Below are positions 1 to 64,000 of a stretch of 64,000 nucleotides of DNA, in pieces. The notes under the pieces were generated by a model. The model saw nothing but the letters and a program-made list of their open reading frames with translations. It made no database searches and had not been told where the DNA came from. The stretch comes from Sphingobacterium puteale. GTDB lineage: Bacteria > Bacteroidota > Bacteroidia > Sphingobacteriales > Sphingobacteriaceae. The stretch's first letter is position 1. Every line of letters starts with the position of its first letter. The position numbers were made by a program, and so were the translations under genes. The DNA lies in the NCBI RefSeq assembly GCF_003627955.1, contig NZ_RBWS01000006.1, positions 310,001 to 374,000 of the forward strand, written 5' to 3'.

Positions 1-2
1 TG

Positions 3-548
3 ATTTCTGAGTTTAAAAAGCAGGAGAAAGATCCGACACGTCGGCAGGCTGTACAGGAACGTTTTAGGTTGGCGCGCAGATTTTTAAATCCGCTTTACCC
101 GCTGATCCTGAAAGGTTACGGCAATAGTAAGTGTTCGGTGCAGGCGGCTTTTGGTCGAGCCATGTCGCATACCCTGACCAATGTGATCAAAGGTGAATTC
201 CCGGACTTTAGGATAGAGCCCTCGCTTGCTAAGATCAGCAATGGCATGTTGTCTCCGCTGGCGGTGAATAACTGCACGCGGACAGTCAATAAAATCCAGT
301 TGACCTGGGATGCCTCCGAATCAAATATCAAGGAATATAGCCAATGGGACGATCAAGTCATCCTCTGTGCTTATGATATCATCAGTGCGCATGCAGCCAT
401 CAATGAACAGCCGGTTCTCCGGCAGGATACCCAAATGGCAATCGATCTGCCATCCATCCTGCATGCAAAGCCAGTGCACCTCTACCTGTTCTTGCATGAC
501 CGTGAAGAAAAGCTGTATTCCAGGAGTCAATACCTCGGTCTTTTATAA
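3..548 (+). CDS. DUF6266 family protein, 5' end outside window
   Basis: The reading frame is open from the left edge (first whole codon at base 3) to a TAA at 548, so the gene starts before the window. No in-frame ATG is visible; the TTG at 69 is internal. About 181 residues are present. The order of a basic N-terminal stretch, an NPLYPLI segment, an AAFGRAMSHTL segment and a PDFRIEPS segment resembles DUF6266, a Bacteroidota family of unknown function of about 200 residues. The DUF5675 gene follows 14 bases later on the same strand, so the two are probably co-transcribed. No biochemical role is known to me. Confidence 0.75.
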   Translation: MSEFKKQEKDPTRRQAVQERFRLARRFLNPLYPLILKGYGNSKCSVQAAFGRAMSHTLTNVIKGEFPDFRIEPSLAKISNGMLSPLAVNNCTRTVNKIQLTWDASESNIKEYSQWDDQVILCAYDIISAHAAINEQPVLRQDTQMAIDLPSILHAKPVHLYLFLHDREEKLYSRSQYLGLL

Positions 549-562
549 AATAAAAAGATAGT

Positions 563-1006
563 ATGAAATCAGTTGTAAACGTAAAACGTATCAAACAGGG
601 AGTACATAGCACGGTGTCTGAAATCTTTGTCAACAACACATTCGTCTGCTATAGTCTCGAAAATATTCCGCGGCCAGTAAAAATAAGAGGCGAGACGGCT
701 ATCCCAGCAGGACGTTATTCCTTAGGTTTTAACCGTGAGGGCGGGATGAATGGCCGCTATTACGACGACTACCCAAAGCTACATCGTGGCATGCTTGAAA
801 TAATTGATATTCCAAACTTTAGCTACGTCTACTTCCACAAGGGGAATAGCTATAAACAGACCGCTGGCTGTATACTTGTAGGATCCCAGTATGTATTGGA
901 GGATGGCGATTATCGTCTGTTGGCTTCAGGTGTAGCCTACAAAAAATTGTATTCCATCGTTGTTGCGCTCATGCTGCAGGGATTAGTGGATGTGGAGGTT
1001 CAGTGA
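563..1006 (+). CDS. DUF5675 family protein
   Basis: The protein has 147 residues. It resembles DUF5675: an N-terminal strand with a STVSEIFVNN segment, a central ETAIPAGRY segment and a C-terminal FHKGN...GCILVG motif. The His and Cys of that motif (about residues 92 and 102) look like a possible active site reminiscent of L,D-transpeptidase-like folds; this is inference. The family occurs in Bacteroidota next to phage- or lysis-like genes. Here it lies between DUF6266 and two tiny hydrophobic proteins, which fits a cell-wall-active or lysis-related cassette. ATG 563 is the natural start, 14 bases after the upstream stop. Confidence 0.75.
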   Translation: MKSVVNVKRIKQGVHSTVSEIFVNNTFVCYSLENIPRPVKIRGETAIPAGRYSLGFNREGGMNGRYYDDYPKLHRGMLEIIDIPNFSYVYFHKGNSYKQTAGCILVGSQYVLEDGDYRLLASGVAYKKLYSIVVALMLQGLVDVEVQ

Positions 1007-1054
1007 TGATGGCTCTTGTTGGAAATTAGGACAAAAAATAAAAATGAAAGAACA

Positions 1055-1279
1055 ATGAAAAAAATCTTTAACAAAATAGGACAGGTGCTGCAGCTGGTGC
1101 TGGCGGCGCCTGTTAAACTGCCGGGTAAAGTCGGGAATGTATTAAAATACGTGGCCTTGGGCCTTGGGATTGTGGAGACAGTATTGGATCGGGAGGAGCC
1201 ACCGCCAGAGGCTGACGACGTAACAGAGAAAGGCTCGAAGGAAGCGCTGGAAAGGAGTGGGGCCGATGAAGCTGAATGA
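1055..1279 (+). CDS. Small hydrophobic protein with acidic tail
   Basis: This protein of about 74 residues is not a recognised family. The start is taken at ATG 1055 because a purine-rich AAAGAAC precedes it; an in-frame TTG at 1016 would add an unlikely leader. A basic N-terminus is followed by an amphipathic/hydrophobic region (about residues 8-46) and a strongly acidic C-terminus. The next gene starts inside its last codons, so the two are translationally coupled. Position after DUF5675 and composition suggest a membrane-associated, possibly holin-like partner; this is inference only. Confidence 0.55.
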   Translation: MKKIFNKIGQVLQLVLAAPVKLPGKVGNVLKYVALGLGIVETVLDREEPPPEADDVTEKGSKEALERSGADEAE

Positions 1280-1439
1280 TATCCGTATCTCGGCTATAGG
1301 TGGTACGGTATGCTCGATATGGGCCAGTATCTCGCTGGGCGATGTACTGCAGACGATCCTTACGGCTGCTTTGGGTACACTGGTCAGTTTTGTAACCAGT
1401 CGTTTACTGGGACGCTATAGTAAGCGAAGACGTCCATAA
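1266..1439 (+). CDS. Tiny membrane protein (holin-like?)
   Basis: ATG 1266 overlaps the end of the previous gene by 14 bases, and the product is 57 residues long. It has one or two hydrophobic stretches (about residues 9-30 and 31-46) and a very basic C-terminal tail ending SKRRRP. This topology is like small holins, but the family is not recognised. A strong hairpin follows immediately, so this is the last gene of the cassette. Confidence 0.5.
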   Translation: MKLNDIRISAIGGTVCSIWASISLGDVLQTILTAALGTLVSFVTSRLLGRYSKRRRP

Positions 1440-1446
1440 TGGAAGA

Positions 1447-1473
1447 CAAGGCGCACCCAAACGGTGCGCCTTG
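1447..1473 (+). terminator. Hairpin after the DUF6266/DUF5675 cassette
   Basis: A perfect 11-bp inverted repeat (CAAGGCGCACC and its complement) with a 5-base loop lies 8 bases after the last stop. The downstream tract is only moderately T-rich, so this is a probable but not classic intrinsic terminator. Confidence 0.6.
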
Positions 1474-1544
1474 CTCATTTAGATGAGGTCGGAGATGGAT
1501 ATATATAGGGATATCACGAATCGTGATTAAGAATTGAAACCTTA

Positions 1545-1631
1545 ATGAAGGAAGGTGTAGTAAAGACATTTGCCCGAAGAACTGAGTTGGTTAACCTTTT
1601 GGCTGATGATTATTTGGATAAGAAAGAATAA
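1545..1631 (+). other. Possible 28-codon small ORF
   Basis: ATG 1545 to TAA 1631 encodes a 28-residue charged peptide with an RRTELVNLLADDYLDKK core. There is no recognisable family and no clear ribosome binding site. It may be chance or a gene remnant. Nothing else is seen between the hairpin at 1473 and the gene ending at 1675. Confidence 0.15.
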
Positions 1632-1674
1632 AGTTAACACAATAGATATTTAGCTAATGAATGAACTTATATAC

Positions 1675-1995
1675 TTATTTTAAAACGGCCTCCGTTTTGA
1701 TTAAAAATTGATCAACGGCCTTCCTAATATCGATTCCAGATCTTTCCGCCAAGACAATCAGCCACCAAATGTTTTCACCAAGTTTATGTTCCAATTCTGC
1801 TTCAGAACCGGCTTTCGGCCAACGTTGTTGTTGCGACATAACGTTTCTGCCCACTAAACCAGCATCCGTTAAATAAGCCAGCGCATCCTCTTCCACAGTC
1901 CATTCACTTCCATGGTGGAGCAATTCCAGTTCGCGATATTTTTCTCTAATTTCCATACTGCGGCGAATGATTTCATCAAAATTTTCTATACTCAT
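1675..1995 (-). CDS. MazG-like nucleotide pyrophosphohydrolase family protein
   Basis: The protein has 106 residues and is mostly helical. The segment EAELEHKLGENIWWLIVLAERSGID resembles the MazG / all-alpha NTP pyrophosphohydrolase signature, in which an acidic helix is followed by a hydrophobic helix and a short Asp/Glu-containing turn. Known relatives hydrolyse (d)NTPs to monophosphates, often as house-cleaning enzymes. Only part of the usual EExxE metal-binding pattern is obvious, so activity is uncertain. The gene is isolated, transcribed leftward, and starts at ATG 1995. Confidence 0.65.
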   Translation of the reverse strand: MSIENFDEIIRRSMEIREKYRELELLHHGSEWTVEEDALAYLTDAGLVGRNVMSQQQRWPKAGSEAELEHKLGENIWWLIVLAERSGIDIRKAVDQFLIKTEAVLK

Positions 1996-2056
1996 ATCTT
2001 TACTATTGTTTAGTCCACATTGGATTTGTTTCTAATATAGCCATAATCCATAGATA

Positions 2057-2179
2057 ATGCTAACCGTTAGTTTTGAAACTAATTCAAAAAGTACCGATGA
2101 TATTATCGTGCGTGTTGCTGGGGTTTCGCTTGATTTTGTACAGAAAGTACGGGCTGATCTAGCCAGAGACAAAAAGTAA
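2057..2179 (+). other. Possible 40-codon gene remnant
   Basis: ATG 2057 to TAA 2179 gives a 40-residue peptide whose end (VAGVSLDFVQKVRADLARDKK) resembles the short helical C-terminal tails of some nuclease or hypothetical proteins in Bacteroidota. The upstream part of such a gene is missing. It is noted as a possible decayed fragment in the 258-base gap between MazG-like and AraC genes. Confidence 0.2.
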
Positions 2180-2253
2180 GTATTCCCAATATAGACGAAG
2201 ACCCGATTCGTAGGCAATTGTATCTTTTGGACCTGCAGGAAGAACGCCTGAAA

Positions 2254-3066
2254 CTAGGATAGGGGATCGACCAAACGACTTGGAGCCAATCCAAACTGCT
2301 TTTTGAAAGCAAATGAAAAATGGGAAAGATTTTCAAATCCTACCTCATAACAGACTTCCAAGGGCTTTTTTTTCTTTTCTGTAAGCTGATAATAGGCAAG
2401 TTCCAAACGTTTATGGGTCAACCAGCGTTGTGGAGTCATGGTGAAAGCCTTTTTGAAGTCCCGCTTAAAGGTTGTCAGACTTCTGCCGGTGAGGTAACCA
2501 AATTTTTCCAGTGGAAGATTGAACATAAAATTCTTTTCCATATAATCGACAAGGTTGATTTTTCCGGGCTCTTCAAAATTAGCAAGCACATGATCGATCT
2601 CTTGGTTCAGCGTTCGGAGAATACTGATGGCTTCGGTAATTTTAATGGAGGCAATATCTGCAGGAATGTCTTTCATGTCGAAATAGGGGATAAGTGATGC
2701 CAGGCAACTTTCCAGGAGCGGGTGATTATTGAAACAAAAAATCTTCGGTGAATTTTTGGGTTGGGGATTTATATTCTTGCCTGCATAGAAATTCTTTAAA
2801 GTTTCTAATGATAGATGCATGACAACAGTTTTATGAGGCTCACCGTCTTTAGGATAATTAATAATAGTCGCCAACTGATTTCTGGGAATTAGAAAAATAT
2901 CCCCTTTTCCAAATATATAGGTAGCATCAGCCTGTACAATCTTGGTTTCTCCGGAAAGAAACCAGACCAGCATATGCTGGTCAAACATAATATCTGATTT
3001 GAAAAACTTGTCTTCGTAGCTTGAAAGCTTTATATCTTCGGTAATGTATCGGGCTTGGTATTCCAT
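2254..3066 (-). CDS. AraC family transcriptional regulator
   Basis: The protein has 270 residues. The N-terminal part (about 1-150) is a cupin-like sensing domain with a GKGDIFLIPRNQLAT strand pair. The C-terminal part (about 170-268) has the two AraC helix-turn-helices, including SLTTFKRDFKKAF and VGFENLSHFSFAFKKQFGLAPS. It is a close paralogue of the regulator at 16081-16884. It lies 124 bases downstream of the SDR gene at 3191-4183 on the same strand. It plausibly controls that SDR through the direct repeats at 4243-4277. The inducer is unknown. Confidence 0.9.
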   Translation of the reverse strand: MEYQARYITEDIKLSSYEDKFFKSDIMFDQHMLVWFLSGETKIVQADATYIFGKGDIFLIPRNQLATIINYPKDGEPHKTVVMHLSLETLKNFYAGKNINPQPKNSPKIFCFNNHPLLESCLASLIPYFDMKDIPADIASIKITEAISILRTLNQEIDHVLANFEEPGKINLVDYMEKNFMFNLPLEKFGYLTGRSLTTFKRDFKKAFTMTPQRWLTHKRLELAYYQLTEKKKKPLEVCYEVGFENLSHFSFAFKKQFGLAPSRLVDPLS

Positions 3067-3190
3067 GATTTTTGCTTTTTTATGAAGGAAATTAATAACT
3101 TAAAGATAAGAAATAATAGCATTTACTTTGTTTAAAAGTTCATTGCGAAATTGGGGCAAAATGCAGATCCTGCCCCAGTAGTAAGCCGAT

Positions 3191-4183
3191 TTACGGATTG
3201 AAGCGAATACCCGTCATCTCTTCTGTCAGTTTCCATAGTTTCTTCGCATTGGTTTCATCAAGTGAATAAGGGTGTACGCCTTTTTGGTCGGTCATATCTG
3301 ATGATAGTACTGCAATGTCCCCATCCTCACAATAGACTCCTCCAATATGCTCCAATAAAGGGCTTGTAGCACACCATACTGTTGTAGCTGCTCCCTGTGG
3401 GATCGTTTTTAATGATGCCGCTACCTCAGGCAACATGTTGCCATTTACATCCACAAAACCCATTTTTTGAAATAGTTCCAGTGGAGCTTCTCTGCCCAAT
3501 TCAGTCCCACCAATAGAACCTGGATGAACGGCATAGCTTCTGATATGGGAAGATTGTCCCCGCACATCCAGTTCCATTGAAAAAAGATTGACAGCGGTCT
3601 TGGATTGTCCGTACCCCTGTAACGTTTCATATGCGCTGTGAAGGAAATGAGGATCATCAAAATTAAAAGGCGCAAAATGATGACCGTGGGAGGAAACATT
3701 AATCACGCGTGCTCCATTGGCTTTTTTTAGTGACGGCCATAGTCTGGCGCTGAGCTGGAATAAGGCTAAATAGTTGGTCGCCAGCTGGGATTCTATACCC
3801 CGTGCATCTCTGCGAAGTGGTACCCACATAATACCTGCATTGTTGATCAGTAAATGTAAGGGTCTTCCTGACGCGATAAAGTTTTCCGCGAAAGCATCAA
3901 TAGATGTGGGAGACATTAAATCCATTGCGACAATTTCGACATTTCTAATTCCTTCCAGATTCTTCTTTGCCTTTTCAATATCGCGCGCAGGTATGATTAC
4001 TGTAGCTCCAGCTGCGGCGAGAACTTTGGTGGTTTCCAACCCAATTCCTGTGTTACCGCCAGTGACAATAGCGATTTTTCCGGTAAGATCGATGTTTTGA
4101 ATGACATCATTGGCTGTTGATTTTGCATTGAAGCCCGAACCGATAGGCTGTTGTTGAACTCCCTGATAATTATTCTTTTCCAT
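3191..4183 (-). CDS. SDR family oxidoreductase (retinol dehydrogenase-like)
   Basis: The protein has 330 residues with a complete classical SDR core: TGGNTGIG nucleotide-binding motif at 41-48, NNAG at 114-117, Ser at 164/165, and Tyr191 and Lys195 in YGQSK. The length and the 30-residue N-terminal extension match the retinol-dehydrogenase/WW-oxidoreductase-like branch, which are NADP-dependent carbonyl or alcohol oxidoreductases. The substrate cannot be read. It is the first gene of a leftward pair with the AraC regulator at 2254-3066. A -7 box (TAATTTTG) and two direct repeats precede it. It is paralogous to the SDR at 14152. Confidence 0.9.
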   Translation of the reverse strand: MEKNNYQGVQQQPIGSGFNAKSTANDVIQNIDLTGKIAIVTGGNTGIGLETTKVLAAAGATVIIPARDIEKAKKNLEGIRNVEIVAMDLMSPTSIDAFAENFIASGRPLHLLINNAGIMWVPLRRDARGIESQLATNYLALFQLSARLWPSLKKANGARVINVSSHGHHFAPFNFDDPHFLHSAYETLQGYGQSKTAVNLFSMELDVRGQSSHIRSYAVHPGSIGGTELGREAPLELFQKMGFVDVNGNMLPEVAASLKTIPQGAATTVWCATSPLLEHIGGVYCEDGDIAVLSSDMTDQKGVHPYSLDETNAKKLWKLTEEMTGIRFNP

Positions 4184-4213
4184 TTTGAATACTTTTAATT
4201 GTTATTACTGAGA

Positions 4214-4277
4214 CAAAATTAGGACGGATTAACATGCGCTGTTTTGTTCAAAAGTCCTAATTAGCTTTGTTCAAAAG
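4214..4277 (-). promoter_or_regulatory. Promoter and direct-repeat operator of the SDR at 3191-4183
   Basis: Read on the minus strand, CTTTTGAACAAA occurs at 4277-4266 and again at 4254-4243, a 23-base period. It is followed after exactly 21 bases by TAATTTTG (4221-4214), the Bacteroidota -7 box. Direct repeats two helical turns apart are the usual AraC operator geometry. The same geometry occurs at 14074-14134. Confidence 0.6.
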
Positions 4278-4402
4278 GGCAGGTGATTTTATAACAATAC
4301 CAGTAGTTCGTTTTTCTTTGTTTTGGTTAGGATAATCCTCATTCTGGCAACGTAAGGTGTAGCTATTTGGGAGCAACTATGGTGTACCACACTTAATAGG
4401 AA

Positions 4403-4969
4403 TTATTCTTGCTGGTAGACCAGGTCTTTGCTGATGCAATGTTCTTCCCAGGGCATTTCTATAAGCCGGCTATGCGCGTTTTGTGGAATGATACTTTTTG
4501 ATGTCGGCAGGTAAAAATGGGTTTTATTTCCACTTCTTAACGTATCGCGTAAATCGGGGATCTTTTTGAGGGTGCGTTGCAAGGCCGCAAAAAATGCTTT
4601 TGAGGATTTGTCAGCTTGCTTCATGATCTGCCGCAGGTGGATGATTTCTCTCGTACGATCAGTTTCATAACCACCACTTCCTACGATTGTATATTCGGCT
4701 ACAGGCGAATCGTAGAAGAGACCGGAACTTCTGATAGCCTCCTGATCTGAAAAGGGATAGGTGGACAGAAAAAATCCATAATAATCCGATGATGAAAAGC
4801 TTTCCAAAAACGCCGACTGATTTTCCTTGCTATATTTCACATAATTACGCTTGCCTGAACCGCGGTTTATCGTTTCAATATAGGCGTGCGCACGATGTTT
4901 TTCCATCGTTTCGCCGCAATACTGAAAAAATAGCTCTGCAGGTATGGCAATCCAAAAGTATTGACCCAT
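4403..4969 (-). CDS. Hypothetical protein
   Basis: The protein has 188 residues and is not recognised. It is soluble, with no signal peptide or membrane segment. It has an aromatic N-terminus (MGQYFWIAIPAELFF), a Ser/Tyr-rich middle and a basic helical part (about 115-150, AALQRTLKKIPDL). ATG 4969 has a purine-rich CAAGAAAAAA leader. It is transcribed leftward as a single gene, with a DUF1398-like remnant immediately upstream. No function can be proposed. Confidence 0.6.
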   Translation of the reverse strand: MGQYFWIAIPAELFFQYCGETMEKHRAHAYIETINRGSGKRNYVKYSKENQSAFLESFSSSDYYGFFLSTYPFSDQEAIRSSGLFYDSPVAEYTIVGSGGYETDRTREIIHLRQIMKQADKSSKAFFAALQRTLKKIPDLRDTLRSGNKTHFYLPTSKSIIPQNAHSRLIEMPWEEHCISKDLVYQQE

Positions 4970-5005
4970 TTTTTTCTTGTATTTAATTTAACTAATATAG
5001 GATAT

Positions 5006-5128
5006 TTACTCTTCCGTATCATTATTGTAACCAATGGCCAAAGGCTTTTGACCATCCACAACATAAGCTTCGTAACAGGTAACGCCTAATTTTTTAATGC
5101 CCTGAATGTAGGCAGGCAAGTAAATATA
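5006..5128 (-). pseudogene. C-terminal remnant of a DUF1398-like protein
   Basis: A 40-codon frame on the minus strand reads YLPAYIQGIKKLGV followed by TCYEAYVVDGQKP and ends at TAA 5006. This pattern (PAYIQ..KxLGVTxYExxVxDG) is characteristic of the DUF1398 family. There is no in-frame start and a TAG directly precedes the frame, so the front of the gene is lost. It lies upstream of the Crp/Fnr gene. Confidence 0.5.
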
Positions 5129-5219
5129 CTAAAAGAATCAGACCAAGTATGTTAAGGTTATATAACTTATTTTTTACTATCTTAATGGCACTAAAAATGA
5201 TGAAAACAGATTTAAAATA

Positions 5220-5795
5220 ATGCTTGAACAGTTCAAAAAACACCTGGATAAATTTATAAAGGTTTCCGATGATGAATTTGCCGACATTACTGGATATTTT
5301 GAGCCCCAGACGCTTAAAAAGAAAGAAAACTTATTGACCGAAGGGCAGATCTGCAAAGCAAGTTATTTTGTACTGGATGGAATTATAAGAAAATTTTTCA
5401 TCAACGAAAAGGGTGTTCAGCAGACTACTGAATTCGCGATTGAAAACTGGTGGATGACGGAGACGTTCTCTTATATAAATCAGACACCCACAGAGTTTTA
5501 TATTCAGGCTGTACAGCCAACGGAAATTCTGGTCATTCGCCAGAATGCCTTCAATGATCTAATGGAAAATCACCCGGTCATGGAAAAGTATTTTCGCATG
5601 GTGTACCAGAAAGCCTATGCTGCTGCACAGATGCGTGTCAAGATGCTTTACGAACATTCCAGGGAAGAGCTATATCGTCAATTTCTCAAGAATCAACCTG
5701 CATTTCTCCAACGTGTACCGCAATATCTCATTGCTTCCTATCTAGGCTTTACACCCGAGTATCTCAGCGAAATCCGCAAAAAAAATTTTTCTTAA
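5220..5795 (+). CDS. Crp/Fnr family transcriptional regulator
   Basis: The protein has 191 residues. The N-terminal cyclic-nucleotide-binding-like barrel (about 25-115) contains LLTEGQICKASYFVLDG. A dimerisation helix follows and the C-terminus holds a helix-turn-helix ending YLIASYLGFTPEYLSEIRKK. There is no Fnr-type cysteine cluster. The last codons and stop overlap a palindrome (5791-5806) that lies upstream of the -7 box of the next gene. The original target was probably the CMD gene now at 13484-13927. Its 3' end is duplicated at 13353-13417. Confidence 0.9.
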   Translation: MLEQFKKHLDKFIKVSDDEFADITGYFEPQTLKKKENLLTEGQICKASYFVLDGIIRKFFINEKGVQQTTEFAIENWWMTETFSYINQTPTEFYIQAVQPTEILVIRQNAFNDLMENHPVMEKYFRMVYQKAYAAAQMRVKMLYEHSREELYRQFLKNQPAFLQRVPQYLIASYLGFTPEYLSEIRKKNFS

Positions 5796-5908
5796 ACCCG
5801 TTTAAATTTTCCCGGCTCTCTATTATCCAATTTTGTAGTATCAAATTAAAAAATAAGAAAAATGGAAAAACGAATCAACATCAGCACAACAGAACCACAG
5901 GCATTCAA
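5731..5908 (+). repeat. Left copy of a 178-base direct repeat
   Basis: Bases 5731-5908 match 13353-13530 over the same length with a small number of substitutions and no gaps. The repeat covers the last 20 or so codons of the Crp/Fnr gene, the intergenic promoter, and the first 16 codons of a CMD gene. After a 180-base in-frame gap the match resumes at 5912-5947 against 13714-13749. Confidence 0.9.
5791..5835 (+). promoter_or_regulatory. Crp-type palindrome and -7 box (left copy)
   Basis: CTTAAACCCGTTTAAA (5791-5806) is a near-perfect palindrome overlapping the crp stop codon. CAATTTTG (5828-5835), a -7-like box, follows after 21 bases. The intact right copy (13413-13457) has a perfect palindrome. 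Here the promoter leads only into a gene remnant. Confidence 0.5.
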
Positions 5909-5948
5909 ATCGGCTACCAAATTTTTCACCGAGGAGGAGCAGATCAAT
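5862..5948 (+). pseudogene. Internally deleted CMD/AhpD-like gene remnant
   Basis: The first 16 residues are identical to the CMD protein at 13484-13927. Codons 17-76 are missing in frame, including the C48-x-x-C51 redox motif. About a dozen residues of FFTEEEQ-type homology then follow before similarity stops near 5948. The frame runs on without homology to 6056 and overlaps the opposing AraC gene. It cannot make an active enzyme. Confidence 0.85.
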
Positions 5949-5984
5949 TTCAAACATTTTGTACTATTACCCATACTTATGAAA

Positions 5985-6890
5985 TCAGTTCTTGGCTTCC
6001 TTAAATTGAGCAGGTGTAACACCTACCAATTTTTTAAACAAACGGGTAAAATATGAAGGGCTTTCAAATCCCAGATCATAGGCTATGCCAGAAATGTTGC
6101 TGTCCGATCCCAGCAATAGATTTTTCGCCTCTTTAATCAGGTAAATATGGACATGTTCCAGAGCGGTTTTCCCGGTTTCCTGTTTAAGAAGATCGCTCAG
6201 ATACCTGCTTGATAGAAAAAGTTCTCCCGCAAGATAATTTACGGTGGGCAAACCTTCTTTAAGGTGCAGCTTCTTATCAAAATAGTTCTTTAATACTGTC
6301 TGAAACCTTTTTAGCGTGGTTCCCGAAACGTTATTACTTCGATCCACAAACTGTCTTTTATAAAAGCGGTCGGAATATTTTAGGATGGAATCAATATGTG
6401 ACAGGATAATTTCACGGCTGAATTCATCTGAGTTTTCGTCATATTCCTTGCGTATTTTTTCATAGAGCTCCCACATGATAACCTCCTCAGCAGGAGATAG
6501 GTGCAAGGCTTCATTTATTTCATACTCAAAATAGCCATAGTTTTTGATCTGGTCATGCAGAATATGGCCGGCCAGATAATCCTCATGAAAAAATATAACA
6601 AAACCCTTTTCTGCAAACTGTACATTACTGACCTCAATAATTTGCCTTGGCTTCATAAAAACGGTAGATCCATTACTGTGGTCATATTTCGTTTTCCCAT
6701 ATAGCACATAGCCCGATTTGATCTTTTTCAAAGCAACCATATAAAAGTCTCCGGTGAACCTGTCTTCTCCGACCGAATACGTCATAAGTTCTTTACAGGT
6801 CATCAGGCTCAATAGTGGATGCTTCGGAGTTTCAAAGCCACTTTTTTCATGAAGTTCGGTTATGCTTTTATAATGATTGATCTTTTCCAA
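5985..6890 (-). CDS. AraC family transcriptional regulator
   Basis: The protein has 301 residues. The N-terminal sensory domain (about 1-180) shares HPLLSLMTC, YVLYGKTKYDHSNG and MKPRQIIEV segments with the paralogues at 10807 and, more distantly, 45818. The C-terminal AraC domain (about 200-300) has two helix-turn-helices, LSSRYLSDLLKQETGKT and LGFESPSYFTRLFKKLVGVTP. It is divergent from the SDR-MFS-CMD operon starting at 7048. It probably acts on the 20-base element at 6942-6961. The ligand is unknown. Confidence 0.9.
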   Translation of the reverse strand: MEKINHYKSITELHEKSGFETPKHPLLSLMTCKELMTYSVGEDRFTGDFYMVALKKIKSGYVLYGKTKYDHSNGSTVFMKPRQIIEVSNVQFAEKGFVIFFHEDYLAGHILHDQIKNYGYFEYEINEALHLSPAEEVIMWELYEKIRKEYDENSDEFSREIILSHIDSILKYSDRFYKRQFVDRSNNVSGTTLKRFQTVLKNYFDKKLHLKEGLPTVNYLAGELFLSSRYLSDLLKQETGKTALEHVHIYLIKEAKNLLLGSDSNISGIAYDLGFESPSYFTRLFKKLVGVTPAQFKEAKN

Positions 6891-6941
6891 TGTCTCTAAT
6901 TTTAGGAATTTGCTTGTTGAAATGTTTCAAAATTACATTTT

Positions 6942-7007
6942 CGTAAATCTGTGCTATTCTTCCGCTGATATGGAGTAGAGCAGAGGCCAGTTCTGGATAT
7001 AACTTTG
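6942..7007 (+). promoter_or_regulatory. AraC-type element and promoter of the 7048 operon
   Basis: CGTAAATCTGTGCTATTCTT (6942-6961) recurs as 18/20 and 19/20 matches at 9767 and 11888. TAACTTTG (7000-7007) is a perfect -7 box 38 bases downstream. No -33 TTG is evident at the expected place, which suggests activator dependence. Confidence 0.65.
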
Positions 7008-7047
7008 TCTTATCAAAATAACAAATAATAATTTAAACAATAACAAA

Positions 7048-7869
7048 ATGGCAAAGACAATTTTTATTACAGGAGCAACTTCAGGATTTGGAAAACTTTG
7101 GACAGAAGCACTATTGCAACGTGGGGACAACGTCGTGGCAACTTCGAGAAAAGCGAATGCTTTTACAGCATTATCAGAAAAGTATGGCGATCAGTTATTA
7201 CCGTTACAGTTGGATATTACCGATAGAGAAGCAGTATTTGCTACCGTAAACAAAGCCAAGGAACATTTCGGTCAGCTTGATGTGGTGATCAACAATGCGG
7301 GGTACGGCGTTTTTGGTGCAGTGGAAGAAATCGGTGAAAAAGTAGCCCGGGATGTTTTCGATGCAAATCTGTTCGGAACACTATGGGTGACACAGGCAGC
7401 ATTGCCAATCCTAAGAGCACAGGGACATGGTCATATCATCCAGCTTTCAAGTGTACTGGGCGTATGGAGCCTTCCGACTTTAGGCATTTACAACGCAACA
7501 AAATTTGCGGTGGAAGGCCTCAGTGAGGCGCTGGCCAGCGAGGTAAAAGATTTTGGCATCCATGTAACGCTTATCGAACCAAATGGCTATAAAACAGAAT
7601 TTGGTGGAAGTTCGGCAGTTTTTGGCGATTCGCTCGATGTTTATAATCCGCTAAAGGAAAGCCTGAGCAAAATAGAGGGGCTTGGCCCAGACGATTACGG
7701 CACTCCGGAAGCGACTGTTCCAGCAATCTTAACACTGATCGACAGTGAAAATCCGCCGTTAAGATTATTCCTGGGCAAATTGGGATATGTCAAAACAGAA
7801 AGGGTGTATGGTGAAAAACTTCAACAGTGGAAGGAATGGAAAGATGTTTCAGAAGCAGCGCACGGGTAA
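7048..7869 (+). CDS. SDR family oxidoreductase
   Basis: The protein has 273 residues and is a classical SDR: TGATSGFG at 8-15, NNAG at 82-85, Ser134/135, and Tyr148 and Lys152 in YNATK. NAD(P)-dependent reduction or oxidation of a carbonyl or alcohol is expected; the substrate is unknown. It is the first gene of an operon with an MFS exporter (34 bases downstream) and a CMD/AhpD-like protein. It is paralogous along its full length to the SDR at 9855, including the C-terminal WKEWKDVSEAAHG tail. A strong -7 box and the shared AraC-type element lie upstream. Confidence 0.9.
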   Translation: MAKTIFITGATSGFGKLWTEALLQRGDNVVATSRKANAFTALSEKYGDQLLPLQLDITDREAVFATVNKAKEHFGQLDVVINNAGYGVFGAVEEIGEKVARDVFDANLFGTLWVTQAALPILRAQGHGHIIQLSSVLGVWSLPTLGIYNATKFAVEGLSEALASEVKDFGIHVTLIEPNGYKTEFGGSSAVFGDSLDVYNPLKESLSKIEGLGPDDYGTPEATVPAILTLIDSENPPLRLFLGKLGYVKTERVYGEKLQQWKEWKDVSEAAHG

Positions 7870-7903
7870 TTCCGTGCTTCTTTTCACATAGTTAAACATA
7901 GTT

Positions 7904-9097
7904 ATGAAAGCCCAAAAAATAGAATATTTACACATCAGCACCCTGCTCGCCTTTATCCTCATTCCTCTTGGAGGACTTACCACCGATATTTATATTCCCT
8001 CGCTGCCGGCGATGGCAGGTGATCTGGGCGTTTCCATGCAGCAGGTGCAGCTTTCTTTATTGCTTTTCATGGTAAGCTCCGGACTCAGCCAGCTTTTTAT
8101 CGGGAGTATATTGGATAGCTTTGGGAGATACAGGATCAACTTGTTTGCCCTTATTATATTTTCAATCGCCAGTTTTATTATTGCACTGGTTCCCCATATC
8201 GGTCTTATCTATGGAATGCGGATAATACAGGGAATAACAGTATCGCTGATTATCGTTGGAAAGAGGGCATTCTTTGTGGATATGTACAGTGGTGAAAAGC
8301 TGAAGCACTACACAAGCCTATTTTCAATTGTATGGGCAACGGCTCCTATTGTCGCACCATTTATTGGCGGATATCTACAGGTAACATTTGGCTGGCAGTC
8401 GAATTTTTATCTATTGGGCTTTTTGACAGCAGCTGTTCTGTTTTTCGAGTGGAGATATACCGGTGAATCGCTCCGGAAATTCCAGTCCTTTAACCGAAAG
8501 CAGATCCTAAATGTCTATTCAGGTATGCTTAAGACAGCGGATTTTAGTGTAGGGCTGCTTATTATCGGACTGAGCTATTCACTACTCGTTGTTTACGGTA
8601 TCAGCAGTCCGTTTATTATTGAAAAAGTTTATGGTTATTCACCTGTTGTGACAGGCTACAGTTCGCTGGGTTCAGGAATTGCACTGATGCTGGGCGGAAT
8701 CACCTCAAAGGTGTTGATAAACAAAAATCTCTTCTTAAAAATCAATACAGCCGTGATCCTACAATTGATTTTCGCAGGTCTGATGACCATTATATCATTT
8801 GGGGCGAATGGATTTTATGTACTGCTTATTTTTACGCTGCTTATTCATTTCCTTTCCGGCTTTATTTTTAATAATGTCTATGCATACTGTCTACAGCGTT
8901 TTAGCAAGAATGCAGGAGTAGCAAGCGGGCTGACCGGCGGCGGTATTTACGTCATTAGCTCCATTGCCGGTTACGGCCTGATCAATTTATTTGAGATAAA
9001 AAATGTTCAGAGCATTGCAATGGTCAATCTACTGATCGTGGTTTTGACTTTCCTTGGGATTGTTATTTTTAAAAGATCAGTCGTTAGACGGGGATGA
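7904..9097 (+). CDS. MFS transporter, Bcr/CflA-like drug exporter
   Basis: The protein has 397 residues and about 12 hydrophobic segments. The first segment carries TDIYIPSLPAM, typical of the Bcr/CflA multidrug subfamily. MFS motif A is recognisable as GSILDSFGRYR between helices 2 and 3. The family exports small hydrophobic compounds by proton antiport across the inner membrane. Its place between SDR and CMD genes suggests export of the same toxic compound or its product (inference). ATG 7904 follows the SDR stop by 34 bases. Confidence 0.85.
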   Translation: MKAQKIEYLHISTLLAFILIPLGGLTTDIYIPSLPAMAGDLGVSMQQVQLSLLLFMVSSGLSQLFIGSILDSFGRYRINLFALIIFSIASFIIALVPHIGLIYGMRIIQGITVSLIIVGKRAFFVDMYSGEKLKHYTSLFSIVWATAPIVAPFIGGYLQVTFGWQSNFYLLGFLTAAVLFFEWRYTGESLRKFQSFNRKQILNVYSGMLKTADFSVGLLIIGLSYSLLVVYGISSPFIIEKVYGYSPVVTGYSSLGSGIALMLGGITSKVLINKNLFLKINTAVILQLIFAGLMTIISFGANGFYVLLIFTLLIHFLSGFIFNNVYAYCLQRFSKNAGVASGLTGGGIYVISSIAGYGLINLFEIKNVQSIAMVNLLIVVLTFLGIVIFKRSVVRRG

Positions 9098-9137
9098 AAT
9101 TGAAAGATTCAAGTAAACAATAATAAATAATAAGAAT

Positions 9138-9680
9138 ATGAAAACTATTACAGTTCCAAACAAAGAACAATTGAGCGAAGAAGCTCAGGTCATTTTATCA
9201 TCTGTAGAGAAAAAAATGGGCAAGACCCCGAACCTTTATGCTACTATCGGATATTCTTCATCAGCTTTAAAAGCGATGCTGGAAACAGAAGCAACCTTAG
9301 CGCATCATTCTTCTTACACCGCAAAGGAAAGGGAAGCGATCAACTTGGTGGTGTCCCAGGTAAATGATTGTGATTATTGTCTTGCTGCACATACCATGCT
9401 GGCTAAATTAAATGGTTTTAGTGAGGAGGACACTTTAGCAATCAGAAAGGGAAGTGTTGAGGATGTTAAATTGGATGCCATTATAAAACTGGCCCAATCG
9501 ATCGCAAACAATAAAGGCAATGCCGGAAATGCTGCACTGGAAGACTTCTATAAAGCTGGTTTGGATGAGAAGGCGCTCGTAGAACTTACAGCCTTGGTTG
9601 CCCTTAGAAGTTTTACGAATTATGTTTTTGCAAATACCCAGATCCCGATTGATTTTCCGGCAGCAAAAAGTTTATCATAA
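9138..9680 (+). CDS. Carboxymuconolactone decarboxylase/AhpD-like protein
   Basis: The protein has 180 residues. The redox motif C78-D-Y-C81-x3-H85 is intact and is the hallmark of AhpD-like alkylhydroperoxidases in the CMD family. These proteins reduce peroxides or related oxidants with a CxxC pair. It is the third gene of the operon starting at 7048 (40 bases after the MFS gene). It is not the same subgroup as the 147-residue CMD protein at 13484. The physiological substrate cannot be inferred. Confidence 0.88.
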   Translation: MKTITVPNKEQLSEEAQVILSSVEKKMGKTPNLYATIGYSSSALKAMLETEATLAHHSSYTAKEREAINLVVSQVNDCDYCLAAHTMLAKLNGFSEEDTLAIRKGSVEDVKLDAIIKLAQSIANNKGNAGNAALEDFYKAGLDEKALVELTALVALRSFTNYVFANTQIPIDFPAAKSLS

Positions 9681-9766
9681 GTGTTTTAATTGAAGTGTTG
9701 GTGAGGGCTTCTTTTAGAAATTGAAGGAGCTCTCTTTTTAACTAAGGTGTACAGCTAAAGCTATAT

Positions 9767-9831
9767 CGTAATTATGTGCTATTCTTCAGCTGAAATGAGT
9801 TAGTGTATAAGTATGGATAAGGATAATTTTG
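9767..9831 (+). promoter_or_regulatory. AraC-type element and promoter of the SDR at 9855
   Basis: CGTAATTATGTGCTATTCTT (9767-9786) matches the 6942 element at 18 of 20 positions. TAATTTTG (9824-9831), a perfect -7 box, follows 37 bases later and 23 bases before the ATG. Confidence 0.65.
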
Positions 9832-9854
9832 GATTAACAAAAAAAGAAAAAACA

Positions 9855-10679
9855 ATGAGCAAAATAATTTTTATAACAGGAGCTTCCAAAGGATTTGGAA
9901 AATTATGGGCTGAGGCCTTACTTAAAAGAGGCGAAAAAGTTGCAGCTTCAGCTAGAAATATCGAAGCGTTGCAGGATTTAAAAGAGAAGTACAGTGACAG
10001 CATTCTTCCTGTGAAACTGGATGTCAACAATCGTACAGAAGTTTTTGAAGTGGTGGAGAAGGTAGAAAAACACTTTGGAAGAATCGATGTTTTGATTAAT
10101 AATGCTGGTTTTGGTTTATTCGGAACGACGGAAGAAACAACAGAACAGCAGGCGAGAGACCAAATGGAAACCAACTTTTTTGGTTCACTTTGGGTAGCAC
10201 AAGCAATTTTACCGGTGATGAGAAAACAAAGAAGTGGGCATATCATTCAGATTTCCAGCTTTTTGGGACTAACGACGCTACCGCTTTTAGGATTGTACAA
10301 TGCTTCAAAGTTTGCAGTCGAAGGACTAATTGAAACGATTGGTTCAGAAACAGCACATTTGGGAATCAAAACCACACTAATTGAACCTAATGGATTTGCA
10401 ACGGATTGGGCAGGAGCTTCAGCGGTTCAGACTTCTTCGGATATTACCGATTACAATCCGGTACGAGAGGCATTTGCGGAAACAGGGGATAATCCTGATA
10501 CTTGGGGAAAACCTGAATCGACAGTAGTGCCAGTTTTGAATCTTATTGACAATCAAAATCCTCCACAAAGATTATTGTTCGGTATAATTGCTTATCACGT
10601 AGTCAATGAGGTTTACACCAAAAGATTGAACGATATCCAAAATTGGAAAGAGGTCAGCATTGCCGCACATGGGCATTAG
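9855..10679 (+). CDS. SDR family oxidoreductase
   Basis: The protein has 274 residues, with the start at ATG 9855. An in-frame ATG at 9813 lies upstream of the -7 box, so it is not a plausible start. Motifs are TGASKGFG at 8-15, NNAG at 82-85, Ser134/135, and Tyr148 and Lys152 in YNASK. It aligns along its full length with the SDR at 7048, so the two are duplicates that have diverged. It is more AT-rich than its neighbours. An AraC regulator paralogous to that at 5985 follows 127 bases downstream on the same strand. Confidence 0.9.
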   Translation: MSKIIFITGASKGFGKLWAEALLKRGEKVAASARNIEALQDLKEKYSDSILPVKLDVNNRTEVFEVVEKVEKHFGRIDVLINNAGFGLFGTTEETTEQQARDQMETNFFGSLWVAQAILPVMRKQRSGHIIQISSFLGLTTLPLLGLYNASKFAVEGLIETIGSETAHLGIKTTLIEPNGFATDWAGASAVQTSSDITDYNPVREAFAETGDNPDTWGKPESTVVPVLNLIDNQNPPQRLLFGIIAYHVVNEVYTKRLNDIQNWKEVSIAAHGH

Positions 10680-10806
10680 ATTTATTAGGAATGATCCGCG
10701 CAAAGAAATTGTTTTCTACAGTTGTACTGGTTTGCTTTTTTAGCTTAACTTCAGAGAATCAGTTGTAATAGAAAGAGATTGTCGAACATTCGATAAAAAA
10801 AATAAA

Positions 10807-11697
10807 ATGAAACATTATAAAACCCTTACAGAATTGCACACCGGAAATGGCTGGGACGCTCCGGAGCACCCGCTCTTTAGTATGATCGGCTGTCAGGCGG
10901 CCTGTCCGCTGGGAAATAGGGAATTTACCACAGATTGCTACATCATCGCTTTCAAAAAAATAACATCAGGGATGTTTATGTACGGACGTACAAAATACGA
11001 CCACGATAATGGCTGTCTATTTTTTGCCAAACCACGGCAGATCATTGAAATGAAAGACCTTGAATTTGAAGAAAAAGGCTATATGTTGATGATTCACGAA
11101 GATTACCTGAACGGTCACGAGCTCTTTAAAAGTATTAACAATTATGGCTTCTTTGACTACGATGTAACGGAAGCGCTGCAACTTTCTCCAAAAGAAGAGC
11201 AGATTATTCTGGAGCTTCACGCGAAAATTCAGGGCGAATATTTTAATAATCCCGATGAATACAGCCGTGAGATTATCTTGAGTCATATATCATCGATTTT
11301 GAAATATGCACAGCGCTTTTACAAAAGACAGTTTATCGACAGAGAGCAGGTTATTGGAAAAACAGCATCTAGATTCAATGATATCCTTAAAAAATATATT
11401 GATGAAGGAGGTCTGAAAAAAAGCGGGTTGCCAAGCGTTACCGATATTGCCGACCAGCTGTATATTTCGCCACGTTATTTAAGTGACGTACTGAAACAGG
11501 AAACAGGGAAAACTGCTTTGGAACTCATTCATATATTTTTGATTTCAGAGGCTAAAAATCTATTGAGGTTGGGAGAGAAGGGAGTTGCGGAAATAGCCTA
11601 TCACTTAGGATTCGAGAATGCTTCTTATTTTACAAAATTATTTAAGAAACAGACAGGTCTGAGACCTTTGGAATTCAGAAAATCACAACTGAACTAA
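10807..11697 (+). CDS. AraC family transcriptional regulator
   Basis: The protein has 296 residues. The N-terminal sensory part (YKTLTELH, HPLFSMIGC, MYGRTKYDHDNG, AKPRQIIEM) and the C-terminal AraC domain (about 195-295, with LYISPRYLSDVLKQETGKT and LGFENASYFTKLFKKQTGL) closely parallel the regulator at 5985-6890. It lies downstream of the paralogous SDR. Together with that SDR it looks like a duplicated SDR-AraC module in which gene order has changed. A strong terminator follows at 11719. Confidence 0.9.
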   Translation: MKHYKTLTELHTGNGWDAPEHPLFSMIGCQAACPLGNREFTTDCYIIAFKKITSGMFMYGRTKYDHDNGCLFFAKPRQIIEMKDLEFEEKGYMLMIHEDYLNGHELFKSINNYGFFDYDVTEALQLSPKEEQIILELHAKIQGEYFNNPDEYSREIILSHISSILKYAQRFYKRQFIDREQVIGKTASRFNDILKKYIDEGGLKKSGLPSVTDIADQLYISPRYLSDVLKQETGKTALELIHIFLISEAKNLLRLGEKGVAEIAYHLGFENASYFTKLFKKQTGLRPLEFRKSQLN

Positions 11698-11718
11698 TTA
11701 CTGCAATTCTGCTTGTTA

Positions 11719-11760
11719 AAGTCACAAGGAAACTTCATTAGTTTCCTTGTGACTTTTTTT
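11719..11760 (+). terminator. Intrinsic terminator after the AraC gene
   Basis: AGTCACAAGGAAAC and its exact complement are separated by a 7-base loop and followed by a run of seven T. It lies 22 bases after the AraC stop. Confidence 0.9.
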
Positions 11761-11887
11761 AATGATCCGATCCCCGGATTATTAATAATATTATGACTTT
11801 TTCGTTGGCGGCGAACAAGCAACTTTTGCTTAGAGAAGCGCTAAGCTTTCCTGGATTATCCTCCGTTATTGGAGGATTTTACATTTC

Positions 11888-11952
11888 CGTACATCTGTGC
11901 TATTCTTTCCGTAAAATGGACTATTTATCCGCTGCAGTGCAATATAACTTTG
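11888..11952 (+). promoter_or_regulatory. Third copy of the AraC-type element with -7 box
   Basis: CGTACATCTGTGCTATTCTT (11888-11907) matches the 6942 element at 19 of 20 positions, and the flanking TTACATTT is also shared. TAACTTTG (11945-11952) follows 37 bases later and 23 bases before ATG 11976. The promoter now leads through a dead gene into the MDR gene at 12287. Confidence 0.65.
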
Positions 11953-11975
11953 CTATATCAAAAACAAAGCAAGTT

Positions 11976-12224
11976 ATGAAGATAATAATTGGATTGATAA
12001 CATTTATGGCAGCCGTTTCATCGGTAAAAGCACAGCTCATTCCCGTAGCAAGGAGTGCCAACACAATCTGGGCAGACGCTTGATGGAATGATGACAATGG
12101 ATATCTATGGATTCCGACAGGCCAGCTGAACCGTTTGGCGGCGTTTGAGAACGGAAAAAGTAAAGTGACATTTCCGGTTGTGATATATAAACTGAAAATC
12201 AATGCGAAACCGCTAAGAAATTGA
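11976..12224 (+). pseudogene. Remnant of a secreted royal-jelly/SMP-30-like protein
   Basis: ATG 11976 begins a signal peptide (MKIIIGLITFMAAVSSVKA) and mature start QLIPVARSANTIWADA, then an in-frame TGA at 12081. The same frame continues as a C-terminal segment with DDNGYLWIPTGQLNRL and PVVIYKLKINAKPLRN, ending at TGA 12224. That ending resembles the C-terminus of major royal jelly/dopachrome-tautomerase-like or SMP-30-like secreted proteins of 350 or so residues. About 83 codons remain, so most of the middle has been deleted. The family call is moderate. Confidence 0.55.
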
Positions 12225-12286
12225 ACTCATTTCAAGATTTAAATTAAAGTAATTCAAATAAATAACATTTAAAAAATATCAATATT

Positions 12287-13222
12287 ATGAAAGCAATTGT
12301 ATTAAAAGAAGCAGGAAATGTAGACAATTTAGCATACGTAGAATTGGCAAAACCAACCATTAACGAAGGCGAAGTATTAATTCAAGTAAAAGCCATCAGC
12401 ATCAATCCGGTAGATGTAAAAAGCCGTGCCGGAAAAGGAGTTTACGGAAGAATTAAAACAGAAAATCCATTGATTTTGGGTTGGGATATTTCCGGAATAG
12501 TAGAAGAAACTAAAAGTTCAGCTTTTAAAGTTGGCGATGAAGTTTTCGGAATGGTCAATTTTCCAGGCCACGGAAAAGCGTATGCAGAATATGTCGCAGC
12601 TCCAGCCAATCAATTAGCCCTAAAGCCCAAAAATATCTCTTTTGAAGACGCCGCGGCTTCCACTTTGGTTGCGCTAACTGCGTATCAGGCTTTGGTTCAC
12701 CATGCGAATATTCAGCAAGGGCAAAATGTTTTGGTCCACGCAGCTTCTGGTGGAGTAGGACATATCGCTATACAGATTGCCAAATATTTAGGGGCGAAAG
12801 TGACGGGAACTTCTTCCCCAAAAAATAAAGATTTTGTCTTGAGTTTAGGTGCAGATTCCCATATCGATTATCACGTCTTCGACTGGAAATCAGCAGGCAG
12901 AACTTTTGATTTTGTATTGGATACAATTGGCGGGGACAATATCGACCATTCGCTCGAAGTGACCAAAGAAGGCGGTTCCATCATCAGTATTCCGACAGGT
13001 CTGAATGAAGATGTAACTTCAAAAGCAGAATCCAAAGGTGTGAAAGGTTATTTTATTCTTGTACAGTCCAGCGGAGAGGATATGAAACAGATCGCTTCTT
13101 TATTGGAAAGTGGAGCCGTAAAACCTCATGTTTCCAAATCTTTTCCCTTTGAGCAAATGAGAGCAGCGCATCTGGAACAGGAAACGGGGAGAACGGTTGG
13201 TAAAATCGTGATTACTCTATAA
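12287..13222 (+). CDS. MDR family NADP-dependent oxidoreductase (quinone oxidoreductase-like)
   Basis: The protein has 311 residues. An N-terminal GroES-like domain (about 1-120, with ILGWDISGIVEE) is followed by a Rossmann domain carrying HAASGGVGHIAIQIAK at 151-166. Catalytic zinc ligands are absent, as in quinone oxidoreductase and enoyl-reductase type MDRs. It probably reduces quinones or alpha,beta-unsaturated carbonyls with NADPH. It is paralogous to 32502-33461. It lies 62 bases after the royal-jelly-like remnant, so the promoter at 11945 probably drives it. Confidence 0.88.
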   Translation: MKAIVLKEAGNVDNLAYVELAKPTINEGEVLIQVKAISINPVDVKSRAGKGVYGRIKTENPLILGWDISGIVEETKSSAFKVGDEVFGMVNFPGHGKAYAEYVAAPANQLALKPKNISFEDAAASTLVALTAYQALVHHANIQQGQNVLVHAASGGVGHIAIQIAKYLGAKVTGTSSPKNKDFVLSLGADSHIDYHVFDWKSAGRTFDFVLDTIGGDNIDHSLEVTKEGGSIISIPTGLNEDVTSKAESKGVKGYFILVQSSGEDMKQIASLLESGAVKPHVSKSFPFEQMRAAHLEQETGRTVGKIVITL

Positions 13223-13352
13223 ATTGTTTCAGCATTAGAATTAGGCCTTTACTTTATTGTACCTGGGATCCTTTTTATATGCTCTTCGCGGTTGCAGCGC
13301 CACGCATGGCCTTCTATCTGCAGGTAAAATGCAAATGTTGGAAGGCTTAGCG

Positions 13353-13417
13353 TTGCTTCCTATCTGGGCTTTACACCCGAGTATCTCAGCGAAATCCGCA
13401 AAAAGAATTTTTCTTAA
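13353..13417 (+). pseudogene. 3' fragment of the Crp/Fnr gene
   Basis: The frame reads the last 20 or so codons of the regulator at 5220-5795 (YLGFTPEYLSEIRKK...) and ends at TAA 13415-13417. No start or upstream part is present. It marks this junction as a duplicated piece of the crp-CMD locus. Confidence 0.85.
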
Positions 13418-13457
13418 ACCCGTTTAAGTTTTTCCGGCGCTCCATTCTCCAATTTTG
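13413..13457 (+). promoter_or_regulatory. Crp-type palindrome and promoter of the CMD gene
   Basis: CTTAAACCCGTTTAAG (13413-13428) is a perfect palindrome with 7-base arms. CAATTTTG (13450-13457), a -7-like box, follows after 21 bases. The geometry matches the Crp sites at 43729 and 44973. The likely binder is the Crp/Fnr protein at 5220-5795. Confidence 0.55.
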
Positions 13458-13483
13458 TAGTATCAAAATAAAAAATAAGAAAA

Positions 13484-13927
13484 ATGGAAAAACGAATCAA
13501 CATCAGCACAACAGAACCACAGGCATTCAAGGCAATGTTAGGATTAGAGGGTTATCTGTCAAAAATTGAGATCTCGCAAACGCTTAAAGAACTCGCCAAA
13601 ATCCGTGCATCACAGATCAACAACTGTGCTTACTGTATTAGCATGCACACCAAGGATGCCATCAAAAACGGTGAAAGACCAGAGCGTATCTTTTTGTTGA
13701 GTGCCTGGAGAGAGGCTATCAAATTTTTCACCGAAGAGGAGCAGACCATACTGGCAATGACGGAGGAAGTAACCCTTATACACCAAAACGGATTAAGTGA
13801 AGAAACCTACAGCAAGGCGTCCGAGATTTTCTCCGAAAACCAGATCGCTCAGATCATCATGCTCATCGTCACCATCAATGGCTGGAACCGTATTGCCTTG
13901 AGTACTCATCTGGAAATAGAAGATTAA
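13484..13927 (+). CDS. Carboxymuconolactone decarboxylase/AhpD-like protein
   Basis: The protein has 147 residues with an intact redox motif C48-A-Y-C51-x3-H55, as in AhpD-like alkylhydroperoxidase-core proteins (CMD family). This is the complete version of the remnant at 5862. The duplicated crp 3' end directly upstream shows that the gene was originally next to the Crp/Fnr regulator. That regulator-CMD pairing is a recurring arrangement in Bacteroidota. It probably reduces a peroxide or other reactive small molecule; the substrate is unknown. Confidence 0.9.
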   Translation: MEKRINISTTEPQAFKAMLGLEGYLSKIEISQTLKELAKIRASQINNCAYCISMHTKDAIKNGERPERIFLLSAWREAIKFFTEEEQTILAMTEEVTLIHQNGLSEETYSKASEIFSENQIAQIIMLIVTINGWNRIALSTHLEIED

Positions 13928-14073
13928 TACGTACGTTTATAGGGAGCTGTGGAAATGAACCAGAAGTATTTCATTAGCTCCCTTATTCTGATAAATTCTA
14001 TAGCAAAGGCGATGTAACGCGGCCAGCAAAAACGAGCAGTGGCCATCAGATTATAATCAACAGAGTTGACCTT

Positions 14074-14134
14074 CACAACAAAGGAAATTTGAACTCCACA
14101 ACAAAACGACATAACAGCAATTCGACGAACTTTG
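14074..14134 (+). promoter_or_regulatory. Direct-repeat operator and promoter of the SDR at 14152
   Basis: CACAACAAA occurs at 14074-14082 and 14097-14105 (23-base period). It is followed after 21 bases by GAACTTTG (14127-14134), a -7-like box. Period and spacing equal those at 4214-4277, and the AACAAA core is common to both. Confidence 0.6.
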
Positions 14135-14151
14135 TAAAAAAAATAAAGGTT

Positions 14152-15063
14152 ATGTGGACAAAAAATAACATCCCTGATTTAACAGGAAAAATAGCAATCG
14201 TTACCGGATCAAACACCGGTATAGGGTTTGAAACAGCAAAAGCGCTGTATGAAGCAGGTGCACATGTGACCCTTGCCGCAAGGGATATCCAGAAAGCAAA
14301 GAATGCCATTCAAAAAATCCAATCCGATACGGCTGGCAAAGGGACATTGGACTATGGAATGCTGGACCTCGCAAACATCGGCCTGATTCGGGAATTTGCA
14401 GATCACTTTATGCAAAAGCATACAAAACTGGATATGCTCATCAACAATGCCGGAGTGATGGTTCCTCCAGCTGCTAAAACGGATGACGGCTTTGAAATGC
14501 AGTTCGGCGTAAACTTTATGGGGCATTTTGCGCTGACAGGATATTTGCTGTCGCTCGTTAAGCAGACCGCCAATGCCCGAGTAGTGACACTTTCCAGTGG
14601 GGCGGCTACTTTGGTGGACAGCATTGACTTTGACAACCTCAGACTGGAAAAGAACTATGATGAATGGCGTGAATATGCCGTAAGCAAGCTGGCAGATATC
14701 TTGTTTAGCTACGAGCTGGACCGGAGATTCAAAAATGCCCGTATATCGGCCATTTCTGTGGCGGCGCATCCCGGCGTCACGCGAACCGATCTGCAGCGGA
14801 ATATCCCGGGTGAAAATCTGGAAGGTATGTTTGCTGCATTTGATCAGGTGATGGAGCCCTGGCAGGGTGCCCTGCCAAGCCTATTTGCAGCAACAGATCC
14901 ATCCGTTGAGGGTGGTAAATTCTACGGCCCGGACGGTCCGAAAGAATATGCGGGATATCCGGCCTTGTCCGGCCATCATACAGCAGCCATGAACGATGAA
15001 GCGCTTGCCAAAAGGCTCTGGGAATATGCCGAAAACGCCATACAATTGACTTACAAATTCTAA
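14152..15063 (+). CDS. SDR family oxidoreductase (retinol dehydrogenase-like)
   Basis: The protein has 303 residues from ATG 14152; an ATG at 14089 would place the -7 box inside the gene and is rejected. Motifs are TGSNTGIG at 18-25, NNAG at 98-101, Ser148/149, and Tyr175 and Lys179 in YAVSK. It belongs to the same branch as the SDR at 3191. It is the first gene of an operon with an extended SDR (13 bases downstream) and an AraC regulator. The regulator is the paralogue of the one beside the 3191 SDR, so the whole module is paralogous. Confidence 0.9.
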   Translation: MWTKNNIPDLTGKIAIVTGSNTGIGFETAKALYEAGAHVTLAARDIQKAKNAIQKIQSDTAGKGTLDYGMLDLANIGLIREFADHFMQKHTKLDMLINNAGVMVPPAAKTDDGFEMQFGVNFMGHFALTGYLLSLVKQTANARVVTLSSGAATLVDSIDFDNLRLEKNYDEWREYAVSKLADILFSYELDRRFKNARISAISVAAHPGVTRTDLQRNIPGENLEGMFAAFDQVMEPWQGALPSLFAATDPSVEGGKFYGPDGPKEYAGYPALSGHHTAAMNDEALAKRLWEYAENAIQLTYKF

Positions 15064-15076
15064 TAATTGATCTGAA

Positions 15077-16051
15077 ATGAACAATCAAACAGTTTTAGTA
15101 ACCGGCGGTACCGGATTTTTGGGGGTAAATATTATTCTTGAATTACTCAAAAAAGGATTTACCGTAAGAACAACACTGCGCACGCTCTCCCGTAAAAACG
15201 AAATTTTGGATGCCCTTACAGCAGGTGGCATCAGCACTTTTGATCAGCTGTCTTTTTATGAGGCCGATCTGCTCTCCGATAATGGTTGGGATGAAGCAGC
15301 ACAAGGTTGTGATTATGTCCTTCATGTTGCTTCCCCATTTGTGGCTGAGCAGCCCAAAGACGAAAATGAGCTGATTATCCCCGCAAAAGAAGGTACGTTG
15401 AGAGCGTTGAAAGCTGCGAAAAAGGCTGGGGTTAAGCGCGTGGTGCTCACATCCTCTTTTGCTGCAATCGGTTATAGCATCGATCCCAGAAATCATGTTT
15501 TTACAGAACTTGACTGGACCGATGAAAACGCACCGGTACAGGCTTATATAAAATCAAAAACAATTGCAGAAAAAGCCGCATGGCAATTTATGGAGGATGA
15601 AGCCCCTGCTATGGAGTTAACGGTCATCAATCCCGTCGGAATTTTTGGTCCTATACTTGGCGGTATTTCCTCGGCCTCCCTGGATACTGTCGTCAAGGGA
15701 ATTGTGGAGGGACACATTAAGGAAAATGCACCATTTACATTTGGTGCGGTGGATGTGCGCGATGTTGCTGATATCCATATCAAAGCCATGTTACATCCCG
15801 AAGCTGCCGGACAGCGATTTCTAGCAACATCGGAAGGGGCGATGTCTTTTTATGATGTGGCGGAACTGATCAAAAAAGAACGGCCCAAATTGGCCGGAAA
15901 AATTGCTACTATGCAGCCCACTCCAGTCGAAGAGTATACGCAGATGTCCCATAAAAAAGCCGCTGAAACACTGGGCTGGAAGCCCCGCACCAGAGAGGAA
16001 GCGATACTTGCAAGTGTGGACAGTTACAATTTCAGTAATACGCAAAATTAA
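15077..16051 (+). CDS. Extended SDR, dihydroflavonol-reductase-like aldehyde reductase
   Basis: The protein has 324 residues. TGGTGFLG at 9-16 is the extended-SDR nucleotide motif, and Tyr157 and Lys161 form the YIKSK active site. The SPF and VVLTSSFAAIG segments are typical of the dihydroflavonol-4-reductase/methylglyoxal-reductase (aldehyde reductase) group. NADPH-dependent reduction of an aldehyde or ketone is likely. It is the second gene of the operon at 14152, and AraC follows 29 bases later. Confidence 0.88.
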   Translation: MNNQTVLVTGGTGFLGVNIILELLKKGFTVRTTLRTLSRKNEILDALTAGGISTFDQLSFYEADLLSDNGWDEAAQGCDYVLHVASPFVAEQPKDENELIIPAKEGTLRALKAAKKAGVKRVVLTSSFAAIGYSIDPRNHVFTELDWTDENAPVQAYIKSKTIAEKAAWQFMEDEAPAMELTVINPVGIFGPILGGISSASLDTVVKGIVEGHIKENAPFTFGAVDVRDVADIHIKAMLHPEAAGQRFLATSEGAMSFYDVAELIKKERPKLAGKIATMQPTPVEEYTQMSHKKAAETLGWKPRTREEAILASVDSYNFSNTQN

Positions 16052-16080
16052 TCTGTAGGGATCAGTATATTTGGTAAACC

Positions 16081-16884
16081 ATGAAAGTTAACAACATCCA
16101 ATCCTGTCACCTTGGCCCGGAGATCTCTCCCGAGAACTATATACCGGAAAACTATTTTCTATACTTATTGAAGGGCGATATGAAGGCTTATGACGGCGAG
16201 AAAAACTACACAATGAAACCGGGCGACTATTGTATCGCCCGGAAAAATCATTTGGTACGTTATACGAAATACAAGGACAATGATGCGTTTGAAAAAATCA
16301 TCATCACCCTGGATGAAGCATTCCTGAAGCGCTTCCTTGAACGGCATGTTTATGACGTCCGGCCATCAACCATCAGTGACTCCTTTATTTTTATACCGGA
16401 AAACAAGCTCATCCAGAATTTTATAATATCACTGGAACCTTACTATACCGGTGATCTTGAGATCAGTGCGGATTTTGTTGACGTAAAGAGAGAGGAGTTA
16501 TTGATTATTCTATTGAAATCGAATCCTGACCTGATTAACATATTGTTCAACTTCTCGTTACCTGATCGGATTAATTTAAAGGAATACATGAACAAAAATT
16601 TCAGGTTTAACATCAGCCTGGAAAAATTTGCATTTTTTACGGGGAGGAGCCTATCGACCTTCAAGCGGGATTTTCAACGCATATTCGGAACGACCCCGGG
16701 TATCTGGCTCAAGAAGAAAAGATTGCAGGAAGCTTATTTTCAAATCGCCGAGCAATCCAAGAAACCAAGTGATGTCTATCTCGAAGTAGGTTTTGAAGAC
16801 CTGTCGCATTTTTCCTACGCGTTCAAGAAAGAATTTGGAAAGACGCCAAATGAGATAGCAAAGCCAATTTCAAATCGCATTTAA
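16081..16884 (+). CDS. AraC family transcriptional regulator
   Basis: The protein has 267 residues. The N-terminal cupin-like domain contains NYTMKPGDYCIARKNHLVRY. The C-terminal AraC domain (about 168-265) contains SLSTFKRDFQRIFGTTP and VGFEDLSHFSYAFKKEFGKTP. It is paralogous to the regulator at 2254-3066. As the last gene of the SDR operon it is probably autoregulated through the repeats at 14074-14105. Confidence 0.9.
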   Translation: MKVNNIQSCHLGPEISPENYIPENYFLYLLKGDMKAYDGEKNYTMKPGDYCIARKNHLVRYTKYKDNDAFEKIIITLDEAFLKRFLERHVYDVRPSTISDSFIFIPENKLIQNFIISLEPYYTGDLEISADFVDVKREELLIILLKSNPDLINILFNFSLPDRINLKEYMNKNFRFNISLEKFAFFTGRSLSTFKRDFQRIFGTTPGIWLKKKRLQEAYFQIAEQSKKPSDVYLEVGFEDLSHFSYAFKKEFGKTPNEIAKPISNRI

Positions 16885-17221
16885 TAACAATTAGCAAAAG
16901 TTCAACTAAAAATCCAGTTGACTGTGAGGTTAAACCAAAAAACCTCCCAAGGCCATTTCATCTATAATGCCGTTCTTGAAGCTGAAATAAACTTAAGGAA
17001 ACCATCAGATTACATAAGGACATTAACTGACACTCTGAGCGCAAAAAACATATAGTGACTGCGCGTTTTGCAGCGGACTTTACCGACCATCCCCCCAACG
17101 ATCAATATTCCCTTTTTAACGATACTTTATGCCCGTCCGATGGATAGTGAATTCAGCGGACGGTAAATAGGCATAGATTTACATCAGTAAATACAAATCA
17201 ATCATTCAAAAATTTAGTATT
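16885..17221 (+). other. Intergenic region with a possible decayed frame
   Basis: This 337-base gap has a start-less open frame from 16888 to TAG 17055 that continues the AraC frame after two stops. It encodes a segment with GHFIYNAVLEAEINLRK and YIRTLTDTLSAKNI. No family is recognised and it may be chance or a gene tail. The rest holds only a weak TAGATTTA box (near 17174) before the gene at 17222. Confidence 0.2.
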
Positions 17222-17779
17222 ATGGAAATTATTCAAACCTCAGAAAACGCATTGTCACATTCAGCAGTTACAGCAATCATCAATGCCCCAATTGAAAAGG
17301 TAAATATCGCAGACTGGTTATTGAACCTGCCTGATGCGGAATACCAAAGGTGTTCAACACAGCATATCGGTGCAGCAATCTCCACAACATTTGACGGAGA
17401 ACCGGTTTCGCTTAATGTCGAAACAATAGGAGACGCATTAATGGTACAGCACTACGTAGCTGTTGTCCATGAACCTGCTTACTGTCGGATGCTTTCGATT
17501 TCAGATTCAATCACTAAAGGAGGCCATACAAAAGTACAGGTACTTTGGGAACTTAAGGCTACCAGAATTGACGATAACTCCTGTCTTTACACCAATGAGA
17601 TCCACGCGACTGCTACTCCAGAGATGCTGGCTTATATTAAAGAAAATGGAATAAATCTTTCCGATGCAGCAGCAGCAAGACAGGCCGCTTCGGATGCGCA
17701 CAATCATGAGGAGACACCCAACTTTGCTAAAAGTATAGAAAATAAAGCCCTTACAGGAAAATACAACCAACCTTTTTAA
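17222..17779 (+). CDS. Hypothetical protein, SRPBCC/START-like
   Basis: The protein has 185 residues, is soluble and has no signal peptide. The alternation of beta strands (AVTAIINAPIEKVNIADWLLNLPD near the start; KVQVLWELKATRIDDNSCLYTNEIHA in the middle) and a long C-terminal helix resemble the polyketide-cyclase/START-like (SRPBCC) fold, which binds small hydrophobic ligands. It starts an operon with a lipocalin-like protein, a quinone oxidoreductase and possibly Dps. The family assignment is tentative. Confidence 0.6.
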   Translation: MEIIQTSENALSHSAVTAIINAPIEKVNIADWLLNLPDAEYQRCSTQHIGAAISTTFDGEPVSLNVETIGDALMVQHYVAVVHEPAYCRMLSISDSITKGGHTKVQVLWELKATRIDDNSCLYTNEIHATATPEMLAYIKENGINLSDAAAARQAASDAHNHEETPNFAKSIENKALTGKYNQPF

Positions 17780-17792
17780 AAATTTCTTTAAA

Positions 17793-18263
17793 ATGGAAAA
17801 TACATTATTTGACAAATTGATCGGTACCTGGACATTGGTGGAGCTGGTAGAAGTAACACTTGAAAGTGGGGACATTTCCTACCCCATGGGTGAAACACCA
17901 AAAGGTCTGATTATATATAATTCTGATGGCTATATGTCCGCGCAGATCATGAATGCTGACCGGAAGAACTTTAGCGAGGAGCATTGGACCGGAGCTACAG
18001 CAGAAGAATACATACAGGAAGGCTCTACCTATTTAGCATATTCAGGGCCTTTTGCTGCTAATCATAACGAACAGACATTAAGCCATACAATGTATATTTC
18101 TCTTTTTCCGAATTGGACAGGTCAAACACAAAATAGGAATATACATTTTGAAAATGAATATCTGATCTTAGAAAGCGGCAAACCCTTCCTGTCTGAGGGA
18201 AAAGTAGTTATCCATAAACTGAAATGGAAAAGAGCAGAAAATTTAAATCTAAAAATTGATTAA
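17793..18263 (+). CDS. Lipocalin-like domain protein
   Basis: The protein has 156 residues. The opening LIGTWTLVELVEV and the GLIIYNSDGYMSAQIM strand are typical of the lipocalin-like domain family found in bacteria and fungi, often in small-molecule metabolism clusters. It lies 13 bases after the SRPBCC-like gene and ends one base before the ATG of the quinone oxidoreductase. A ligand-binding role for the oxidoreductase substrate is possible but not shown. Confidence 0.8.
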   Translation: MENTLFDKLIGTWTLVELVEVTLESGDISYPMGETPKGLIIYNSDGYMSAQIMNADRKNFSEEHWTGATAEEYIQEGSTYLAYSGPFAANHNEQTLSHTMYISLFPNWTGQTQNRNIHFENEYLILESGKPFLSEGKVVIHKLKWKRAENLNLKID

Positions 18264-18264
18264 A

Positions 18265-19233
18265 ATGAAAGCGGTTGTAATGTCAAGCTATGGTGGTCCT
18301 GAGGTACTACAGCTTAAAGAATTTGAAACTCCAAAAGCTACAGGTGATGAAGTTTTGATCGAAGTAAAAGCAGCAGGACTTAATAGATCGGATATATTTC
18401 AGCGACAGGGCAATTATCCCGCTCCCGCAGGTGTCCCGGCAGATATATTGGGTCTTGAGATAAGTGGGGTTGTCGTGGAGTGTGGGCCAGAGGTGTTGAA
18501 CTTTAAGGTGGGAGATAAAGTGTGTGCATTGCTTGCAGGCGGGGGATACGCCGAATTTGTTTGTGTACGTGAAGGGCAATGCCTTGAAATACCTGCTGAT
18601 CTCAGTTATGCCGAGGCTGCAAGTCTACCCGAGACCGTGTTTACCGTATGGTCAAATGTCTTTCAGAGAGGAGCTTTAAAACCTCATGAAACCCTTCTGA
18701 TACACGGCGGAAACAGTGGTATTGGTATTACTGGGATTCAATTGGCACATGCGCTCGGGTCACGCGTCATTGTCACCGTCGGATCTGATGAGAAAGGTCA
18801 GAACTGTATCGATTTGGGAGCAGATTTTTATATTAATTATAAAAAGCAGGATTTTGAAAGAGAACTCCAGCAGGAGGGCGTTGACGTTATCCTGGATATG
18901 ATCGGAGGTGATTATTTGCAAAAAAATGTCAATATATTAAAACCCGAGGGGAGACTTGTTCATATCAACGCCGTTTCGGGCAGCCATGTCGATCTGGATC
19001 TCTGGAAGATGATGGTAATGCGTCTCACTATAACAGGCAGTACGTTAAGAAACAGAGCATATGAGTTCAAAAAATACTTGACAGCTGAAGTTAAGAAGAA
19101 TGTTTGGCCATTGCTAGAATCAAAGAAGTTCAGACCCATCATTTACCAGACATTTCCCTTTAAAGAAGCTGCACAAGCGCATAAATTACTTGAAAATGGC
19201 GCACATACCGGTAAGATTGTTTTTGTCAGATAA
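18265..19233 (+). CDS. NAD(P)H:quinone oxidoreductase, PIG3-like MDR
   Basis: The protein has 322 residues from ATG 18265, one base after the previous stop, so it is translationally coupled. The opening MKAVVMSSYGGPEVLQL, NRSDIFQRQGNYP and LGLEISGVV are characteristic of the PIG3-type quinone oxidoreductase branch. The nucleotide motif is HGGNSGIG at 147-154. There are no zinc ligands. It probably reduces quinones or reactive carbonyls with NADPH. It differs clearly from the MDRs at 12287 and 32502. Confidence 0.9.
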   Translation: MKAVVMSSYGGPEVLQLKEFETPKATGDEVLIEVKAAGLNRSDIFQRQGNYPAPAGVPADILGLEISGVVVECGPEVLNFKVGDKVCALLAGGGYAEFVCVREGQCLEIPADLSYAEAASLPETVFTVWSNVFQRGALKPHETLLIHGGNSGIGITGIQLAHALGSRVIVTVGSDEKGQNCIDLGADFYINYKKQDFERELQQEGVDVILDMIGGDYLQKNVNILKPEGRLVHINAVSGSHVDLDLWKMMVMRLTITGSTLRNRAYEFKKYLTAEVKKNVWPLLESKKFRPIIYQTFPFKEAAQAHKLLENGAHTGKIVFVR

Positions 19234-19277
19234 ACATTAGAAAAATATAATTATCAAACACTTAATTTATAAATACC

Positions 19278-19751
19278 ATGAAAGCGAATATTGGAATTAC
19301 CGAAACAGATACAAATGCTGTTGCTGAACAATTGGCAAAATTATTGGCCGATGAAAATATACTTTATATCAAAACTCGAAATGCCCATTGGAATGTGACC
19401 GGAGAAAACTTCCATGCAAACCATATTTTCTTTGAAGAACAGTACAAGCAGTTGGACGGGATAATCGATAGCGTTGCAGAACGCATTCGAAAAATTGGAC
19501 ATTATGCTCCGGCAACGATGAAGATCTATTTGGAACTAACACACCTTACGGAATACAGTGAAAGGACAAATGATGGCCTTGGGTATATGAAAGACCTACT
19601 GGCAGATCACGAAAGTATTATCGAATTTTTACGTGGAAATATTACACCTTTTGCCGAGGAATTTAAAGATTATGGAACCAGCGACTTCATTACGGGACTG
19701 ATGGAAAGCCATGAGGAGATGGCATGGATGATCCGTTCATATTTTAGATAG
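19278..19751 (+). CDS. dps: Dps family DNA-protection ferritin
   Basis: The protein has 157 residues with the Dps ferroxidase signature. His33 in RNAHWNV, followed by NFHANHIFFEEQYKQLDGIIDSVAERIRKIG (with Asp and Glu ligands), matches the inter-subunit iron site. Dps forms a dodecamer that oxidises Fe2+ with H2O2 and shields DNA. It lies 44 bases after the quinone oxidoreductase, consistent with an oxidative-stress operon. It may also be transcribed alone. Confidence 0.92.
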   Translation: MKANIGITETDTNAVAEQLAKLLADENILYIKTRNAHWNVTGENFHANHIFFEEQYKQLDGIIDSVAERIRKIGHYAPATMKIYLELTHLTEYSERTNDGLGYMKDLLADHESIIEFLRGNITPFAEEFKDYGTSDFITGLMESHEEMAWMIRSYFR

Positions 19752-19788
19752 GAGCTATTGGATAGCGATAAAAAAAGAAAGTAATAAG

Positions 19789-19796
19789 TATATTTG
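19789..19796 (+). promoter_or_regulatory. -7 box of the LytTR regulator gene
   Basis: TATATTTG is a perfect TAnnTTTG box 26 bases before ATG 19823. Confidence 0.5.
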
Positions 19797-19822
19797 TCAT
19801 ATTAACATATATACTTATTACT

Positions 19823-20518
19823 ATGAAAGCTCTGATTGTTGACGATAATGATATTGCAAGAACGACCTTGGCCCATTTGGCAAAGCAGGTTCCTGACCTT
19901 ACCATCGTGCAGGAATTTTCAAACGCTATGGAGGCCTACCATTTTATTCAGAAGAACGAGGTTGACCTGCTCTTTCTGGATATTGAAATGCCCGAAATGA
20001 CAGGTATTGAACTTACCAAAAGTTTATCGGGAAAAGATACAATCATCATTTTCACTTCCTCCAAAAGGGAATATGCGATCGAGGCTTTTGAGCTTAATAT
20101 CGCGGATTATATTTTAAAGCCCATTTCTCCTGTCCGGTTTTTACAGTCAGTGGAGAAAGCCCAGTCAATCCTTGATAGCAGAAAAGAGAATGTGCATGTC
20201 ACCAATGATGAATTTTTGTTTGTCAGAGACGCTAACGTGACAAGGCGCCTGAAGCTTGAAGATATCTTTTACGCTGAGGCGATGGGAGATTATGTGAAAT
20301 TTTATACGAGAGAAAAGATGTTTGCCATTCATGGCAAGATGAAAACCGCAGAGGAGCGTTTACCAAAAAACGACTTTATCAGAGTACATCGGTCCTACAT
20401 AATATCCGTCAGTAAAATAGATACATTACAGGATGGTGGTATTATTATAAATGGCCAGTTTATTCCTGTAGCAGATGCCTATCGAAAGGCTCTTAATACA
20501 AGAATGAATGTATTTTAG
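19823..20518 (+). CDS. LytTR family response regulator
   Basis: The protein has 231 residues. The receiver domain (1-120) has acidic Asp8/Asp9 and phospho-acceptor Asp53 in FLDIEMPEMTG, plus the KP switch at ILKPIS. The LytTR DNA-binding domain (about 135-230) contains IFYAEAMGDYVKFYT and FIRVHRSYIIS. The next gene is a hybrid kinase rather than the usual LytS-type kinase. The kinase has its own receiver and Hpt domain, which could pass phosphate to this regulator. Confidence 0.92.
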   Translation: MKALIVDDNDIARTTLAHLAKQVPDLTIVQEFSNAMEAYHFIQKNEVDLLFLDIEMPEMTGIELTKSLSGKDTIIIFTSSKREYAIEAFELNIADYILKPISPVRFLQSVEKAQSILDSRKENVHVTNDEFLFVRDANVTRRLKLEDIFYAEAMGDYVKFYTREKMFAIHGKMKTAEERLPKNDFIRVHRSYIISVSKIDTLQDGGIIINGQFIPVADAYRKALNTRMNVF

Positions 20519-20582
20519 TCGTAAACTGCTGTTATTTTCGTCCTGATCCACGAAGCCGCCAAAACCTTCTTAGCTTTTATAT

Positions 20583-22790
20583 ATGACAAAAAACTCTGTA
20601 ATGAACAGTAAACGGTTTAGCTATTTTATAATTCTGACATTTATTGCGGGAACAGTACTTCTGATCGCCGTTCAGGTTAATTCGGCCAGCAATACAAAGG
20701 CGCTGATACAGAATAATAACACACTTTTGGCTGAGCTCCGTGCGAGTAATCATCTGAGGGAGATCGATCGCGATATCCTTGGCGTGGAAAGTAGGATCAG
20801 GGCATCGATAGCAACAAATGATACGACCCATCTGGAAGGTATCGACAAAAAGATAAATGAGATCGAGAACTTTCTTGATTCTTTGTCCAAAGATAATGCA
20901 GACCCTGTGGAAGAAAAGCTGATACAGCGACTCGGGGTACTGGCTATGGACAAAAAAATAGTCCGGGATCAGCTTCTGGCACGTTATAGTTCCTTAGGAA
21001 ACATGGATGACCAGACCTCTATTGCCAATCCAAGAGCCCGAATTATTTCTAATGAAATTACAGCAATCACGGCTAAGATCTATAAAAGCAGGCAGTTGCA
21101 CATGAGTGACCTCAGTAGACAGAGTGAAGCAATGGGCAGAAAAGCAAGGATCTATGATATCTCTTTGTTAATTTTATTGATTTTGAGTGGATCCGTGGTG
21201 GGCTTTCATATCCTCCGCCAATTCCGCCGACAACGGGTGCTGATCGAGGAATTGGATGCTGCAGAAAAGAAAGCTTCTATTGCAGCTCAGACCAAGGAAA
21301 ATTTTCTTGCTAATATGAGTCATGAGATAAGGACTCCGCTCAGTGGAATCCTTGGTTTTACCAATCTACTCCAAAAAAGAGCACTGGATGAGACTTCTTC
21401 CGAATTTGTGTCATCCATTCAGCGATCCGGCGAGAATTTGATGACGATCATAAATGACATACTTGATCTTTCTAAAATAGAGGCCGGAATGATGCGCATC
21501 ACTGTTGGGACATTTAGTATCAGTGGGTTGTTAAATTCTGTAGAAACCTTCTTCACTGAAAGGGCAAAAGAAAAAGGACTATTGATTTCAAGTAAGATCG
21601 ACAAGTCGATTCCGGATACGCTAATGGGGGATGCGACGAGGTTAACACAGATTTTGGTAAACTTGATCGGTAATGCCATTAAATTTACCAAACAGGGCAG
21701 TATCAATATCGAAATTTATAACAAAAGCATAAGTGAGGGTAAAGTTGTTGTTGGATTTATTATTGCCGATACTGGAATTGGAATTGACAAGGAAAAATTA
21801 GGCGATGTGTTTGAACGTTTTAATCAGGGAGAGGATTCTATTACGCGTAATTACGGAGGAACAGGACTTGGATTGTCTATTGTAAAAAATCTGATTCTAC
21901 TGCAACATGGTGATATCGAGGTTCAGAGTGAGCAGGGAAGAGGGACGACTTTTAATTTTTTTATTCCTTATGGGATAGCACAGGAACAATTGTTAGCCGC
22001 TTCGGTGGTCGATACCGATTATTTCAAGGATTATTCAAATTTACCACTTCATATTTTAGTCGTTGATGATAATACGATGAACCAAAGTCTGATGAAGCAT
22101 ATGCTGGGGCAATGGAATGTTGATTTCGGAATTGTTTCCAATGGACTGGAAGCCATTGAATATCTGAAAACCAAACATTGCGACTTGGTATTGATGGATT
22201 TGCAGATGCCCCAAATGGACGGATATGCAGCGACACAACATATCCGGGAAGTATTAAAATTGGATATTCCGATCATCGCCATGACTGCGCATGCCCTGGC
22301 AGGTGAACGGGAAAAATGCCTCAGTAGGGGAATGGATGAATATATTTCTAAACCTATTAACGAAGAGGAGCTGTTCAAACTTATTTCACATTTTGGGCTA
22401 GGGATTGATGGCAAACAGCAGATCGAAGATAAAAATAGTGAAGATTTCAATTATTTAAATCTGGCTTACATGCACACAGTGAGCCGTGGAGACATAAGTT
22501 TCGAAAGAAAGGTGACCAGCCAGTTTATTGACAAAATTCCGGGCCAGCTTCAGGAGCTAAAGGCTGCTTACGCAAATCAAGATTTCTCCAGATTTAAATT
22601 AAGAGCACATGATTTTAAAACCAGCGTCGCCATTATGGGATTGCTTCCTATTCTTGATGATAAATTGGGAACACTTGAACTTACAACCGAACAGAACACA
22701 TTATCGGAAGGTGTTTTAACGGAAGTCGAGCAGATCCTTACCATAGCCGTCGAGGAAGCTCAACGTTTATTAGCAAGTTATACGGACTAA
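20583..22790 (+). CDS. Hybrid sensor histidine kinase with receiver and Hpt domains
   Basis: The protein has 735 residues. Two membrane helices (about 12-32 and 193-213) flank a helical periplasmic sensor of CHASE3-like length. HisKA has His247 in ANMSHEIRTPLSG. HATPase_c has N-box NLIGNAIKFT (359-368), DTGIGID and GGTGLGLSI. A receiver has Asp538 in LMDLQMPQMDGY. A C-terminal Hpt domain has His675 in RAHDFKTSVAIMG. The full His-Asp-His chain is present, so the terminal acceptor is probably the LytTR regulator encoded 64 bases upstream. Confidence 0.93.
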   Translation: MTKNSVMNSKRFSYFIILTFIAGTVLLIAVQVNSASNTKALIQNNNTLLAELRASNHLREIDRDILGVESRIRASIATNDTTHLEGIDKKINEIENFLDSLSKDNADPVEEKLIQRLGVLAMDKKIVRDQLLARYSSLGNMDDQTSIANPRARIISNEITAITAKIYKSRQLHMSDLSRQSEAMGRKARIYDISLLILLILSGSVVGFHILRQFRRQRVLIEELDAAEKKASIAAQTKENFLANMSHEIRTPLSGILGFTNLLQKRALDETSSEFVSSIQRSGENLMTIINDILDLSKIEAGMMRITVGTFSISGLLNSVETFFTERAKEKGLLISSKIDKSIPDTLMGDATRLTQILVNLIGNAIKFTKQGSINIEIYNKSISEGKVVVGFIIADTGIGIDKEKLGDVFERFNQGEDSITRNYGGTGLGLSIVKNLILLQHGDIEVQSEQGRGTTFNFFIPYGIAQEQLLAASVVDTDYFKDYSNLPLHILVVDDNTMNQSLMKHMLGQWNVDFGIVSNGLEAIEYLKTKHCDLVLMDLQMPQMDGYAATQHIREVLKLDIPIIAMTAHALAGEREKCLSRGMDEYISKPINEEELFKLISHFGLGIDGKQQIEDKNSEDFNYLNLAYMHTVSRGDISFERKVTSQFIDKIPGQLQELKAAYANQDFSRFKLRAHDFKTSVAIMGLLPILDDKLGTLELTTEQNTLSEGVLTEVEQILTIAVEEAQRLLASYTD

Positions 22791-22815
22791 GTTATACATT
22801 AACAATAAGTAATTG

Positions 22816-22850
22816 AAAAGATCATCAAGTCATGCTTGATGATCTTTTTT
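22816..22850 (+). terminator. Intrinsic terminator after the hybrid kinase
   Basis: AAAAGATCATCAAG and its exact complement flank a 5-base loop and end in a T run, 26 bases after the kinase stop. Confidence 0.9.
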
Positions 22851-23019
22851 GTTGTTTCATAGTATGATGAAAATATGTTGAATTCAGTATTTTTCTGATA
22901 ATCGGATTTTAACGATTCATTTTGCCCATTCGTCGAATGATTATTGAAATTGGCTAATTGTTCGTGTAGTTTTATGGTAGCAAAAAGAAAATACATATTC
23001 ACATTTAAACCAAATAGCT

Positions 23020-23841
23020 ATGAGCATTTTAAAACTAAAAGACGGAACAGAAATTTTTTACAAAGACCAAGGACAGGGTCCAGTATTGATGTTTCACCAC
23101 GGCTGGCCATTATCTTCCGATGACTGGGATGCACAGGTGATTTTCTTCCTACAGAGAGGTTATCGCGTAGTCACTCATGATCGGAGAGGCCATGGCAGAT
23201 CGAGTCAGGATATTTATGGACACACCATTGAGCAGTACGCTGCTGACGCTGCCGAGCTTGTTGAATTTCTCGACCTAAAGGATGTCATTCATATCGGTCA
23301 CTCAACAGGCGGGGGTGAGGTAATTCGTTATGTGAACAAATATTCGAAAGGAAGAGCTAAAAAAGCTGTACTTATCAGTGCTGTTCCTCCGATCATGGTA
23401 CAAAACGAAAGTAACCCAGATGGTGTGCCGATTGCGGTATTCGATAATATCAGGGATCAGACTTTGAACAATAGACAACAATTTTATATCGATCTAACAC
23501 TTCCTTTTTACGGTTACAACAGAGCGGGAGCCGATATTAAAGAAGGAATTCGGAGAAACTGGTGGAGACAGGGTATGATGGGGGGAATTGTTGCCCATTA
23601 TGAGGGTATCAAAGCTTTTTCTGAAACAGATTTCAACGAAGATTTGAAAGCAGTTGATATTCCTGTCCTGGTGCTGCACGGTGAGGATGATCAGATTGTT
23701 CCTTATGAAAATGCCGGCGTTAAATCAGCTAAACTCTTAAAGAACGGAACCTTGATTACTTACCCGGGGTTTCCCCACGGCATGCCTACGACTGAGGCTC
23801 CTACGATTAATAAAGATATCCTAGCTTTTATTGAATCCTAA
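23020..23841 (+). CDS. Alpha/beta hydrolase, cofactor-free haloperoxidase-like
   Basis: The protein has 273 residues. The nucleophile is Ser95 in GHSTGG, the acid Asp224 in HGEDDQIVP, and the histidine His253 in FPHGMP. An oxyanion-hole HHGWPLSSDDW segment is present. This set is typical of bacterial cofactor-free chloroperoxidases/arylesterases, which hydrolyse esters and can form peracids. It is cytoplasmic and monocistronic, with terminators on both sides. The physiological substrate is unknown. Confidence 0.9.
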   Translation: MSILKLKDGTEIFYKDQGQGPVLMFHHGWPLSSDDWDAQVIFFLQRGYRVVTHDRRGHGRSSQDIYGHTIEQYAADAAELVEFLDLKDVIHIGHSTGGGEVIRYVNKYSKGRAKKAVLISAVPPIMVQNESNPDGVPIAVFDNIRDQTLNNRQQFYIDLTLPFYGYNRAGADIKEGIRRNWWRQGMMGGIVAHYEGIKAFSETDFNEDLKAVDIPVLVLHGEDDQIVPYENAGVKSAKLLKNGTLITYPGFPHGMPTTEAPTINKDILAFIES

Positions 23842-23861
23842 AACAGTCGTACAAAAAGTAT

Positions 23862-23893
23862 AAAAAAGTGAGCTCCATGGCTCACTTTTTTTG
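23862..23893 (+). terminator. Intrinsic terminator after the hydrolase
   Basis: AAAAAAGTGAGC pairs with GCTCACTTTTTTT around a 6-base loop, 20 bases after the stop; the T run is long. Confidence 0.88.
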
Positions 23894-24195
23894 TTAACGT
23901 GTAATTAAGCATGCCCCACTCAATTTTATAAGCCTTTCAACTTAGCACATTTAGATTGTGCGTAGTACATGCCAGCTTATCGCTGAATACTTACATTCTA
24001 AAAAAGGTAAGTCTAGAAGCGACTCCCGATAAACGAATAATTTGACTGATCATTTGAAGGACGAATGTCTCGCTATAGCACTGTTTCAACGATCATATCT
24101 GCCTGTTCACCGAAAGTCAGCAACAACAGCGTCCTTTCTTCGGTAAATTTACGTTAGTAAAAAACAGGAATATCAATCGTTAAAAAAACAATATT
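23894..24195. other. Intergenic region, mostly featureless
   Basis: These roughly 300 bases carry no recognisable gene. A TAAATTTA sequence about 45 bases before ATG 24196 is a possible weak -7 box for the bicupin operon. Confidence 0.4.
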
Positions 24196-25242
24196 ATGAA
24201 AACGACATCTTTAAGCTTCAAGTACGAATTAGAAAAAAAAGAACCCCGTACAAACGATGGTGGGACCACCAGAGGGGCTTCTGTAACTGACTTCCCAGCA
24301 TCGATCGGAATCGCAGGTGTGTCGATGCGATTACAGCCGGGCAGTATGAGAGAGCTTCATTGGCATGCAAATGCTGCTGAATGGGCTTATGTAATTTCAG
24401 GAACTGTTCGTACGACTATCATTCATCCGGACGGTCATAGTTATACTGACAATTTTGAGCCGGGTGATGTATGGTACTTTCCTAAAGGTTATGGACATTC
24501 GATACAGGCAACAGGAAATGAAGAGTGTCATTTCATCCTGATATTTGACAACGGTAATTTTTCCGAAGACCACACATTTAGCGTAACTGACTTCGTTGCC
24601 AGTATGCCTCCAGAAATTGTAGCACAGAATTTAGGGTTGACTTTGGAAGAAGTTGCTGCACTACCGAAAAGAGAAGCCTATTTCGCAGCTGGTATTGTCC
24701 CGGATGAATTGTCGTTTAATGCTAATGCTAGACCAGAAGAATCTGACATAGAACTTACTAATCTACATCGTTATCCGCTTCACGCACAACAGCCTAGAAT
24801 CATTCCCGGGGGCGGTCTCCAGCGATTGGTTACGAGTAAGGAGTTTCCGATCAGTACGACCATGGCTGGTTCTATCCTTGAATTGCAGCCTGGGGCACTT
24901 CGGGAAATGCACTGGCATCCGAATGCCGACGAGTGGCAGTATTATATTTCGGGCCAGGCGGAGATGTCTGTTTTTCTTGCTGAGGGTACTGTAGTCACCG
25001 AACAGTTCAATGCAGGTGACGTAGGCTATGTACCCATGGGAGCCGGGCACTACATTAAAAATACAGGCGATACCCTGTGCCGTGTTCTTATCGGATTTAA
25101 CAGCGGGAAATACGAGTCTATTGATCTGAGCGAATGGCTTTCAGGCAACCCTAAAGATGTCGTGGTGACAAATTTCGGGCTGACGGATGGTGAAATTGAA
25201 AAATTTCCAACAAAAAAGATTTTTATTCAACCTAAAATATAA
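24196..25242 (+). CDS. Bicupin, oxalate decarboxylase-like
   Basis: The protein has 348 residues and two cupin domains, each with a complete metal site: His55, His57, Glu62 and His101 in the first; His239, His241, Glu246 and His285 in the second. The segment NFSEDHTFSVTDF (about 121-133) occupies the position of the oxalate decarboxylase lid loop and keeps a glutamate (124) where decarboxylases need one. This favours Mn-dependent oxalate decarboxylation to formate and CO2. No signal peptide is seen, so it is cytoplasmic. It is the first gene of a four-gene operon. Confidence 0.85.
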   Translation: MKTTSLSFKYELEKKEPRTNDGGTTRGASVTDFPASIGIAGVSMRLQPGSMRELHWHANAAEWAYVISGTVRTTIIHPDGHSYTDNFEPGDVWYFPKGYGHSIQATGNEECHFILIFDNGNFSEDHTFSVTDFVASMPPEIVAQNLGLTLEEVAALPKREAYFAAGIVPDELSFNANARPEESDIELTNLHRYPLHAQQPRIIPGGGLQRLVTSKEFPISTTMAGSILELQPGALREMHWHPNADEWQYYISGQAEMSVFLAEGTVVTEQFNAGDVGYVPMGAGHYIKNTGDTLCRVLIGFNSGKYESIDLSEWLSGNPKDVVVTNFGLTDGEIEKFPTKKIFIQPKI

Positions 25243-25247
25243 AACTT

Positions 25248-25940
25248 ATGTTGCCAGAAAAGAAAGCTTTTCTGTCCGCTGACAAAATAGGGGTACAAGA
25301 AAAATTAGCGATACTACTTGCTTTCATAGCTGGGTATATCGATGCAGTTGGGCTGATCAAATGGAAAACCTATGTTTCTTTTATGAGCGGGAATACCACG
25401 CAGCTTGGAACAGCGATAGACACAGGAACAGTAGAAGTCATCAGCTCATCGCTATGCGTAATTGGGAGCTTTGTAAGTGGTATCTACCTGGGCACATGTC
25501 TCTCGCAGTGTCAGAGACAGCGAAAATTTTCATCCAAATTCTTTATTGTGGCGGGCATTTTAATCACTTACAGTATCGTTGGTAGCTATTATCAGATACC
25601 GAACTATAGCTCGCTGGTCATTATCGGCTTTTCAATGGGGATGATGAACACGATCGTTACTTCGGTAGGAAAGCAAAATGTAAATACCGATTTTGTGACG
25701 GGGACGTTAAACAGTCTGGCAAAGAACTCGGCGATGTATACTATGAGCAATAGCAAAGAGGATAGGACTACCTATAGATCGAATACCATCCGTTTGTTGA
25801 TTCTTTGGATAGGTTTTATCTTGGGTGCTTTTATCGCGCCGATGCTTCTTGATATGCTTACAAAGTGGACACTGCTTCTACCAGCGTTTTTTCTACTGGC
25901 ATCTGCATTCTTATTCCCTATATCAATTATTAAAGATTAA
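25248..25940 (+). CDS. YoaK family (DUF1275) membrane protein
   Basis: The protein has 230 residues and about six hydrophobic segments. The signature AGYIDAVGLIKWKTYVSFMSGNTTQLG near residues 24-50 is diagnostic of YoaK/DUF1275. The family function is unknown, with a small-molecule transport role often suspected. It lies 5 bases after the bicupin and 4 bases before the peroxiredoxin, in one operon. Here it might move oxalate, formate or an oxidant; this is speculation. Confidence 0.88.
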   Translation: MLPEKKAFLSADKIGVQEKLAILLAFIAGYIDAVGLIKWKTYVSFMSGNTTQLGTAIDTGTVEVISSSLCVIGSFVSGIYLGTCLSQCQRQRKFSSKFFIVAGILITYSIVGSYYQIPNYSSLVIIGFSMGMMNTIVTSVGKQNVNTDFVTGTLNSLAKNSAMYTMSNSKEDRTTYRSNTIRLLILWIGFILGAFIAPMLLDMLTKWTLLLPAFFLLASAFLFPISIIKD

Positions 25941-25944
25941 AATT

Positions 25945-26406
25945 ATGTTAGAAAAAAATACTGTTGCGCCTGATTTTACATTATTTGCAACACCAGACCA
26001 GAAAGTTACATTATCCGAATTTAAGGGTCGTAACGTGATCTTAGCATTCTATCCTGCCGACTGGAGTCCGGTCTGCAGTGATCAGATGGCACTGTACAAT
26101 GAAATGCTCAAGTACTTTAAAAAGTATGACGCAGAACTGTTCGGAATTTCTGTGGACAGCAAATGGTGCCATCTGGCTTTTTCGCAGTCCCGTAACCTAC
26201 ACTTTCCGCTCCTTGCAGACTTTGAACCAAAGGGGGGAGTAGCAAAGAAATACGATGTCTATAATGAGAATGAAGGTCAGTGCAACCGCGCTCTTTTTGT
26301 AATCGATAAAGAAGGTATCATCCAATGGAGCTACAAATCACCGACGGCGGTAAATCCCGGTGCAGATGGAATATTGGACACTCTTGAAAATCTTAAAATA
26401 AAATAA
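25945..26406 (+). CDS. Peroxiredoxin (AhpC/TSA family)
   Basis: The protein has 153 residues from ATG 25945, 4 bases after the YoaK stop. It has a thioredoxin fold with ILAFYPADWSPVCSDQM; Cys47 is the peroxidatic cysteine at the usual place. Further Cys at about 75 (SKWC) and 113 (GQC) could be resolving. It reduces peroxides using a thiol donor. The DsbA-like gene that follows after 2 bases may be a redox partner, or may simply share the stress response. Confidence 0.88.
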   Translation: MLEKNTVAPDFTLFATPDQKVTLSEFKGRNVILAFYPADWSPVCSDQMALYNEMLKYFKKYDAELFGISVDSKWCHLAFSQSRNLHFPLLADFEPKGGVAKKYDVYNENEGQCNRALFVIDKEGIIQWSYKSPTAVNPGADGILDTLENLKIK

Positions 26407-26408
26407 TT

Positions 26409-26915
26409 ATGTCATTAAAAATACCTGTCAGTACTACTGACCACGCCCAAGGCAATCTAAATGCCGATTTAGTTATCGTAGAATATGGTGACTACCAATG
26501 TCCCTACTGTGGAGCCGCTTATCCGGTGCTAAAGAAGCTCTTGAAAAAATTTAGCGGAGAGGTGAAATTTGTATTTAGAAACTTCCCGCTTTCAGAAATG
26601 CATGAATATGCGCTTCCAGCCGCGATCGCTGCAGAAGCTGCTTCTTTGCAGGATAAGTTCTGGGAAATGCATGACGCTATTTACGAAAATCAGCAATACC
26701 TGGACGACCTGTATCTTTTTAAAATGGCAGAAGAAATAGGATTAGATATGGAAAAGTTTAAGTCCGATATACAAAAAGAGGAGCTGGCGAATAAAATAGA
26801 TGCCGATTTTCAGGGCGGAGTTATCAGCGGAGTCAATGGGACACCATCCTTTTATGTTAATGGCAAGAAGTTTGACGCTGGGGCTGAAGACCTTTTCAAG
26901 CTTTTCATTAAATAA
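26409..26915 (+). CDS. DsbA-like thioredoxin-fold protein
   Basis: The protein has 168 residues with redox motif C31-P-Y-C34 in YGDYQCPYCGAAYPV and cis-Pro segment GVNGTPSFYVNGK near the C-terminus. The length and helical insertion match the DSBA-like thioredoxin family. No signal peptide is visible, so it probably works in the cytoplasm as a thiol-disulfide oxidoreductase. Last gene of the bicupin operon. Confidence 0.9.
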   Translation: MSLKIPVSTTDHAQGNLNADLVIVEYGDYQCPYCGAAYPVLKKLLKKFSGEVKFVFRNFPLSEMHEYALPAAIAAEAASLQDKFWEMHDAIYENQQYLDDLYLFKMAEEIGLDMEKFKSDIQKEELANKIDADFQGGVISGVNGTPSFYVNGKKFDAGAEDLFKLFIK

Positions 26916-26936
26916 AAAAGGAGATTTATTGGAGCG

Positions 26937-26973
26937 GTACTACCATCAGCGACTTTTTAGCTGATGGTAGTAC
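26937..26973. terminator. Hairpin between convergent genes
   Basis: GTACTACCATCAGC and its exact 14-base complement flank a 9-base loop. It has no T run on the plus side but lies between the end of the bicupin operon and the end of the opposing HxlR gene, so it may act for either. Confidence 0.65.
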
Positions 26974-26986
26974 ATAGAATACGATT

Positions 26987-27325
26987 CTAAACCTTATCCT
27001 CCACAATCATTTTTCGATGTTCTCTACCCCAAATAATCATTTCCGAAATAATATTCCCGAAAGTCCTGCAATATTCAGTGGGCTCATATTCAATTAAAAC
27101 AGGAATATCGGGATAAACAGTTCGTTTAACCAACTTATTTAACTCCATATCTTTCAGTTCTTTTGAAAGCATTCTTGTCGTAATCCCGGGGATACTTCTT
27201 TCAATTTCGCGAAAACGCCGGTTGCCGTTGCAAAGCGAATTAATGACAGGAATTCGCCACTTTCCTCCAATGAAATAAAGAGTGTCCTGCAACGCTCTAA
27301 GTTCTTCTGTCTGATCTCTTTCCAT
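26987..27325 (-). CDS. HxlR family transcriptional regulator
   Basis: The protein has 112 residues with the HxlR winged-helix pattern: LRALQDTLYFIGGKWRIPVINSLCNG, then RRFREIERSIPGITTRMLSKELKDME and a C-terminal dimerisation helix. HxlR proteins often sense quinones, aldehydes or diamide through cysteines; Cys27 and a second Cys near the C-terminal part are present. It is divergent from the SDR at 27429, its likely target. A second HxlR is at 32033. Confidence 0.9.
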   Translation of the reverse strand: MERDQTEELRALQDTLYFIGGKWRIPVINSLCNGNRRFREIERSIPGITTRMLSKELKDMELNKLVKRTVYPDIPVLIEYEPTEYCRTFGNIISEMIIWGREHRKMIVEDKV

Positions 27326-27330
27326 GATTA

Positions 27331-27412
27331 CAAAGTTAAATGATATAATTGATGATACTGATATACTCAGTTATACTGATAACAAAAGTATACCATTTCC
27401 CCTATAACTTTG
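27331..27412. promoter_or_regulatory. Divergent promoters and HxlR operator
   Basis: TAACTTTG occurs on the minus strand at 27338-27331 (for HxlR) and on the plus strand at 27405-27412 (for the SDR). Between them ATACTGATA is repeated at 27355-27363 and 27373-27381 (18-base period). A palindrome ACTGA-n5-TCAGT lies at 27357-27371. It is a good candidate operator for mutual control. Confidence 0.6.
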
Positions 27413-27428
27413 TAAAAAAATCAAAGAA

Positions 27429-28175
27429 ATGAATAAGTTCAATAACAAATTAGCCATCGTAACAGGTGGAAACAGCGGAATAGGATATGCAACCGCAAAA
27501 GAATTAATCGCAGAAGGAGCAGAAGTAATTATCACCGGAAGACGAAAAGAAGCCATTGAAAAGGCTGCTGCAGCGTTAGGGGCTATTTCTTTTGTGGCAG
27601 ATCAAGGGAAATTGGAAGATATTGAAAATTTCAAAACCCAAGTTGAAAAGCAATTCGGAAAAGTTGACATCCTGTTTATTAATGCAGGCATCACTGGAAG
27701 TTTAGGTCCGATCGAAAATATGAGTGCCGAAAATTTTGACGATGTAATGGGTATTAATTTCAGAGGAGCTTATTTTACCTTGAGCAAATTTATTCCCCTG
27801 TTGAACGATGGTGCTTCAGTGGTATTTCTTTCATCCAACGTCGCGACCACATCTAAACCAAATAGCTCGATTTACCAGGCAAGCAAAGCAGCATTGAATT
27901 CCATTGCGAAGACCGCTGCTGCAGAACTGGCACCAAGAAAAATCAGAGTAAATTTAGTGAGCCCGGGGCCTACAAAAACGGAGATTATGACCAAAGCAGG
28001 ACTGGATGAAAAAACATTGGAAGGTCTTGATGAATGGTTAATCAGCGGAATCCCTTTACAAAAAATGGGTACTGCGGAAGATGTAGCCAAAGCTGTTATT
28101 TACCTGTCAGATAACAATGTGGCAAGTTTCATGACCGGAACAGAAATCCTTATGGACGGTGGAATGGTTTTATAA
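27429..28175 (+). CDS. SDR family oxidoreductase
   Basis: The protein has 248 residues and is a classical SDR: TGGNSGIG at 12-19, NAG at 85-87, Ser135/136, Tyr149 and Lys153 in YQASK, and a C-terminal GTEILMDGGMVL end. The Arg residues after strand 2 (TGRRKE) favour NADP. It is divergent from an HxlR regulator with a shared operator region. The substrate is unknown. Confidence 0.92.
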   Translation: MNKFNNKLAIVTGGNSGIGYATAKELIAEGAEVIITGRRKEAIEKAAAALGAISFVADQGKLEDIENFKTQVEKQFGKVDILFINAGITGSLGPIENMSAENFDDVMGINFRGAYFTLSKFIPLLNDGASVVFLSSNVATTSKPNSSIYQASKAALNSIAKTAAAELAPRKIRVNLVSPGPTKTEIMTKAGLDEKTLEGLDEWLISGIPLQKMGTAEDVAKAVIYLSDNNVASFMTGTEILMDGGMVL

Positions 28176-28316
28176 TTGGGGCTTCATTTTTTGGAATGTG
28201 GGTGCTGGAAGCTTGAAAAAATTCCAGCACTTTCTAATGATATACACCAACTACTTAACGTATCGATCTTTAGGAAATACAGCTCAGCAAAGGGCATCTG
28301 GAACATGAGGAAAAAC

Positions 28317-29375
28317 TTACTTAAGTTCTGGAAGTTTAACCTCTCTATCATAAAGAACATTAACTACATTTTTTATGAAATCTTCCTTTTTGATCCGTTC
28401 ACCGTTGGTATTATAAGCAATTGAAATATCGGCTTCTTTATTATAAATTAGAACCGCATGGGATCCCAGGGTATCCCCACCATGTCCATAAAATATGGTC
28501 CCTTCAAAATCCCAGACTGCGATTCCTCTTCCCCAATCTTCTTTTCCTATTAGAGGTTCCATTAACTGAAGCGTTTCCTTTTTAATAATATTGTTGTGGA
28601 ACAAATTGTTCACGAAGACATTTAAATCATACGAGGTTGCGGCAATGTCGCCGACGCCTATAACATTAAGAAAGTCGAGATCTTTATCTAATAGATGCCA
28701 AGAATTATCATTATAGCGATAAGGTGGATAAACGTTTTTTTGATTGGGCCTGAAAGAATCTAAATTTTTTAATCCGAGCGGTTTTATAATTTCATTTCTA
28801 ACAATTTTTTGATAGGACTTTCGGTATTTTTCTTCAAGGATTTTTGCAAGTAGATAATATGCGGAATTTGAATAAGCGACCTTTTCATCCGGTTCAAAAT
28901 TTTTCCCCTGTTGGATGATCAGGTCCATGATTTGTTTATCAGTTGTCTTCTCAGTTACCCATACTTCGCCATCTTTAACAACATAACTGCCTAGTCCGCT
29001 GGTATGGCCAAGAAGATGTTTTATGGTTATTTTATCCGAATTGGGAATTTGAGGATAGAACTCAGCAAGTTTATCGGTCAAATGTAATTTGTTATCCTCG
29101 ATTAACTTAAAAATTAGAACTGCTGTAATCATTTTGGTAACAGAGCCAACCTGATACTTTGTACTTTGATTGTAGATCAATCCAGGTATATTTTTTTGAC
29201 CAAAATGTTTGGTATAGACTTCTTTCCCATTCTTAAATATAGATAGACTGCCGATCCCTAGATTTTTATTTTCAATTGAATTAAAATAAGTATCAAGTTT
29301 TTCGGAATTAATATTTTGTGCAAATAGAAAGGTTGGAAGGATAGCAATTAATAGAGCGGCTAGTTTATTTTTCAT
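28317..29375 (-). CDS. Secreted serine hydrolase, class C beta-lactamase-like
   Basis: The protein has 352 residues from ATG 29375. The N-terminus MKNKLAALLIAILPTFLFAQ is a signal peptide. Motifs are Ser78-V-T-Lys81 (nucleophile), Y167-S-N169 and a C-terminal GHGGD. This penicillin-binding-protein/beta-lactamase-like family includes esterases and D-peptidases, so true beta-lactamase activity is not implied. An upstream in-frame ATG (29471) would disrupt the signal peptide. It is periplasmic and a single gene. Confidence 0.9.
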   Translation of the reverse strand: MKNKLAALLIAILPTFLFAQNINSEKLDTYFNSIENKNLGIGSLSIFKNGKEVYTKHFGQKNIPGLIYNQSTKYQVGSVTKMITAVLIFKLIEDNKLHLTDKLAEFYPQIPNSDKITIKHLLGHTSGLGSYVVKDGEVWVTEKTTDKQIMDLIIQQGKNFEPDEKVAYSNSAYYLLAKILEEKYRKSYQKIVRNEIIKPLGLKNLDSFRPNQKNVYPPYRYNDNSWHLLDKDLDFLNVIGVGDIAATSYDLNVFVNNLFHNNIIKKETLQLMEPLIGKEDWGRGIAVWDFEGTIFYGHGGDTLGSHAVLIYNKEADISIAYNTNGERIKKEDFIKNVVNVLYDREVKLPELK

Positions 29376-29542
29376 TTTAAATCTGTTTTTTCTAATATTC
29401 GTATGACAATCAGCTATTGACATATATTGCAATATCGTGTTATTTACTTTAGGAATGATAAGTTTTGGCAAATTGTTTATTAATTACGAAAAATGCTTTG
29501 TCATACCTTTATAATATTCACAGAGTGTGCATCACTCGGCCT

Positions 29543-29799
29543 AAATTAACGTATTGAGGCATTGGTGGGCTATTAAAAACCAGGAGCAAAAAATCACTCC
29601 CGGGCCACTAATCGAAATTCTAAAAAACGAAAGTTTTAATACTTCAATTTGTGCAACAGCACTTAAAACTATCTCATTATTTAGCAAACAACCTTTTGAC
29701 CGACAACTACCTAAAGACCCGGGACATTGGAAAGTAGCAGATTTAAGAATAGACTTAAACCCGACAGCAGAGCGAGATGCCTACTTTGTGGTTTTCTAG
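29543..29799 (+). other. Unrecognised ORF or gene fragment
   Basis: The frame is open from after a TAA at 29542 to the TAG at 29797-29799, with only TTG (29554) as a possible start. The roughly 81-residue product has a helical middle and ends ADLRIDLNPTAERDAYFVVF. It looks protein-like but I do not recognise it. It may be the tail of a lost gene. Apart from this and the -7 box at 29969, the 640-base gap 29376-30015 shows nothing clear. Confidence 0.3.
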
Positions 29800-29968
29800 T
29801 TCCTTCACATATTGTCACTTTTATAATGCTTTTTTCTGTATTGTATATGGTTTTCGGGAAACCGAAAAGTTAATTACATCGGATCTACAAAGTTAGAAAT
29901 TAGTTTATAAGGCCGCTGGTTTAAATATCATTGGTGATACCAACTTAAAAAGTGATCCTCATAATGAC

Positions 29969-29976
29969 TAATTTTG
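29969..29976 (+). promoter_or_regulatory. -7 box of the SDR/NTF2-like operon
   Basis: TAATTTTG is a perfect TAnnTTTG box 39 bases before ATG 30016. Confidence 0.5.
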
Positions 29977-30015
29977 GAACTAAAATTCCAGTAATTGAAA
30001 TATATTTTAAAACAA

Positions 30016-30762
30016 ATGAAAACACTAGAAAATAAGACCGCATTTGTAACAGGCGGTACAAGAGGAATGGGAGAAGCAATTGTAAGACGTTTTGCTTCTG
30101 AAGGAGCCAATGTCGTATTCACCTACGCCAACTCAGCAGAAAAAGCAGAAAAGATTGTAGCGGAAATAGAAGCGCAGGGGGTAAAAGCGCTTGCCATCCA
30201 TGCTGATGCCTCAGAGGCAGGACGTTTAGAAAGTGCACTGGGGCAGGCTAATGCCAAGTTCGGAAAGATTGATATCCTTGTAAATAATGCCGCTGTTGCC
30301 ATTCCAGGAACAATTGACCAAGCTTCCCTTCAGGCTGAAGGCTACAATAAGATGATAGACGTGAATATCCGCGCTGTAGCTGAGGCGGTTAGAACAGTTA
30401 TTAAATTCATGCCCGATGGCGGAAGAATCATCAACATAGGCTCCGTTGGTGGAAATAGAATTGGAGGCCCCGGCATGGCTGATTACGTTGCGACCAAAGC
30501 CGCGGTTTCGGCATACAGCAGAGGGCTTGCATGGGATCTTGGCCCAAGAAATATTACGGTGAATGCAATTCTGCCCGGCGCAACTGATACAGATATGATG
30601 CCCAAAGAAGAGGAGATCCGTCAGGCTTATACAAATGCTATTCCGCTTAAGCGTCTTGGAAAGGTTGAGGAAATTGCTGCACTTGCAAACTTCCTTGCCG
30701 GACCTGAATCTTCCTATATTACCGGTAGCAGTATCGTAATTGACGGCGGTATCAGCGCATAA
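30016..30762 (+). CDS. SDR family oxidoreductase
   Basis: The protein has 248 residues from ATG 30016; the in-frame TTG at 29995 is less likely. Motifs are TGGTRGMG at 12-19, NNAA at 90-93 (for NNAG), Ser143, Tyr157 and Lys161 in YVATK, and a final SIVIDGGISA. It is close to 3-oxoacyl-ACP-reductase-like SDRs. The NTF2-like gene follows 9 bases later. A TetR regulator lies convergently downstream. Confidence 0.92.
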   Translation: MKTLENKTAFVTGGTRGMGEAIVRRFASEGANVVFTYANSAEKAEKIVAEIEAQGVKALAIHADASEAGRLESALGQANAKFGKIDILVNNAAVAIPGTIDQASLQAEGYNKMIDVNIRAVAEAVRTVIKFMPDGGRIINIGSVGGNRIGGPGMADYVATKAAVSAYSRGLAWDLGPRNITVNAILPGATDTDMMPKEEEIRQAYTNAIPLKRLGKVEEIAALANFLAGPESSYITGSSIVIDGGISA

Positions 30763-30771
30763 AGTATAGCT

Positions 30772-31221
30772 ATGAAAAATTTAAATCATGAAGATCTCAT
30801 TGCAATTGTCGAGATCAAAAAAGTAATGGCCCGCTACACCAGGTTTGTCGATACAAAGCAGTGGAATTCCTTTAAAGAATTATTTGACGAAAATGCCCAT
30901 ATGCTCTTCGAAGGAGAAAAAGGCGAGCGGCTTTTTGAGTTTAACAGTCCCCAAGAAATGGTGAATGTAACCGCACCTGTGCTGGAAGGTGCCCGCTCTG
31001 CCCATCACGTGCATAGCCCAGAAATTGAACTGTTGCCCGAACATCGTGCCACAGCGATATGGGCAATGGAAGATCTGATCAACTTTGCGCAGAGGGAAGA
31101 GATTCCCTACAAAAAGCTGCATGGTTTTGGTCATTACCATCTGGAACTACTTAAAACAGAAAAAGGATGGAAGATCACCAGACTACAGCTTAAAAGAACC
31201 ATATTGGATATTTTAGTTTAA
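30772..31221 (+). CDS. Nuclear transport factor 2-like (SnoaL-type) protein
   Basis: The protein has 149 residues. An N-terminal helix pair (IVEIKKVMARYTRFVDTKQWNSFKELFDENAHM) and a following beta sheet with HHVHSPEIEL are typical of SnoaL_4/NTF2-like proteins related to ring-hydroxylating dioxygenase small subunits and dehydratases. It is probably a small enzyme or ligand-binding partner acting with the upstream SDR. A terminator follows. Confidence 0.85.
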   Translation: MKNLNHEDLIAIVEIKKVMARYTRFVDTKQWNSFKELFDENAHMLFEGEKGERLFEFNSPQEMVNVTAPVLEGARSAHHVHSPEIELLPEHRATAIWAMEDLINFAQREEIPYKKLHGFGHYHLELLKTEKGWKITRLQLKRTILDILV

Positions 31222-31243
31222 ACTACTATCAATTAATAAGGGG

Positions 31244-31275
31244 AACCGGGTTTCGGAAATGGAACCCGGTTTTTT
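31244..31275. terminator. Intrinsic terminator between convergent genes
   Basis: AACCGGGTT pairs with AACCCGGTT around a 10-base loop and is followed by a T run. It ends the SDR/NTF2 operon just before the TetR stop. Confidence 0.85.
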
Positions 31276-31276
31276 A

Positions 31277-31858
31277 TCATTTTAAAATGGAAAGTGTTTG
31301 CTCGATCATTTTGCGGCAGGCCTCTTCATCCATACCCGCTTTGGTGGATACGACCATTCCTGACATGGTATTGACCAGGTAATCGGTAATAGTCTCCATA
31401 TCGATATCACTGTGCGAAGGAGAGGAGTTCTTTAGCATTTCCAGGAAATGAAAGATTGCATACCTGCTGTCATTGTAGCTTTGTTGGATGATCTGGAGTG
31501 CCTGCTCATCGTGCGGACCGAACTCAATGATGGAGTTCACAAGGAAACATCCATTGGGCATTCCGGGTTGGTAGCATCCTTTGACAGCGAGATCGAAGAT
31601 CTTGCTGATACCCTCTCTGGGGTTTTTGGCACTGCGCTTGATCTGTTCAAGGGCGTCAGTGGTTAATTTTGAGTACCGATGGAGAGCCCTTATTAGAAGA
31701 CCGCGTTTGTCACCAAATGTTGCATATAGGCTTGAGCGGCTGATCTTAAGATGGTTGACGAGTTCTTCAGGTGAGGTTGCGTGATAACCCAGCTGCTGAA
31801 AAAGAACAATCGATCTGTCCAGTATATCTTCTTCAATAAAATTTTTTTTTCGGCCCAT
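31277..31858 (-). CDS. TetR/AcrR family transcriptional regulator
   Basis: The protein has 193 residues from ATG 31858; longer in-frame starts lie too close to or beyond the promoter. The N-terminal TetR helix-turn-helix (about 8-50) contains DRSIVLFQQLGYHATSPEELVNHLKISRSSLYATFGDK. The C-terminal ligand domain resembles the TetR_C group (GCFLVNSIIEFG). A TAAATTTG box (31901-31894) and two palindromes lie upstream. The likely target is the convergent SDR/NTF2 operon or its own promoter. Confidence 0.92.
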   Translation of the reverse strand: MGRKKNFIEEDILDRSIVLFQQLGYHATSPEELVNHLKISRSSLYATFGDKRGLLIRALHRYSKLTTDALEQIKRSAKNPREGISKIFDLAVKGCYQPGMPNGCFLVNSIIEFGPHDEQALQIIQQSYNDSRYAIFHFLEMLKNSSPSHSDIDMETITDYLVNTMSGMVVSTKAGMDEEACRKMIEQTLSILK

Positions 31859-31893
31859 CGTAATAAAAACTGTAATGCATACCACTTGATAGA

Positions 31894-31956
31894 CAAATTT
31901 AAGGTTTTATTATTAACCGTTAGCCTAGCGGTATCACAGGTGGAACCACCTGTGAT
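31894..31956. promoter_or_regulatory. TetR promoter with two adjacent palindromes
   Basis: The minus-strand -7 box TAAATTTG is at 31901-31894. Upstream of it ACCGTTAGCCTAGCGGT (31916-31932) is a near-perfect 17-base palindrome. Directly after it comes a 24-base inverted repeat with perfect 11-base arms (ATCACAGGTGG at 31933-31943 and its complement at 31946-31956). They are candidate operators for TetR; the second could also be a hairpin. Confidence 0.5.
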
Positions 31957-32032
31957 TTGAATTTAAGGGCAGAAAATCAGTGAGTTGACTGCCTGATCAT
32001 TGAAAATATTTTAATAATTTTAATAAAAAAAT

Positions 32033-32383
32033 ATGAAAGATATTAATGTCATTCCTTTGACCGCAGAAAATACGCGGGCCCTGCAGGACACAATATATGT
32101 AATCGGAGGGAAGTGGAAGTTGCCTATTCTGTTTTCAATCTGCAGTGGCAATAAGCATTTTAAGGATATCCAACGCAGTATTCCGGGGATTACCACAAGA
32201 ATGCTATCTAGGAGTTTAAAAGAGCTTCTGGATAATAAGATTATTACAAGAACAGCGTATTCTGACAGTCCTGTCATCATCGAATACGAATTTACCGAAT
32301 ATTCCAAAGAATACGCTATACTGATAAACCAGATGATCGAGTGGGGAAAAAGGCACCGTAAATTAATTATTGAAAGTGTATAG
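32033..32383 (+). CDS. HxlR family transcriptional regulator
   Basis: The protein has 116 residues. It shows the HxlR winged-helix pattern (RALQDTIYVIGGKWKLPILFSICSGNKHFKDIQRSIPGITTRMLSRSLKELLDNKIITR) and is similar to the HxlR at 26987. One Cys (about 41) sits in the same position as in that paralogue. It is convergent with the MDR gene at 32502, with a terminator between, so that gene may be its target as in QorR-type quinone-sensing pairs (inference). Confidence 0.9.
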   Translation: MKDINVIPLTAENTRALQDTIYVIGGKWKLPILFSICSGNKHFKDIQRSIPGITTRMLSRSLKELLDNKIITRTAYSDSPVIIEYEFTEYSKEYAILINQMIEWGKRHRKLIIESV

Positions 32384-32417
32384 CGATCTCAACAAGTTTG
32401 TCTTCTGGCTTTTAAAC

Positions 32418-32450
32418 AAAAAAATCTTATCAGAATTGATAAGATTTTTT
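32418..32450. terminator. Bidirectional intrinsic terminator
   Basis: AAAAAATCTTATCA and its complement flank a 4-base loop, giving A and T runs on both sides. It serves the HxlR gene and possibly the opposing MDR gene. Confidence 0.9.
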
Positions 32451-32501
32451 GTTACCGGAACATCAAGCAGTATATCTGCCAAAAGTTATCATGCTGCAAA
32501 C

Positions 32502-33461
32502 CTACTGCAAACTAACAACAATCTTACCGGTTGTATGGTTTGTCTCCATTTCCTGATGGGCTAGCGCCATTTCTTCAAGTTTAAATGTTTTTGAAACGTG
32601 CGGTCGAAGGATACCCTTGGACATTAAATGGGCCAAAGCTTTTATGTCCGTTCCACTTGATATTACTGCGTTGTAGAAAATGTTTACATTTTTTTCTTTT
32701 GCCAAAACTTCCCATTTTGTTCCCTCGATGTGGTTCCATAAACTCAGTAGGTTACCGCCCTGTTTTAGCACCTTGATGGTCTGCTCGATATGCTCATCAC
32801 GCAAGGCCTCAATTACATAATCCACAGGCTGAAGGATATCCAGAAAATTTGTTGTCTGATAATCTATAAATTCATCCGCACCAAGTTCCATAAGAAGCTC
32901 TTTTTTTGAACCTGAGGCTATCGCAATAACATATGCTCCGAAGCTCTTTGCAATCTGTATGGCCAGATGCCCGACTCCGCCACCTGCTGCTGTAATCAGA
33001 ACACGGTCTCCGGATTTAATTTTGACTTTATTTAGAGGTTGCCAAGTCGTTAAAGCTGCAAGAGGTGCGGCCGCAGCTTGCTGATAAGAGATACTCTCTG
33101 GTTTCAGCGCAATATCCTTGACACGGGCAACTACATATTCTGCATACCCTTTGGCATGTCCCGGGCTGCTGGAAGTCGGGAAATTGAGCAGACCAAAAAC
33201 TGCGTTTCCTACTGCAAAGTCTGAGACACCTTCACCCAGCTCCACAATATCACCTGCGATATCCCAGCCCAGTATTTTTGGTGATTCACCGTTAAATATA
33301 TAATCTAATGCTACATTTTCCCTAGCATAAATATCTGTTGGGTTAATCCCTATGGAATTTACTTTTACTAATACTTCATCTTTTCCAGGACTTGGAATGG
33401 GTAGATCTTTTAATTCCAATTGCGAAATATCGCCCTGTTTTTTTAAAATAATTGCTTTCAT
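32502..33461 (-). CDS. MDR family NADP-dependent oxidoreductase
   Basis: The protein has 319 residues. A GroES-like domain with INPTDIYARENVALDYIFNG and ILGWDIAGDIVELG precedes the Rossmann motif AAGGGVGHLAIQIAK (about 153-167). There is no zinc site, so it is a quinone-reductase/enoyl-reductase-type MDR. It is paralogous to 12287-13222 (same ILGWDI segment and C-terminal TGKIVVSL). Promoter box TAATTTTG is at 33491-33484. Confidence 0.9.
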   Translation of the reverse strand: MKAIILKKQGDISQLELKDLPIPSPGKDEVLVKVNSIGINPTDIYARENVALDYIFNGESPKILGWDIAGDIVELGEGVSDFAVGNAVFGLLNFPTSSSPGHAKGYAEYVVARVKDIALKPESISYQQAAAAPLAALTTWQPLNKVKIKSGDRVLITAAGGGVGHLAIQIAKSFGAYVIAIASGSKKELLMELGADEFIDYQTTNFLDILQPVDYVIEALRDEHIEQTIKVLKQGGNLLSLWNHIEGTKWEVLAKEKNVNIFYNAVISSGTDIKALAHLMSKGILRPHVSKTFKLEEMALAHQEMETNHTTGKIVVSLQ

Positions 33462-33483
33462 TTTTCTGTATTAAAAACTAATA

Positions 33484-33491
33484 CAAAATTA
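33484..33491 (-). promoter_or_regulatory. -7 box of the MDR gene
   Basis: TAATTTTG read on the minus strand lies 22 bases before ATG 33461. Confidence 0.5.
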
Positions 33492-33673
33492 GGAAGATTG
33501 CACTGTCAATTTATTGGCAATATCATCAATGATACTAAGCGCCGGGCGTTGTTTGTCAGTAAAACTTTTTAAAGAGGTCAAACCATGATGGAGCACCGAA
33601 AGCTCTTATCAATCAAAAATTCTTGATCAAGTAAGGCCAATTTAAATAGCTGTATGAGCCCAGCATGCTGTAC

Positions 33674-33715
33674 AATAAAAAGATACAGGTCAGTAAATGC
33701 CTGCATCTTTTTATT
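33674..33715. terminator. Intrinsic terminator downstream of the NmrA-like operon
   Basis: AATAAAAAGATaCAGG pairs with CCTGcATCTTTTTATT with one mismatch and a 10-base loop. A/T runs on both sides allow function on either strand; on the minus strand it ends the operon finishing at 33758. The rest of the gap 33462-33757 shows nothing clear. Confidence 0.8.
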
Positions 33716-33757
33716 TAGGAAGCAATTATAATATAATGGACACGTTAAGAACCGAAT

Positions 33758-34510
33758 TTAATTTTCCAAAGTACTTAACGCCCAGTCCTCAAAATGAATC
33801 TTGCCTGCATTATATTTTTCAGCAGGGACGAGCAGTGATCTAGGAACAACAAGATGCATATATTTGCTGTCCTCGTCAGAAACAACCCTTATGGGCTTCC
33901 CGGATATCGCAATATATTTTGCCACAAAATCATCCATATTTGCCCTTGTAGGCCCAGCAATCTCTACCGTACCATTTTTAGGCTCTTCGAGTGCAAACTG
34001 TACAATGTAATCTGTGACATCTTCCAGGGCAATGGGCTGGTAGTCGATCTTCGAAACGAATACCTCGTCAGCCTGTCCCTGAACGGCAATGATGGCATCA
34101 GTATGCTCATAAAACTGTGTTGAACGAATGATTGTATAAGGTATTCCCGAGTTTTTGATGTTGTCTTCCTGATGTTTCTTTGCGCGAAGATATCCTATCT
34201 CCAGCGCATCGTCTGTTCCGACAATGGAAAGTACGAGGTGATGCCTGATGTTTGCAGCCAGCTCCGCTTTTACCAGATTCTTTCCTGCGGTCTGAAAAAA
34301 GCGGATTGCATTTTCTTCTTCAGGAGAGGAGGAATTGGATAGATCGATTACTATTTCCGTATTTTCCAATGCTTGCGAAAGACCTTCTCCGGTCATGAGA
34401 TCTACTCCATGTGAAGGTGAACCAATGATTACCTGATGACCAAGGTTTGCCAGTTTTTTTGTGACCAGCCTTCCAGTAAGACCTGTACCACCGATTACTA
34501 AAATTTTCAT
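33758..34510 (-). CDS. NmrA-like NAD(P)-binding protein (atypical SDR)
   Basis: The protein has 251 residues from ATG 34510. GGTGLTG at 7-13 is the extended/atypical SDR nucleotide motif, and there is no YxxxK active site in the usual place. LRAKKHQEDNIKNSGIPYTIIRSTQFYE and EIAGPTRANMDDFVAKYI are typical of NmrA-like/NAD(P)H-binding proteins. It could be a redox sensor or a reductase. It is the second gene of an operon with the NTF2-like protein 29 bases upstream. Confidence 0.88.
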   Translation of the reverse strand: MKILVIGGTGLTGRLVTKKLANLGHQVIIGSPSHGVDLMTGEGLSQALENTEIVIDLSNSSSPEEENAIRFFQTAGKNLVKAELAANIRHHLVLSIVGTDDALEIGYLRAKKHQEDNIKNSGIPYTIIRSTQFYEHTDAIIAVQGQADEVFVSKIDYQPIALEDVTDYIVQFALEEPKNGTVEIAGPTRANMDDFVAKYIAISGKPIRVVSDEDSKYMHLVVPRSLLVPAEKYNAGKIHFEDWALSTLEN

Positions 34511-34539
34511 ATGTGAACTATTTAATTTTGTGAAATTGA

Positions 34540-34965
34540 TTAAAATAAGCTGCGCACCTGTACGCCGAATGGATTTCCAAACCAGCACCGCCAATATCCG
34601 TCCCGTCCTTTCTTTACGTAATCGCTTGAAGTTCCGGCAATATTTACTTTTTCGCCGTTATTTCCTGTCCCAGTGATTCTCCAATGCAGGACCAATGAGG
34701 CCAGATTATCGGTCGAATAAATATTCCTGGCAACAATTTCTATCGGCAATCCAAAACCGAAGGACTGCTGCAGCTCATGGGCGATCGCTATTTTTCCGCG
34801 TTTGGGCTCACCGCTGGTACTGATAACGACTGCATCATCCTCATAGAAGCCGAGCATGGTTTCAATATCCCTGGAATTAAAATGATCCAAAAGAGAATCG
34901 ACAATTCCTTCAGGGGTGGTTGATAATTTATAAGTCGGACTTTCTGCCAAATTATGACCTTCCAT
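34540..34965 (-). CDS. Nuclear transport factor 2-like (SnoaL-type) protein
   Basis: The protein has 141 residues. The pattern DSLLDHFNSRDIETMLGFYEDDAVVIS and a WRITGTGNNGEKV strand is the common SnoaL/DUF4440 cone-fold signature. The ligand is unknown. It is the first gene of a leftward operon with the NmrA-like protein. A 25-base dyad lies about 25 bases upstream of its ATG. Confidence 0.85.
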   Translation of the reverse strand: MEGHNLAESPTYKLSTTPEGIVDSLLDHFNSRDIETMLGFYEDDAVVISTSGEPKRGKIAIAHELQQSFGFGLPIEIVARNIYSTDNLASLVLHWRITGTGNNGEKVNIAGTSSDYVKKGRDGYWRCWFGNPFGVQVRSLF

Positions 34966-34989
34966 AACACCTAAGAATTAATATTATGC

Positions 34990-35014
34990 GATATACTATA
35001 CCGTACAGTGTATC
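34990..35014. promoter_or_regulatory. Dyad upstream of the NTF2/NmrA operon
   Basis: GATATAC (34990-34996) and GTGTATC (35008-35014) form an inverted repeat (one mismatch) with 11 bases between. Dyads like this are typical of TetR-type operators. CAATTTTG read on the minus strand upstream of it is a possible -7-like box. Confidence 0.35.
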
Positions 35015-35119
35015 TATAGTGCAAAATTGATCAAAAAATGAATGCAGGAAAACTGACAAACAAAGGTAAAAGGTGGACAAAAAAAGAAGCAGGGTCTAAG
35101 TTCAATAGGATAGGATCGT

Positions 35120-35986
35120 CTAATCCAGGTCTGGATTGGAACGTAGTGTCTTTCTGTAATCACCCGGTGATCGGCCAGCTTTTTTTGTGAAAAGCCTGAT
35201 AAAATACTTGGTATCTTTATAACCTAGCTGGACCGAAATTTCCTTAATACTCAATCGCGAATAATAGAGCAGGCGCTGTGCTTCGCTTAGTATTTCCTTC
35301 TGGATCAGTGCCGATGCAGATAAGCCCGTCACTTTTTTAACAACATCGTTTAGGTGGGCCACGGAGATATTTAACCTTTGGGCATATGCTGAGGGGCGTT
35401 TAAGACTGCGGTAATCACTCCTTACAAGATTTCTGAATTCGTTGGTTATACTTATAACCCGGGGGCTATGACTTATGGAACCAGCTGCTAATTTGCGCTG
35501 GTGACAAATTACTGCCTGGGCTATAAAAGCTGACAGCAAGGGCTGTTGCACTTCCTTACTTGCGGTATTGTTTATACGGTCCAAATTTTTCAGGGAGTCT
35601 AGGATTGCCGTAAACCATTGTTGCTCGGGCGCTGAGAGTGACAATATAATGGTTTCATTTAAAGATGCATCAAGTATGTCCTTGGCTGACCTGGTCATAT
35701 GATGACCTTCAAAAGAAATGTAATAGCCAGATGCCCCTAAAGCCGTGGTGATCTGATGTACCTGGTGCGGTGGGCAGACAAAAAGTGTTCCTGCAGGCAT
35801 GGTCAGCTGTTCAAAATCAAATAGGACTTCCAGCTGTCCCGCATCAACAAGCATGCAGGTATAATGGTCATGCCGATGCGGATTCAGCGCTTTTAGGATG
35901 CCCGGCGTTGAACCGTCCCATATTCCAACGGCAATGCTGCTGCTGGAATCCATGCTGTTCACTAAAATGGGATCTCTTTTTGGCAT
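35120..35986 (-). CDS. AraC family transcriptional regulator
   Basis: About 288 residues from ATG 35986; an alternative in-frame ATG at 36046 would give 308. The N-terminal cupin domain carries PHRHDHYTCMLVDAG and MPAGTLFVCPPHQVHQI. The C-terminal AraC domain (last 100 residues) has AQRLNISVAHLNDVVKKVTG and LGYKDTKYFIRLFTKKAGRSPGDY. It differs in type from the other AraC proteins here. The divergent SDR at 36155 is its upstream neighbour on the same strand. Confidence 0.9.
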   Translation of the reverse strand: MPKRDPILVNSMDSSSSIAVGIWDGSTPGILKALNPHRHDHYTCMLVDAGQLEVLFDFEQLTMPAGTLFVCPPHQVHQITTALGASGYYISFEGHHMTRSAKDILDASLNETIILSLSAPEQQWFTAILDSLKNLDRINNTASKEVQQPLLSAFIAQAVICHQRKLAAGSISHSPRVISITNEFRNLVRSDYRSLKRPSAYAQRLNISVAHLNDVVKKVTGLSASALIQKEILSEAQRLLYYSRLSIKEISVQLGYKDTKYFIRLFTKKAGRSPGDYRKTLRSNPDLD

Positions 35987-36154
35987 GTGGCGCAATTTTA
36001 AATTCAAATTTAGTTCATATACTTTAAGAATTCCTATCGATCGCATTTTATTACCCTGATTTTCTAATTATTTATATATAGACCATAAGATCTATAAACG
36101 AATTTCGGAAGGCCTTTGGTCACGGATGGTATTTTCGACCGGATTTCCGAGTAT

Positions 36155-36895
36155 TCACACTGCCGCACAGGTGCTATCATCGCCACCGATATCAAGGGAT
36201 ACAGCAATGCTTCCAAGATCTTTCTTACCGGTTAAAGCATATTTAATGATATCAATACTTTCATTTTTAACTTTTTGAATGACTTGATGATCATGGGGAT
36301 CAATTCCCGTGACGCTCGTGACGATGGTGTCAATCTTAAAATTCGTTTTTCGAGGTTTATTCACAACATGGGCTGTCTGCAACCTCATCAGTTCTATAGC
36401 AGGCTGAAGATCCGGTAGGCGGTGGTGAAAGAATGTTTGAGCGGATTGGTTTGTGCCGGTTCGTGTACTGGAGGTCCATATGACGTTCACTATTCTGGGG
36501 CTTAGGGATTTTCTTAGCAGTTCAGTTAATTTGTTGACAATGCCTTTGGTCCCGGCATCGTTAACCTCAAAAATTCCTTTTCCGGAATCAGGATGAGCTG
36601 ATAGACCATACGTTGACATAAAGAACGTATCAATGGTGTTGTTGATCAGAACATCCAAAGAATTGATCAGTATGCCGATTTCTTGCCCCGCTGCGTCTAT
36701 CGAGGATTCGCTGCTGATGTCTACATAAAAAATATCTACGGTGCCAATACCTTCAGCAGCGAGTTCTTTGACGACTTGTTCACCGATTGCAAGGTCAGAA
36801 CATCCAATATAGACAAAATAATTCTCATCAGCTAGCTTTCTTGCCATTTCAAGGGAGATTATCTTATTTGCTCCGGTTATTAATGCTGTTCTCAT
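36155..36895 (-). CDS. Degenerate SDR-fold protein
   Basis: The protein has 246 residues and begins like an SDR (MRTALITGANK), but key motifs are altered. The glycine motif reads TGANKIIS (7-14) instead of TGxxxGxG. The NNAG motif reads NNT (85-87). No YxxxK active site is found where expected; the region reads ELMRLQTAH. It is therefore probably unable to catalyse the usual reaction and may be a binding or regulatory protein. The frame is intact, so it is not an obvious pseudogene. The AraC gene lies downstream. Confidence 0.7.
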   Translation of the reverse strand: MRTALITGANKIISLEMARKLADENYFVYIGCSDLAIGEQVVKELAAEGIGTVDIFYVDISSESSIDAAGQEIGILINSLDVLINNTIDTFFMSTYGLSAHPDSGKGIFEVNDAGTKGIVNKLTELLRKSLSPRIVNVIWTSSTRTGTNQSAQTFFHHRLPDLQPAIELMRLQTAHVVNKPRKTNFKIDTIVTSVTGIDPHDHQVIQKVKNESIDIIKYALTGKKDLGSIAVSLDIGGDDSTCAAV

Positions 36896-37235
36896 ATAAA
36901 TAATGCTTGTTTATGATATCTTTTTAAAATGTGATTAACGCTATGACTTAAAATTTACACAGTATCATCATTATGTATCATGCAAATAAAGATAAATCAG
37001 GTTCGATCAGTACGGGAAATTAAGATGAAGCGGGCAAATTGCCGATTGAAGCAGGCGGGCAAAGCTATTATTTATTCCTACGAAAAGAGGAGAATTAGTA
37101 CCTTTGACCAGATACTAAATGAATCTTTATTGAACAGATTTTATGACAGCGATCGGGTACTATCTGGGATTTTAATTCATGCATTTCTAAGTTTTCTTTG
37201 ATGTTTTTTTGCTTTCTTCTATTTAAAAATAACGT
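36896..37235. other. Intergenic region with promoter of the LytS/LytTR pair
   Basis: TACCTTTG (37099-37106) is a perfect TAnnTTTG box on the plus strand about 130 bases before ATG 37236. A 73-codon frame at 36980-37201 spans this box and has no family, so it is not accepted as a gene. The 5' leader is A/T-rich. Confidence 0.4.
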
Positions 37236-38249
37236 ATGTCAAAACAGTATCGAATATTGGGTGTGATAATTTCATTGGCAATAGGACTTGCCATATTGCC
37301 GATAAAATTGACCTCAGAAGATCTGCACTCAGGTAATTTGTTTTTAGCCGCTCGTACAATCAGATATACGTTTACTGCAGGGATACTGGCTTTTCTCCTT
37401 CACCTTTATCTTAACCGCAACATATTTGCGGCGAGATGGATTGTGGTAGAATATATTTTAAGAATTATAGTTATCGCTTTGATTATCTGTTTGACTTCTA
37501 TCGTAGTCGATGTAATTTTCAACAAATTTGTTAAAGAATCTTCTTTTACTATTGCAAAAGAGGATCTAAATTGGTACCTGGTCATTCTACGGTGCTTATT
37601 GGTCAGCACTGTGCAGTTCTTTGTAGTTTTTTATCTGCAATTGGTAGAAGAAAGCCAAAGGCGTCGTCTGGAAATAGAGAAGCTCAATCGATCGCAGCTG
37701 GAAGCTAACTTATCCAATCTGAAAGAGCAAATGAATCCACATTTCTTGTTTAACACGTTGAACACCTTAAGTGCAATAACAAACGATGTAAAAGTGAAGG
37801 ATTATGTCTCTGAAATTGCAAACGTTTACCGGTATATGCTCATTCATAATAAATTGAACCTTGTTCCTCTGGAAAGTGAATTGAGTTTTATAAATTCCTA
37901 CTTATATATTATAAAAACTAGATTTGGCAATTCTTTAAATATAAACATTCGGATAGACGAATGTATCTTGCCGACGAAGATCCCGCCACTGAGCCTGCAG
38001 TTGCTGCTTGAAAATGCAATTAAACATAATGTAGCTTCCCTTGATAGTCCATTAGCTATAGATGTATATAATGATTCCGAAAATATTATTGTCAGCAATA
38101 GCCTGCTGCCAAAGAAAACTAACTACCATTCGACTGGCGTTGGTTTAAATAATTTATTAAACCGTTATCAGCTTTTATTTAAACAAGATATCATTATAGA
38201 GCAGAATACGGCTGTGTTCAGCGTAAAGTTACCCATTATAAAATCATGA
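37236..38249 (+). CDS. LytS-type sensor histidine kinase
   Basis: The protein has 337 residues. Four membrane helices (about 7-25, 42-60, 70-95, 115-136) are followed by a short coiled coil and the His_kinase domain with phospho-acceptor His169 in EQMNPHFLFNTLNTLSAI. A C-terminal HATPase has LLLENAIKHNVAS. It works with the LytTR regulator whose ATG overlaps its stop by 4 bases (ATGA). The signal is unknown. Confidence 0.92.
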   Translation: MSKQYRILGVIISLAIGLAILPIKLTSEDLHSGNLFLAARTIRYTFTAGILAFLLHLYLNRNIFAARWIVVEYILRIIVIALIICLTSIVVDVIFNKFVKESSFTIAKEDLNWYLVILRCLLVSTVQFFVVFYLQLVEESQRRRLEIEKLNRSQLEANLSNLKEQMNPHFLFNTLNTLSAITNDVKVKDYVSEIANVYRYMLIHNKLNLVPLESELSFINSYLYIIKTRFGNSLNINIRIDECILPTKIPPLSLQLLLENAIKHNVASLDSPLAIDVYNDSENIIVSNSLLPKKTNYHSTGVGLNNLLNRYQLLFKQDIIIEQNTAVFSVKLPIIKS

Positions 38250-39022
38250 AAATTCTGATCATAGAAGATGAAATAAATTCTGCCAAAGAGCTCGAAAGGA
38301 TTTTGGTAAAGCTTGATATACAAAACGAAGTTACAGCTATTCTTGACTCTGTGAAAGCGAGTATTGAGTATTTGCAACAACATGATTCTCCTGATCTGAT
38401 ATTTTCAGATATTCAATTGGCGGATGGGATGTGTTTTGAGATCTATAGCGAAGTCACTGTAAATAGCCCGATCATTTTTTGTACGGCCTATGACGAATAT
38501 ATGCTTGATGCCTTTGAAACGAATGCCGTTAGTTATTTATTGAAACCAATCACTGAGGTGATGGTTGAGAAGGCCCTTGGAAAGCTCAAGCGTTTAAAAT
38601 CTGCTTTTGAGCCGGCCATTTTAAAAAGATCTATTGACCGCTTGAGTGAAAAATTTAAGGCTTCTTACAAAAAGTCAATACTCGTGGAGCAGCGTGAGAA
38701 GATAATACCAATTTCAGTACATGATATTGCCTGCTTATTTTTGGAGAATACAGTGATCAGGATTATAACGCTAACGAGCCAGCAATACTTCATGGCTTCG
38801 ACATTGGATGAGCTCGAGAGAATGCTCGATCCTGAATCTTTTTACCGGGCGAATCGACAGTATATTATTAATCGCCTTTCTATTGCAAATATAGAACGAT
38901 TTTTTTCCCGAAAGCTTATTTGTAGACTTACAGTAGAAACACCAGAGACTATTGTTGTCAGCAAAGCGAATTCTTCAGATTTCTTGAGATGGTTGGAAGG
39001 GGGGACGACAAAAACCAGATAA
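38246..39022 (+). CDS. LytTR family response regulator
   Basis: The protein has 258 residues. The receiver has Asp8/Glu9-type acidic residues, phospho-acceptor Asp55 in IFSDIQLADG, and KP at LLKPIT. The LytTR domain (about 150-255) has FYRANRQYIINRLSI. It starts with a 4-base overlap with the cognate kinase, indicating translational coupling. Targets are unknown; the convergent hydrolase lies downstream. Confidence 0.92.
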   Translation: MKILIIEDEINSAKELERILVKLDIQNEVTAILDSVKASIEYLQQHDSPDLIFSDIQLADGMCFEIYSEVTVNSPIIFCTAYDEYMLDAFETNAVSYLLKPITEVMVEKALGKLKRLKSAFEPAILKRSIDRLSEKFKASYKKSILVEQREKIIPISVHDIACLFLENTVIRIITLTSQQYFMASTLDELERMLDPESFYRANRQYIINRLSIANIERFFSRKLICRLTVETPETIVVSKANSSDFLRWLEGGTTKTR

Positions 39023-39072
39023 CACCAAAAAGTGAAACCATCTGGTGTTATTCTTTGGCAATGCAGGGTATT

Positions 39073-40116
39073 TTACTTCGCAAACAGTGCTTTTTTCAAA
39101 ACAGTTGCTGCATCCAGCACGGATTCCTGTACAGCGTGGATGTGCGCCAGCGGATTCAGCATCCCGTAATCGTGGATAAAGCCTTTATACTCAGTAATAG
39201 TGGTTGGCACACCGGCGTCATCCAATTTTCTTCCATATGCGACACCTTCATCATGCAAAATATCATTCTCGGCCACCTGAACAAGTGCGGGAGGCAAACC
39301 TTTCAGTTCTTCCAGAGAAGCTTTCAGTGGTGAGGCGTATTTGTTGTCCCGCTCTTTCAAGTCAGGCAGATAATTGTCCCACATCCATTTCATCAATGGG
39401 GTTGTCAAAAATCTTTCCTGCGCAAATTTTGTATAAGAAGCTCTGCTGAAGTCTGAGTCTGTTACGGGCCATAGGAGCACCTGTTGTTTTAGTTTGGGAC
39501 CATTGTTGTCTTTGGCCATTAAGGAAACCACTGCGGCCATGTTTCCACCGACACTGTTTCCGGCAACAGCAAGCTTACTTGCGTCAACTCCGATTTCTTT
39601 TCCATGTTCGGCGACCCATTTTGTCGCGGCATAAGCCTGATTGATGGCTACCGGAAATCTGGCTTCCGGAGATGGGGTGTAATCCGGGAAAACGGCTACC
39701 GCACCGCTGTTGACAACCAGGTCACGAACCAGTCTTCTATGGGTAGGGTAGTCTCCCAATACCCATCCACCGCCGTGGAAGAACATAAATACGGGTAGTC
39801 CGGCCTGTGCACCTTTGGGTTTTACGATGTGGATTTTTATGGTCTGTCCGTCCGCTATGATTGTTTTTTCGGACTCCTGGATATCGGAATAATCGAAGCT
39901 TACCGATTTTTGAGCTCCAACCAGAACCAGCCTGGCATCTTTCGGTGAGAGGGTTTCCAGCGGTTTTCCGCCGCCGCCGTTCAAAGCTTTTAAGAATGCT
40001 CTTGTTTCCCGGCCAATGTTGGGGTCCTGAGATGCTGGGTTTGATTGTGCCATGATATTGGAATTTAAGATGGCGAGTGCCGCCAATGTTAAAACTTTTG
40101 AATAGATTGTTTTCAT
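39073..40116 (-). CDS. Secreted alpha/beta hydrolase, HSL family
   Basis: The protein has 347 residues. A signal peptide (MKTIYSKVLTLAALAILNSNIMA) is followed by the hormone-sensitive-lipase motif HGGGW at 114-118 and nucleophile Ser188 in AGNSVGGNMA. The acid and base are probably in VAENDILHDEG and FIHDYG. The family hydrolyses short acyl esters. It starts 5 bases after the OsmC gene, so the two form an operon, probably under the AraC regulator at 40645. Confidence 0.92.
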   Translation of the reverse strand: MKTIYSKVLTLAALAILNSNIMAQSNPASQDPNIGRETRAFLKALNGGGGKPLETLSPKDARLVLVGAQKSVSFDYSDIQESEKTIIADGQTIKIHIVKPKGAQAGLPVFMFFHGGGWVLGDYPTHRRLVRDLVVNSGAVAVFPDYTPSPEARFPVAINQAYAATKWVAEHGKEIGVDASKLAVAGNSVGGNMAAVVSLMAKDNNGPKLKQQVLLWPVTDSDFSRASYTKFAQERFLTTPLMKWMWDNYLPDLKERDNKYASPLKASLEELKGLPPALVQVAENDILHDEGVAYGRKLDDAGVPTTITEYKGFIHDYGMLNPLAHIHAVQESVLDAATVLKKALFAK

Positions 40117-40121
40117 TGTGA

Positions 40122-40535
40122 TTATTTTTTAAGGTTGATGTTTAAAATGATTTTGAAGCTGAATGCTGCGCTTACTGGACAGGTTTTTTCTGCTTCTCTG
40201 GCAATTTTTTCAAATTCTTCGGCCGAGATGCCGTCCACTTCTGCATCGAGTAACAGTTCGGACTGTGTGATCTTTCCATTATCTAAGGTAATGATGGATT
40301 TTGTCTCCAGTCTTTCAGGAGTATAACCAGCCTGTGTGAGATCCAGGCTCAGCTTCATTGTAAAGCATCCTGCGTGGGCCGCAGCAAGCAGTTCTTCGGG
40401 ATTTGTGCCTAGGCCTTCAGCGAAACGGCTGTTGAATGAATACTGGGTCTGGTTCAGAACGGAACTTTGTGTTGTCAGATGTCCGTTTCCTTCTTTGATG
40501 GTGCCGTTCCAAACGGCCGTTGCATTACGTTTCAT
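40122..40535 (-). CDS. OsmC family peroxiredoxin
   Basis: The protein has 137 residues. The two catalytic cysteines are in AAHAGCFTM and KTCPVS, and the TNPEELLAAAHAGC segment is diagnostic of OsmC/Ohr proteins, which reduce organic hydroperoxides. It is the first gene of an operon with the secreted hydrolase. A TATCTTTG box lies 34 bases upstream. The adjacent AraC gene (40645-41502) is the likely regulator. Confidence 0.93.
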   Translation of the reverse strand: MKRNATAVWNGTIKEGNGHLTTQSSVLNQTQYSFNSRFAEGLGTNPEELLAAAHAGCFTMKLSLDLTQAGYTPERLETKSIITLDNGKITQSELLLDAEVDGISAEEFEKIAREAEKTCPVSAAFSFKIILNINLKK

Positions 40536-40569
40536 ACGCTTTATTTTTGATTGTTAATTTCTTATAGGA

Positions 40570-40577
40570 CAAAGATA
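40570..40577 (-). promoter_or_regulatory. -7 box of the OsmC/hydrolase operon
   Basis: TATCTTTG read on the minus strand matches TAnnTTTG. Upstream (40606-40632) an AAAAAGT...ACTTTTT inverted repeat is present, but it is low complexity. Confidence 0.5.
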
Positions 40578-40644
40578 TGTCATATAGGCAATCAAAATAA
40601 AGAGTAAAAAGTCGATATAAATTGTACTTTTTTCCTTTTGTGGT

Positions 40645-41502
40645 CTAATTTTTAATTTCTTTCCGAAAAGCCGCAGGAGTTTTTCCTGATTTCTGCGTAA
40701 AAATCCGGTTGAAGTAAGCCGGGTCTTCATAACCCAATTGATAAGCGATTTCCTTTATAGTGAGCTCGCTGTAAAGGAGCAGGCGTTTGGCCTCAAGGAC
40801 GATCCTGTTTTTGATCATCTCGTTCGGATTTTCAAGATTCAGTTTATGGAATTTGTTGGAAAGCGTTTTCGGCGCCAGATTCAGCAGGTCTGCATAATCG
40901 GCCACACTGTGTTTTTCCTTGTAGTGGATATTTACCAACCGGCTGAAGTTCCTGAAAAAATCCTGATCCGTGCCGACGAGGTCAAGCTTTTCGTTTTGGA
41001 GGTTCTGCTTTTTCCACTGCCTCGTCGCACGGATGATAATCTGTTTGAGGTATGTTCTGATCATTTCTTCTGAAGAGCGATCCTGAACATGAAGCTCATC
41101 GCTGATCTGAGCGAATAGTTGGGAAATTGTTTGCAGTTCATCGCCCTGCAGATCCACTGTCGGGTTTTCAAAAATATTATTGAACAACAGCCCGTCACAA
41201 GCGACCTCCTCATCGTGGATCTGAATACAGTAGAAATCCCTGTTGTAATGGATTAAAAAGGCTTTATTTTCATTGGCCGACTGAACGTCAAGATATTGAT
41301 TGGTATTAATGAAAAGCAATGTGGGATTTTGGGTTTCATAAGCAGTGAAGTCCACGGTCAGTGCATAACCCGCTGGAACGAGCAATACTTTGATATAATG
41401 CCGAAAAGTTTCGCCGTTAACAAGATCCAGGGAAGAGGAATCAAAAGAAATCAGGCCTAATTTCTTATATTTCGATTCGAAAATGGAGGTAGCACTGTTC
41501 AT
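40645..41502 (-). CDS. AraC family transcriptional regulator
   Basis: The protein has 285 residues. The N-terminal cupin-like domain has a YALTVDFTAYETQNPTLLFINTNQYL segment. The C-terminal AraC domain (about 185-283) has YADLLNLAPKTLSNKFHKLN and LGYEDPAYFNRIFTQKSGKTPAAFRK. It lies directly upstream of the OsmC/hydrolase operon on the same strand, which keeps its own promoter. Confidence 0.92.
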   Translation of the reverse strand: MNSATSIFESKYKKLGLISFDSSSLDLVNGETFRHYIKVLLVPAGYALTVDFTAYETQNPTLLFINTNQYLDVQSANENKAFLIHYNRDFYCIQIHDEEVACDGLLFNNIFENPTVDLQGDELQTISQLFAQISDELHVQDRSSEEMIRTYLKQIIIRATRQWKKQNLQNEKLDLVGTDQDFFRNFSRLVNIHYKEKHSVADYADLLNLAPKTLSNKFHKLNLENPNEMIKNRIVLEAKRLLLYSELTIKEIAYQLGYEDPAYFNRIFTQKSGKTPAAFRKEIKN

Positions 41503-41698
41503 AAGGACGTTTGTTTATGTTCAAATGTATCTCTTTTGCCTATAAAACTAAAATAAACGATATAATTTGCAGCAGATTTCAGAAAAAATAATAAAGATAT
41601 CACTCGTTCTTCCCATCAATTAGCTTTCATATATTGAAGAATGAATTTATTGCCTAACGCTACAGTCTTAAAGTTTGATTTTTGTAAAATAGCCATAT

Positions 41699-42157
41699 CT
41701 ATGCTTGATCCATTGTGTCTGTCATCATCTTATTTACGATTAGCCATTGGCCATTGATATGATGAAATGAAAGGAATTCATGGTAGTAATAATGGTACAT
41801 TTTAACTTTCACTTCTGCTACAGCAATTGAGTTTATGACAGAAATTTTGATAATTTCGCCATGGAAAGGCTGACTAGAGTCCTTTGGGCTTTGGCGATGC
41901 GCCACCACGTCAAGATATTCTGCTAGTCTTTTGAAATAAGGCTGTCCCTTTACATCACCTAGAAGTAAAGCATCGGAGTAAAATGCCTGTTCCAAGCGTT
42001 GCACATCCCCTAAATATATTCCCTGGAAATAGTAATCCTCCAGGGTCGTTTTGATTGCTAAGCTGTTCATATTTGTATTATTCATCGCGGTGTTAATTTG
42101 TGCTTTGCTATCCGGGCGTAAACCGAAAAGCAAAGCTGTTAGTATAATTATTTTCAT
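41699..42157 (-). CDS. Secreted NTF2-like (lumazine-binding-type) protein
   Basis: The protein has 152 residues. The N-terminus (MKIIILTALLFGLRPDSKA) is a signal peptide. DYYFQGIYLGDVQRLEQAFYSDALLLG and a final GQWLIVNKMMTD are typical of the putative lumazine-binding NTF2-like family. Its ATG overlaps the stop of the SDR gene by one base (TAATG), so the two are coupled. Last gene of a four-gene operon from 43662. Confidence 0.85.
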   Translation of the reverse strand: MKIIILTALLFGLRPDSKAQINTAMNNTNMNSLAIKTTLEDYYFQGIYLGDVQRLEQAFYSDALLLGDVKGQPYFKRLAEYLDVVAHRQSPKDSSQPFHGEIIKISVINSIAVAEVKVKMYHYYYHEFLSFHHINGQWLIVNKMMTDTMDQA

Positions 42158-42891
42158 TATTTTAAATTGTGGCCGGCGCCCATACCGCCGTCGACATTAA
42201 TGATCGCACCATTAATAAAGTTGCTTTTTGCAACTGTGTAAATCATTTCTGCGACATCATCTACTTCACCGATCCGGTTGACCAAATGTATACCGGCCAT
42301 GCTATCACCATTTTCGCCGTGCATCGGAGTTCGGATCACGCCCGGAGCAATTGTATTGACCCGAATATTTCGGCAACCGAATTCAGCCGCTAATTGTATA
42401 GTGAGCGCATGGATGGCGCCTTTGCTTGCCACAGGTGCTGTGGCGGGAGCACCTCCCAAAGCATGGTTCACCAGTGGCGTCCCGATATTGATGACCACGC
42501 CGTGTCCCTGTTTTAACATTTCCGGCATTACAGCTTGTGTGGTAAAAAATGTTCCTTTCAAGTTGGTGTTTAAAAAAGTGTCAAGGTAATTCTCATCCAC
42601 CTCTAGAAATGGTCTATTCCCAAAAATGCCGGCATTGTTAATCAATACATCCACTTTGCCAAATTGTTTTAGAGCCAGACCAACGAGCTGTTCTCCAGTT
42701 TCTTTATGACTGATATCGCCGGCAACCCGGGCCAGCCGTGGACCACCACCTAGCCTGTAAAACGTTTGTTCGAGCTTTTCGGGGGTTGCCGAATTGATGA
42801 CAACATTGTCTCCTCGGTCAAGAAAATATTTGGCCGCTGCCTCGCCAATACCCGACGAAGCTCCTGTTATGATAATTGTTTGTGTGTTCAT
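42157..42891 (-). CDS. SDR family protein with altered active site
   Basis: The protein has 244 residues from ATG 42891. The cofactor motifs are intact: TGASSGIG at 9-16 and NNAG at 85-88. The active-site region reads TAPVASKGAI. Lys157 is kept, but the position of the catalytic Tyr (153) is Pro, and the usual Ser region reads INIGTPL. It may belong to a subgroup with a different mechanism or lack activity. Third gene of the YceI-tautomerase-SDR-NTF2 operon. Confidence 0.88.
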   Translation of the reverse strand: MNTQTIIITGASSGIGEAAAKYFLDRGDNVVINSATPEKLEQTFYRLGGGPRLARVAGDISHKETGEQLVGLALKQFGKVDVLINNAGIFGNRPFLEVDENYLDTFLNTNLKGTFFTTQAVMPEMLKQGHGVVINIGTPLVNHALGGAPATAPVASKGAIHALTIQLAAEFGCRNIRVNTIAPGVIRTPMHGENGDSMAGIHLVNRIGEVDDVAEMIYTVAKSNFINGAIINVDGGMGAGHNLK

Positions 42892-42895
42892 CGTT

Positions 42896-43114
42896 CTATT
42901 TTTTATCGGCAGTAATGCCGTTTTCACGTAATATTGATACTTGCTCACCGGCGTAGCCCCAGTCGTCCAATTCAACTTCCTGGATAACCACATGTGTTAA
43001 GTGGGGATCCTTGTTCAAGATCGTTGTGAACAGGTCGGTAATTCCTTTTATAAGCTGTTGCTTTTGTTCGCGGGTAATATGTTCTTTGGTTAATTCTATT
43101 TTTATAAATGGCAT
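42896..43114 (-). CDS. 4-oxalocrotonate tautomerase family protein
   Basis: The protein has 72 residues with Pro immediately after the initiator Met (MPFIKIEL), the catalytic base of the tautomerase superfamily. The KQQLIKGITDLFTTIL helix and HVVIQEV strand also fit. It probably isomerises a keto-enol substrate. It lies 11 bases after YceI and 4 bases before the SDR in one operon. Confidence 0.9.
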   Translation of the reverse strand: MPFIKIELTKEHITREQKQQLIKGITDLFTTILNKDPHLTHVVIQEVELDDWGYAGEQVSILRENGITADKK

Positions 43115-43125
43115 ATCTTTGCTTA

Positions 43126-43662
43126 TTATGCAACAGCGATACTTTCGCTCGCTATGGCGGTTAATGAAATAGTAAGTTCAAATTCGTTGTAGATCAACGT
43201 GTCCCCAAGGTTCTGAAAAAAGTTGCCCGAACGGAATTTCATGTCATATTTAGTCCGGTCTATTACAACGCTTGTTTTCGCCGCCAAAGTTTGGTCATTA
43301 ACAATAACATCAATGTTAAATGTTACTTTCTGTGTAATTCCCTTAATTGTCAGATCAGCGGTGCAGCTATTATGATTTGAAGATGATATAATCAGGCTGG
43401 CTTCTGGATATTTTTCGGAATTAAAAAAGTCTTCAGAAGCCAGATGTCCGGCAAATTGTGCATTCGTGACAGGATCTGTTATATCCATTATCTTAATGGA
43501 TCTGGTGTCTACTATAAATTCCCCAGCTGTAATTTCCCCGTCATTTAATGTGAGCTGACCGCTTTTTAAATTTATTGTACCATTGTGGCTGCCAGTTACT
43601 TTTTTGCCTACCCAGTTGATCCGGCTTTCTGTCGTTGAAATGATGATTTTTTGTGTTTTCAT
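43126..43662 (-). CDS. YceI family protein
   Basis: The protein has 178 residues. STTESRINWVGKKVTGSHNGTINLKSGQL and HLASEDFFNSEKYPEAS are diagnostic of the YceI lipocalin-like fold that binds polyisoprenoids or similar lipids. No clear signal peptide is present, unlike E. coli YceI. It is the first gene of the operon and is preceded by a Crp-type palindrome and a -7-like box. Confidence 0.92.
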   Translation of the reverse strand: MKTQKIIISTTESRINWVGKKVTGSHNGTINLKSGQLTLNDGEITAGEFIVDTRSIKIMDITDPVTNAQFAGHLASEDFFNSEKYPEASLIISSSNHNSCTADLTIKGITQKVTFNIDVIVNDQTLAAKTSVVIDRTKYDMKFRSGNFFQNLGDTLIYNEFELTISLTAIASESIAVA

Positions 43663-43697
43663 TACCTTGTATTTAATTTGTTGAAAAAATTATACTA

Positions 43698-43742
43698 CAA
43701 AGTAACGCTACTGTGTTGAACTGATAACGTGACCTATGTCAC
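43698..43742 (-). promoter_or_regulatory. Crp-type site and promoter of the YceI operon
   Basis: GTGACATAGGTCAC (minus strand 43742-43729) is a palindrome of the Crp/Fnr TGTGA-n6-TCAC type. TTACTTTG (43705-43698) follows after exactly 23 bases. This is the geometry of a class II activator site and equals that at 44942-44986. Confidence 0.65.
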
Positions 43743-43833
43743 ATTCTGATTCTCTACTGTAAAGTAGGATGATTTGATGAAAGCAACTTGTGCGAGGGGA
43801 ATCTGCTCTAGTGGGAATTGCTCTCCCTGCTGT

Positions 43834-44919
43834 TTATTTTTTGAATAAGTCAGCATGTTCCGTCGTTTCTCTTATTAGTGATTGCATCAGTTCAGATGCA
43901 TTTCGGTGTTTCAGTATCGGTGCGATCTGACCGCTCCATAGGAAGAGAAATTCTGGCCACTGCTGTTCCAGTGCAGCTTTTCGGAGTGAAGACATGATCG
44001 ATGTCTGTAGTGGAAAGGGGAGGGCTGCTATTTCGCCGTCCGGCAATTGTTTGGTTATAAGAGAACGAATCCCTCGTCCAAGTCTACCGGTATAGGCCCT
44101 GCTGAGGGTGGTGTATTTTGCATGGTCAGAAAAAAGCATATCACGATGTAGTGGAATAGCACCCGATTCCTCACAGGCCAGAAAGGCCGTTCCGATTTGG
44201 ACAGCATCCGCGCCTAAGATCAGAGCTGCGGTTATTCCTTTTGCATTTGCTATTCCACCGGCAGCTATAACCGGGGTTTTCACTTTTTCGCGGATCAGTT
44301 GTAAAAGTGTGAATGTACCCATTAGGGACGATTCGGCTTTTTCAAGAAAGGAGGGACGGTGCCCCCCTGCTTCAAATCCAGATGCGATGATGGCGTCTAC
44401 ACCTGAATTCTCCAGAACAATTGCCTCATCCAACGTTGTCGCCGTCCCTATAGTTATGATCCCTTTGCTTTGGCATTCTTCCATTACGGATACGGGCAAA
44501 GTGCCAAATATAAAACTGAAAACCTTTGGACGGATATCCAATATCACATCGAGCTGATTTGCAAAACGAGATTGAAATGCCGCCGGTTTCGTAGGGAAAT
44601 CAATGTTCAACGCATTAAAATAAGGTTCGAAGATTGCCTTGGCTCGCTCATATTGCTGATCAGAAATACCATCGTCGGCCATATCCGTATCAGACACCCA
44701 CAGATTCAGGTTATAGGGACCAGCCGTTGCGGATTTTATCTTATCGTTGACATCGACAATTTCCTGGGGGCTGAGGGTATAAGCGCCAAATCCGCCCAGT
44801 CCGCCCGCATTGGACACGGCGGCCGCCAATTCGACCGAAGAGAGATTACCTCCAAAAGGTCCCTGCAAAATGGGGTAGTCGATACCCAATAACTGACTGA
44901 TTTTTGTGTTGTTCCACAT
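43834..44919 (-). CDS. Nitronate monooxygenase
   Basis: The protein has 361 residues from ATG 44919; an ATG 12 bases earlier is possible. The FMN TIM barrel shows LGIDYPILQGPFGGNLSS at the start, ASGFEAGGHRP in the middle and AAGGIANAKGITAALILGADAVQIGTAFLACEES. These are signatures of nitronate monooxygenase (2-nitropropane dioxygenase family), which oxidises alkyl nitronates. It is preceded by a Crp-type site overlapping the stop of the Crp/Fnr gene upstream. Confidence 0.93.
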   Translation of the reverse strand: MWNNTKISQLLGIDYPILQGPFGGNLSSVELAAAVSNAGGLGGFGAYTLSPQEIVDVNDKIKSATAGPYNLNLWVSDTDMADDGISDQQYERAKAIFEPYFNALNIDFPTKPAAFQSRFANQLDVILDIRPKVFSFIFGTLPVSVMEECQSKGIITIGTATTLDEAIVLENSGVDAIIASGFEAGGHRPSFLEKAESSLMGTFTLLQLIREKVKTPVIAAGGIANAKGITAALILGADAVQIGTAFLACEESGAIPLHRDMLFSDHAKYTTLSRAYTGRLGRGIRSLITKQLPDGEIAALPFPLQTSIMSSLRKAALEQQWPEFLFLWSGQIAPILKHRNASELMQSLIRETTEHADLFKK

Positions 44920-44941
44920 GTTAAACTGCATTAATTATTTC

Positions 44942-44986
44942 CAAAATAAGCTATTAACCAAGTCAATCCAAGGTGATCTAGATCAC
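44942..44986 (-). promoter_or_regulatory. Crp-type site and promoter of the nitronate monooxygenase gene
   Basis: GTGATCTAGATCAC (44973-44986) is a perfect palindrome overlapping the TGA of the Crp/Fnr gene. TTATTTTG (minus strand 44949-44942) follows after exactly 23 bases and lies 22 bases before ATG 44919. Confidence 0.65.
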
Positions 44987-45564
44987 ATTTTTTGGGCATT
45001 ATAGAGACGGCTCAGGGTTTCTCTGGACACACCTAGATAAGCCGCTATCAAGTGTTTCGGGACTAAGTTATACAATTGGGGATACATTTGCAGTAACTCT
45101 TCATATCGGGTCTTGGCATTATTATTCATGAAGGATAGCAGACGTTTTTGGGAAGCCACGTAGCCACCATTTGTGCGCCAGCGAAAAAAATGTTCCAGTT
45201 GATGAATTTCACCACATAGTTTTTCCCGGTCTTCATTCGATAGGCACAATAGTTCGACATCCGTTATGCAGTCCAGGTTTACAGTCGCTTTGGACTGCGT
45301 ATATAAGGCATTATAATCAGACGCCCACCAGGTAGGCATAGCAAATTGTAGGATGTGCATTTTTATATCTTCATTGATATAGAATGTCTTTAAGCAGCCC
45401 GTAATTACAAAATATTCATAATTTACCTGATCACCCTCCTGAATAATTACCTGTCCTTTTTTGAATGACAGCGGTTTAAAATGCTCAAATACATAATCAT
45501 ATTCAGGATCTGTGAGCATAGCATGTTTGGCGATGTGTGCCCGTAGCATTTCTTTGGCATCCAT
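44983..45564 (-). CDS. Crp/Fnr family transcriptional regulator
   Basis: The protein has 193 residues. The cNMP-binding-like barrel includes VIIQEGDQVNYEYFVITG. The C-terminal helix-turn-helix region includes LVPKHLIAAYLGVSRETLSRL, whose recognition helix (SRETLSRL) is close to the classical Crp type that reads TGTGA. It is paralogous to the regulator at 5220. Two matching palindromes (43729, 44973) make the nitronate monooxygenase and YceI operons its probable regulon. Confidence 0.92.
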   Translation of the reverse strand: MDAKEMLRAHIAKHAMLTDPEYDYVFEHFKPLSFKKGQVIIQEGDQVNYEYFVITGCLKTFYINEDIKMHILQFAMPTWWASDYNALYTQSKATVNLDCITDVELLCLSNEDREKLCGEIHQLEHFFRWRTNGGYVASQKRLLSFMNNNAKTRYEELLQMYPQLYNLVPKHLIAAYLGVSRETLSRLYNAQKM

Positions 45565-45817
45565 AATTGACTTAACTTAACATATTATATCGTTTTTTTG
45601 ACATGAAATTAGACGATATAGATTTTTATAAATCCAAATTACTGAAAAAAACTCACTCCATTCACACGAAAGTTTTTTATGTTTTTGTTTGATCGTGCAT
45701 GACCGCAGATTGCAATACTCCACAAAAGCAGATACAATGTATTCGCGTTGCTCATCTGTTCATTTGGCACGTCTGCGTAGGCCAAGGTATTTAAGCGTGT
45801 AAATAAAAGCGACCGTT

Positions 45818-46741
45818 TCAGTTGGAAGAAGAATTAAACATCTGCCTGAATGCTAAAGGTGAAACATTGGTTTTTTTCTTAAACAGTTTGTTGAACGATT
45901 GTGGATGTTCAAAACCGAGGTTATAGGCAATTTCTGCCACGGATAGGCTTGTTGTCGTGAGTTTTTCCTTGGCCTGTTCAATTAACTTATCGTGAATGTG
46001 CTGCTGTGTGTTTTTACCGGTAACTGAACGTAGTAAATCGCTTAAATAACGGGCCGAAACATGGAGGCCCTCTGCTAAATACTCTACGGTCGGAAGCCCC
46101 TGTTTTAGGGTTTCTTCGCTGTCGAAATAATTATCCAGCAATTTTTCTAATTGGGTCAGCAGCGCATGGTTAACCGCTTTTCGTGTGATAAATTGACGCT
46201 CATAGAAACGGTTGCTGTATTGCAAGAGCATTTCAATTTGCGACAAAATAATTCCTTGGGTATGCTTGTCGATATGCTGATATTCCTGTTCGATTTTAAG
46301 AAAAATTTCTATAATGTCTTTTTCTTCCCGTTCGGAAAGATGTAATGCTTCATTAAGCGCATACGAAAAGAAATTGTAGTTTTTTATTTTGGTAGCTAGG
46401 GGGTGGGTATACAAAAAATCAGGGTGAAATAGGAGCATGTAACCTTTTCCACATTCGACATTCATCTTTCTGATTTCGGCAATCGTTAACGATTGGATCT
46501 GCTTGGGCGCAATAAAATTCATTGTTCCTTTGTCGAAATCGTAATATTGTTGGCCGTACTTTAATTTTGCGGTTACATCTTTTTTTAAGGAAATGCTATA
46601 GAAATTTATGTAGAACTGCTCCCAGATGTCGCTTTCATCAGGTTTAATTCCAGCTACATCGATGACACTGATGAGTGGATGTAAAGGAGCCGGCAAGGAC
46701 AATTGCCGATGAAATTCGGATATGGAATTGATACTATGCAT
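45818..46741 (-). CDS. AraC family transcriptional regulator
   Basis: The protein has 307 residues. The N-terminal sensory domain (ISEFHRQLSLPAPLHPLISVIDVAGI, LKYGQQYYDFDKGTMNFIAPKQIQSL) is related to those at 5985 and 10807. The C-terminal AraC domain (about 205-303) has LHVSARYLSDLLRSVTGKNT and LGFEHPQSFNKLFKKKTNVSP. It is downstream of the paralogous SDR at 46805 but has its own promoter (TAAATTTG) after a terminator. Confidence 0.92.
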   Translation of the reverse strand: MHSINSISEFHRQLSLPAPLHPLISVIDVAGIKPDESDIWEQFYINFYSISLKKDVTAKLKYGQQYYDFDKGTMNFIAPKQIQSLTIAEIRKMNVECGKGYMLLFHPDFLYTHPLATKIKNYNFFSYALNEALHLSEREEKDIIEIFLKIEQEYQHIDKHTQGIILSQIEMLLQYSNRFYERQFITRKAVNHALLTQLEKLLDNYFDSEETLKQGLPTVEYLAEGLHVSARYLSDLLRSVTGKNTQQHIHDKLIEQAKEKLTTTSLSVAEIAYNLGFEHPQSFNKLFKKKTNVSPLAFRQMFNSSSN

Positions 46742-46754
46742 CGTTTTTGTTATA

Positions 46755-46791
46755 CAAATTTACAAAAAACAACTGCCTGTAGAGGCAGTTG
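46755..46791 (-). terminator. SDR terminator followed at once by the AraC promoter
   Basis: On the minus strand CAACTGCCT and its complement with a 4-base loop (46791-46770) are followed by a T run. TAAATTTG (46762-46755) then forms a -7 box only 13 bases before the AraC ATG, implying a very short leader. Confidence 0.75.
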
Positions 46792-46804
46792 CTGATTTAA
46801 AAAA

Positions 46805-47608
46805 TTAGGCCTCAAATTGTGTTGCGATTTCTTGCCTGAATGCTTCTTTTCCGATTTGTAGTCGTCTTTCATAGAGCGCATGTGCATCTTCGCCAGCCAG
46901 ATAACGTATTTGGTCTTTATTGTCCGTGGCGGCTTCATACACCACTTGGGCAATTTGCTCGGCCGTGGATGCATTTTGCATCATCAAACCCATTTGTTCG
47001 AACAGTTTGTCTTCAATGTCCTGATAGTCGGAAGTTCGGTTCATATCCAAAGAACGGCCAGCAAAATCTGTTGCTATTCCGCCCGGAGCAACTGTTTTGA
47101 TTGCTATTCCAAACTTTTTCAATTCAAAGGACATGCTTTCGCTCCAGCCCTCCAAAGCGAATTTTGTCGCATGATACATGGAATGTAGCGGGAATCCCAT
47201 AAATCCACCAATTGATGTGGTCGAAATAAATAAACCACTTTTCTGTGCTTTAAAATGGGGAATAAAGGCTTGTGTAACGCGCAATACCCCCAACAGATTC
47301 GTGTTGATCTGGCGAAGTATTTTTTCGTCACTCAATGTTTCAAACGCTCCCATTAACCCATAACCTGCATTATTGAAAACGACATCAATTTTGCTTAAAG
47401 AGATTGCTTTTGCTACAGTTTCTTTGATCTGGGCAGGATCGGTAACATCCAATTTTAATAGTGTAATGTTTTCGATCTCGGTAAGTTCGGTTTCATTTTC
47501 GGGATTTCGCATGGTTGCGATCACATTCCAACCCGCCTGTTGAAATAGTTTGGCAGTTGCTTTTCCCAGACCGGAAGAAGCTCCTGTAATGAAAATTGTC
47601 TTTTGCAT
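46805..47608 (-). CDS. SDR family oxidoreductase
   Basis: The protein has 267 residues from ATG 47608; an ATG 21 bases earlier is possible. Motifs are TGASSGLG at 8-15, NNAG at 79-82, Ser129-132, and Tyr145 and Lys149 in YHATK. It is of the same single-domain type as the SDRs at 7048 and 9855, again next to an AraC of the matching type. A weak version of the shared upstream element may lie at 47681-47700. Confidence 0.9.
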   Translation of the reverse strand: MQKTIFITGASSGLGKATAKLFQQAGWNVIATMRNPENETELTEIENITLLKLDVTDPAQIKETVAKAISLSKIDVVFNNAGYGLMGAFETLSDEKILRQINTNLLGVLRVTQAFIPHFKAQKSGLFISTTSIGGFMGFPLHSMYHATKFALEGWSESMSFELKKFGIAIKTVAPGGIATDFAGRSLDMNRTSDYQDIEDKLFEQMGLMMQNASTAEQIAQVVYEAATDNKDQIRYLAGEDAHALYERRLQIGKEAFRQEIATQFEA

Positions 47609-47887
47609 CGTGTTATTGTTTGATTCCATACCACAAATGTCTAAAGAAGGCGTAGGGTATCTGTTTCCAAATTGAGCTTGATTGTAGCCAAAATGACGAA
47701 ATCAAAATGTGTGAAAAAAATCATCGCCAATGGAGCGGAAAATTCATCGACTTTGGCACGATTATTTGTTGATATTCGTTATAAAAATAATGCAATGTTA
47801 AGCTGATTATTGCTCGGTTTTATATTTTTTGGCGTATTCGTATTGGCGTAATTGCTGTATGTTGAAAATTTTAGAAGATCTATATTT

Positions 47888-48148
47888 ATGCAAGGGACAA
47901 TTGACGGGATAAGCGGGGAACCACATCGTTCACAGGTGTTCCGTTTAACTTACAAAGGACAGGATTATCAGCTGGTGTTGCTGAAAAAGTCTTTATCAAA
48001 GCTCGATACGGAACTGCCAATTTTGCTCGACGGAATTGAGCAAAAATTAGTAAAAAGAGGTGACTGCTGGTTTTTTGAAAACAGGCATTCGGATCAGCAC
48101 TTTGCGACAGAGATTTGGCGCAATTTATCGCTTCGATATCGCCTTTGA
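47888..48148 (+). CDS. Hypothetical small protein
   Basis: The protein has 86 residues from ATG 47888 and is not recognised. It is predicted beta-rich (VFRLTYKGQDYQLVLLKK, QKLVKRGDCWFFEN), soluble and without a signal peptide. It is isolated between the SDR gene and a flavin reductase remnant. It could be real or a relic. Confidence 0.45.
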   Translation: MQGTIDGISGEPHRSQVFRLTYKGQDYQLVLLKKSLSKLDTELPILLDGIEQKLVKRGDCWFFENRHSDQHFATEIWRNLSLRYRL

Positions 48149-48205
48149 GGCCAAAATGACGATTGTACAGCTGCCCAAGGTTGCCTAAGGCTTCGCATAT
48201 GGCAA

Positions 48206-48436
48206 TCATTCAATCCGGCTAGTTGTATGGCAACTATCAAGACCGACACCTTTTGGATATTTTGCACTACATTGATGCGTCTCATGCACAAATTCGGGTG
48301 AGATGGCTAGATTTTCACTTCCGCCGCTGTTTTTGGTCCCAACCGATACCAAGCTTTTAAATCCGCCCGACGAGTTGATAAAATTAGCTCTGTATCTTCT
48401 CCCAAATGCAGCCATTGCGTTTTCATTATAAATCAT
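48206..48436 (-). pseudogene. N-terminal remnant of a flavin reductase family protein
   Basis: ATG 48436 begins MIYNENAMAAFGRRYRANFI, then NSSGGFKSLVSVGTKNSGGSENLA. This is the conserved opening of Bacteroidota flavin reductase-like (FMN-binding split barrel) proteins of 200 or so residues. Homology fades after about 50 residues and the frame stops at 76. The rest of the 553-base gap 48149-48701 shows no other clear feature. Confidence 0.6.
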
Positions 48437-48701
48437 GGTTTATAAATTCTTATTTTTAAGGTTTAGCTATTCTGTTTATCATGCCCCTGAATATGAATGC
48501 TGCATTCCGAAAGCGGAAGAAAGAATCGCATGTAAAGTAAGGGGGCGATCTTGACAGGTCTAAAATCGAGATATCGCTAGCGAATAGTAATTGTTACCTG
48601 CCAAATATTAAACAATACGAGGATACGATTGGCAAAAACTGTAATTTCCCTGAAGAAATAACGTTCAAGAGAACGCCATGACTTAATTTAAAACAATAAA
48701 G

Positions 48702-49349
48702 ATGAGAAAACATTCGTATATAACACTTCTTTTTATCGCCGCGGTCGGTAGCCTCCGTGCGCAAACGGTGACAACAAAATTGGTTCCGATACATTTAGCT
48801 GCAAGTTTTGACCGTGTAAAAGAAGCTATTCCAGATATTTCCGACCAGTTGCTGGATAGTAAAATGCTGATCAGACCCTTAGCGAGTACAGATACTACGG
48901 CGAGTTTTGAAATTGAAGAACAGGGGATAAGCATTGAAACTCTTGTTGATAATGAAAAAGAATATAACAAATTGGTCTCAGCAGCAGCAAATGACGTTTC
49001 CAAACCAAGTATTCATATATTGTATCATTATACTTTAAAGGATAAAAAATCAAGAGTGAAGCCACCAAGAAAAATCTTTTTCTTTCCTGAGTATGGGGTA
49101 ATCTGGACGTTGACCGTACGAAAAATAGCAGAAAAGGAAACGAAGATTGTACTTGAGTATAAATCGCTGGCGTCCGCATTTGCGGAAAAAATTGAAAGCG
49201 AATTTAAAGGCGATCATTATTACAACAACAAAATGGTGAAAATTGCGGTCAATGACAAGCGAATGCGTACCCTAATCGAGCAGATTTTGATTAATCAAAT
49301 GCATGTCGACAGGGATTATCCCGCACCGACATATCCAGCGCGCAATTAG
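48702..49349 (+). CDS. Hypothetical secreted protein
   Basis: The protein has 215 residues. The N-terminus MRKHSYITLLFIAAVGSLRA is a signal peptide with cleavage before QTV. The rest is soluble, mixed alpha/beta, with a PPRKIFFFPEYGVIWTLTVRKI strand pair and a C-terminal PAPTYPARN tail. No family is recognised. It is probably periplasmic and precedes two other small envelope proteins. Confidence 0.7.
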   Translation: MRKHSYITLLFIAAVGSLRAQTVTTKLVPIHLAASFDRVKEAIPDISDQLLDSKMLIRPLASTDTTASFEIEEQGISIETLVDNEKEYNKLVSAAANDVSKPSIHILYHYTLKDKKSRVKPPRKIFFFPEYGVIWTLTVRKIAEKETKIVLEYKSLASAFAEKIESEFKGDHYYNNKMVKIAVNDKRMRTLIEQILINQMHVDRDYPAPTYPARN

Positions 49350-49496
49350 TTATCTGTTTGGTTTGAATTTCGGAAAGTAAACAGAGATTTTAGAGATTTT
49401 TTTCCTGCGCTCAGGGCCGCCCTGAAGCTCATATAGTGAGAGTCGGGCAAGCGAGCAGATGTTCGTCTATGTAGCATGGGACCATTTAAATAAAAC

Positions 49497-50237
49497 ATGA
49501 TGAAAATATTTTGGAAGATCGTTCAATGTTTGGTGCTTGTCGGCTTCATGATTGTCTTTGTTTTTGTAATGAATAGCTACCGCTATTTGATCTATGCGCT
49601 AATGGGCGCTTTTGCGCTCTATTTTCCGTTGAGAAAAATAATTATTGGCAAATTAAGCAATCTGGATGGCAGCAGGAAAGCCCAATATGAAGTCAACGGT
49701 AGACCCGTTAATATGCAAATGAGTAAGCTTAGTGCCTTTGTCGTTTTGTTGGTCCTTATTTATGTTATTATCGTTACCGTCTTTTCCATGAGTCCGTATT
49801 TGGAGCGGAAAGAGTTTAGCGTGACGCATTCAAGCTGGGTAGCGGTAACACCGTCCATCCTGAAATTTGTGTGTGAATTTCAGGGCGGGCGGACCAAATA
49901 CGCATATCTCGATCTGGAATACCAGTTTACCGCCGATGGACAGTCCTATGGAAAAAAGATTGTTAAGGCCGAAAAGCTGTATTCATTTTTCCCAATTTGG
50001 GGAAAGCGGGGCCCTGAACAAATGCAGATTGAACTGTTAAATAGGGTAACCCAAAAAAATATAGCGAAAGAGCCCGTCTTGTATTATAACCCAAATGATC
50101 CGACGCAGCACAAGTTTTTTTTGGCGAACGATCGCTTTTATCCGCAGGGAGTAATGCTATATAATTTATTGTTTGTGTTTTCCATTGTATTTTTAATCAT
50201 TGTACTTACAGCTGTTTTGTTTAATATAAAACTATAG
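49497..50237 (+). CDS. DUF3592-like membrane protein
   Basis: The protein has 246 residues with membrane helices at about 8-28, 30-46, 77-97 and 221-243. The soluble loop (about 98-218) contains LDLEYQFTADGQSYGKKIVKAEK and VLYYNPNDPTQHKFF, which is the DUF3592 pattern. The function is unknown. ATG 49497 and 49500 are equally plausible starts. It is followed 23 bases later by a secreted protein. Confidence 0.75.
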   Translation: MMKIFWKIVQCLVLVGFMIVFVFVMNSYRYLIYALMGAFALYFPLRKIIIGKLSNLDGSRKAQYEVNGRPVNMQMSKLSAFVVLLVLIYVIIVTVFSMSPYLERKEFSVTHSSWVAVTPSILKFVCEFQGGRTKYAYLDLEYQFTADGQSYGKKIVKAEKLYSFFPIWGKRGPEQMQIELLNRVTQKNIAKEPVLYYNPNDPTQHKFFLANDRFYPQGVMLYNLLFVFSIVFLIIVLTAVLFNIKL

Positions 50238-50260
50238 TATAAAAATCAAATCATCTAGCC

Positions 50261-50842
50261 ATGAAAAAAAACTTGTTATTACTTGCAATTTTTCCGCTTA
50301 TAATATGCAACGGGCAAAGTAAGTCCCCAGTAAATGGATTTGTAAACAGCGTAGACCTGAAGGGAAAGGTTTGGCATGTCGGCAAAAGCCATGGGATAGA
50401 TGAGCCTGGCGGAATAATATTTTCCACTGACATCTATTTATATTTTCTGGATAAAGACCGTATTCAAATGACCTATTCCCAATATACGCCAAGCGTTGGT
50501 TTTCATAGCATAACGACAAATGGAATTTATTTTATTGAACGGAAAAACGAAGTTTCTATCATCATTTTAGAATCAAAAGAGGCATTGGACCGGAGTAAAG
50601 TTACAATAGGCGAGCACGAAGTGCAGCTTTTTTTATACGCAATGAATCGGCTCCGAAATCCCGATGAACCAGCAGTCGACATAATGACATTGCCAGAAAT
50701 AAAAACGTATCGTTTTACCGTCACCAATTATTTGCCAAATGGAGATTTTAGGACTGAGCTTAACCTATTCGACGAAAGGCAGGTGACTTATCCTTTCGGA
50801 ATTTACACTTTTGATGGCAATAAAACTGTAAAACAACCATAA
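50261..50842 (+). CDS. Hypothetical secreted protein
   Basis: The protein has 193 residues. MKKNLLLLAIFPLIICNGQ is a signal peptide; the Cys at 16 could serve as a lipoprotein cysteine. The mature part is beta-rich (WHVGKSHGID, DIYLYFLDKDRIQMTYSQYTP) and is not recognised. It probably shares transcription with the DUF3592-like gene. Confidence 0.7.
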   Translation: MKKNLLLLAIFPLIICNGQSKSPVNGFVNSVDLKGKVWHVGKSHGIDEPGGIIFSTDIYLYFLDKDRIQMTYSQYTPSVGFHSITTNGIYFIERKNEVSIIILESKEALDRSKVTIGEHEVQLFLYAMNRLRNPDEPAVDIMTLPEIKTYRFTVTNYLPNGDFRTELNLFDERQVTYPFGIYTFDGNKTVKQP

Positions 50843-50990
50843 TAAGCTATTCCGTTATTTATCGTTCAAATTATCCATCCCTAATTAAAATCCTCCGATT
50901 CGCTCATCTACAAGCTTTATTCGCTCAGTTTTAGCTGAATATATCCTAAAAAAAGAGTAGATTTAATAGAATTAATTTAATGGGCCAATT

Positions 50991-51722
50991 ATGATTCGAG
51001 CAATAATAATTGATGACGAAGTGAAAGGAAGCACGTTACTTCATCATAAGCTGAAAGATTTTGCCGAAGACCTGACCGTTACGCATATTTTTAACGATCC
51101 AGTCCTTGCGTTGCGGGAGCTTGTGGCGCTCCAACCTGATGTGGTTTTTTTGGATGTCGAAATGCCCGTAATGGATGGATTTCAGTTGTTGGAGAATATC
51201 GGACAATTTGAATTTGAGATTATTTTTGTCACAGCCTATCAGGTATATACGTTAGAGGCACTACGTGCTAATGCGTTGGATTTTTTATTAAAACCCGTTG
51301 ACCCCGAGGAGTTAAGCTGCGCCGTCCGCAAACTCAAATATAAGATCCTAAATAAAAGAAAGCTCGCTTCAAGTTTGACCCATCGCGGTACCGATCACAT
51401 GAAAATTTCACTGCCAACCATTGAAGGTATCTATTTTGTCAAAAAAAGCGATATCATCAAGGTCGAAGCCATGAGCAATTACTCTGTATTCTACCAAGTG
51501 AACGGAACCAAAATAATTGTCTCTAAAACGCTCAAAGAGTATGAACCATTGCTGGAAATGGACAGCTTTATACGAGTAAACCGAAGTGTTATAGTCAACC
51601 TGGACTATGTATTGCGTTACAAAAAAGGGGATGGTGGAACATTGGAGCTCGAAGATGGTTCTGAAATTGAGGTCTCCTCTTCTAAAAAAAGCCTGGTCAT
51701 CGAAAGGTTGATAGGTCATTAA
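50991..51722 (+). CDS. LytTR family response regulator
   Basis: The protein has 243 residues. The receiver has Asp8/Asp9, Asp55 in FLDVEMPVMDGF, and LLKPVD. The LytTR domain (about 135-240) has VKKSDIIKVEAMSNYSVFYQ and FIRVNRSVIVNLDYVL. It lies 9 bases before the propeller histidine kinase, its cognate sensor. The nearest candidate target is the collagen-like/barrel/TANFOR operon just downstream. Confidence 0.92.
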   Translation: MIRAIIIDDEVKGSTLLHHKLKDFAEDLTVTHIFNDPVLALRELVALQPDVVFLDVEMPVMDGFQLLENIGQFEFEIIFVTAYQVYTLEALRANALDFLLKPVDPEELSCAVRKLKYKILNKRKLASSLTHRGTDHMKISLPTIEGIYFVKKSDIIKVEAMSNYSVFYQVNGTKIIVSKTLKEYEPLLEMDSFIRVNRSVIVNLDYVLRYKKGDGGTLELEDGSEIEVSSSKKSLVIERLIGH

Positions 51723-51731
51723 ATTGATATT

Positions 51732-54700
51732 ATGAGATTGAGGTTCTTTATATTTTGCTGGTCAATTGCCTTAATGCTGCTATCTACTTCCAGGGCGCAA
51801 CATAGAACCTATAATCTCATTCATTTTTCAGCTGAATCGGGCCTCCCGAGCAACGAGGTACGTGGACTGGCAACTGACGCACAGGGGATCGTGTGGATAT
51901 CGACCAATAAAGGGCTGGCTTTTTACGATGGCAAACAGATACATCATATCCCATTTAATCAATTAGGTTTGGGCTTTACCAATGACCTGGGGAAGATTGC
52001 TATCGACGCTCATGGACGTATATGGATGGCAACTGATAATCAGGGGCTATTGTGCTACGATAAACGTAAGCCCCTGGACAAATCAATTACATACTATCCG
52101 GTGCGGCTGGATCAATCCATTCTTAAAAATGAATTGTATGAGGTCTTTGCCAGTAAATCGGGCTTGATTTATTTTGGAGGGCAAGAGATGGACCTACAGG
52201 TTTTGGATCCCAATACCCAAAAGATAAAACGGGTTGTATTTCCCTTAAGTAAAAAAGATGGTGCTCTGAACATCTACTGCATTAGAGAAGATAGTCGTGG
52301 CATACTTTGGATCGGAACGCGCTACGAGGGGTTCTTTAGTTATGATCCCCGCAGTGGCAGTATAAAAAACTTCAATCTGAATCAGCCAGATGAAAATGCG
52401 GTCTCCAGCTTTGTCTTTCGAAAAAACGAAATCTATAGTATGTACTATGATCATGATCTGGTCAAGTATATGCCTAAGAACGGCTCGTTAAAGGCTAACT
52501 TGCTTGGCGAACAAAAATGCAAAGAATTTTATGATAATGCCTATCCAGCAATGATTTTTGACCCCAACCGGGATGAGATCATTGCCGGGCATGTGTCCAA
52601 AGGGATCACGGTGTATAAACCTGAGACGGGACAGCAGCAGCAGATAAAATGGAGCGAATTATGTCCCAAATGCGAATTGCCCATCAAAGTAAATGTCATG
52701 CTCAAGACGAACAATGGATACTGGTTGGGTACTACGAATGGTCTTTTTTGGTATGAAGAGTCGATGAACAAGGTCAATCAGCTGGTTCCAGCTGATAAGG
52801 AACCCATTATCGATGTTTTTAAAATAGGAAACAACCTTTGGTATAGGACGGCATATAATTTTGGTCTATTGAGTACCGATCTCAAGAAAAAGCTATCCAC
52901 TTTCTCTTTAAACGGTATAAAAATGAGTCAAATCAATGTAATTGATGGGGTTATCTATTTTTCGAGCTTCTATAATGGATTATTTTATTTTGACACCGCA
53001 CAAAAACAGGCGATTCGCCCACTAAAAATCATAGGTAATAAATTCGGTTTTGATTTTGGCGACTGCAATACTGTGTTAAAAGATACCATTGATAGCAAGC
53101 TGTTTTTATGGATCGGTACTTGGAATAATGGATTATATAGATATGATCTGTCCAATAAAACGATAGTACGTTACGACAAGAGCAAAGGTTTGCCGAGCAA
53201 TAAAATTGTAAATATGGGGCGGGATAACGACCAATCCATTTGGCTGGGGATGGATGGACATGGACTCATCCAATTACTGGATAAGAAAAAATTTCGCTGG
53301 CGCCAGTTTGTCCAATTGAAAGAACATGGAGGCTTGCCTTCTAATAAGGTGATTGCTTTTTCACCGGGCCATCGGGATACGCTATGGTGCAGTACCGGCG
53401 CCAGTGGACTGAGTGCAATCACAAAAAAAAATAATACCGTATTTATTCAATATTATCCGGATAAAAATGACTTTCCACACAATTTTGTCAATGACATTAA
53501 ACGGGATCAATTAGGACGACTGTGGTTACGTAGCAACGATGGATTGATGGTTTTTGATCCCAGTACAAAGTCTTTTGTTCAGTTGGCTCATGGAAAGGGG
53601 ATAATCCCTCCATTACCAGTCAAGACTTACGCCGTCTCGCTGGTCGATAATGATTTGATCTTCTGTACCTCAAATGGCCTTTTGCGGACGGGTTTAAAAA
53701 ACCTGAATTTTAAATCCGCAGTTTTGGAAAAACCGCTGTTCAGTAAATTTCACATTGCAAACAAGGATTATAGCCATTTGTTATTTCATGGTCCAACAGT
53801 AGAGCTTCGACCCGAGGAAAATAGTTTTGCTATAGATATTTCCCATCCTGACGCCGCCTTACGGGAATATATTTTTGCCTACCGTCTGAAAGATGTAGAT
53901 CCGGACTGGGTGGTTGGCAAAGAAGATCCGCAAGCTGTATACAACAATTTGCCCGGCGGAAATTATATCTTCGAAGCTAAACTGGGAGATAAATATGGAC
54001 AATGGTCCCCCGAAATCGCAAGGCTCAATATTCAGCTGCAGTCGAAATGGTTTGAGACAGTATGGTTTAAGACCTTGGTACTTTTGACAGGTATTGGTAT
54101 CGTCATTGGTGTATTTTTGTTTCGACTGCGCCAACAGAAAAAGATCAATGAGATCCAATTGGCTTATACCGACCGATTACAAGATGAATTGGCTGCCAAC
54201 GAAAGAAAAATCAAGGAACAGGCAAAGATCCTGGAAATTGAAAAGGAGGAGAAGCTGGAAGCTGATTTTAGAAAGAAATTAATCGAAAGTGAGCTGAAAG
54301 CGATCCGTTCACAGATGAACCCCCATTTTATTTTCAACGTATTTAATTCTATCGAAGCCTATGTCATTGAAAACGATTCAAAAAGTGCCAGCCACCTGAT
54401 TCATAAATTTGCGACCCTGAGCAGGATTGTGTTGGAAAATTCCAGATCTTCTTTGGTGAAGATCAGCTCTGAGCTTCATCTGATCAAATTGTATCTGGAA
54501 CTGGAGCAAGACCGTTTTGCGTATAGCTTTTCATTTGAGATACATGTCGATCCGCATTTGGATATTCATGACAAGAAAATACCCTCTATGCTGATTCAAC
54601 CCCTGATAGAAAATGCCGTCCACCATGGTATCCGACACTTGGTGGACCGTCGGGGTAAAATCCGGATAAACTTGATGCAAACTCCAACATCTATACAGAT

Positions 54701-54932
54701 CGAAGTTTTGGATAATGGTGTTGGCTTTGACCAGGCACAACAGACAAAACACCAAAACTTCAAAACCACTTCTTTTGGTTTAAAAGGGGTACACGACCGG
54801 CTGAGTCTACTTAATGATAAATCGTCAGATCGCACAGCGCTATTGACCGTAACTTCTTTACCCCAGGAGCATGAATTTAGTACCATGATCAGTATTTCCC
54901 TACCTGTCATTCGCTTGAACCAGGAAGATTGA
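51732..54932 (+). CDS. Two-component propeller sensor histidine kinase
   Basis: The protein has 1066 residues. A signal peptide (about 1-23) precedes repeated propeller blades with GIVWISTNKGLAFYD, GRIWMATDNQGLL and GILWIGTRYEGFF motifs (to about 680). A Y_Y_Y domain follows (about 690-765), then one membrane helix (about 775-797) and a coiled coil. The His_kinase domain has His865 in SQMNPHFIFNVFNSIEAYV and the HATPase has QPLIENAVHHGI. Such kinases sense periplasmic polymers or cell-surface states in Bacteroidota. The ligand is unknown. Confidence 0.93.
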   Translation: MRLRFFIFCWSIALMLLSTSRAQHRTYNLIHFSAESGLPSNEVRGLATDAQGIVWISTNKGLAFYDGKQIHHIPFNQLGLGFTNDLGKIAIDAHGRIWMATDNQGLLCYDKRKPLDKSITYYPVRLDQSILKNELYEVFASKSGLIYFGGQEMDLQVLDPNTQKIKRVVFPLSKKDGALNIYCIREDSRGILWIGTRYEGFFSYDPRSGSIKNFNLNQPDENAVSSFVFRKNEIYSMYYDHDLVKYMPKNGSLKANLLGEQKCKEFYDNAYPAMIFDPNRDEIIAGHVSKGITVYKPETGQQQQIKWSELCPKCELPIKVNVMLKTNNGYWLGTTNGLFWYEESMNKVNQLVPADKEPIIDVFKIGNNLWYRTAYNFGLLSTDLKKKLSTFSLNGIKMSQINVIDGVIYFSSFYNGLFYFDTAQKQAIRPLKIIGNKFGFDFGDCNTVLKDTIDSKLFLWIGTWNNGLYRYDLSNKTIVRYDKSKGLPSNKIVNMGRDNDQSIWLGMDGHGLIQLLDKKKFRWRQFVQLKEHGGLPSNKVIAFSPGHRDTLWCSTGASGLSAITKKNNTVFIQYYPDKNDFPHNFVNDIKRDQLGRLWLRSNDGLMVFDPSTKSFVQLAHGKGIIPPLPVKTYAVSLVDNDLIFCTSNGLLRTGLKNLNFKSAVLEKPLFSKFHIANKDYSHLLFHGPTVELRPEENSFAIDISHPDAALREYIFAYRLKDVDPDWVVGKEDPQAVYNNLPGGNYIFEAKLGDKYGQWSPEIARLNIQLQSKWFETVWFKTLVLLTGIGIVIGVFLFRLRQQKKINEIQLAYTDRLQDELAANERKIKEQAKILEIEKEEKLEADFRKKLIESELKAIRSQMNPHFIFNVFNSIEAYVIENDSKSASHLIHKFATLSRIVLENSRSSLVKISSELHLIKLYLELEQDRFAYSFSFEIHVDPHLDIHDKKIPSMLIQPLIENAVHHGIRHLVDRRGKIRINLMQTPTSIQIEVLDNGVGFDQAQQTKHQNFKTTSFGLKGVHDRLSLLNDKSSDRTALLTVTSLPQEHEFSTMISISLPVIRLNQED

Positions 54933-55132
54933 TATGCTACATAGCAATTCTGCGTAATTTTTGATGAATAATTTCTCAGCTTTTGCTCAAAAAGAAACCC
55001 TCTTCACTCATTTTAAAACGCTGTTCACTCATTCTCTAAAAATCTTGTGAATTAAATTATTCTATTTGTTTGGGTATTACAGTGGGATTAGCCCCAAGTC
55101 TACACCAATTAAGAACTATAATTTAATCAGAT

Positions 55133-56695
55133 ATGAAAACGCTATCAGTTCATCGTTTTTTTCTAGTCAATTTGATATTCGCCTTTTTGTTTGCCTGCAC
55201 CAAAGAGGGCGATGTTGGTCCACAAGGCCTGGAAGGCTTAAGTGGCACAAAGATTTATACGGGTAATGCCGTTCCTGATGTAAAGCTCGGAATAGCCGGT
55301 GACTTTTATTTCCAACTGACGAATAGTGATTTTTACGGTCCGAAAACAACAACAGGATGGGGGGATCCTGTCAACCTTCGTGGCGCCACAGGTGCTGTTG
55401 GTGCTACAGGTGCTACTGGATCAACAGGTGCTCCCGGAACCCCGGGTTCTAAAATACTAAATGGCAGCACCGCCCCGGCCAGTACGCTTGGGCAGATCGG
55501 TGATTATTACCTCAATCGGAGCACGACCGATTTATATGGTCCCAAAACTGCGTCAGGTTGGGGGATAGCCCTTAATCTTAAGGGGGCCAATGGCACCAAA
55601 ATCTATAATGGATCCATAGCCCCAGCGGCGAGTTTGGGCCTCAATGGCGATTATTATTTCCGCACCACCACAGGGCAGCTATACGGCCCCAAAACGGATG
55701 CTGGATGGGGTATGCCAATTAGTCTGATCGGCGCCAAAGGTGCAGATGGTACTGATGGAACAAATGGAGCTACAATCCTTGCGGGTACATCTGTCCCAGA
55801 TGCGGGAATCGGCAAGCTGGGCGATTTTTACTTTCGCAACAATACAGGTGATTTCTACGGTCCAAAAACGGCTAATGGCTGGGGCAATGCCACCAGTCTC
55901 AAAGGGACAAATGGCCTAAATGGCGCGCCAGGATCGCAGATCTTGAGTGGTATTGCTGTGCCAGCAATGTCATTGGGCCGAATCGGCGATTTTTACTTCC
56001 GCACCAGTACCAGTGATTTCTATGGACCAAAGACAGCGACAACCTGGGGTATGCCTGTTAATTTAAAGGGTGCCACGGGTGCTGCGGGATCGAATGGAAC
56101 AAATGGTTCGCCAGGATCCAAAATTCATAATGGTTATGGCAGCCCACAGGATACGCTCGGAAGGGCAGGTGATTATTACATCAGTATTGCTACTGGAAAC
56201 TTGTATGGTCCCAAAACCACCAGCGGCTGGGGCGGTCCCATCCTAAATTTAAGAGGTCCGGCAGGGGCACAGACGGATGTCATCTACAGTGAATGGCGAA
56301 AGCTCAATAATGTGTACCAATCACCAAGTTCAGGAAATATCAGCGGCGACCTTTTTGTCGCAGAATTTAAGGACAATCCCAAGCTCCTTGACGAAGCTGC
56401 GATACTGGTCTATGTACGGGAGGATGCCGGCGAGAAAGGATCATTTATCAGCCAGCTCAATTGCACGGGCCGTCTTTACAATTGGGTTGATTACGGTTTT
56501 TCTCTGGATCAAGTCAACGCATTGATCAGAATCTTTATGACAAATACGGCATTCGATATCAGCGAAAAGGAGGTGGAGAGCAATCTACAATTCCGTTTTG
56601 TGATCATTCCGGGTAACAAAAATGCGTACGGACTGGCCAAAGCATTGCCCAAGGATTATAATCAACTCAAAGTCATGTATAAGATCGCTGATTAG
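55133..56695 (+). CDS. Collagen-like modular lipoprotein
   Basis: The protein has 520 residues. The lipobox LIFAFLFAC puts the lipidated Cys at 22. Six copies of a 47-48-residue module (pattern G-x-I-n-G-n-P-n-LG-n-GD(F/Y)Y-n-(L/F)YGPKT-n-WG-n-L-x-G) fill about residues 38-380. They are separated by 2 to about 20 residues of collagen-like G-x-x triplets. A non-repetitive C-terminal domain of about 140 residues follows. It is probably a surface-exposed fibre-like lipoprotein. First gene of a tight operon: one base separates it from the barrel gene. Confidence 0.85.
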   Translation: MKTLSVHRFFLVNLIFAFLFACTKEGDVGPQGLEGLSGTKIYTGNAVPDVKLGIAGDFYFQLTNSDFYGPKTTTGWGDPVNLRGATGAVGATGATGSTGAPGTPGSKILNGSTAPASTLGQIGDYYLNRSTTDLYGPKTASGWGIALNLKGANGTKIYNGSIAPAASLGLNGDYYFRTTTGQLYGPKTDAGWGMPISLIGAKGADGTDGTNGATILAGTSVPDAGIGKLGDFYFRNNTGDFYGPKTANGWGNATSLKGTNGLNGAPGSQILSGIAVPAMSLGRIGDFYFRTSTSDFYGPKTATTWGMPVNLKGATGAAGSNGTNGSPGSKIHNGYGSPQDTLGRAGDYYISIATGNLYGPKTTSGWGGPILNLRGPAGAQTDVIYSEWRKLNNVYQSPSSGNISGDLFVAEFKDNPKLLDEAAILVYVREDAGEKGSFISQLNCTGRLYNWVDYGFSLDQVNALIRIFMTNTAFDISEKEVESNLQFRFVIIPGNKNAYGLAKALPKDYNQLKVMYKIAD

Positions 56696-56696
56696 C

Positions 56697-58409
56697 ATGA
56701 AAACTATTGTCCATTTCGCAGTCGTTGTGTGTTGCTTGGGGATTCTCGGGAGCTTAAAGAGCCAGGAGCTAAGCACCATCGCCAAACAGAAACCTTTTCG
56801 GTTTGATGGAAATCTGGAATTTCGAAGCATGTTTTACCATGCATCAGGTATTGCCAACCGTATGGAGCCGCTGAACTATCTGATCAGTGGCAGTCCGACG
56901 ATTTCGTTATATGGATGGAGTATTCCATTTAGCTTCACCTTGAGCAAAAAGCAGAGTTCCTTCCAACAGCCTTTTAACCAATTCGGTCTCAGTCCGACCT
57001 ATAAATGGGTGACGCTACATGCCGGCTACCGCAACGTCACTTTTTCGCCCTACACCTTAGCCGGACATACCATTTTGGGGGGCGGTGTGGAACTGAACCC
57101 GGGCAAATTGCGTTTTGGCTTGATGTACGGGCGCTTAAACCGGGCTACGGTCATTGATACAGCATCCATGTCTCTGGTACCTTATTCCTTCACCCGTAAA
57201 GGATTGGCCGTAAAGCTAGGCTATGGTACCAGTGCAAATTTCTTTGACCTAAACCTGCTCCACGCCAAAGATGATAGCAGTTCGGTAGCGGATCTGATTC
57301 CCAATGCTGTTCGGAAAGTGACACCAGCAGCCAATACTGTCCTGGGCTATGGAACACGCTTTACACTTTTTAAACAGCTTTATATTGAAAGTGACGGTGC
57401 GGTAAGTTTGCTCACCCGTGACATCAACTCGACCCTGTCCTTAGACTCCATAAGCGATAAGACACTCCGAAAGCTCGGTAGACTATTGGACATCAATGGG
57501 ACTTCTGAATGGTTTTTGGCATTTAACGCAGGTATTGGCTATCAGGCCAAAAACTATGGGCTGAAAGTAAACTATCGTCGTGTGGAGCCCGGATTTACCT
57601 CGATGGGCGCCTATTACTTTACCAACGATGTTGAAAATCTGACTATCATGCCCAACTATAGTCACCCTTCGGGCAGATTTCGCTTGAATGGAAGCCTAGG
57701 AATAGAGCAGGACAATGTACGCTTGCAAAAAGAAGCAACCTCCAAACGTGTCATCGGTACAGCGATGGTAACAGCCGAACTGACAAAACAGCTCGGCATT
57801 GATCTTAACTTTAGTAATTTTTCCAATAATCAGAAACCCAATACGTTGCGCTTTGCGGATTCTCTTAAAATTGTGCAGACCACCAGAACCCTGGGGATCA
57901 TGCCTCGATTCACCATCTCGAGCCCGAAAAGGGTGCAGATGATCTTGCTGTCGATTAATTTCAATAGCATGAATGACTACAACAGCTATTTTGACGCAAA
58001 TAATTCTCCCAGTAGGGATATCAACTCGGGTCAATACCTGCTCAACTATACTTTGTCCTTGCCACTGGAGAAATTAAGTTTCAATGCCAGCCTGAGCTAT
58101 ACTAATCTAAAATCGACGGGCAATAAAAATAGTTATAGGGGAGTATCGGGCGGAGCTACCTACTTGATGGCCAACAATAAACTCAGCGCAGGCACTAACC
58201 TAAGTTACCTCAAGGGAAACAGCAATGGCGCAAAAAGCGATATCTTCAACGGCTCGCTCAATTTATCTTATGCCATTAACAAACTGCAAAGTATCCGGGC
58301 AATGGTCTACTTTACCAATAACAATCCCGGTTCGGCCGTGACGGGCGTAAACCCTTCATTCTCGGAGACCCGGGGCGAAATTGCTTACCAATTGAATTTT
58401 GGATTATGA
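56697..58409 (+). CDS. Predicted outer-membrane beta-barrel protein
   Basis: The protein has 570 residues from ATG 56697, one base after the previous stop. A signal peptide (about 1-23, ending GSLKSQ) is followed by many alternating amphipathic strands with aromatic girdles, for example FTLSKKQSSFQQPFNQFGLSP and YNSYFDANNSPSRDI. It ends GEIAYQLNFGL, with a hydrophobic/aromatic outer-membrane C-terminal strand. It has no TonB box or plug domain. It may anchor or export its operon partners. The stop overlaps the next ATG (ATGA). Confidence 0.8.
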   Translation: MKTIVHFAVVVCCLGILGSLKSQELSTIAKQKPFRFDGNLEFRSMFYHASGIANRMEPLNYLISGSPTISLYGWSIPFSFTLSKKQSSFQQPFNQFGLSPTYKWVTLHAGYRNVTFSPYTLAGHTILGGGVELNPGKLRFGLMYGRLNRATVIDTASMSLVPYSFTRKGLAVKLGYGTSANFFDLNLLHAKDDSSSVADLIPNAVRKVTPAANTVLGYGTRFTLFKQLYIESDGAVSLLTRDINSTLSLDSISDKTLRKLGRLLDINGTSEWFLAFNAGIGYQAKNYGLKVNYRRVEPGFTSMGAYYFTNDVENLTIMPNYSHPSGRFRLNGSLGIEQDNVRLQKEATSKRVIGTAMVTAELTKQLGIDLNFSNFSNNQKPNTLRFADSLKIVQTTRTLGIMPRFTISSPKRVQMILLSINFNSMNDYNSYFDANNSPSRDINSGQYLLNYTLSLPLEKLSFNASLSYTNLKSTGNKNSYRGVSGGATYLMANNKLSAGTNLSYLKGNSNGAKSDIFNGSLNLSYAINKLQSIRAMVYFTNNNPGSAVTGVNPSFSETRGEIAYQLNFGL

Positions 58410-61400
58410 AATCGATCGCATCTATCAGACGAAATGTGTTGATCCTATTGGGATGTTTGCTGCTATGTGGTATGGCCCAGGCGCAGATACAGATCACATC
58501 GCACGTGTTGCCTCCTTATCTGAACCGTATTGCAGACTATTCCTCGCGGCCCGAACTGATGGTGGTGACCGTGACCAATACGTCTACAGTGGAGCTGTCC
58601 ATACAGCTCACCGCAAGGGTAACTGGAGATAATGGGATTTCGGCCTGGGTAAAACCGGGCTATCGTAGCCCACGCCCAATTATTATCGGCGCGGGACAGA
58701 CCGTCAATCTAAATGGAAATGACATTGCTGCCCTATTTGATATTAACAAAATTGACTATACGGGTATCAGCCGTGCAGATATGAATCGCGGGGTCGGCCT
58801 GTTAGAAGGTAACTATACGCTCTGTATCCGTGCTTTACAGTATAATACACTGGAACCGATCAGCCCAGAGCAACCATTGGGTTGTACGAGCTTCCGAATT
58901 TCGGATCTGGAGCCACCACGTATTATTAGCCCGTTTAACGAACAACGGGTCGACGTCAAAGGGGTACAGGCGCTTCCTATTACCTGGACTACGCCGCCGG
59001 GATCTTCGCCGTTTATCCAATACAAGCTACGCATTGTCGAGGTTATCGTCCCACGTAACGCAAATGATGCCTTTTTGTCCAGCAGACCTTTATTTGAGGA
59101 AACATTAACGTCAAATATGCTGTTGTATGGTCCTGCGCACCCTGCTCTTATCCCAGGAAGGCAATATGTCATGGGCGTGCAGGCCAGTGATCCAACGGGA
59201 AAATCAACGTTTCGAAACCGGGGCTGGTCTGAAGTGACCTCCTTTATGTATACGGGAAATATGATTGCCGCGCCCCAGATCGTGAGTCCGGAAAATCAAA
59301 GTGTTTTTAAGGGCGAAGGACAGTTTAAAGTGGTCTGGAACCCCATCGTCAACGCTGCGCCAACAACATCGTATACCGTTAATTTTTATACCACCGCCCC
59401 AAATAAATACACTAAGCAAAACGATGCCGCACGGCCGATGTATACGACCAAGATCGTCGGAAAAAATGAGCTACTCTACGATTTTGTGAAGATGCCAGTC
59501 CTTAAAAAAGGAGAACGCTATCAGGTACAAGTCATTGCCAGTGATCCCACAGGGCAACAAATATTTGAAAACCAAGGCAAGAGTATCCCCGTAGATTTTG
59601 TCTTTGATGCCAAAATACACCGCGATACAACCATGATCAAAGGAAGATTGGCCTACCAATTTAAGGATGATCCTAAAGGACATGTTTTCCCGGTTGCCAA
59701 TCAAAAAGTTTATCTCTCAAAAGTATATGCCCGGGTTGCTCAAGATAGCAGTGGTGTGGTGCAAAAAACAGAACTTACAGGTAATATTGCCAACTTCTTC
59801 AATCAGGAAGATGTTTTCGGAGGACAGTATGTGACGACTGATAAAGATGGAAATTTTGAAATACCTTGTTTCTTTTCGTCCCAAGATAGCAGTGGTCTGA
59901 TACCTGAGGACAAATGGTCTGCCAATATAGGGAATCAGACTGCTGTGATGCCTGCCAGTATACGTTACTATCTGGAAAACATGAAAGGCAAAGTAGGCCT
60001 GTATTATAAAGTCGCGGTGCTCAATCCGCATTTTAAAGCGAGCAATGAATTGTTTTCTTTCAAATCGGGTGGCGAACAAAATGTCAACCAGATCACATTA
60101 GATGCCAATGCATATAGCCTAAAAGTCAATGTGCGAGAGATCTTCAATAACCTCAAGGGTGATTATGTTGAAAATGCCAAGATCAAAATCTATCGGCAAA
60201 AGGCGAATAAAGAAAATCCAAGCTATGGAATTCCTCGCTATGAAGGTGATCTCTTGAGCGACAAGGACTACGAGGAGGCAATCCAGGGGGATAAGATCTT
60301 GATTGCCGAACGTACAACTCCACAATTGAGCGATAAGAAAAACGGCAATGACGCATATGTGACCATCAATTCGCTGTTCAGAAATTTGCCTTCAGACAGT
60401 TATAATTATAAGATTGTCTTACTGGATGGAAGCACTGTATTGCGGGAAGTCTCTTACGGTACGATTGCAGAAGGACTTCATGTCAGCCAAAATCAGCTCA
60501 ATAACAATCTTAAGCTGAATAATATAGATATGGTCAGTTATAGCAATGGAAAGTCTTTTACAAATGCTTTAAATTCAGATGAAGTAGCGACAGCAAAGGT
60601 AAAAACTGCGGCCGGAAACAGCCTCAAAGGATCCAGCAAACAAGGCAGTGCGATGGCCACCATGCCCGGAAATATCGCGGCGGCTAAGCCGGGAATTAAT
60701 CTTGGAAGCAATACAGCCAAAGGCGGTTCACTTTATGGAAATGGAATCACAAAAAATATCCTCAGCAAGGACAAATGGGCAGATTATCGGTACAACGACC
60801 GTTCGGACGAGGCTTTGCTGACACTGGAAAAGGAATTAGCTGTGGCCCCGCGCACCAAATTGACCGGCAATTTAAAATATGCATATAAGAATCGCTCAGG
60901 CTTACCAAAACAGCCTTATGCAAATATGCCGTTAAAACTGGTGGTCACCTATGATTTTGTAGAATCGAAATCTACTGTTAACAATTCAACGACCACCGCT
61001 GGCGTACAAGGGCTATTATCTCCAATAGGAAACTATTACAGCAGTGTGAATACACAGTTGGCCAGCTTTGGGTATGGAAATTTTGCCAAAACCGAAGTCG
61101 TCGATAAGGGAACATCCATTTATGGTGGCGGCAATAGTGTACAGGACAACTATAAAGTATTACAAACGGTCATGACGGATCAAGATGGAAACTTTGAGTT
61201 TGATTTTCCAAATGCGGATATGGCCGGACAATTTGTTGAGGGCACGCTCACAAGGGGCAATGGAGACCTGTTAAGTAGCCGGGAGGGCAAATTTAGACGA
61301 GTCTTCCGGTTAGTGCCTGATGTCGCTTACTATTGCGCGCCAGATGAAGCCATTGTGATACAGCCTTGGGAAAGCAAAGATATAGGATCCTATACTTCTT

Positions 61401-64000
61401 TTGTAAAAACCCAAAATATTCGAGTGTTGGTTGAACGTGTCGATCGGGCAGAGCAACCGCAAACTGCAACTGCTTTTGCCCAGGTGCCAGTCAATCTTTA
61501 TTTTGACCTGAGCAATAAAGACCATCGTTATATGCCAAGTATTCCGGGGCTGGACAGAAACACCAAAAAGAATATCAATACTGCGACACCCAATTCGGGC
61601 TACAATAACTCTGCGGCGCCACTGGCTTCGGCAGCCTCGGTGATAGCTATCAATCAGCTCGCCACGAGCTACACGGCTAATATCGGCGCCAACTATTCAG
61701 GGCAGTCGCTCAATAATGGTGTTGTGGCTGCCTCAAGCAACCCATCCCTAGATAATCGCTATCAGCATGTACTGATGCGCGAGGGTGATCTCAGTAACAA
61801 TGATGGTTACATTGAGTTTAAAGATGTGCTTCGCCCGGCTACCAGGGATGCCGCTGGCACATTGAGCTACATTTTGGAAGCAGATGATCGGGGCCGCGAA
61901 AATAATGCCGCCTTTTATAAGGACTATTTCCTGGGTAAAACACATGTATGGACCAACCGTAGGGTAGCCGCTGATGGACCTCAGGGTATTGAAGGTTTTA
62001 TACCCGGGTCTGAGATTTTGTTTAACAAGGATTTTAACCCGGATGATGTGGTTAACTATAAATTCAGGCTGGTTCCTAAGTCAACATTGATCCGGGGCCG
62101 GGTAACCGACGACTTTACCACCTTGGGGGTTAAGGGTGTACAGGTCAAAGCAAGCGTGATTTTAAATGGAAAATCGTATAATAACCAGCGTTATAATTTC
62201 CTTTTTGAGGAAGTGACCAGCACCGACGATAATGGTTACTATTCATTCCCCACATTAGAAAAACGGATCGAATCTTTCAACCCGGAAACCATCAATTCAG
62301 GAACGGTCTCAACTCAGACAGCCAATCTGGTCAAAATACTGTATGCGCCGGGATACGAAAAACAGCAGGTGGACATCGGCGCTCTTGAGCCAGGATTGTC
62401 GGGGCGCCAGATTGTGCGCAACTTTGCCATTAAACCGCTGGGAAGAGGCTCTTATGGTTATGTCATGGATGCCGAGAATAACGCTCCTGTTACCGCAAGG
62501 GTCAAGCTGAAAATGAATGGAAGATGGGTGGATACGGAAGGTGCCGCAAGCAGGAAATCCGTTGGGGCAACGTTGAATCAGGCCTCAAGTCAATTTGCCC
62601 TGAACAATTTTCAAACCTTGGTCAATCAGGCTGTACGCGATAAAAAAGAAATATCGTTTGGGACCAGCGGCAGCAAGATCCAATCATCCCAAAATGGAAA
62701 AGGCGAAGTCACCACCACGCTATTTATCACAAGTAAGGCAGATCTGAATGCCGGAATTGTGGCTGCGGCCACACAGTCCAAATCAAAATTTGGAAACCGG
62801 GTCAATTTTATTTACTCGGGAACAGCAAAGGGCGGCAATACACTGATCGCTCCGGATGTCAGCAAAGAAATTCAGTCTCTTGGTTCTGTTGGGCCACAAT
62901 TGGTTATGCCATATCAGCGTTTTGAAATAGATCTTCCAACGCGACCTGACTCCATCATGATCTTGCCTTATGATCCTGCTTATATGCCGAGAACTGTGGC
63001 TGTATTCGCTCAGGAACCTCATACGGATCTAGGGGATTTCAAGCTGACCCGCAGAAAACACCGCATCAACATTGTCGTCAAGACCAGCGATGGTGCGCGG
63101 GTGACTAATGCCAAGGTGTTTATTGAAGGTGCCGGTGATGATTTCAAACGAACGAATATCCAGGGCGAGGCGCGGTTTGAATTTGTCAATAATTCGAAGA
63201 CTAATTTCAACGTATTTGTAACCAATGACATTGCAAAATATAGCCCTAAGGGCAAGGACAATAATCCAGATGAACTTGGTGGAATCGGTCCACAGGGGAC
63301 CATTGCTTTTATGCCTACCAGTCTCAACAATGTCAATAGTGAAGATGATCAGGTCCTTCGTACAGTGGTCGTCGAAGTGGAGCGGGCCAATCTTCTCCAC
63401 GGTAAAGTCAGCTTAGCAGCAGATGGAACGGCGCTTCAAGGAGCACGTGTCTATCTGGAACAGGGGGCAGGTGCGAACTCCGAAAGTGAGACCGAGACCG
63501 ATGTTAATGGTAAATATTCCATGTTGGTTCCGCAGCTAAAATCGGTAAGTCGATCGATAACAGGTAATTCGCTGAAAATCAAGGTGACGGCCAGTTACCA
63601 TGCGCAAAGCCGCACTTTTGTTGGCGAGAGCAAATCGATCAGCATTCCAAAAGATAGCAAGGAGCAACAGCTGGATTTTCAAATAGATGAACTCCGCGAT
63701 ATTGACATCAGTCAGTTATATGGATTTAACGTTCGAATCAATAAGTTGGAGCAACAGAACGATGGGGGATATCTCGTTTCTGGTAACCTGGTCGACCTGC
63801 CGTTAAACTCAGACTTCAGAGGCGATAAGTTTGCCGGTCAGGAGCCGAACCTAACGTTTAAAAATATCGTCCTTAAGAAATCAGGCTTTGTCAATAATCG
63901 CCAGATAGCGAAAGCGGTGCCGGTAGCAGAAAGCATTGACCTGTTGGAAAAAAATATCCGGGTGGCTGCATTTTCGTCATTCAAAGCACAACTACTGGGT
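58406..64000 (+). CDS. TANFOR-type giant surface protein, 3' end outside window
   Basis: The frame is open from ATG 58406 to the window end, giving at least 1865 codons. A signal peptide (about 1-27, ending GMAQAQ) precedes an N-terminal region with SHVLPPYLNRIADY, VTGDNGISAWV and EGNYTLCIRAL segments that match the TANFOR domain first described in Tannerella. Fibronectin-III-like segments follow (about 170-400). At least four carboxypeptidase-regulatory/MSCRAMM-like modules then begin near residues 408, 816, 1226 and 1665, each with a DxDGNF-type turn. It is probably a long surface or periplasmic fibre partnered with the barrel and lipoprotein. Confidence 0.88.
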   Translation, partial: MKSIASIRRNVLILLGCLLLCGMAQAQIQITSHVLPPYLNRIADYSSRPELMVVTVTNTSTVELSIQLTARVTGDNGISAWVKPGYRSPRPIIIGAGQTVNLNGNDIAALFDINKIDYTGISRADMNRGVGLLEGNYTLCIRALQYNTLEPISPEQPLGCTSFRISDLEPPRIISPFNEQRVDVKGVQALPITWTTPPGSSPFIQYKLRIVEVIVPRNANDAFLSSRPLFEETLTSNMLLYGPAHPALIPGRQYVMGVQASDPTGKSTFRNRGWSEVTSFMYTGNMIAAPQIVSPENQSVFKGEGQFKVVWNPIVNAAPTTSYTVNFYTTAPNKYTKQNDAARPMYTTKIVGKNELLYDFVKMPVLKKGERYQVQVIASDPTGQQIFENQGKSIPVDFVFDAKIHRDTTMIKGRLAYQFKDDPKGHVFPVANQKVYLSKVYARVAQDSSGVVQKTELTGNIANFFNQEDVFGGQYVTTDKDGNFEIPCFFSSQDSSGLIPEDKWSANIGNQTAVMPASIRYYLENMKGKVGLYYKVAVLNPHFKASNELFSFKSGGEQNVNQITLDANAYSLKVNVREIFNNLKGDYVENAKIKIYRQKANKENPSYGIPRYEGDLLSDKDYEEAIQGDKILIAERTTPQLSDKKNGNDAYVTINSLFRNLPSDSYNYKIVLLDGSTVLREVSYGTIAEGLHVSQNQLNNNLKLNNIDMVSYSNGKSFTNALNSDEVATAKVKTAAGNSLKGSSKQGSAMATMPGNIAAAKPGINLGSNTAKGGSLYGNGITKNILSKDKWADYRYNDRSDEALLTLEKELAVAPRTKLTGNLKYAYKNRSGLPKQPYANMPLKLVVTYDFVESKSTVNNSTTTAGVQGLLSPIGNYYSSVNTQLASFGYGNFAKTEVVDKGTSIYGGGNSVQDNYKVLQTVMTDQDGNFEFDFPNADMAGQFVEGTLTRGNGDLLSSREGKFRRVFRLVPDVAYYCAPDEAIVIQPWESKDIGSYTSFVKTQNIRVLVERVDRAEQPQTATAFAQVPVNLYFDLSNKDHRYMPSIPGLDRNTKKNINTATPNSGYNNSAAPLASAASVIAINQLATSYTANIGANYSGQSLNNGVVAASSNPSLDNRYQHVLMREGDLSNNDGYIEFKDVLRPATRDAAGTLSYILEADDRGRENNAAFYKDYFLGKTHVWTNRRVAADGPQGIEGFIPGSEILFNKDFNPDDVVNYKFRLVPKSTLIRGRVTDDFTTLGVKGVQVKASVILNGKSYNNQRYNFLFEEVTSTDDNGYYSFPTLEKRIESFNPETINSGTVSTQTANLVKILYAPGYEKQQVDIGALEPGLSGRQIVRNFAIKPLGRGSYGYVMDAENNAPVTARVKLKMNGRWVDTEGAASRKSVGATLNQASSQFALNNFQTLVNQAVRDKKEISFGTSGSKIQSSQNGKGEVTTTLFITSKADLNAGIVAAATQSKSKFGNRVNFIYSGTAKGGNTLIAPDVSKEIQSLGSVGPQLVMPYQRFEIDLPTRPDSIMILPYDPAYMPRTVAVFAQEPHTDLGDFKLTRRKHRINIVVKTSDGARVTNAKVFIEGAGDDFKRTNIQGEARFEFVNNSKTNFNVFVTNDIAKYSPKGKDNNPDELGGIGPQGTIAFMPTSLNNVNSEDDQVLRTVVVEVERANLLHGKVSLAADGTALQGARVYLEQGAGANSESETETDVNGKYSMLVPQLKSVSRSITGNSLKIKVTASYHAQSRTFVGESKSISIPKDSKEQQLDFQIDELRDIDISQLYGFNVRINKLEQQNDGGYLVSGNLVDLPLNSDFRGDKFAGQEPNLTFKNIVLKKSGFVNNRQIAKAVPVAESIDLLEKNIRVAAFSSFKAQLLG

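What the first reader, a model, noticed from the sequence alone, without database searches (positions are those of the whole stretch)
50991..64000. LytTR/propeller kinase next to a collagen-like lipoprotein, barrel and TANFOR giant protein operon
The collagen-like lipoprotein, beta-barrel and giant TANFOR-type genes are separated by 1 base and a 4-base ATGA overlap, so they act together. A LytTR regulator and a 1066-residue propeller kinase stand just upstream. All parts have envelope features: lipobox, barrel C-terminal strand, signal peptide with tandem beta modules. This could be an undescribed surface assembly or adhesion system controlled by its own sensor.
Basis: partly seen in the sequence, partly recalled or inferred. 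Interest (0 to 1): 0.72.

Follow-up and report, generated by a model that had tools for sequence, protein, structure and literature searches.

The report
Barrel-paired TANFOR giant protein operon
This Sphingobacterium operon pairs an unnamed outer-membrane barrel with a 2,704-residue surface-type protein whose first 285 residues evolve with the barrel, while the rest is swapped between species together with a second secreted protein, which suggests a delivery or display system with interchangeable cargo that is switched on by its own sensor.

Summary
The genes are as described, but the giant runs past the window (2,704 aa) and a fourth gene (656-aa Fn3 repeat protein) follows 11 bp later. Barrel then TANFOR giant is found at 80/80 named relative loci across Bacteroidota, and the Fn3 gene follows at 73/73 testable loci. 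The collagen lipoprotein (29/80) and the regulator pair (4/80 in this arrangement) are lineage-specific. The giant's N-terminus is a TANFOR domain, a known polymorphic-toxin module, but 0/66 relative C-termini carry a recognised toxin or T9SS sorting domain. The main new result is two nearly independent evolutionary modules: barrel + giant residues 1-285, and giant body + Fn3 partner, with a sharp break near residue 285. Barrel-TANFOR pairs also occur at Flavobacteriaceae-like loci with toxin-like tails. Three host species lack SprA, so the published idea that TANFOR proteins use T9SS does not fit here. A LytTR-type direct repeat (TTCACTCATT-N11-TTCACTCATT) lies upstream of the operon and of the regulator gene and is rare elsewhere in 6.7 Mb, which supports a dedicated regulator. 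Best reading: a barrel-dependent display or secretion system with exchangeable passengers. Export through the barrel is inferred, not shown.

The parts
50899..50929 (+). LytTR-type direct repeat upstream of the regulator gene (TTCGCTCATC-N11-TTCGCTCAGT), 92 bp before its ATG
   Evidence: 18/20 and 16/20 matches before the regulator of S. athyrii (L056) and S. faecale (L059), and 18/20 before unlinked orthologues L204 and L207
50991..51722 (+). LytTR response regulator, 243 aa
   Evidence: the single close orthologue in 7 of 8 genomes searched
51732..54932 (+). Sensor histidine kinase, 1,066 aa: signal peptide, Reg_prop propeller, Y_Y_Y, His_kinase, HATPase
54982..55033 (+). LytTR-type direct-repeat array upstream of the operon; perfect pair TTCACTCATT-N11-TTCACTCATT at 55003-55033 and a weaker third half-site at 54982
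   Evidence: at least 15/20 matched before 18/80 relative operons
55133..56695 (+). Collagen-like lipoprotein, 520 aa
56697..58409 (+). Outer-membrane beta-barrel, 570 aa, no Pfam or NCBIfam family; probably about 24 strands
58406..64000 (+). TANFOR giant protein, N-terminal 1,865 of 2,704 aa; the gene ends outside the window at G000:C44:376520
58406..59260 (+). Conserved N-terminal module of the giant (signal peptide, TANFOR aa 26-152, Fn3; to about aa 285) that evolves with the barrel
59261..64000 (+). Exchangeable body of the giant (continues outside the window), which evolves with the downstream Fn3 gene at G000:C44:376532-378502

Best explanation
A two-module envelope system. Module 1 is the outer-membrane barrel plus the N-terminal TANFOR-Fn3 region (residues 1-285) of the giant, the barrel's dedicated docking partner. 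Module 2 is the rest of the giant (the passenger body) plus the secreted Fn3 protein encoded just after it, its dedicated partner. The giant is made with a Sec signal, engages its barrel through the TANFOR region, and is held at or exported through the outer membrane so that the body is presented outside, where the Fn3 protein binds it. Species exchange body and Fn3 partner as one cassette while keeping barrel and TANFOR region; in Flavobacteriaceae-like loci the passenger is a toxin-like tail instead. In this Sphingobacterium the operon also carries a collagen-like surface lipoprotein and is switched on by the adjacent propeller kinase and LytTR regulator through a 21-bp direct-repeat site; the regulator also controls its own gene. 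Shown: gene order and conservation, module structure, absence of known toxin and CTD domains, missing SprA, conserved sites. Inferred: barrel-TANFOR contact, export or display, Fn3 binding to the body, activation by the regulator, biological role (antagonism, adhesion or surface layer).
For: Barrel then TANFOR giant at 80/80 named loci, Fn3 gene next at 73/73 testable loci. In a sample chosen by the giant, 20/30 loci have the barrel directly upstream. Two modules: similarity correlates for barrel and N-terminus (Spearman 0.75) and for body and Fn3 (0.73) but hardly between them (0.10-0.16); 0 of 499 permutations reach the partial correlations. Identity falls from 60-100% to background near residue 285 in seven pairs, including two loci of one genome, L070/L071. 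When the body differs the Fn3 gene differs too (median relative score 0.06, maximum 0.14, against at least 0.21 when it is kept) while the barrel does not. Toxin-like tails behind the same barrel at L184 and L186. SprA absent from the own genome, S. athyrii and S. phlebotomi. Regulation: with LytTR site rules in PMC4847170.
Against: No experiment and no complex prediction shows that the barrel binds or exports the giant. The barrel model has moderate confidence (pTM 0.62) and no specific known fold. About a third of the best TANFOR loci have no recognisable barrel upstream, and some sit behind SprB/CTD proteins, so the barrel is not universal. Most T9SS-bearing relatives could still use T9SS; the own genome keeps GldM and one short CTD protein. 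Shared ancestry inflates pairwise correlations.
Confidence: 0.55

Rival explanations
1. The giant is a type IX secretion substrate, as proposed for TANFOR proteins, and the barrel is a shuttle or anchor of the PorP/SprF kind that holds it on the surface.
For: TANFOR neighbourhoods are enriched in SprB and CTD genes and most TANFOR genomes have T9SS (PMC7073777). Giant adhesin plus cognate barrel is the known SprB/SprF arrangement (PMC9143113). 23 of 24 barrel-bearing genomes in the first check have SprA.
Against: No CTD at 0/66 giant C-termini. Barrel unrelated to PorP/SprF by profile comparison (probability 3%) and with about 24 strands rather than 14. Three species keep the operon without SprA.
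Confidence: 0.15
2. A polymorphic toxin: the body ends in an unrecognised antibacterial toxin and the Fn3 gene or another neighbour gives immunity.
For: TANFOR proteins include proven toxins (PMC7073777). Bodies are polymorphic behind a conserved N-terminus. Same-barrel loci have TNT-like and AHH-like tails.
Against: The exchanged unit is about 1,800-2,400 residues, not a 100-300-residue tip. No toxin domain in 66 C-termini. The partner is a secreted 500-750-aa Fn3 protein, not a small immunity protein. The C-terminus is a long beta-sheet structure.
Confidence: 0.15
3. A structural surface system: the giants form an adhesive or protective outer layer or fibres with the Fn3 protein and the collagen-like lipoprotein, and variation reflects phage or predator pressure.
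For: Beta-rich tandem modules and collagen-like lipoproteins in two lineages; no toxin domain; body diversity resembling surface-antigen diversity.
Against: No fold match to known S-layer or fibre proteins; nothing localises the protein.
Confidence: 0.12

Closest known systems
TANFOR polymorphic toxins (Jana, Salomon and Bosis 2020, PMC7073777; NCBIfam TIGR02542)
   Same: N-terminal TANFOR domain, Fn3, signal peptide, large size, Bacteroidota, conserved N-terminus with variable remainder
   Different: No recognisable toxin or small immunity gene here; dedicated barrel directly upstream (not mentioned in that paper); a whole body of about 1,800-2,400 aa is exchanged together with a downstream Fn3 gene; host lacks SprA
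SprB-SprF / type B CTD proteins with PorP-like barrels of T9SS (PMC9143113, PMC12618676)
   Same: Giant surface-type protein encoded beside a cognate outer-membrane barrel
   Different: No CTD; barrel unrelated to PorP/SprF and larger; pairing through the N-terminal rather than the C-terminal region
Two-partner secretion (FHA/FhaC) and contact-dependent inhibition CdiB/CdiA (own knowledge)
   Same: Working analogy: cognate barrel plus N-terminal targeting domain of a huge polymorphic passenger, adjacent genes
   Different: No Omp85/POTRA or haemagglutinin-type TPS domain detected; different phylum and different barrel; analogy only
Chaperone-usher pores FimD/PapC and MtrB
   Same: Only large barrels (24-26 strands) give weak full-length matches to the barrel model
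   Different: TM-scores at most 0.46, 9-12% identity; no usher plug or chaperone genes, no cytochromes
LytS/LytTR systems such as E. coli YpdA/YpdB (PMC4847170)
   Same: LytTR regulator; 10-bp direct repeats with 11-bp spacer
   Different: Sensor is a periplasmic-type two-component propeller; different site sequence

Membership tests
TANFOR domain proteins (TIGR02542) | N-terminal TANFOR domain | tested here: met
   aa 26-152, E 9.8e-8 but 32 bits against a cut-off of 67; 40/40 aligned relatives match, best 1.6e-37
TANFOR polymorphic toxins | C-terminal toxin domain | tested here: inconclusive
   None among 66 relative C-termini in Pfam or NCBIfam; an unknown toxin is not excluded
TANFOR polymorphic toxins | Conserved N-terminus with polymorphic remainder | tested here: met
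   Sharp identity break near residue 285 in seven pairs
TANFOR polymorphic toxins | Small immunity gene directly downstream | tested here: not met
   A secreted 656-aa Fn3 protein follows instead
T9SS substrates | C-terminal sorting domain (type A or B CTD) | tested here: not met
   0/66 C-termini match a CTD model
T9SS substrates | Functional T9SS with SprA translocon in the host | tested here: not met
   No SprA in own genome (99.94% complete, draft) by PF14349 and TIGR04189; GldM present
PorP/SprF barrels | Homology to PF11751 | tested here: not met
   hhalign probability 3%; no hit among 53 members scanned
LytTR two-component system | Receiver + LytTR regulator with LytS/His_kinase-type sensor | tested here: met
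LytTR two-component system | Direct-repeat target site, 9-11 nt repeats with 11-13 nt spacer | tested here: met
   Sequence only: 10-nt repeats, 11-nt spacer, conserved; binding not tested
Two-partner secretion / CDI | Omp85-type TpsB barrel with POTRA domains and TPS domain | tested here: inconclusive
   No such family hit in Pfam or NCBIfam for barrel or giant; no profile comparison made
Collagen-like bacterial proteins | Gly-X-Y collagen repeats | tested here: inconclusive
   Pfam Collagen 16 bits (below cut-off 27), NCBIfam collagen-like adhesin models 31-52 bits below their cut-offs; short GXY runs between about 50-aa non-collagen repeats

The most novel reading that the evidence does not exclude
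The barrel is the founding member of a T9SS-independent outer-membrane secretion or display route of Bacteroidota, a two-partner system in which a large (about 24-strand) barrel recognises the N-terminal TANFOR region and presents exchangeable passengers. These are toxins in some lineages and, here, giant bodies that travel with a dedicated Fn3 partner protein.
Probability: 0.35. Interest if true: 0.87.

Novelty: new variant of a known kind. Interest (0 to 1): 0.73.

Why it matters
How TANFOR proteins, a class that includes proven antibacterial toxins, leave the cell is an open question, and the only published hypothesis found here is T9SS. An unnamed barrel that sits directly upstream of most TANFOR genes sampled, evolves with their N-terminus, and persists in species without SprA gives a concrete, testable alternative. 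The exchange of a body of about 2,000 residues together with its partner gene, at a fixed point inside one protein, shows which parts must fit each other. The dedicated LytTR site makes the inducing signal of a propeller kinase accessible to experiment.

Tried and rejected
PorP/SprF membership of the barrel: rejected. T9SS CTD or known toxin at the giant C-terminus: none found. PDB sequence search with the barrel, N-terminal and C-terminal profiles: no relative. Fold of the giant C-terminus: model of 960 residues of the S. athyrii orthologue at pLDDT 74, pTM 0.49; the best Foldseek hits (LptD; lower down, apolipoprotein B) have TM-scores of 0.12 or less, and VIA-align Z about 10 to porin-like sheets for the last 250 residues may only reflect antiparallel sheet, so no conclusion was drawn. 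Barrel fold: many barrels match at similar Z and none specifically, so usher or MtrB homology was not claimed. Sugar-utilisation locus (propeller kinases often regulate those): no SusC/SusD or sugar-enzyme genes in the operon; not pursued. Paper searches beyond PMC7073777 gave no description of this barrel or of the collagen lipoprotein.
Full report
What is there. The window is part of a 432,670-base contig of a 6.72-Mb genome whose closest named relative locus is from Sphingobacterium athyrii (barrel 90% identical). A LytTR response regulator (50991-51722) and a 1,066-residue kinase with signal peptide, Reg_prop repeats, Y_Y_Y and His_kinase domains (51732-54932) precede a 200-bp gap. Then follow a 520-aa collagen-like lipoprotein, a 570-aa barrel (1-base gap) and the giant gene (4-base ATGA overlap). 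Reading past the window, the giant is 2,704 aa and is followed 11 bp later by a 656-aa protein with signal peptide and Fn3-like repeats. The next gene is on the other strand, so the operon has four genes.

Conservation. A barrel profile (A1) found 210 relatives in GTDB species genomes; the best 80 were read. In 80/80 the gene directly after the barrel encodes a giant with the same N-terminus. In 73/73 loci with enough sequence a homologue of the Fn3 protein follows. The loci come from Sphingobacteriales, Cytophagales, Bacteroidales and Saprospirales. The lipoprotein is present at 29/80. The regulator and kinase stand as in the window at only four loci (L056, L058, L059, L089). These 80 were chosen by the barrel, so the test was also run the other way: the giant's N-terminal profile is found in 93 of 395 Bacteroidota genomes, and 20 of the 30 best loci (the own genome included) carry the barrel directly upstream. 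The remaining loci include TANFOR genes behind SprB/CTD-type proteins, the arrangement described by Jana et al. (PMC7073777).

What the giant is. Its first 150 residues hold a TANFOR domain: the window protein scores under NCBI's cut-off, but all 40 aligned relatives match TIGR02542, best 1.6e-37. TANFOR proteins were reported as polymorphic toxins and hypothesised to be T9SS substrates (PMC7073777). For this family the toxin label is not confirmed: the last 400 residues of 66 giants match no toxin and no T9SS sorting domain. Flavobacteriaceae-like loci with a divergent form of the same barrel (L183-L188) lack the Fn3 gene, have small genes downstream, and some have toxin-like tails (TNT-like 5e-4 at L184, AHH-like 0.006 at L186; both weak). 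So one barrel family appears to serve both toxin-type and body-type TANFOR proteins.

Two modules inside one operon. Pairs of giants can be 60-85% identical over the first 285 residues and show no similarity afterwards, even in two loci of one genome (L070/L071). The break falls at the same place, the end of the TANFOR + Fn3 region, in all seven pairs profiled. Over 327 pairs with N-termini at least 50% identical, relative Fn3-partner score is at most 0.14 when the body is exchanged and at least 0.21 when it is kept, while barrel similarity is about the same. Over 2,628 pairs, N-terminus and barrel correlate at 0.75 and body and Fn3 partner at 0.73, but across modules only 0.10-0.16; permutation of labels never reached the partial values. 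Caveats: pairwise scores share ancestry, and no tree-based test was done. The simplest inference is that the TANFOR region must fit the barrel and the body must fit the Fn3 protein.

The barrel. It has no Pfam or NCBIfam family (scattered weak hits, mostly to generic barrel models, in other members). The AlphaFold model (pLDDT 78, pTM 0.62) has 23 strands of 10 or more residues plus shorter ones, probably a 24-strand barrel. Structure searches return many barrels; only MtrB and ushers approach full length, at TM-score 0.46 or less. It is not PorP/SprF.

Secretion route. The own genome, S. athyrii and S. phlebotomi lack SprA by two different models, while the 23 other barrel-bearing genomes in the first check have it. 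GldM is still present, and only one short CTD protein is left in the own genome. The genome is a draft, but completeness is 99.94% and the absence recurs. In these species a T9SS route for the giant is unlikely, which favours the barrel as exporter or anchor. This is inference: no complex was modelled and no localisation is known.

Regulation. Upstream of the lipoprotein ATG lies TTCACTCATT-N11-TTCACTCATT (55003-55033), with a third weaker half-site 21 bp further up. The same type of pair precedes the regulator gene (50899-50929). Genome-wide with up to three mismatches there are five hits and none for the reversed control: three are these, one lies upstream of another collagen-like lipoprotein gene, and one is unexplained. 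At least 15 of 20 positions are matched before 18/80 operons, all from Sphingobacteriales genera or unnamed relatives grouped with them, including loci without an adjacent regulator; the threshold was set after seeing the motif, and 14 loci reach 15 when the best of ten other spacings is taken, so the strong sites (17 or more, with conserved position) carry the weight. Unlinked regulator orthologues also carry it (L204 and L207 18/20, L208 17/20). LytTR sites are typically two 9-11-nt repeats with 11-13-nt spacers (PMC4847170). The regulator has a single close orthologue in 7 of 8 genomes, and in five of the eight one lies near the operon. This supports a dedicated sensor; binding and the sign of regulation are untested.

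Verdict. The operon is a barrel-paired form of the TANFOR class without a recognisable toxin tail, with a module structure and a dedicated regulator that were not found described in the papers searched.

Noticed in passing
L149 (G000:C36 near 327537): A second LytTR-type site (2 mismatches) lies upstream of another collagen-like lipoprotein gene whose reading frame appears broken into two overlapping ORFs.
   Followed up: partly
G000, G439 (S. athyrii), G443 (S. phlebotomi): These Sphingobacterium genomes lack SprA but keep GldM, a partial T9SS.
   Followed up: partly
L075, L085, L091, L092, L095, L100, between giant and Fn3 gene: An extra small secreted ORF of 174-208 aa sits between giant and Fn3 gene in several loci of the second body class.
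   Followed up: no
L052, L053, L054, L055: Divergent barrels are followed by a stand-alone TANFOR-like protein of about 300 aa without a body.
   Followed up: no
L047 and L048: Two barrel-linked TANFOR proteins share a 56% identical last 170 residues on different bodies, the usual pattern of a polymorphic toxin tip; no Pfam match.
   Followed up: partly
L185 and L187 giant C-termini: Both show an E-x-K motif (CEFKSW, YEYKSY) reminiscent of the PD-(D/E)xK BaCT nuclease; Pfam gives no match.
   Followed up: no
window 48702-50842: Three secreted or membrane hypothetical genes upstream of the regulator; no family match apart from a weak DUF3592.
   Followed up: no
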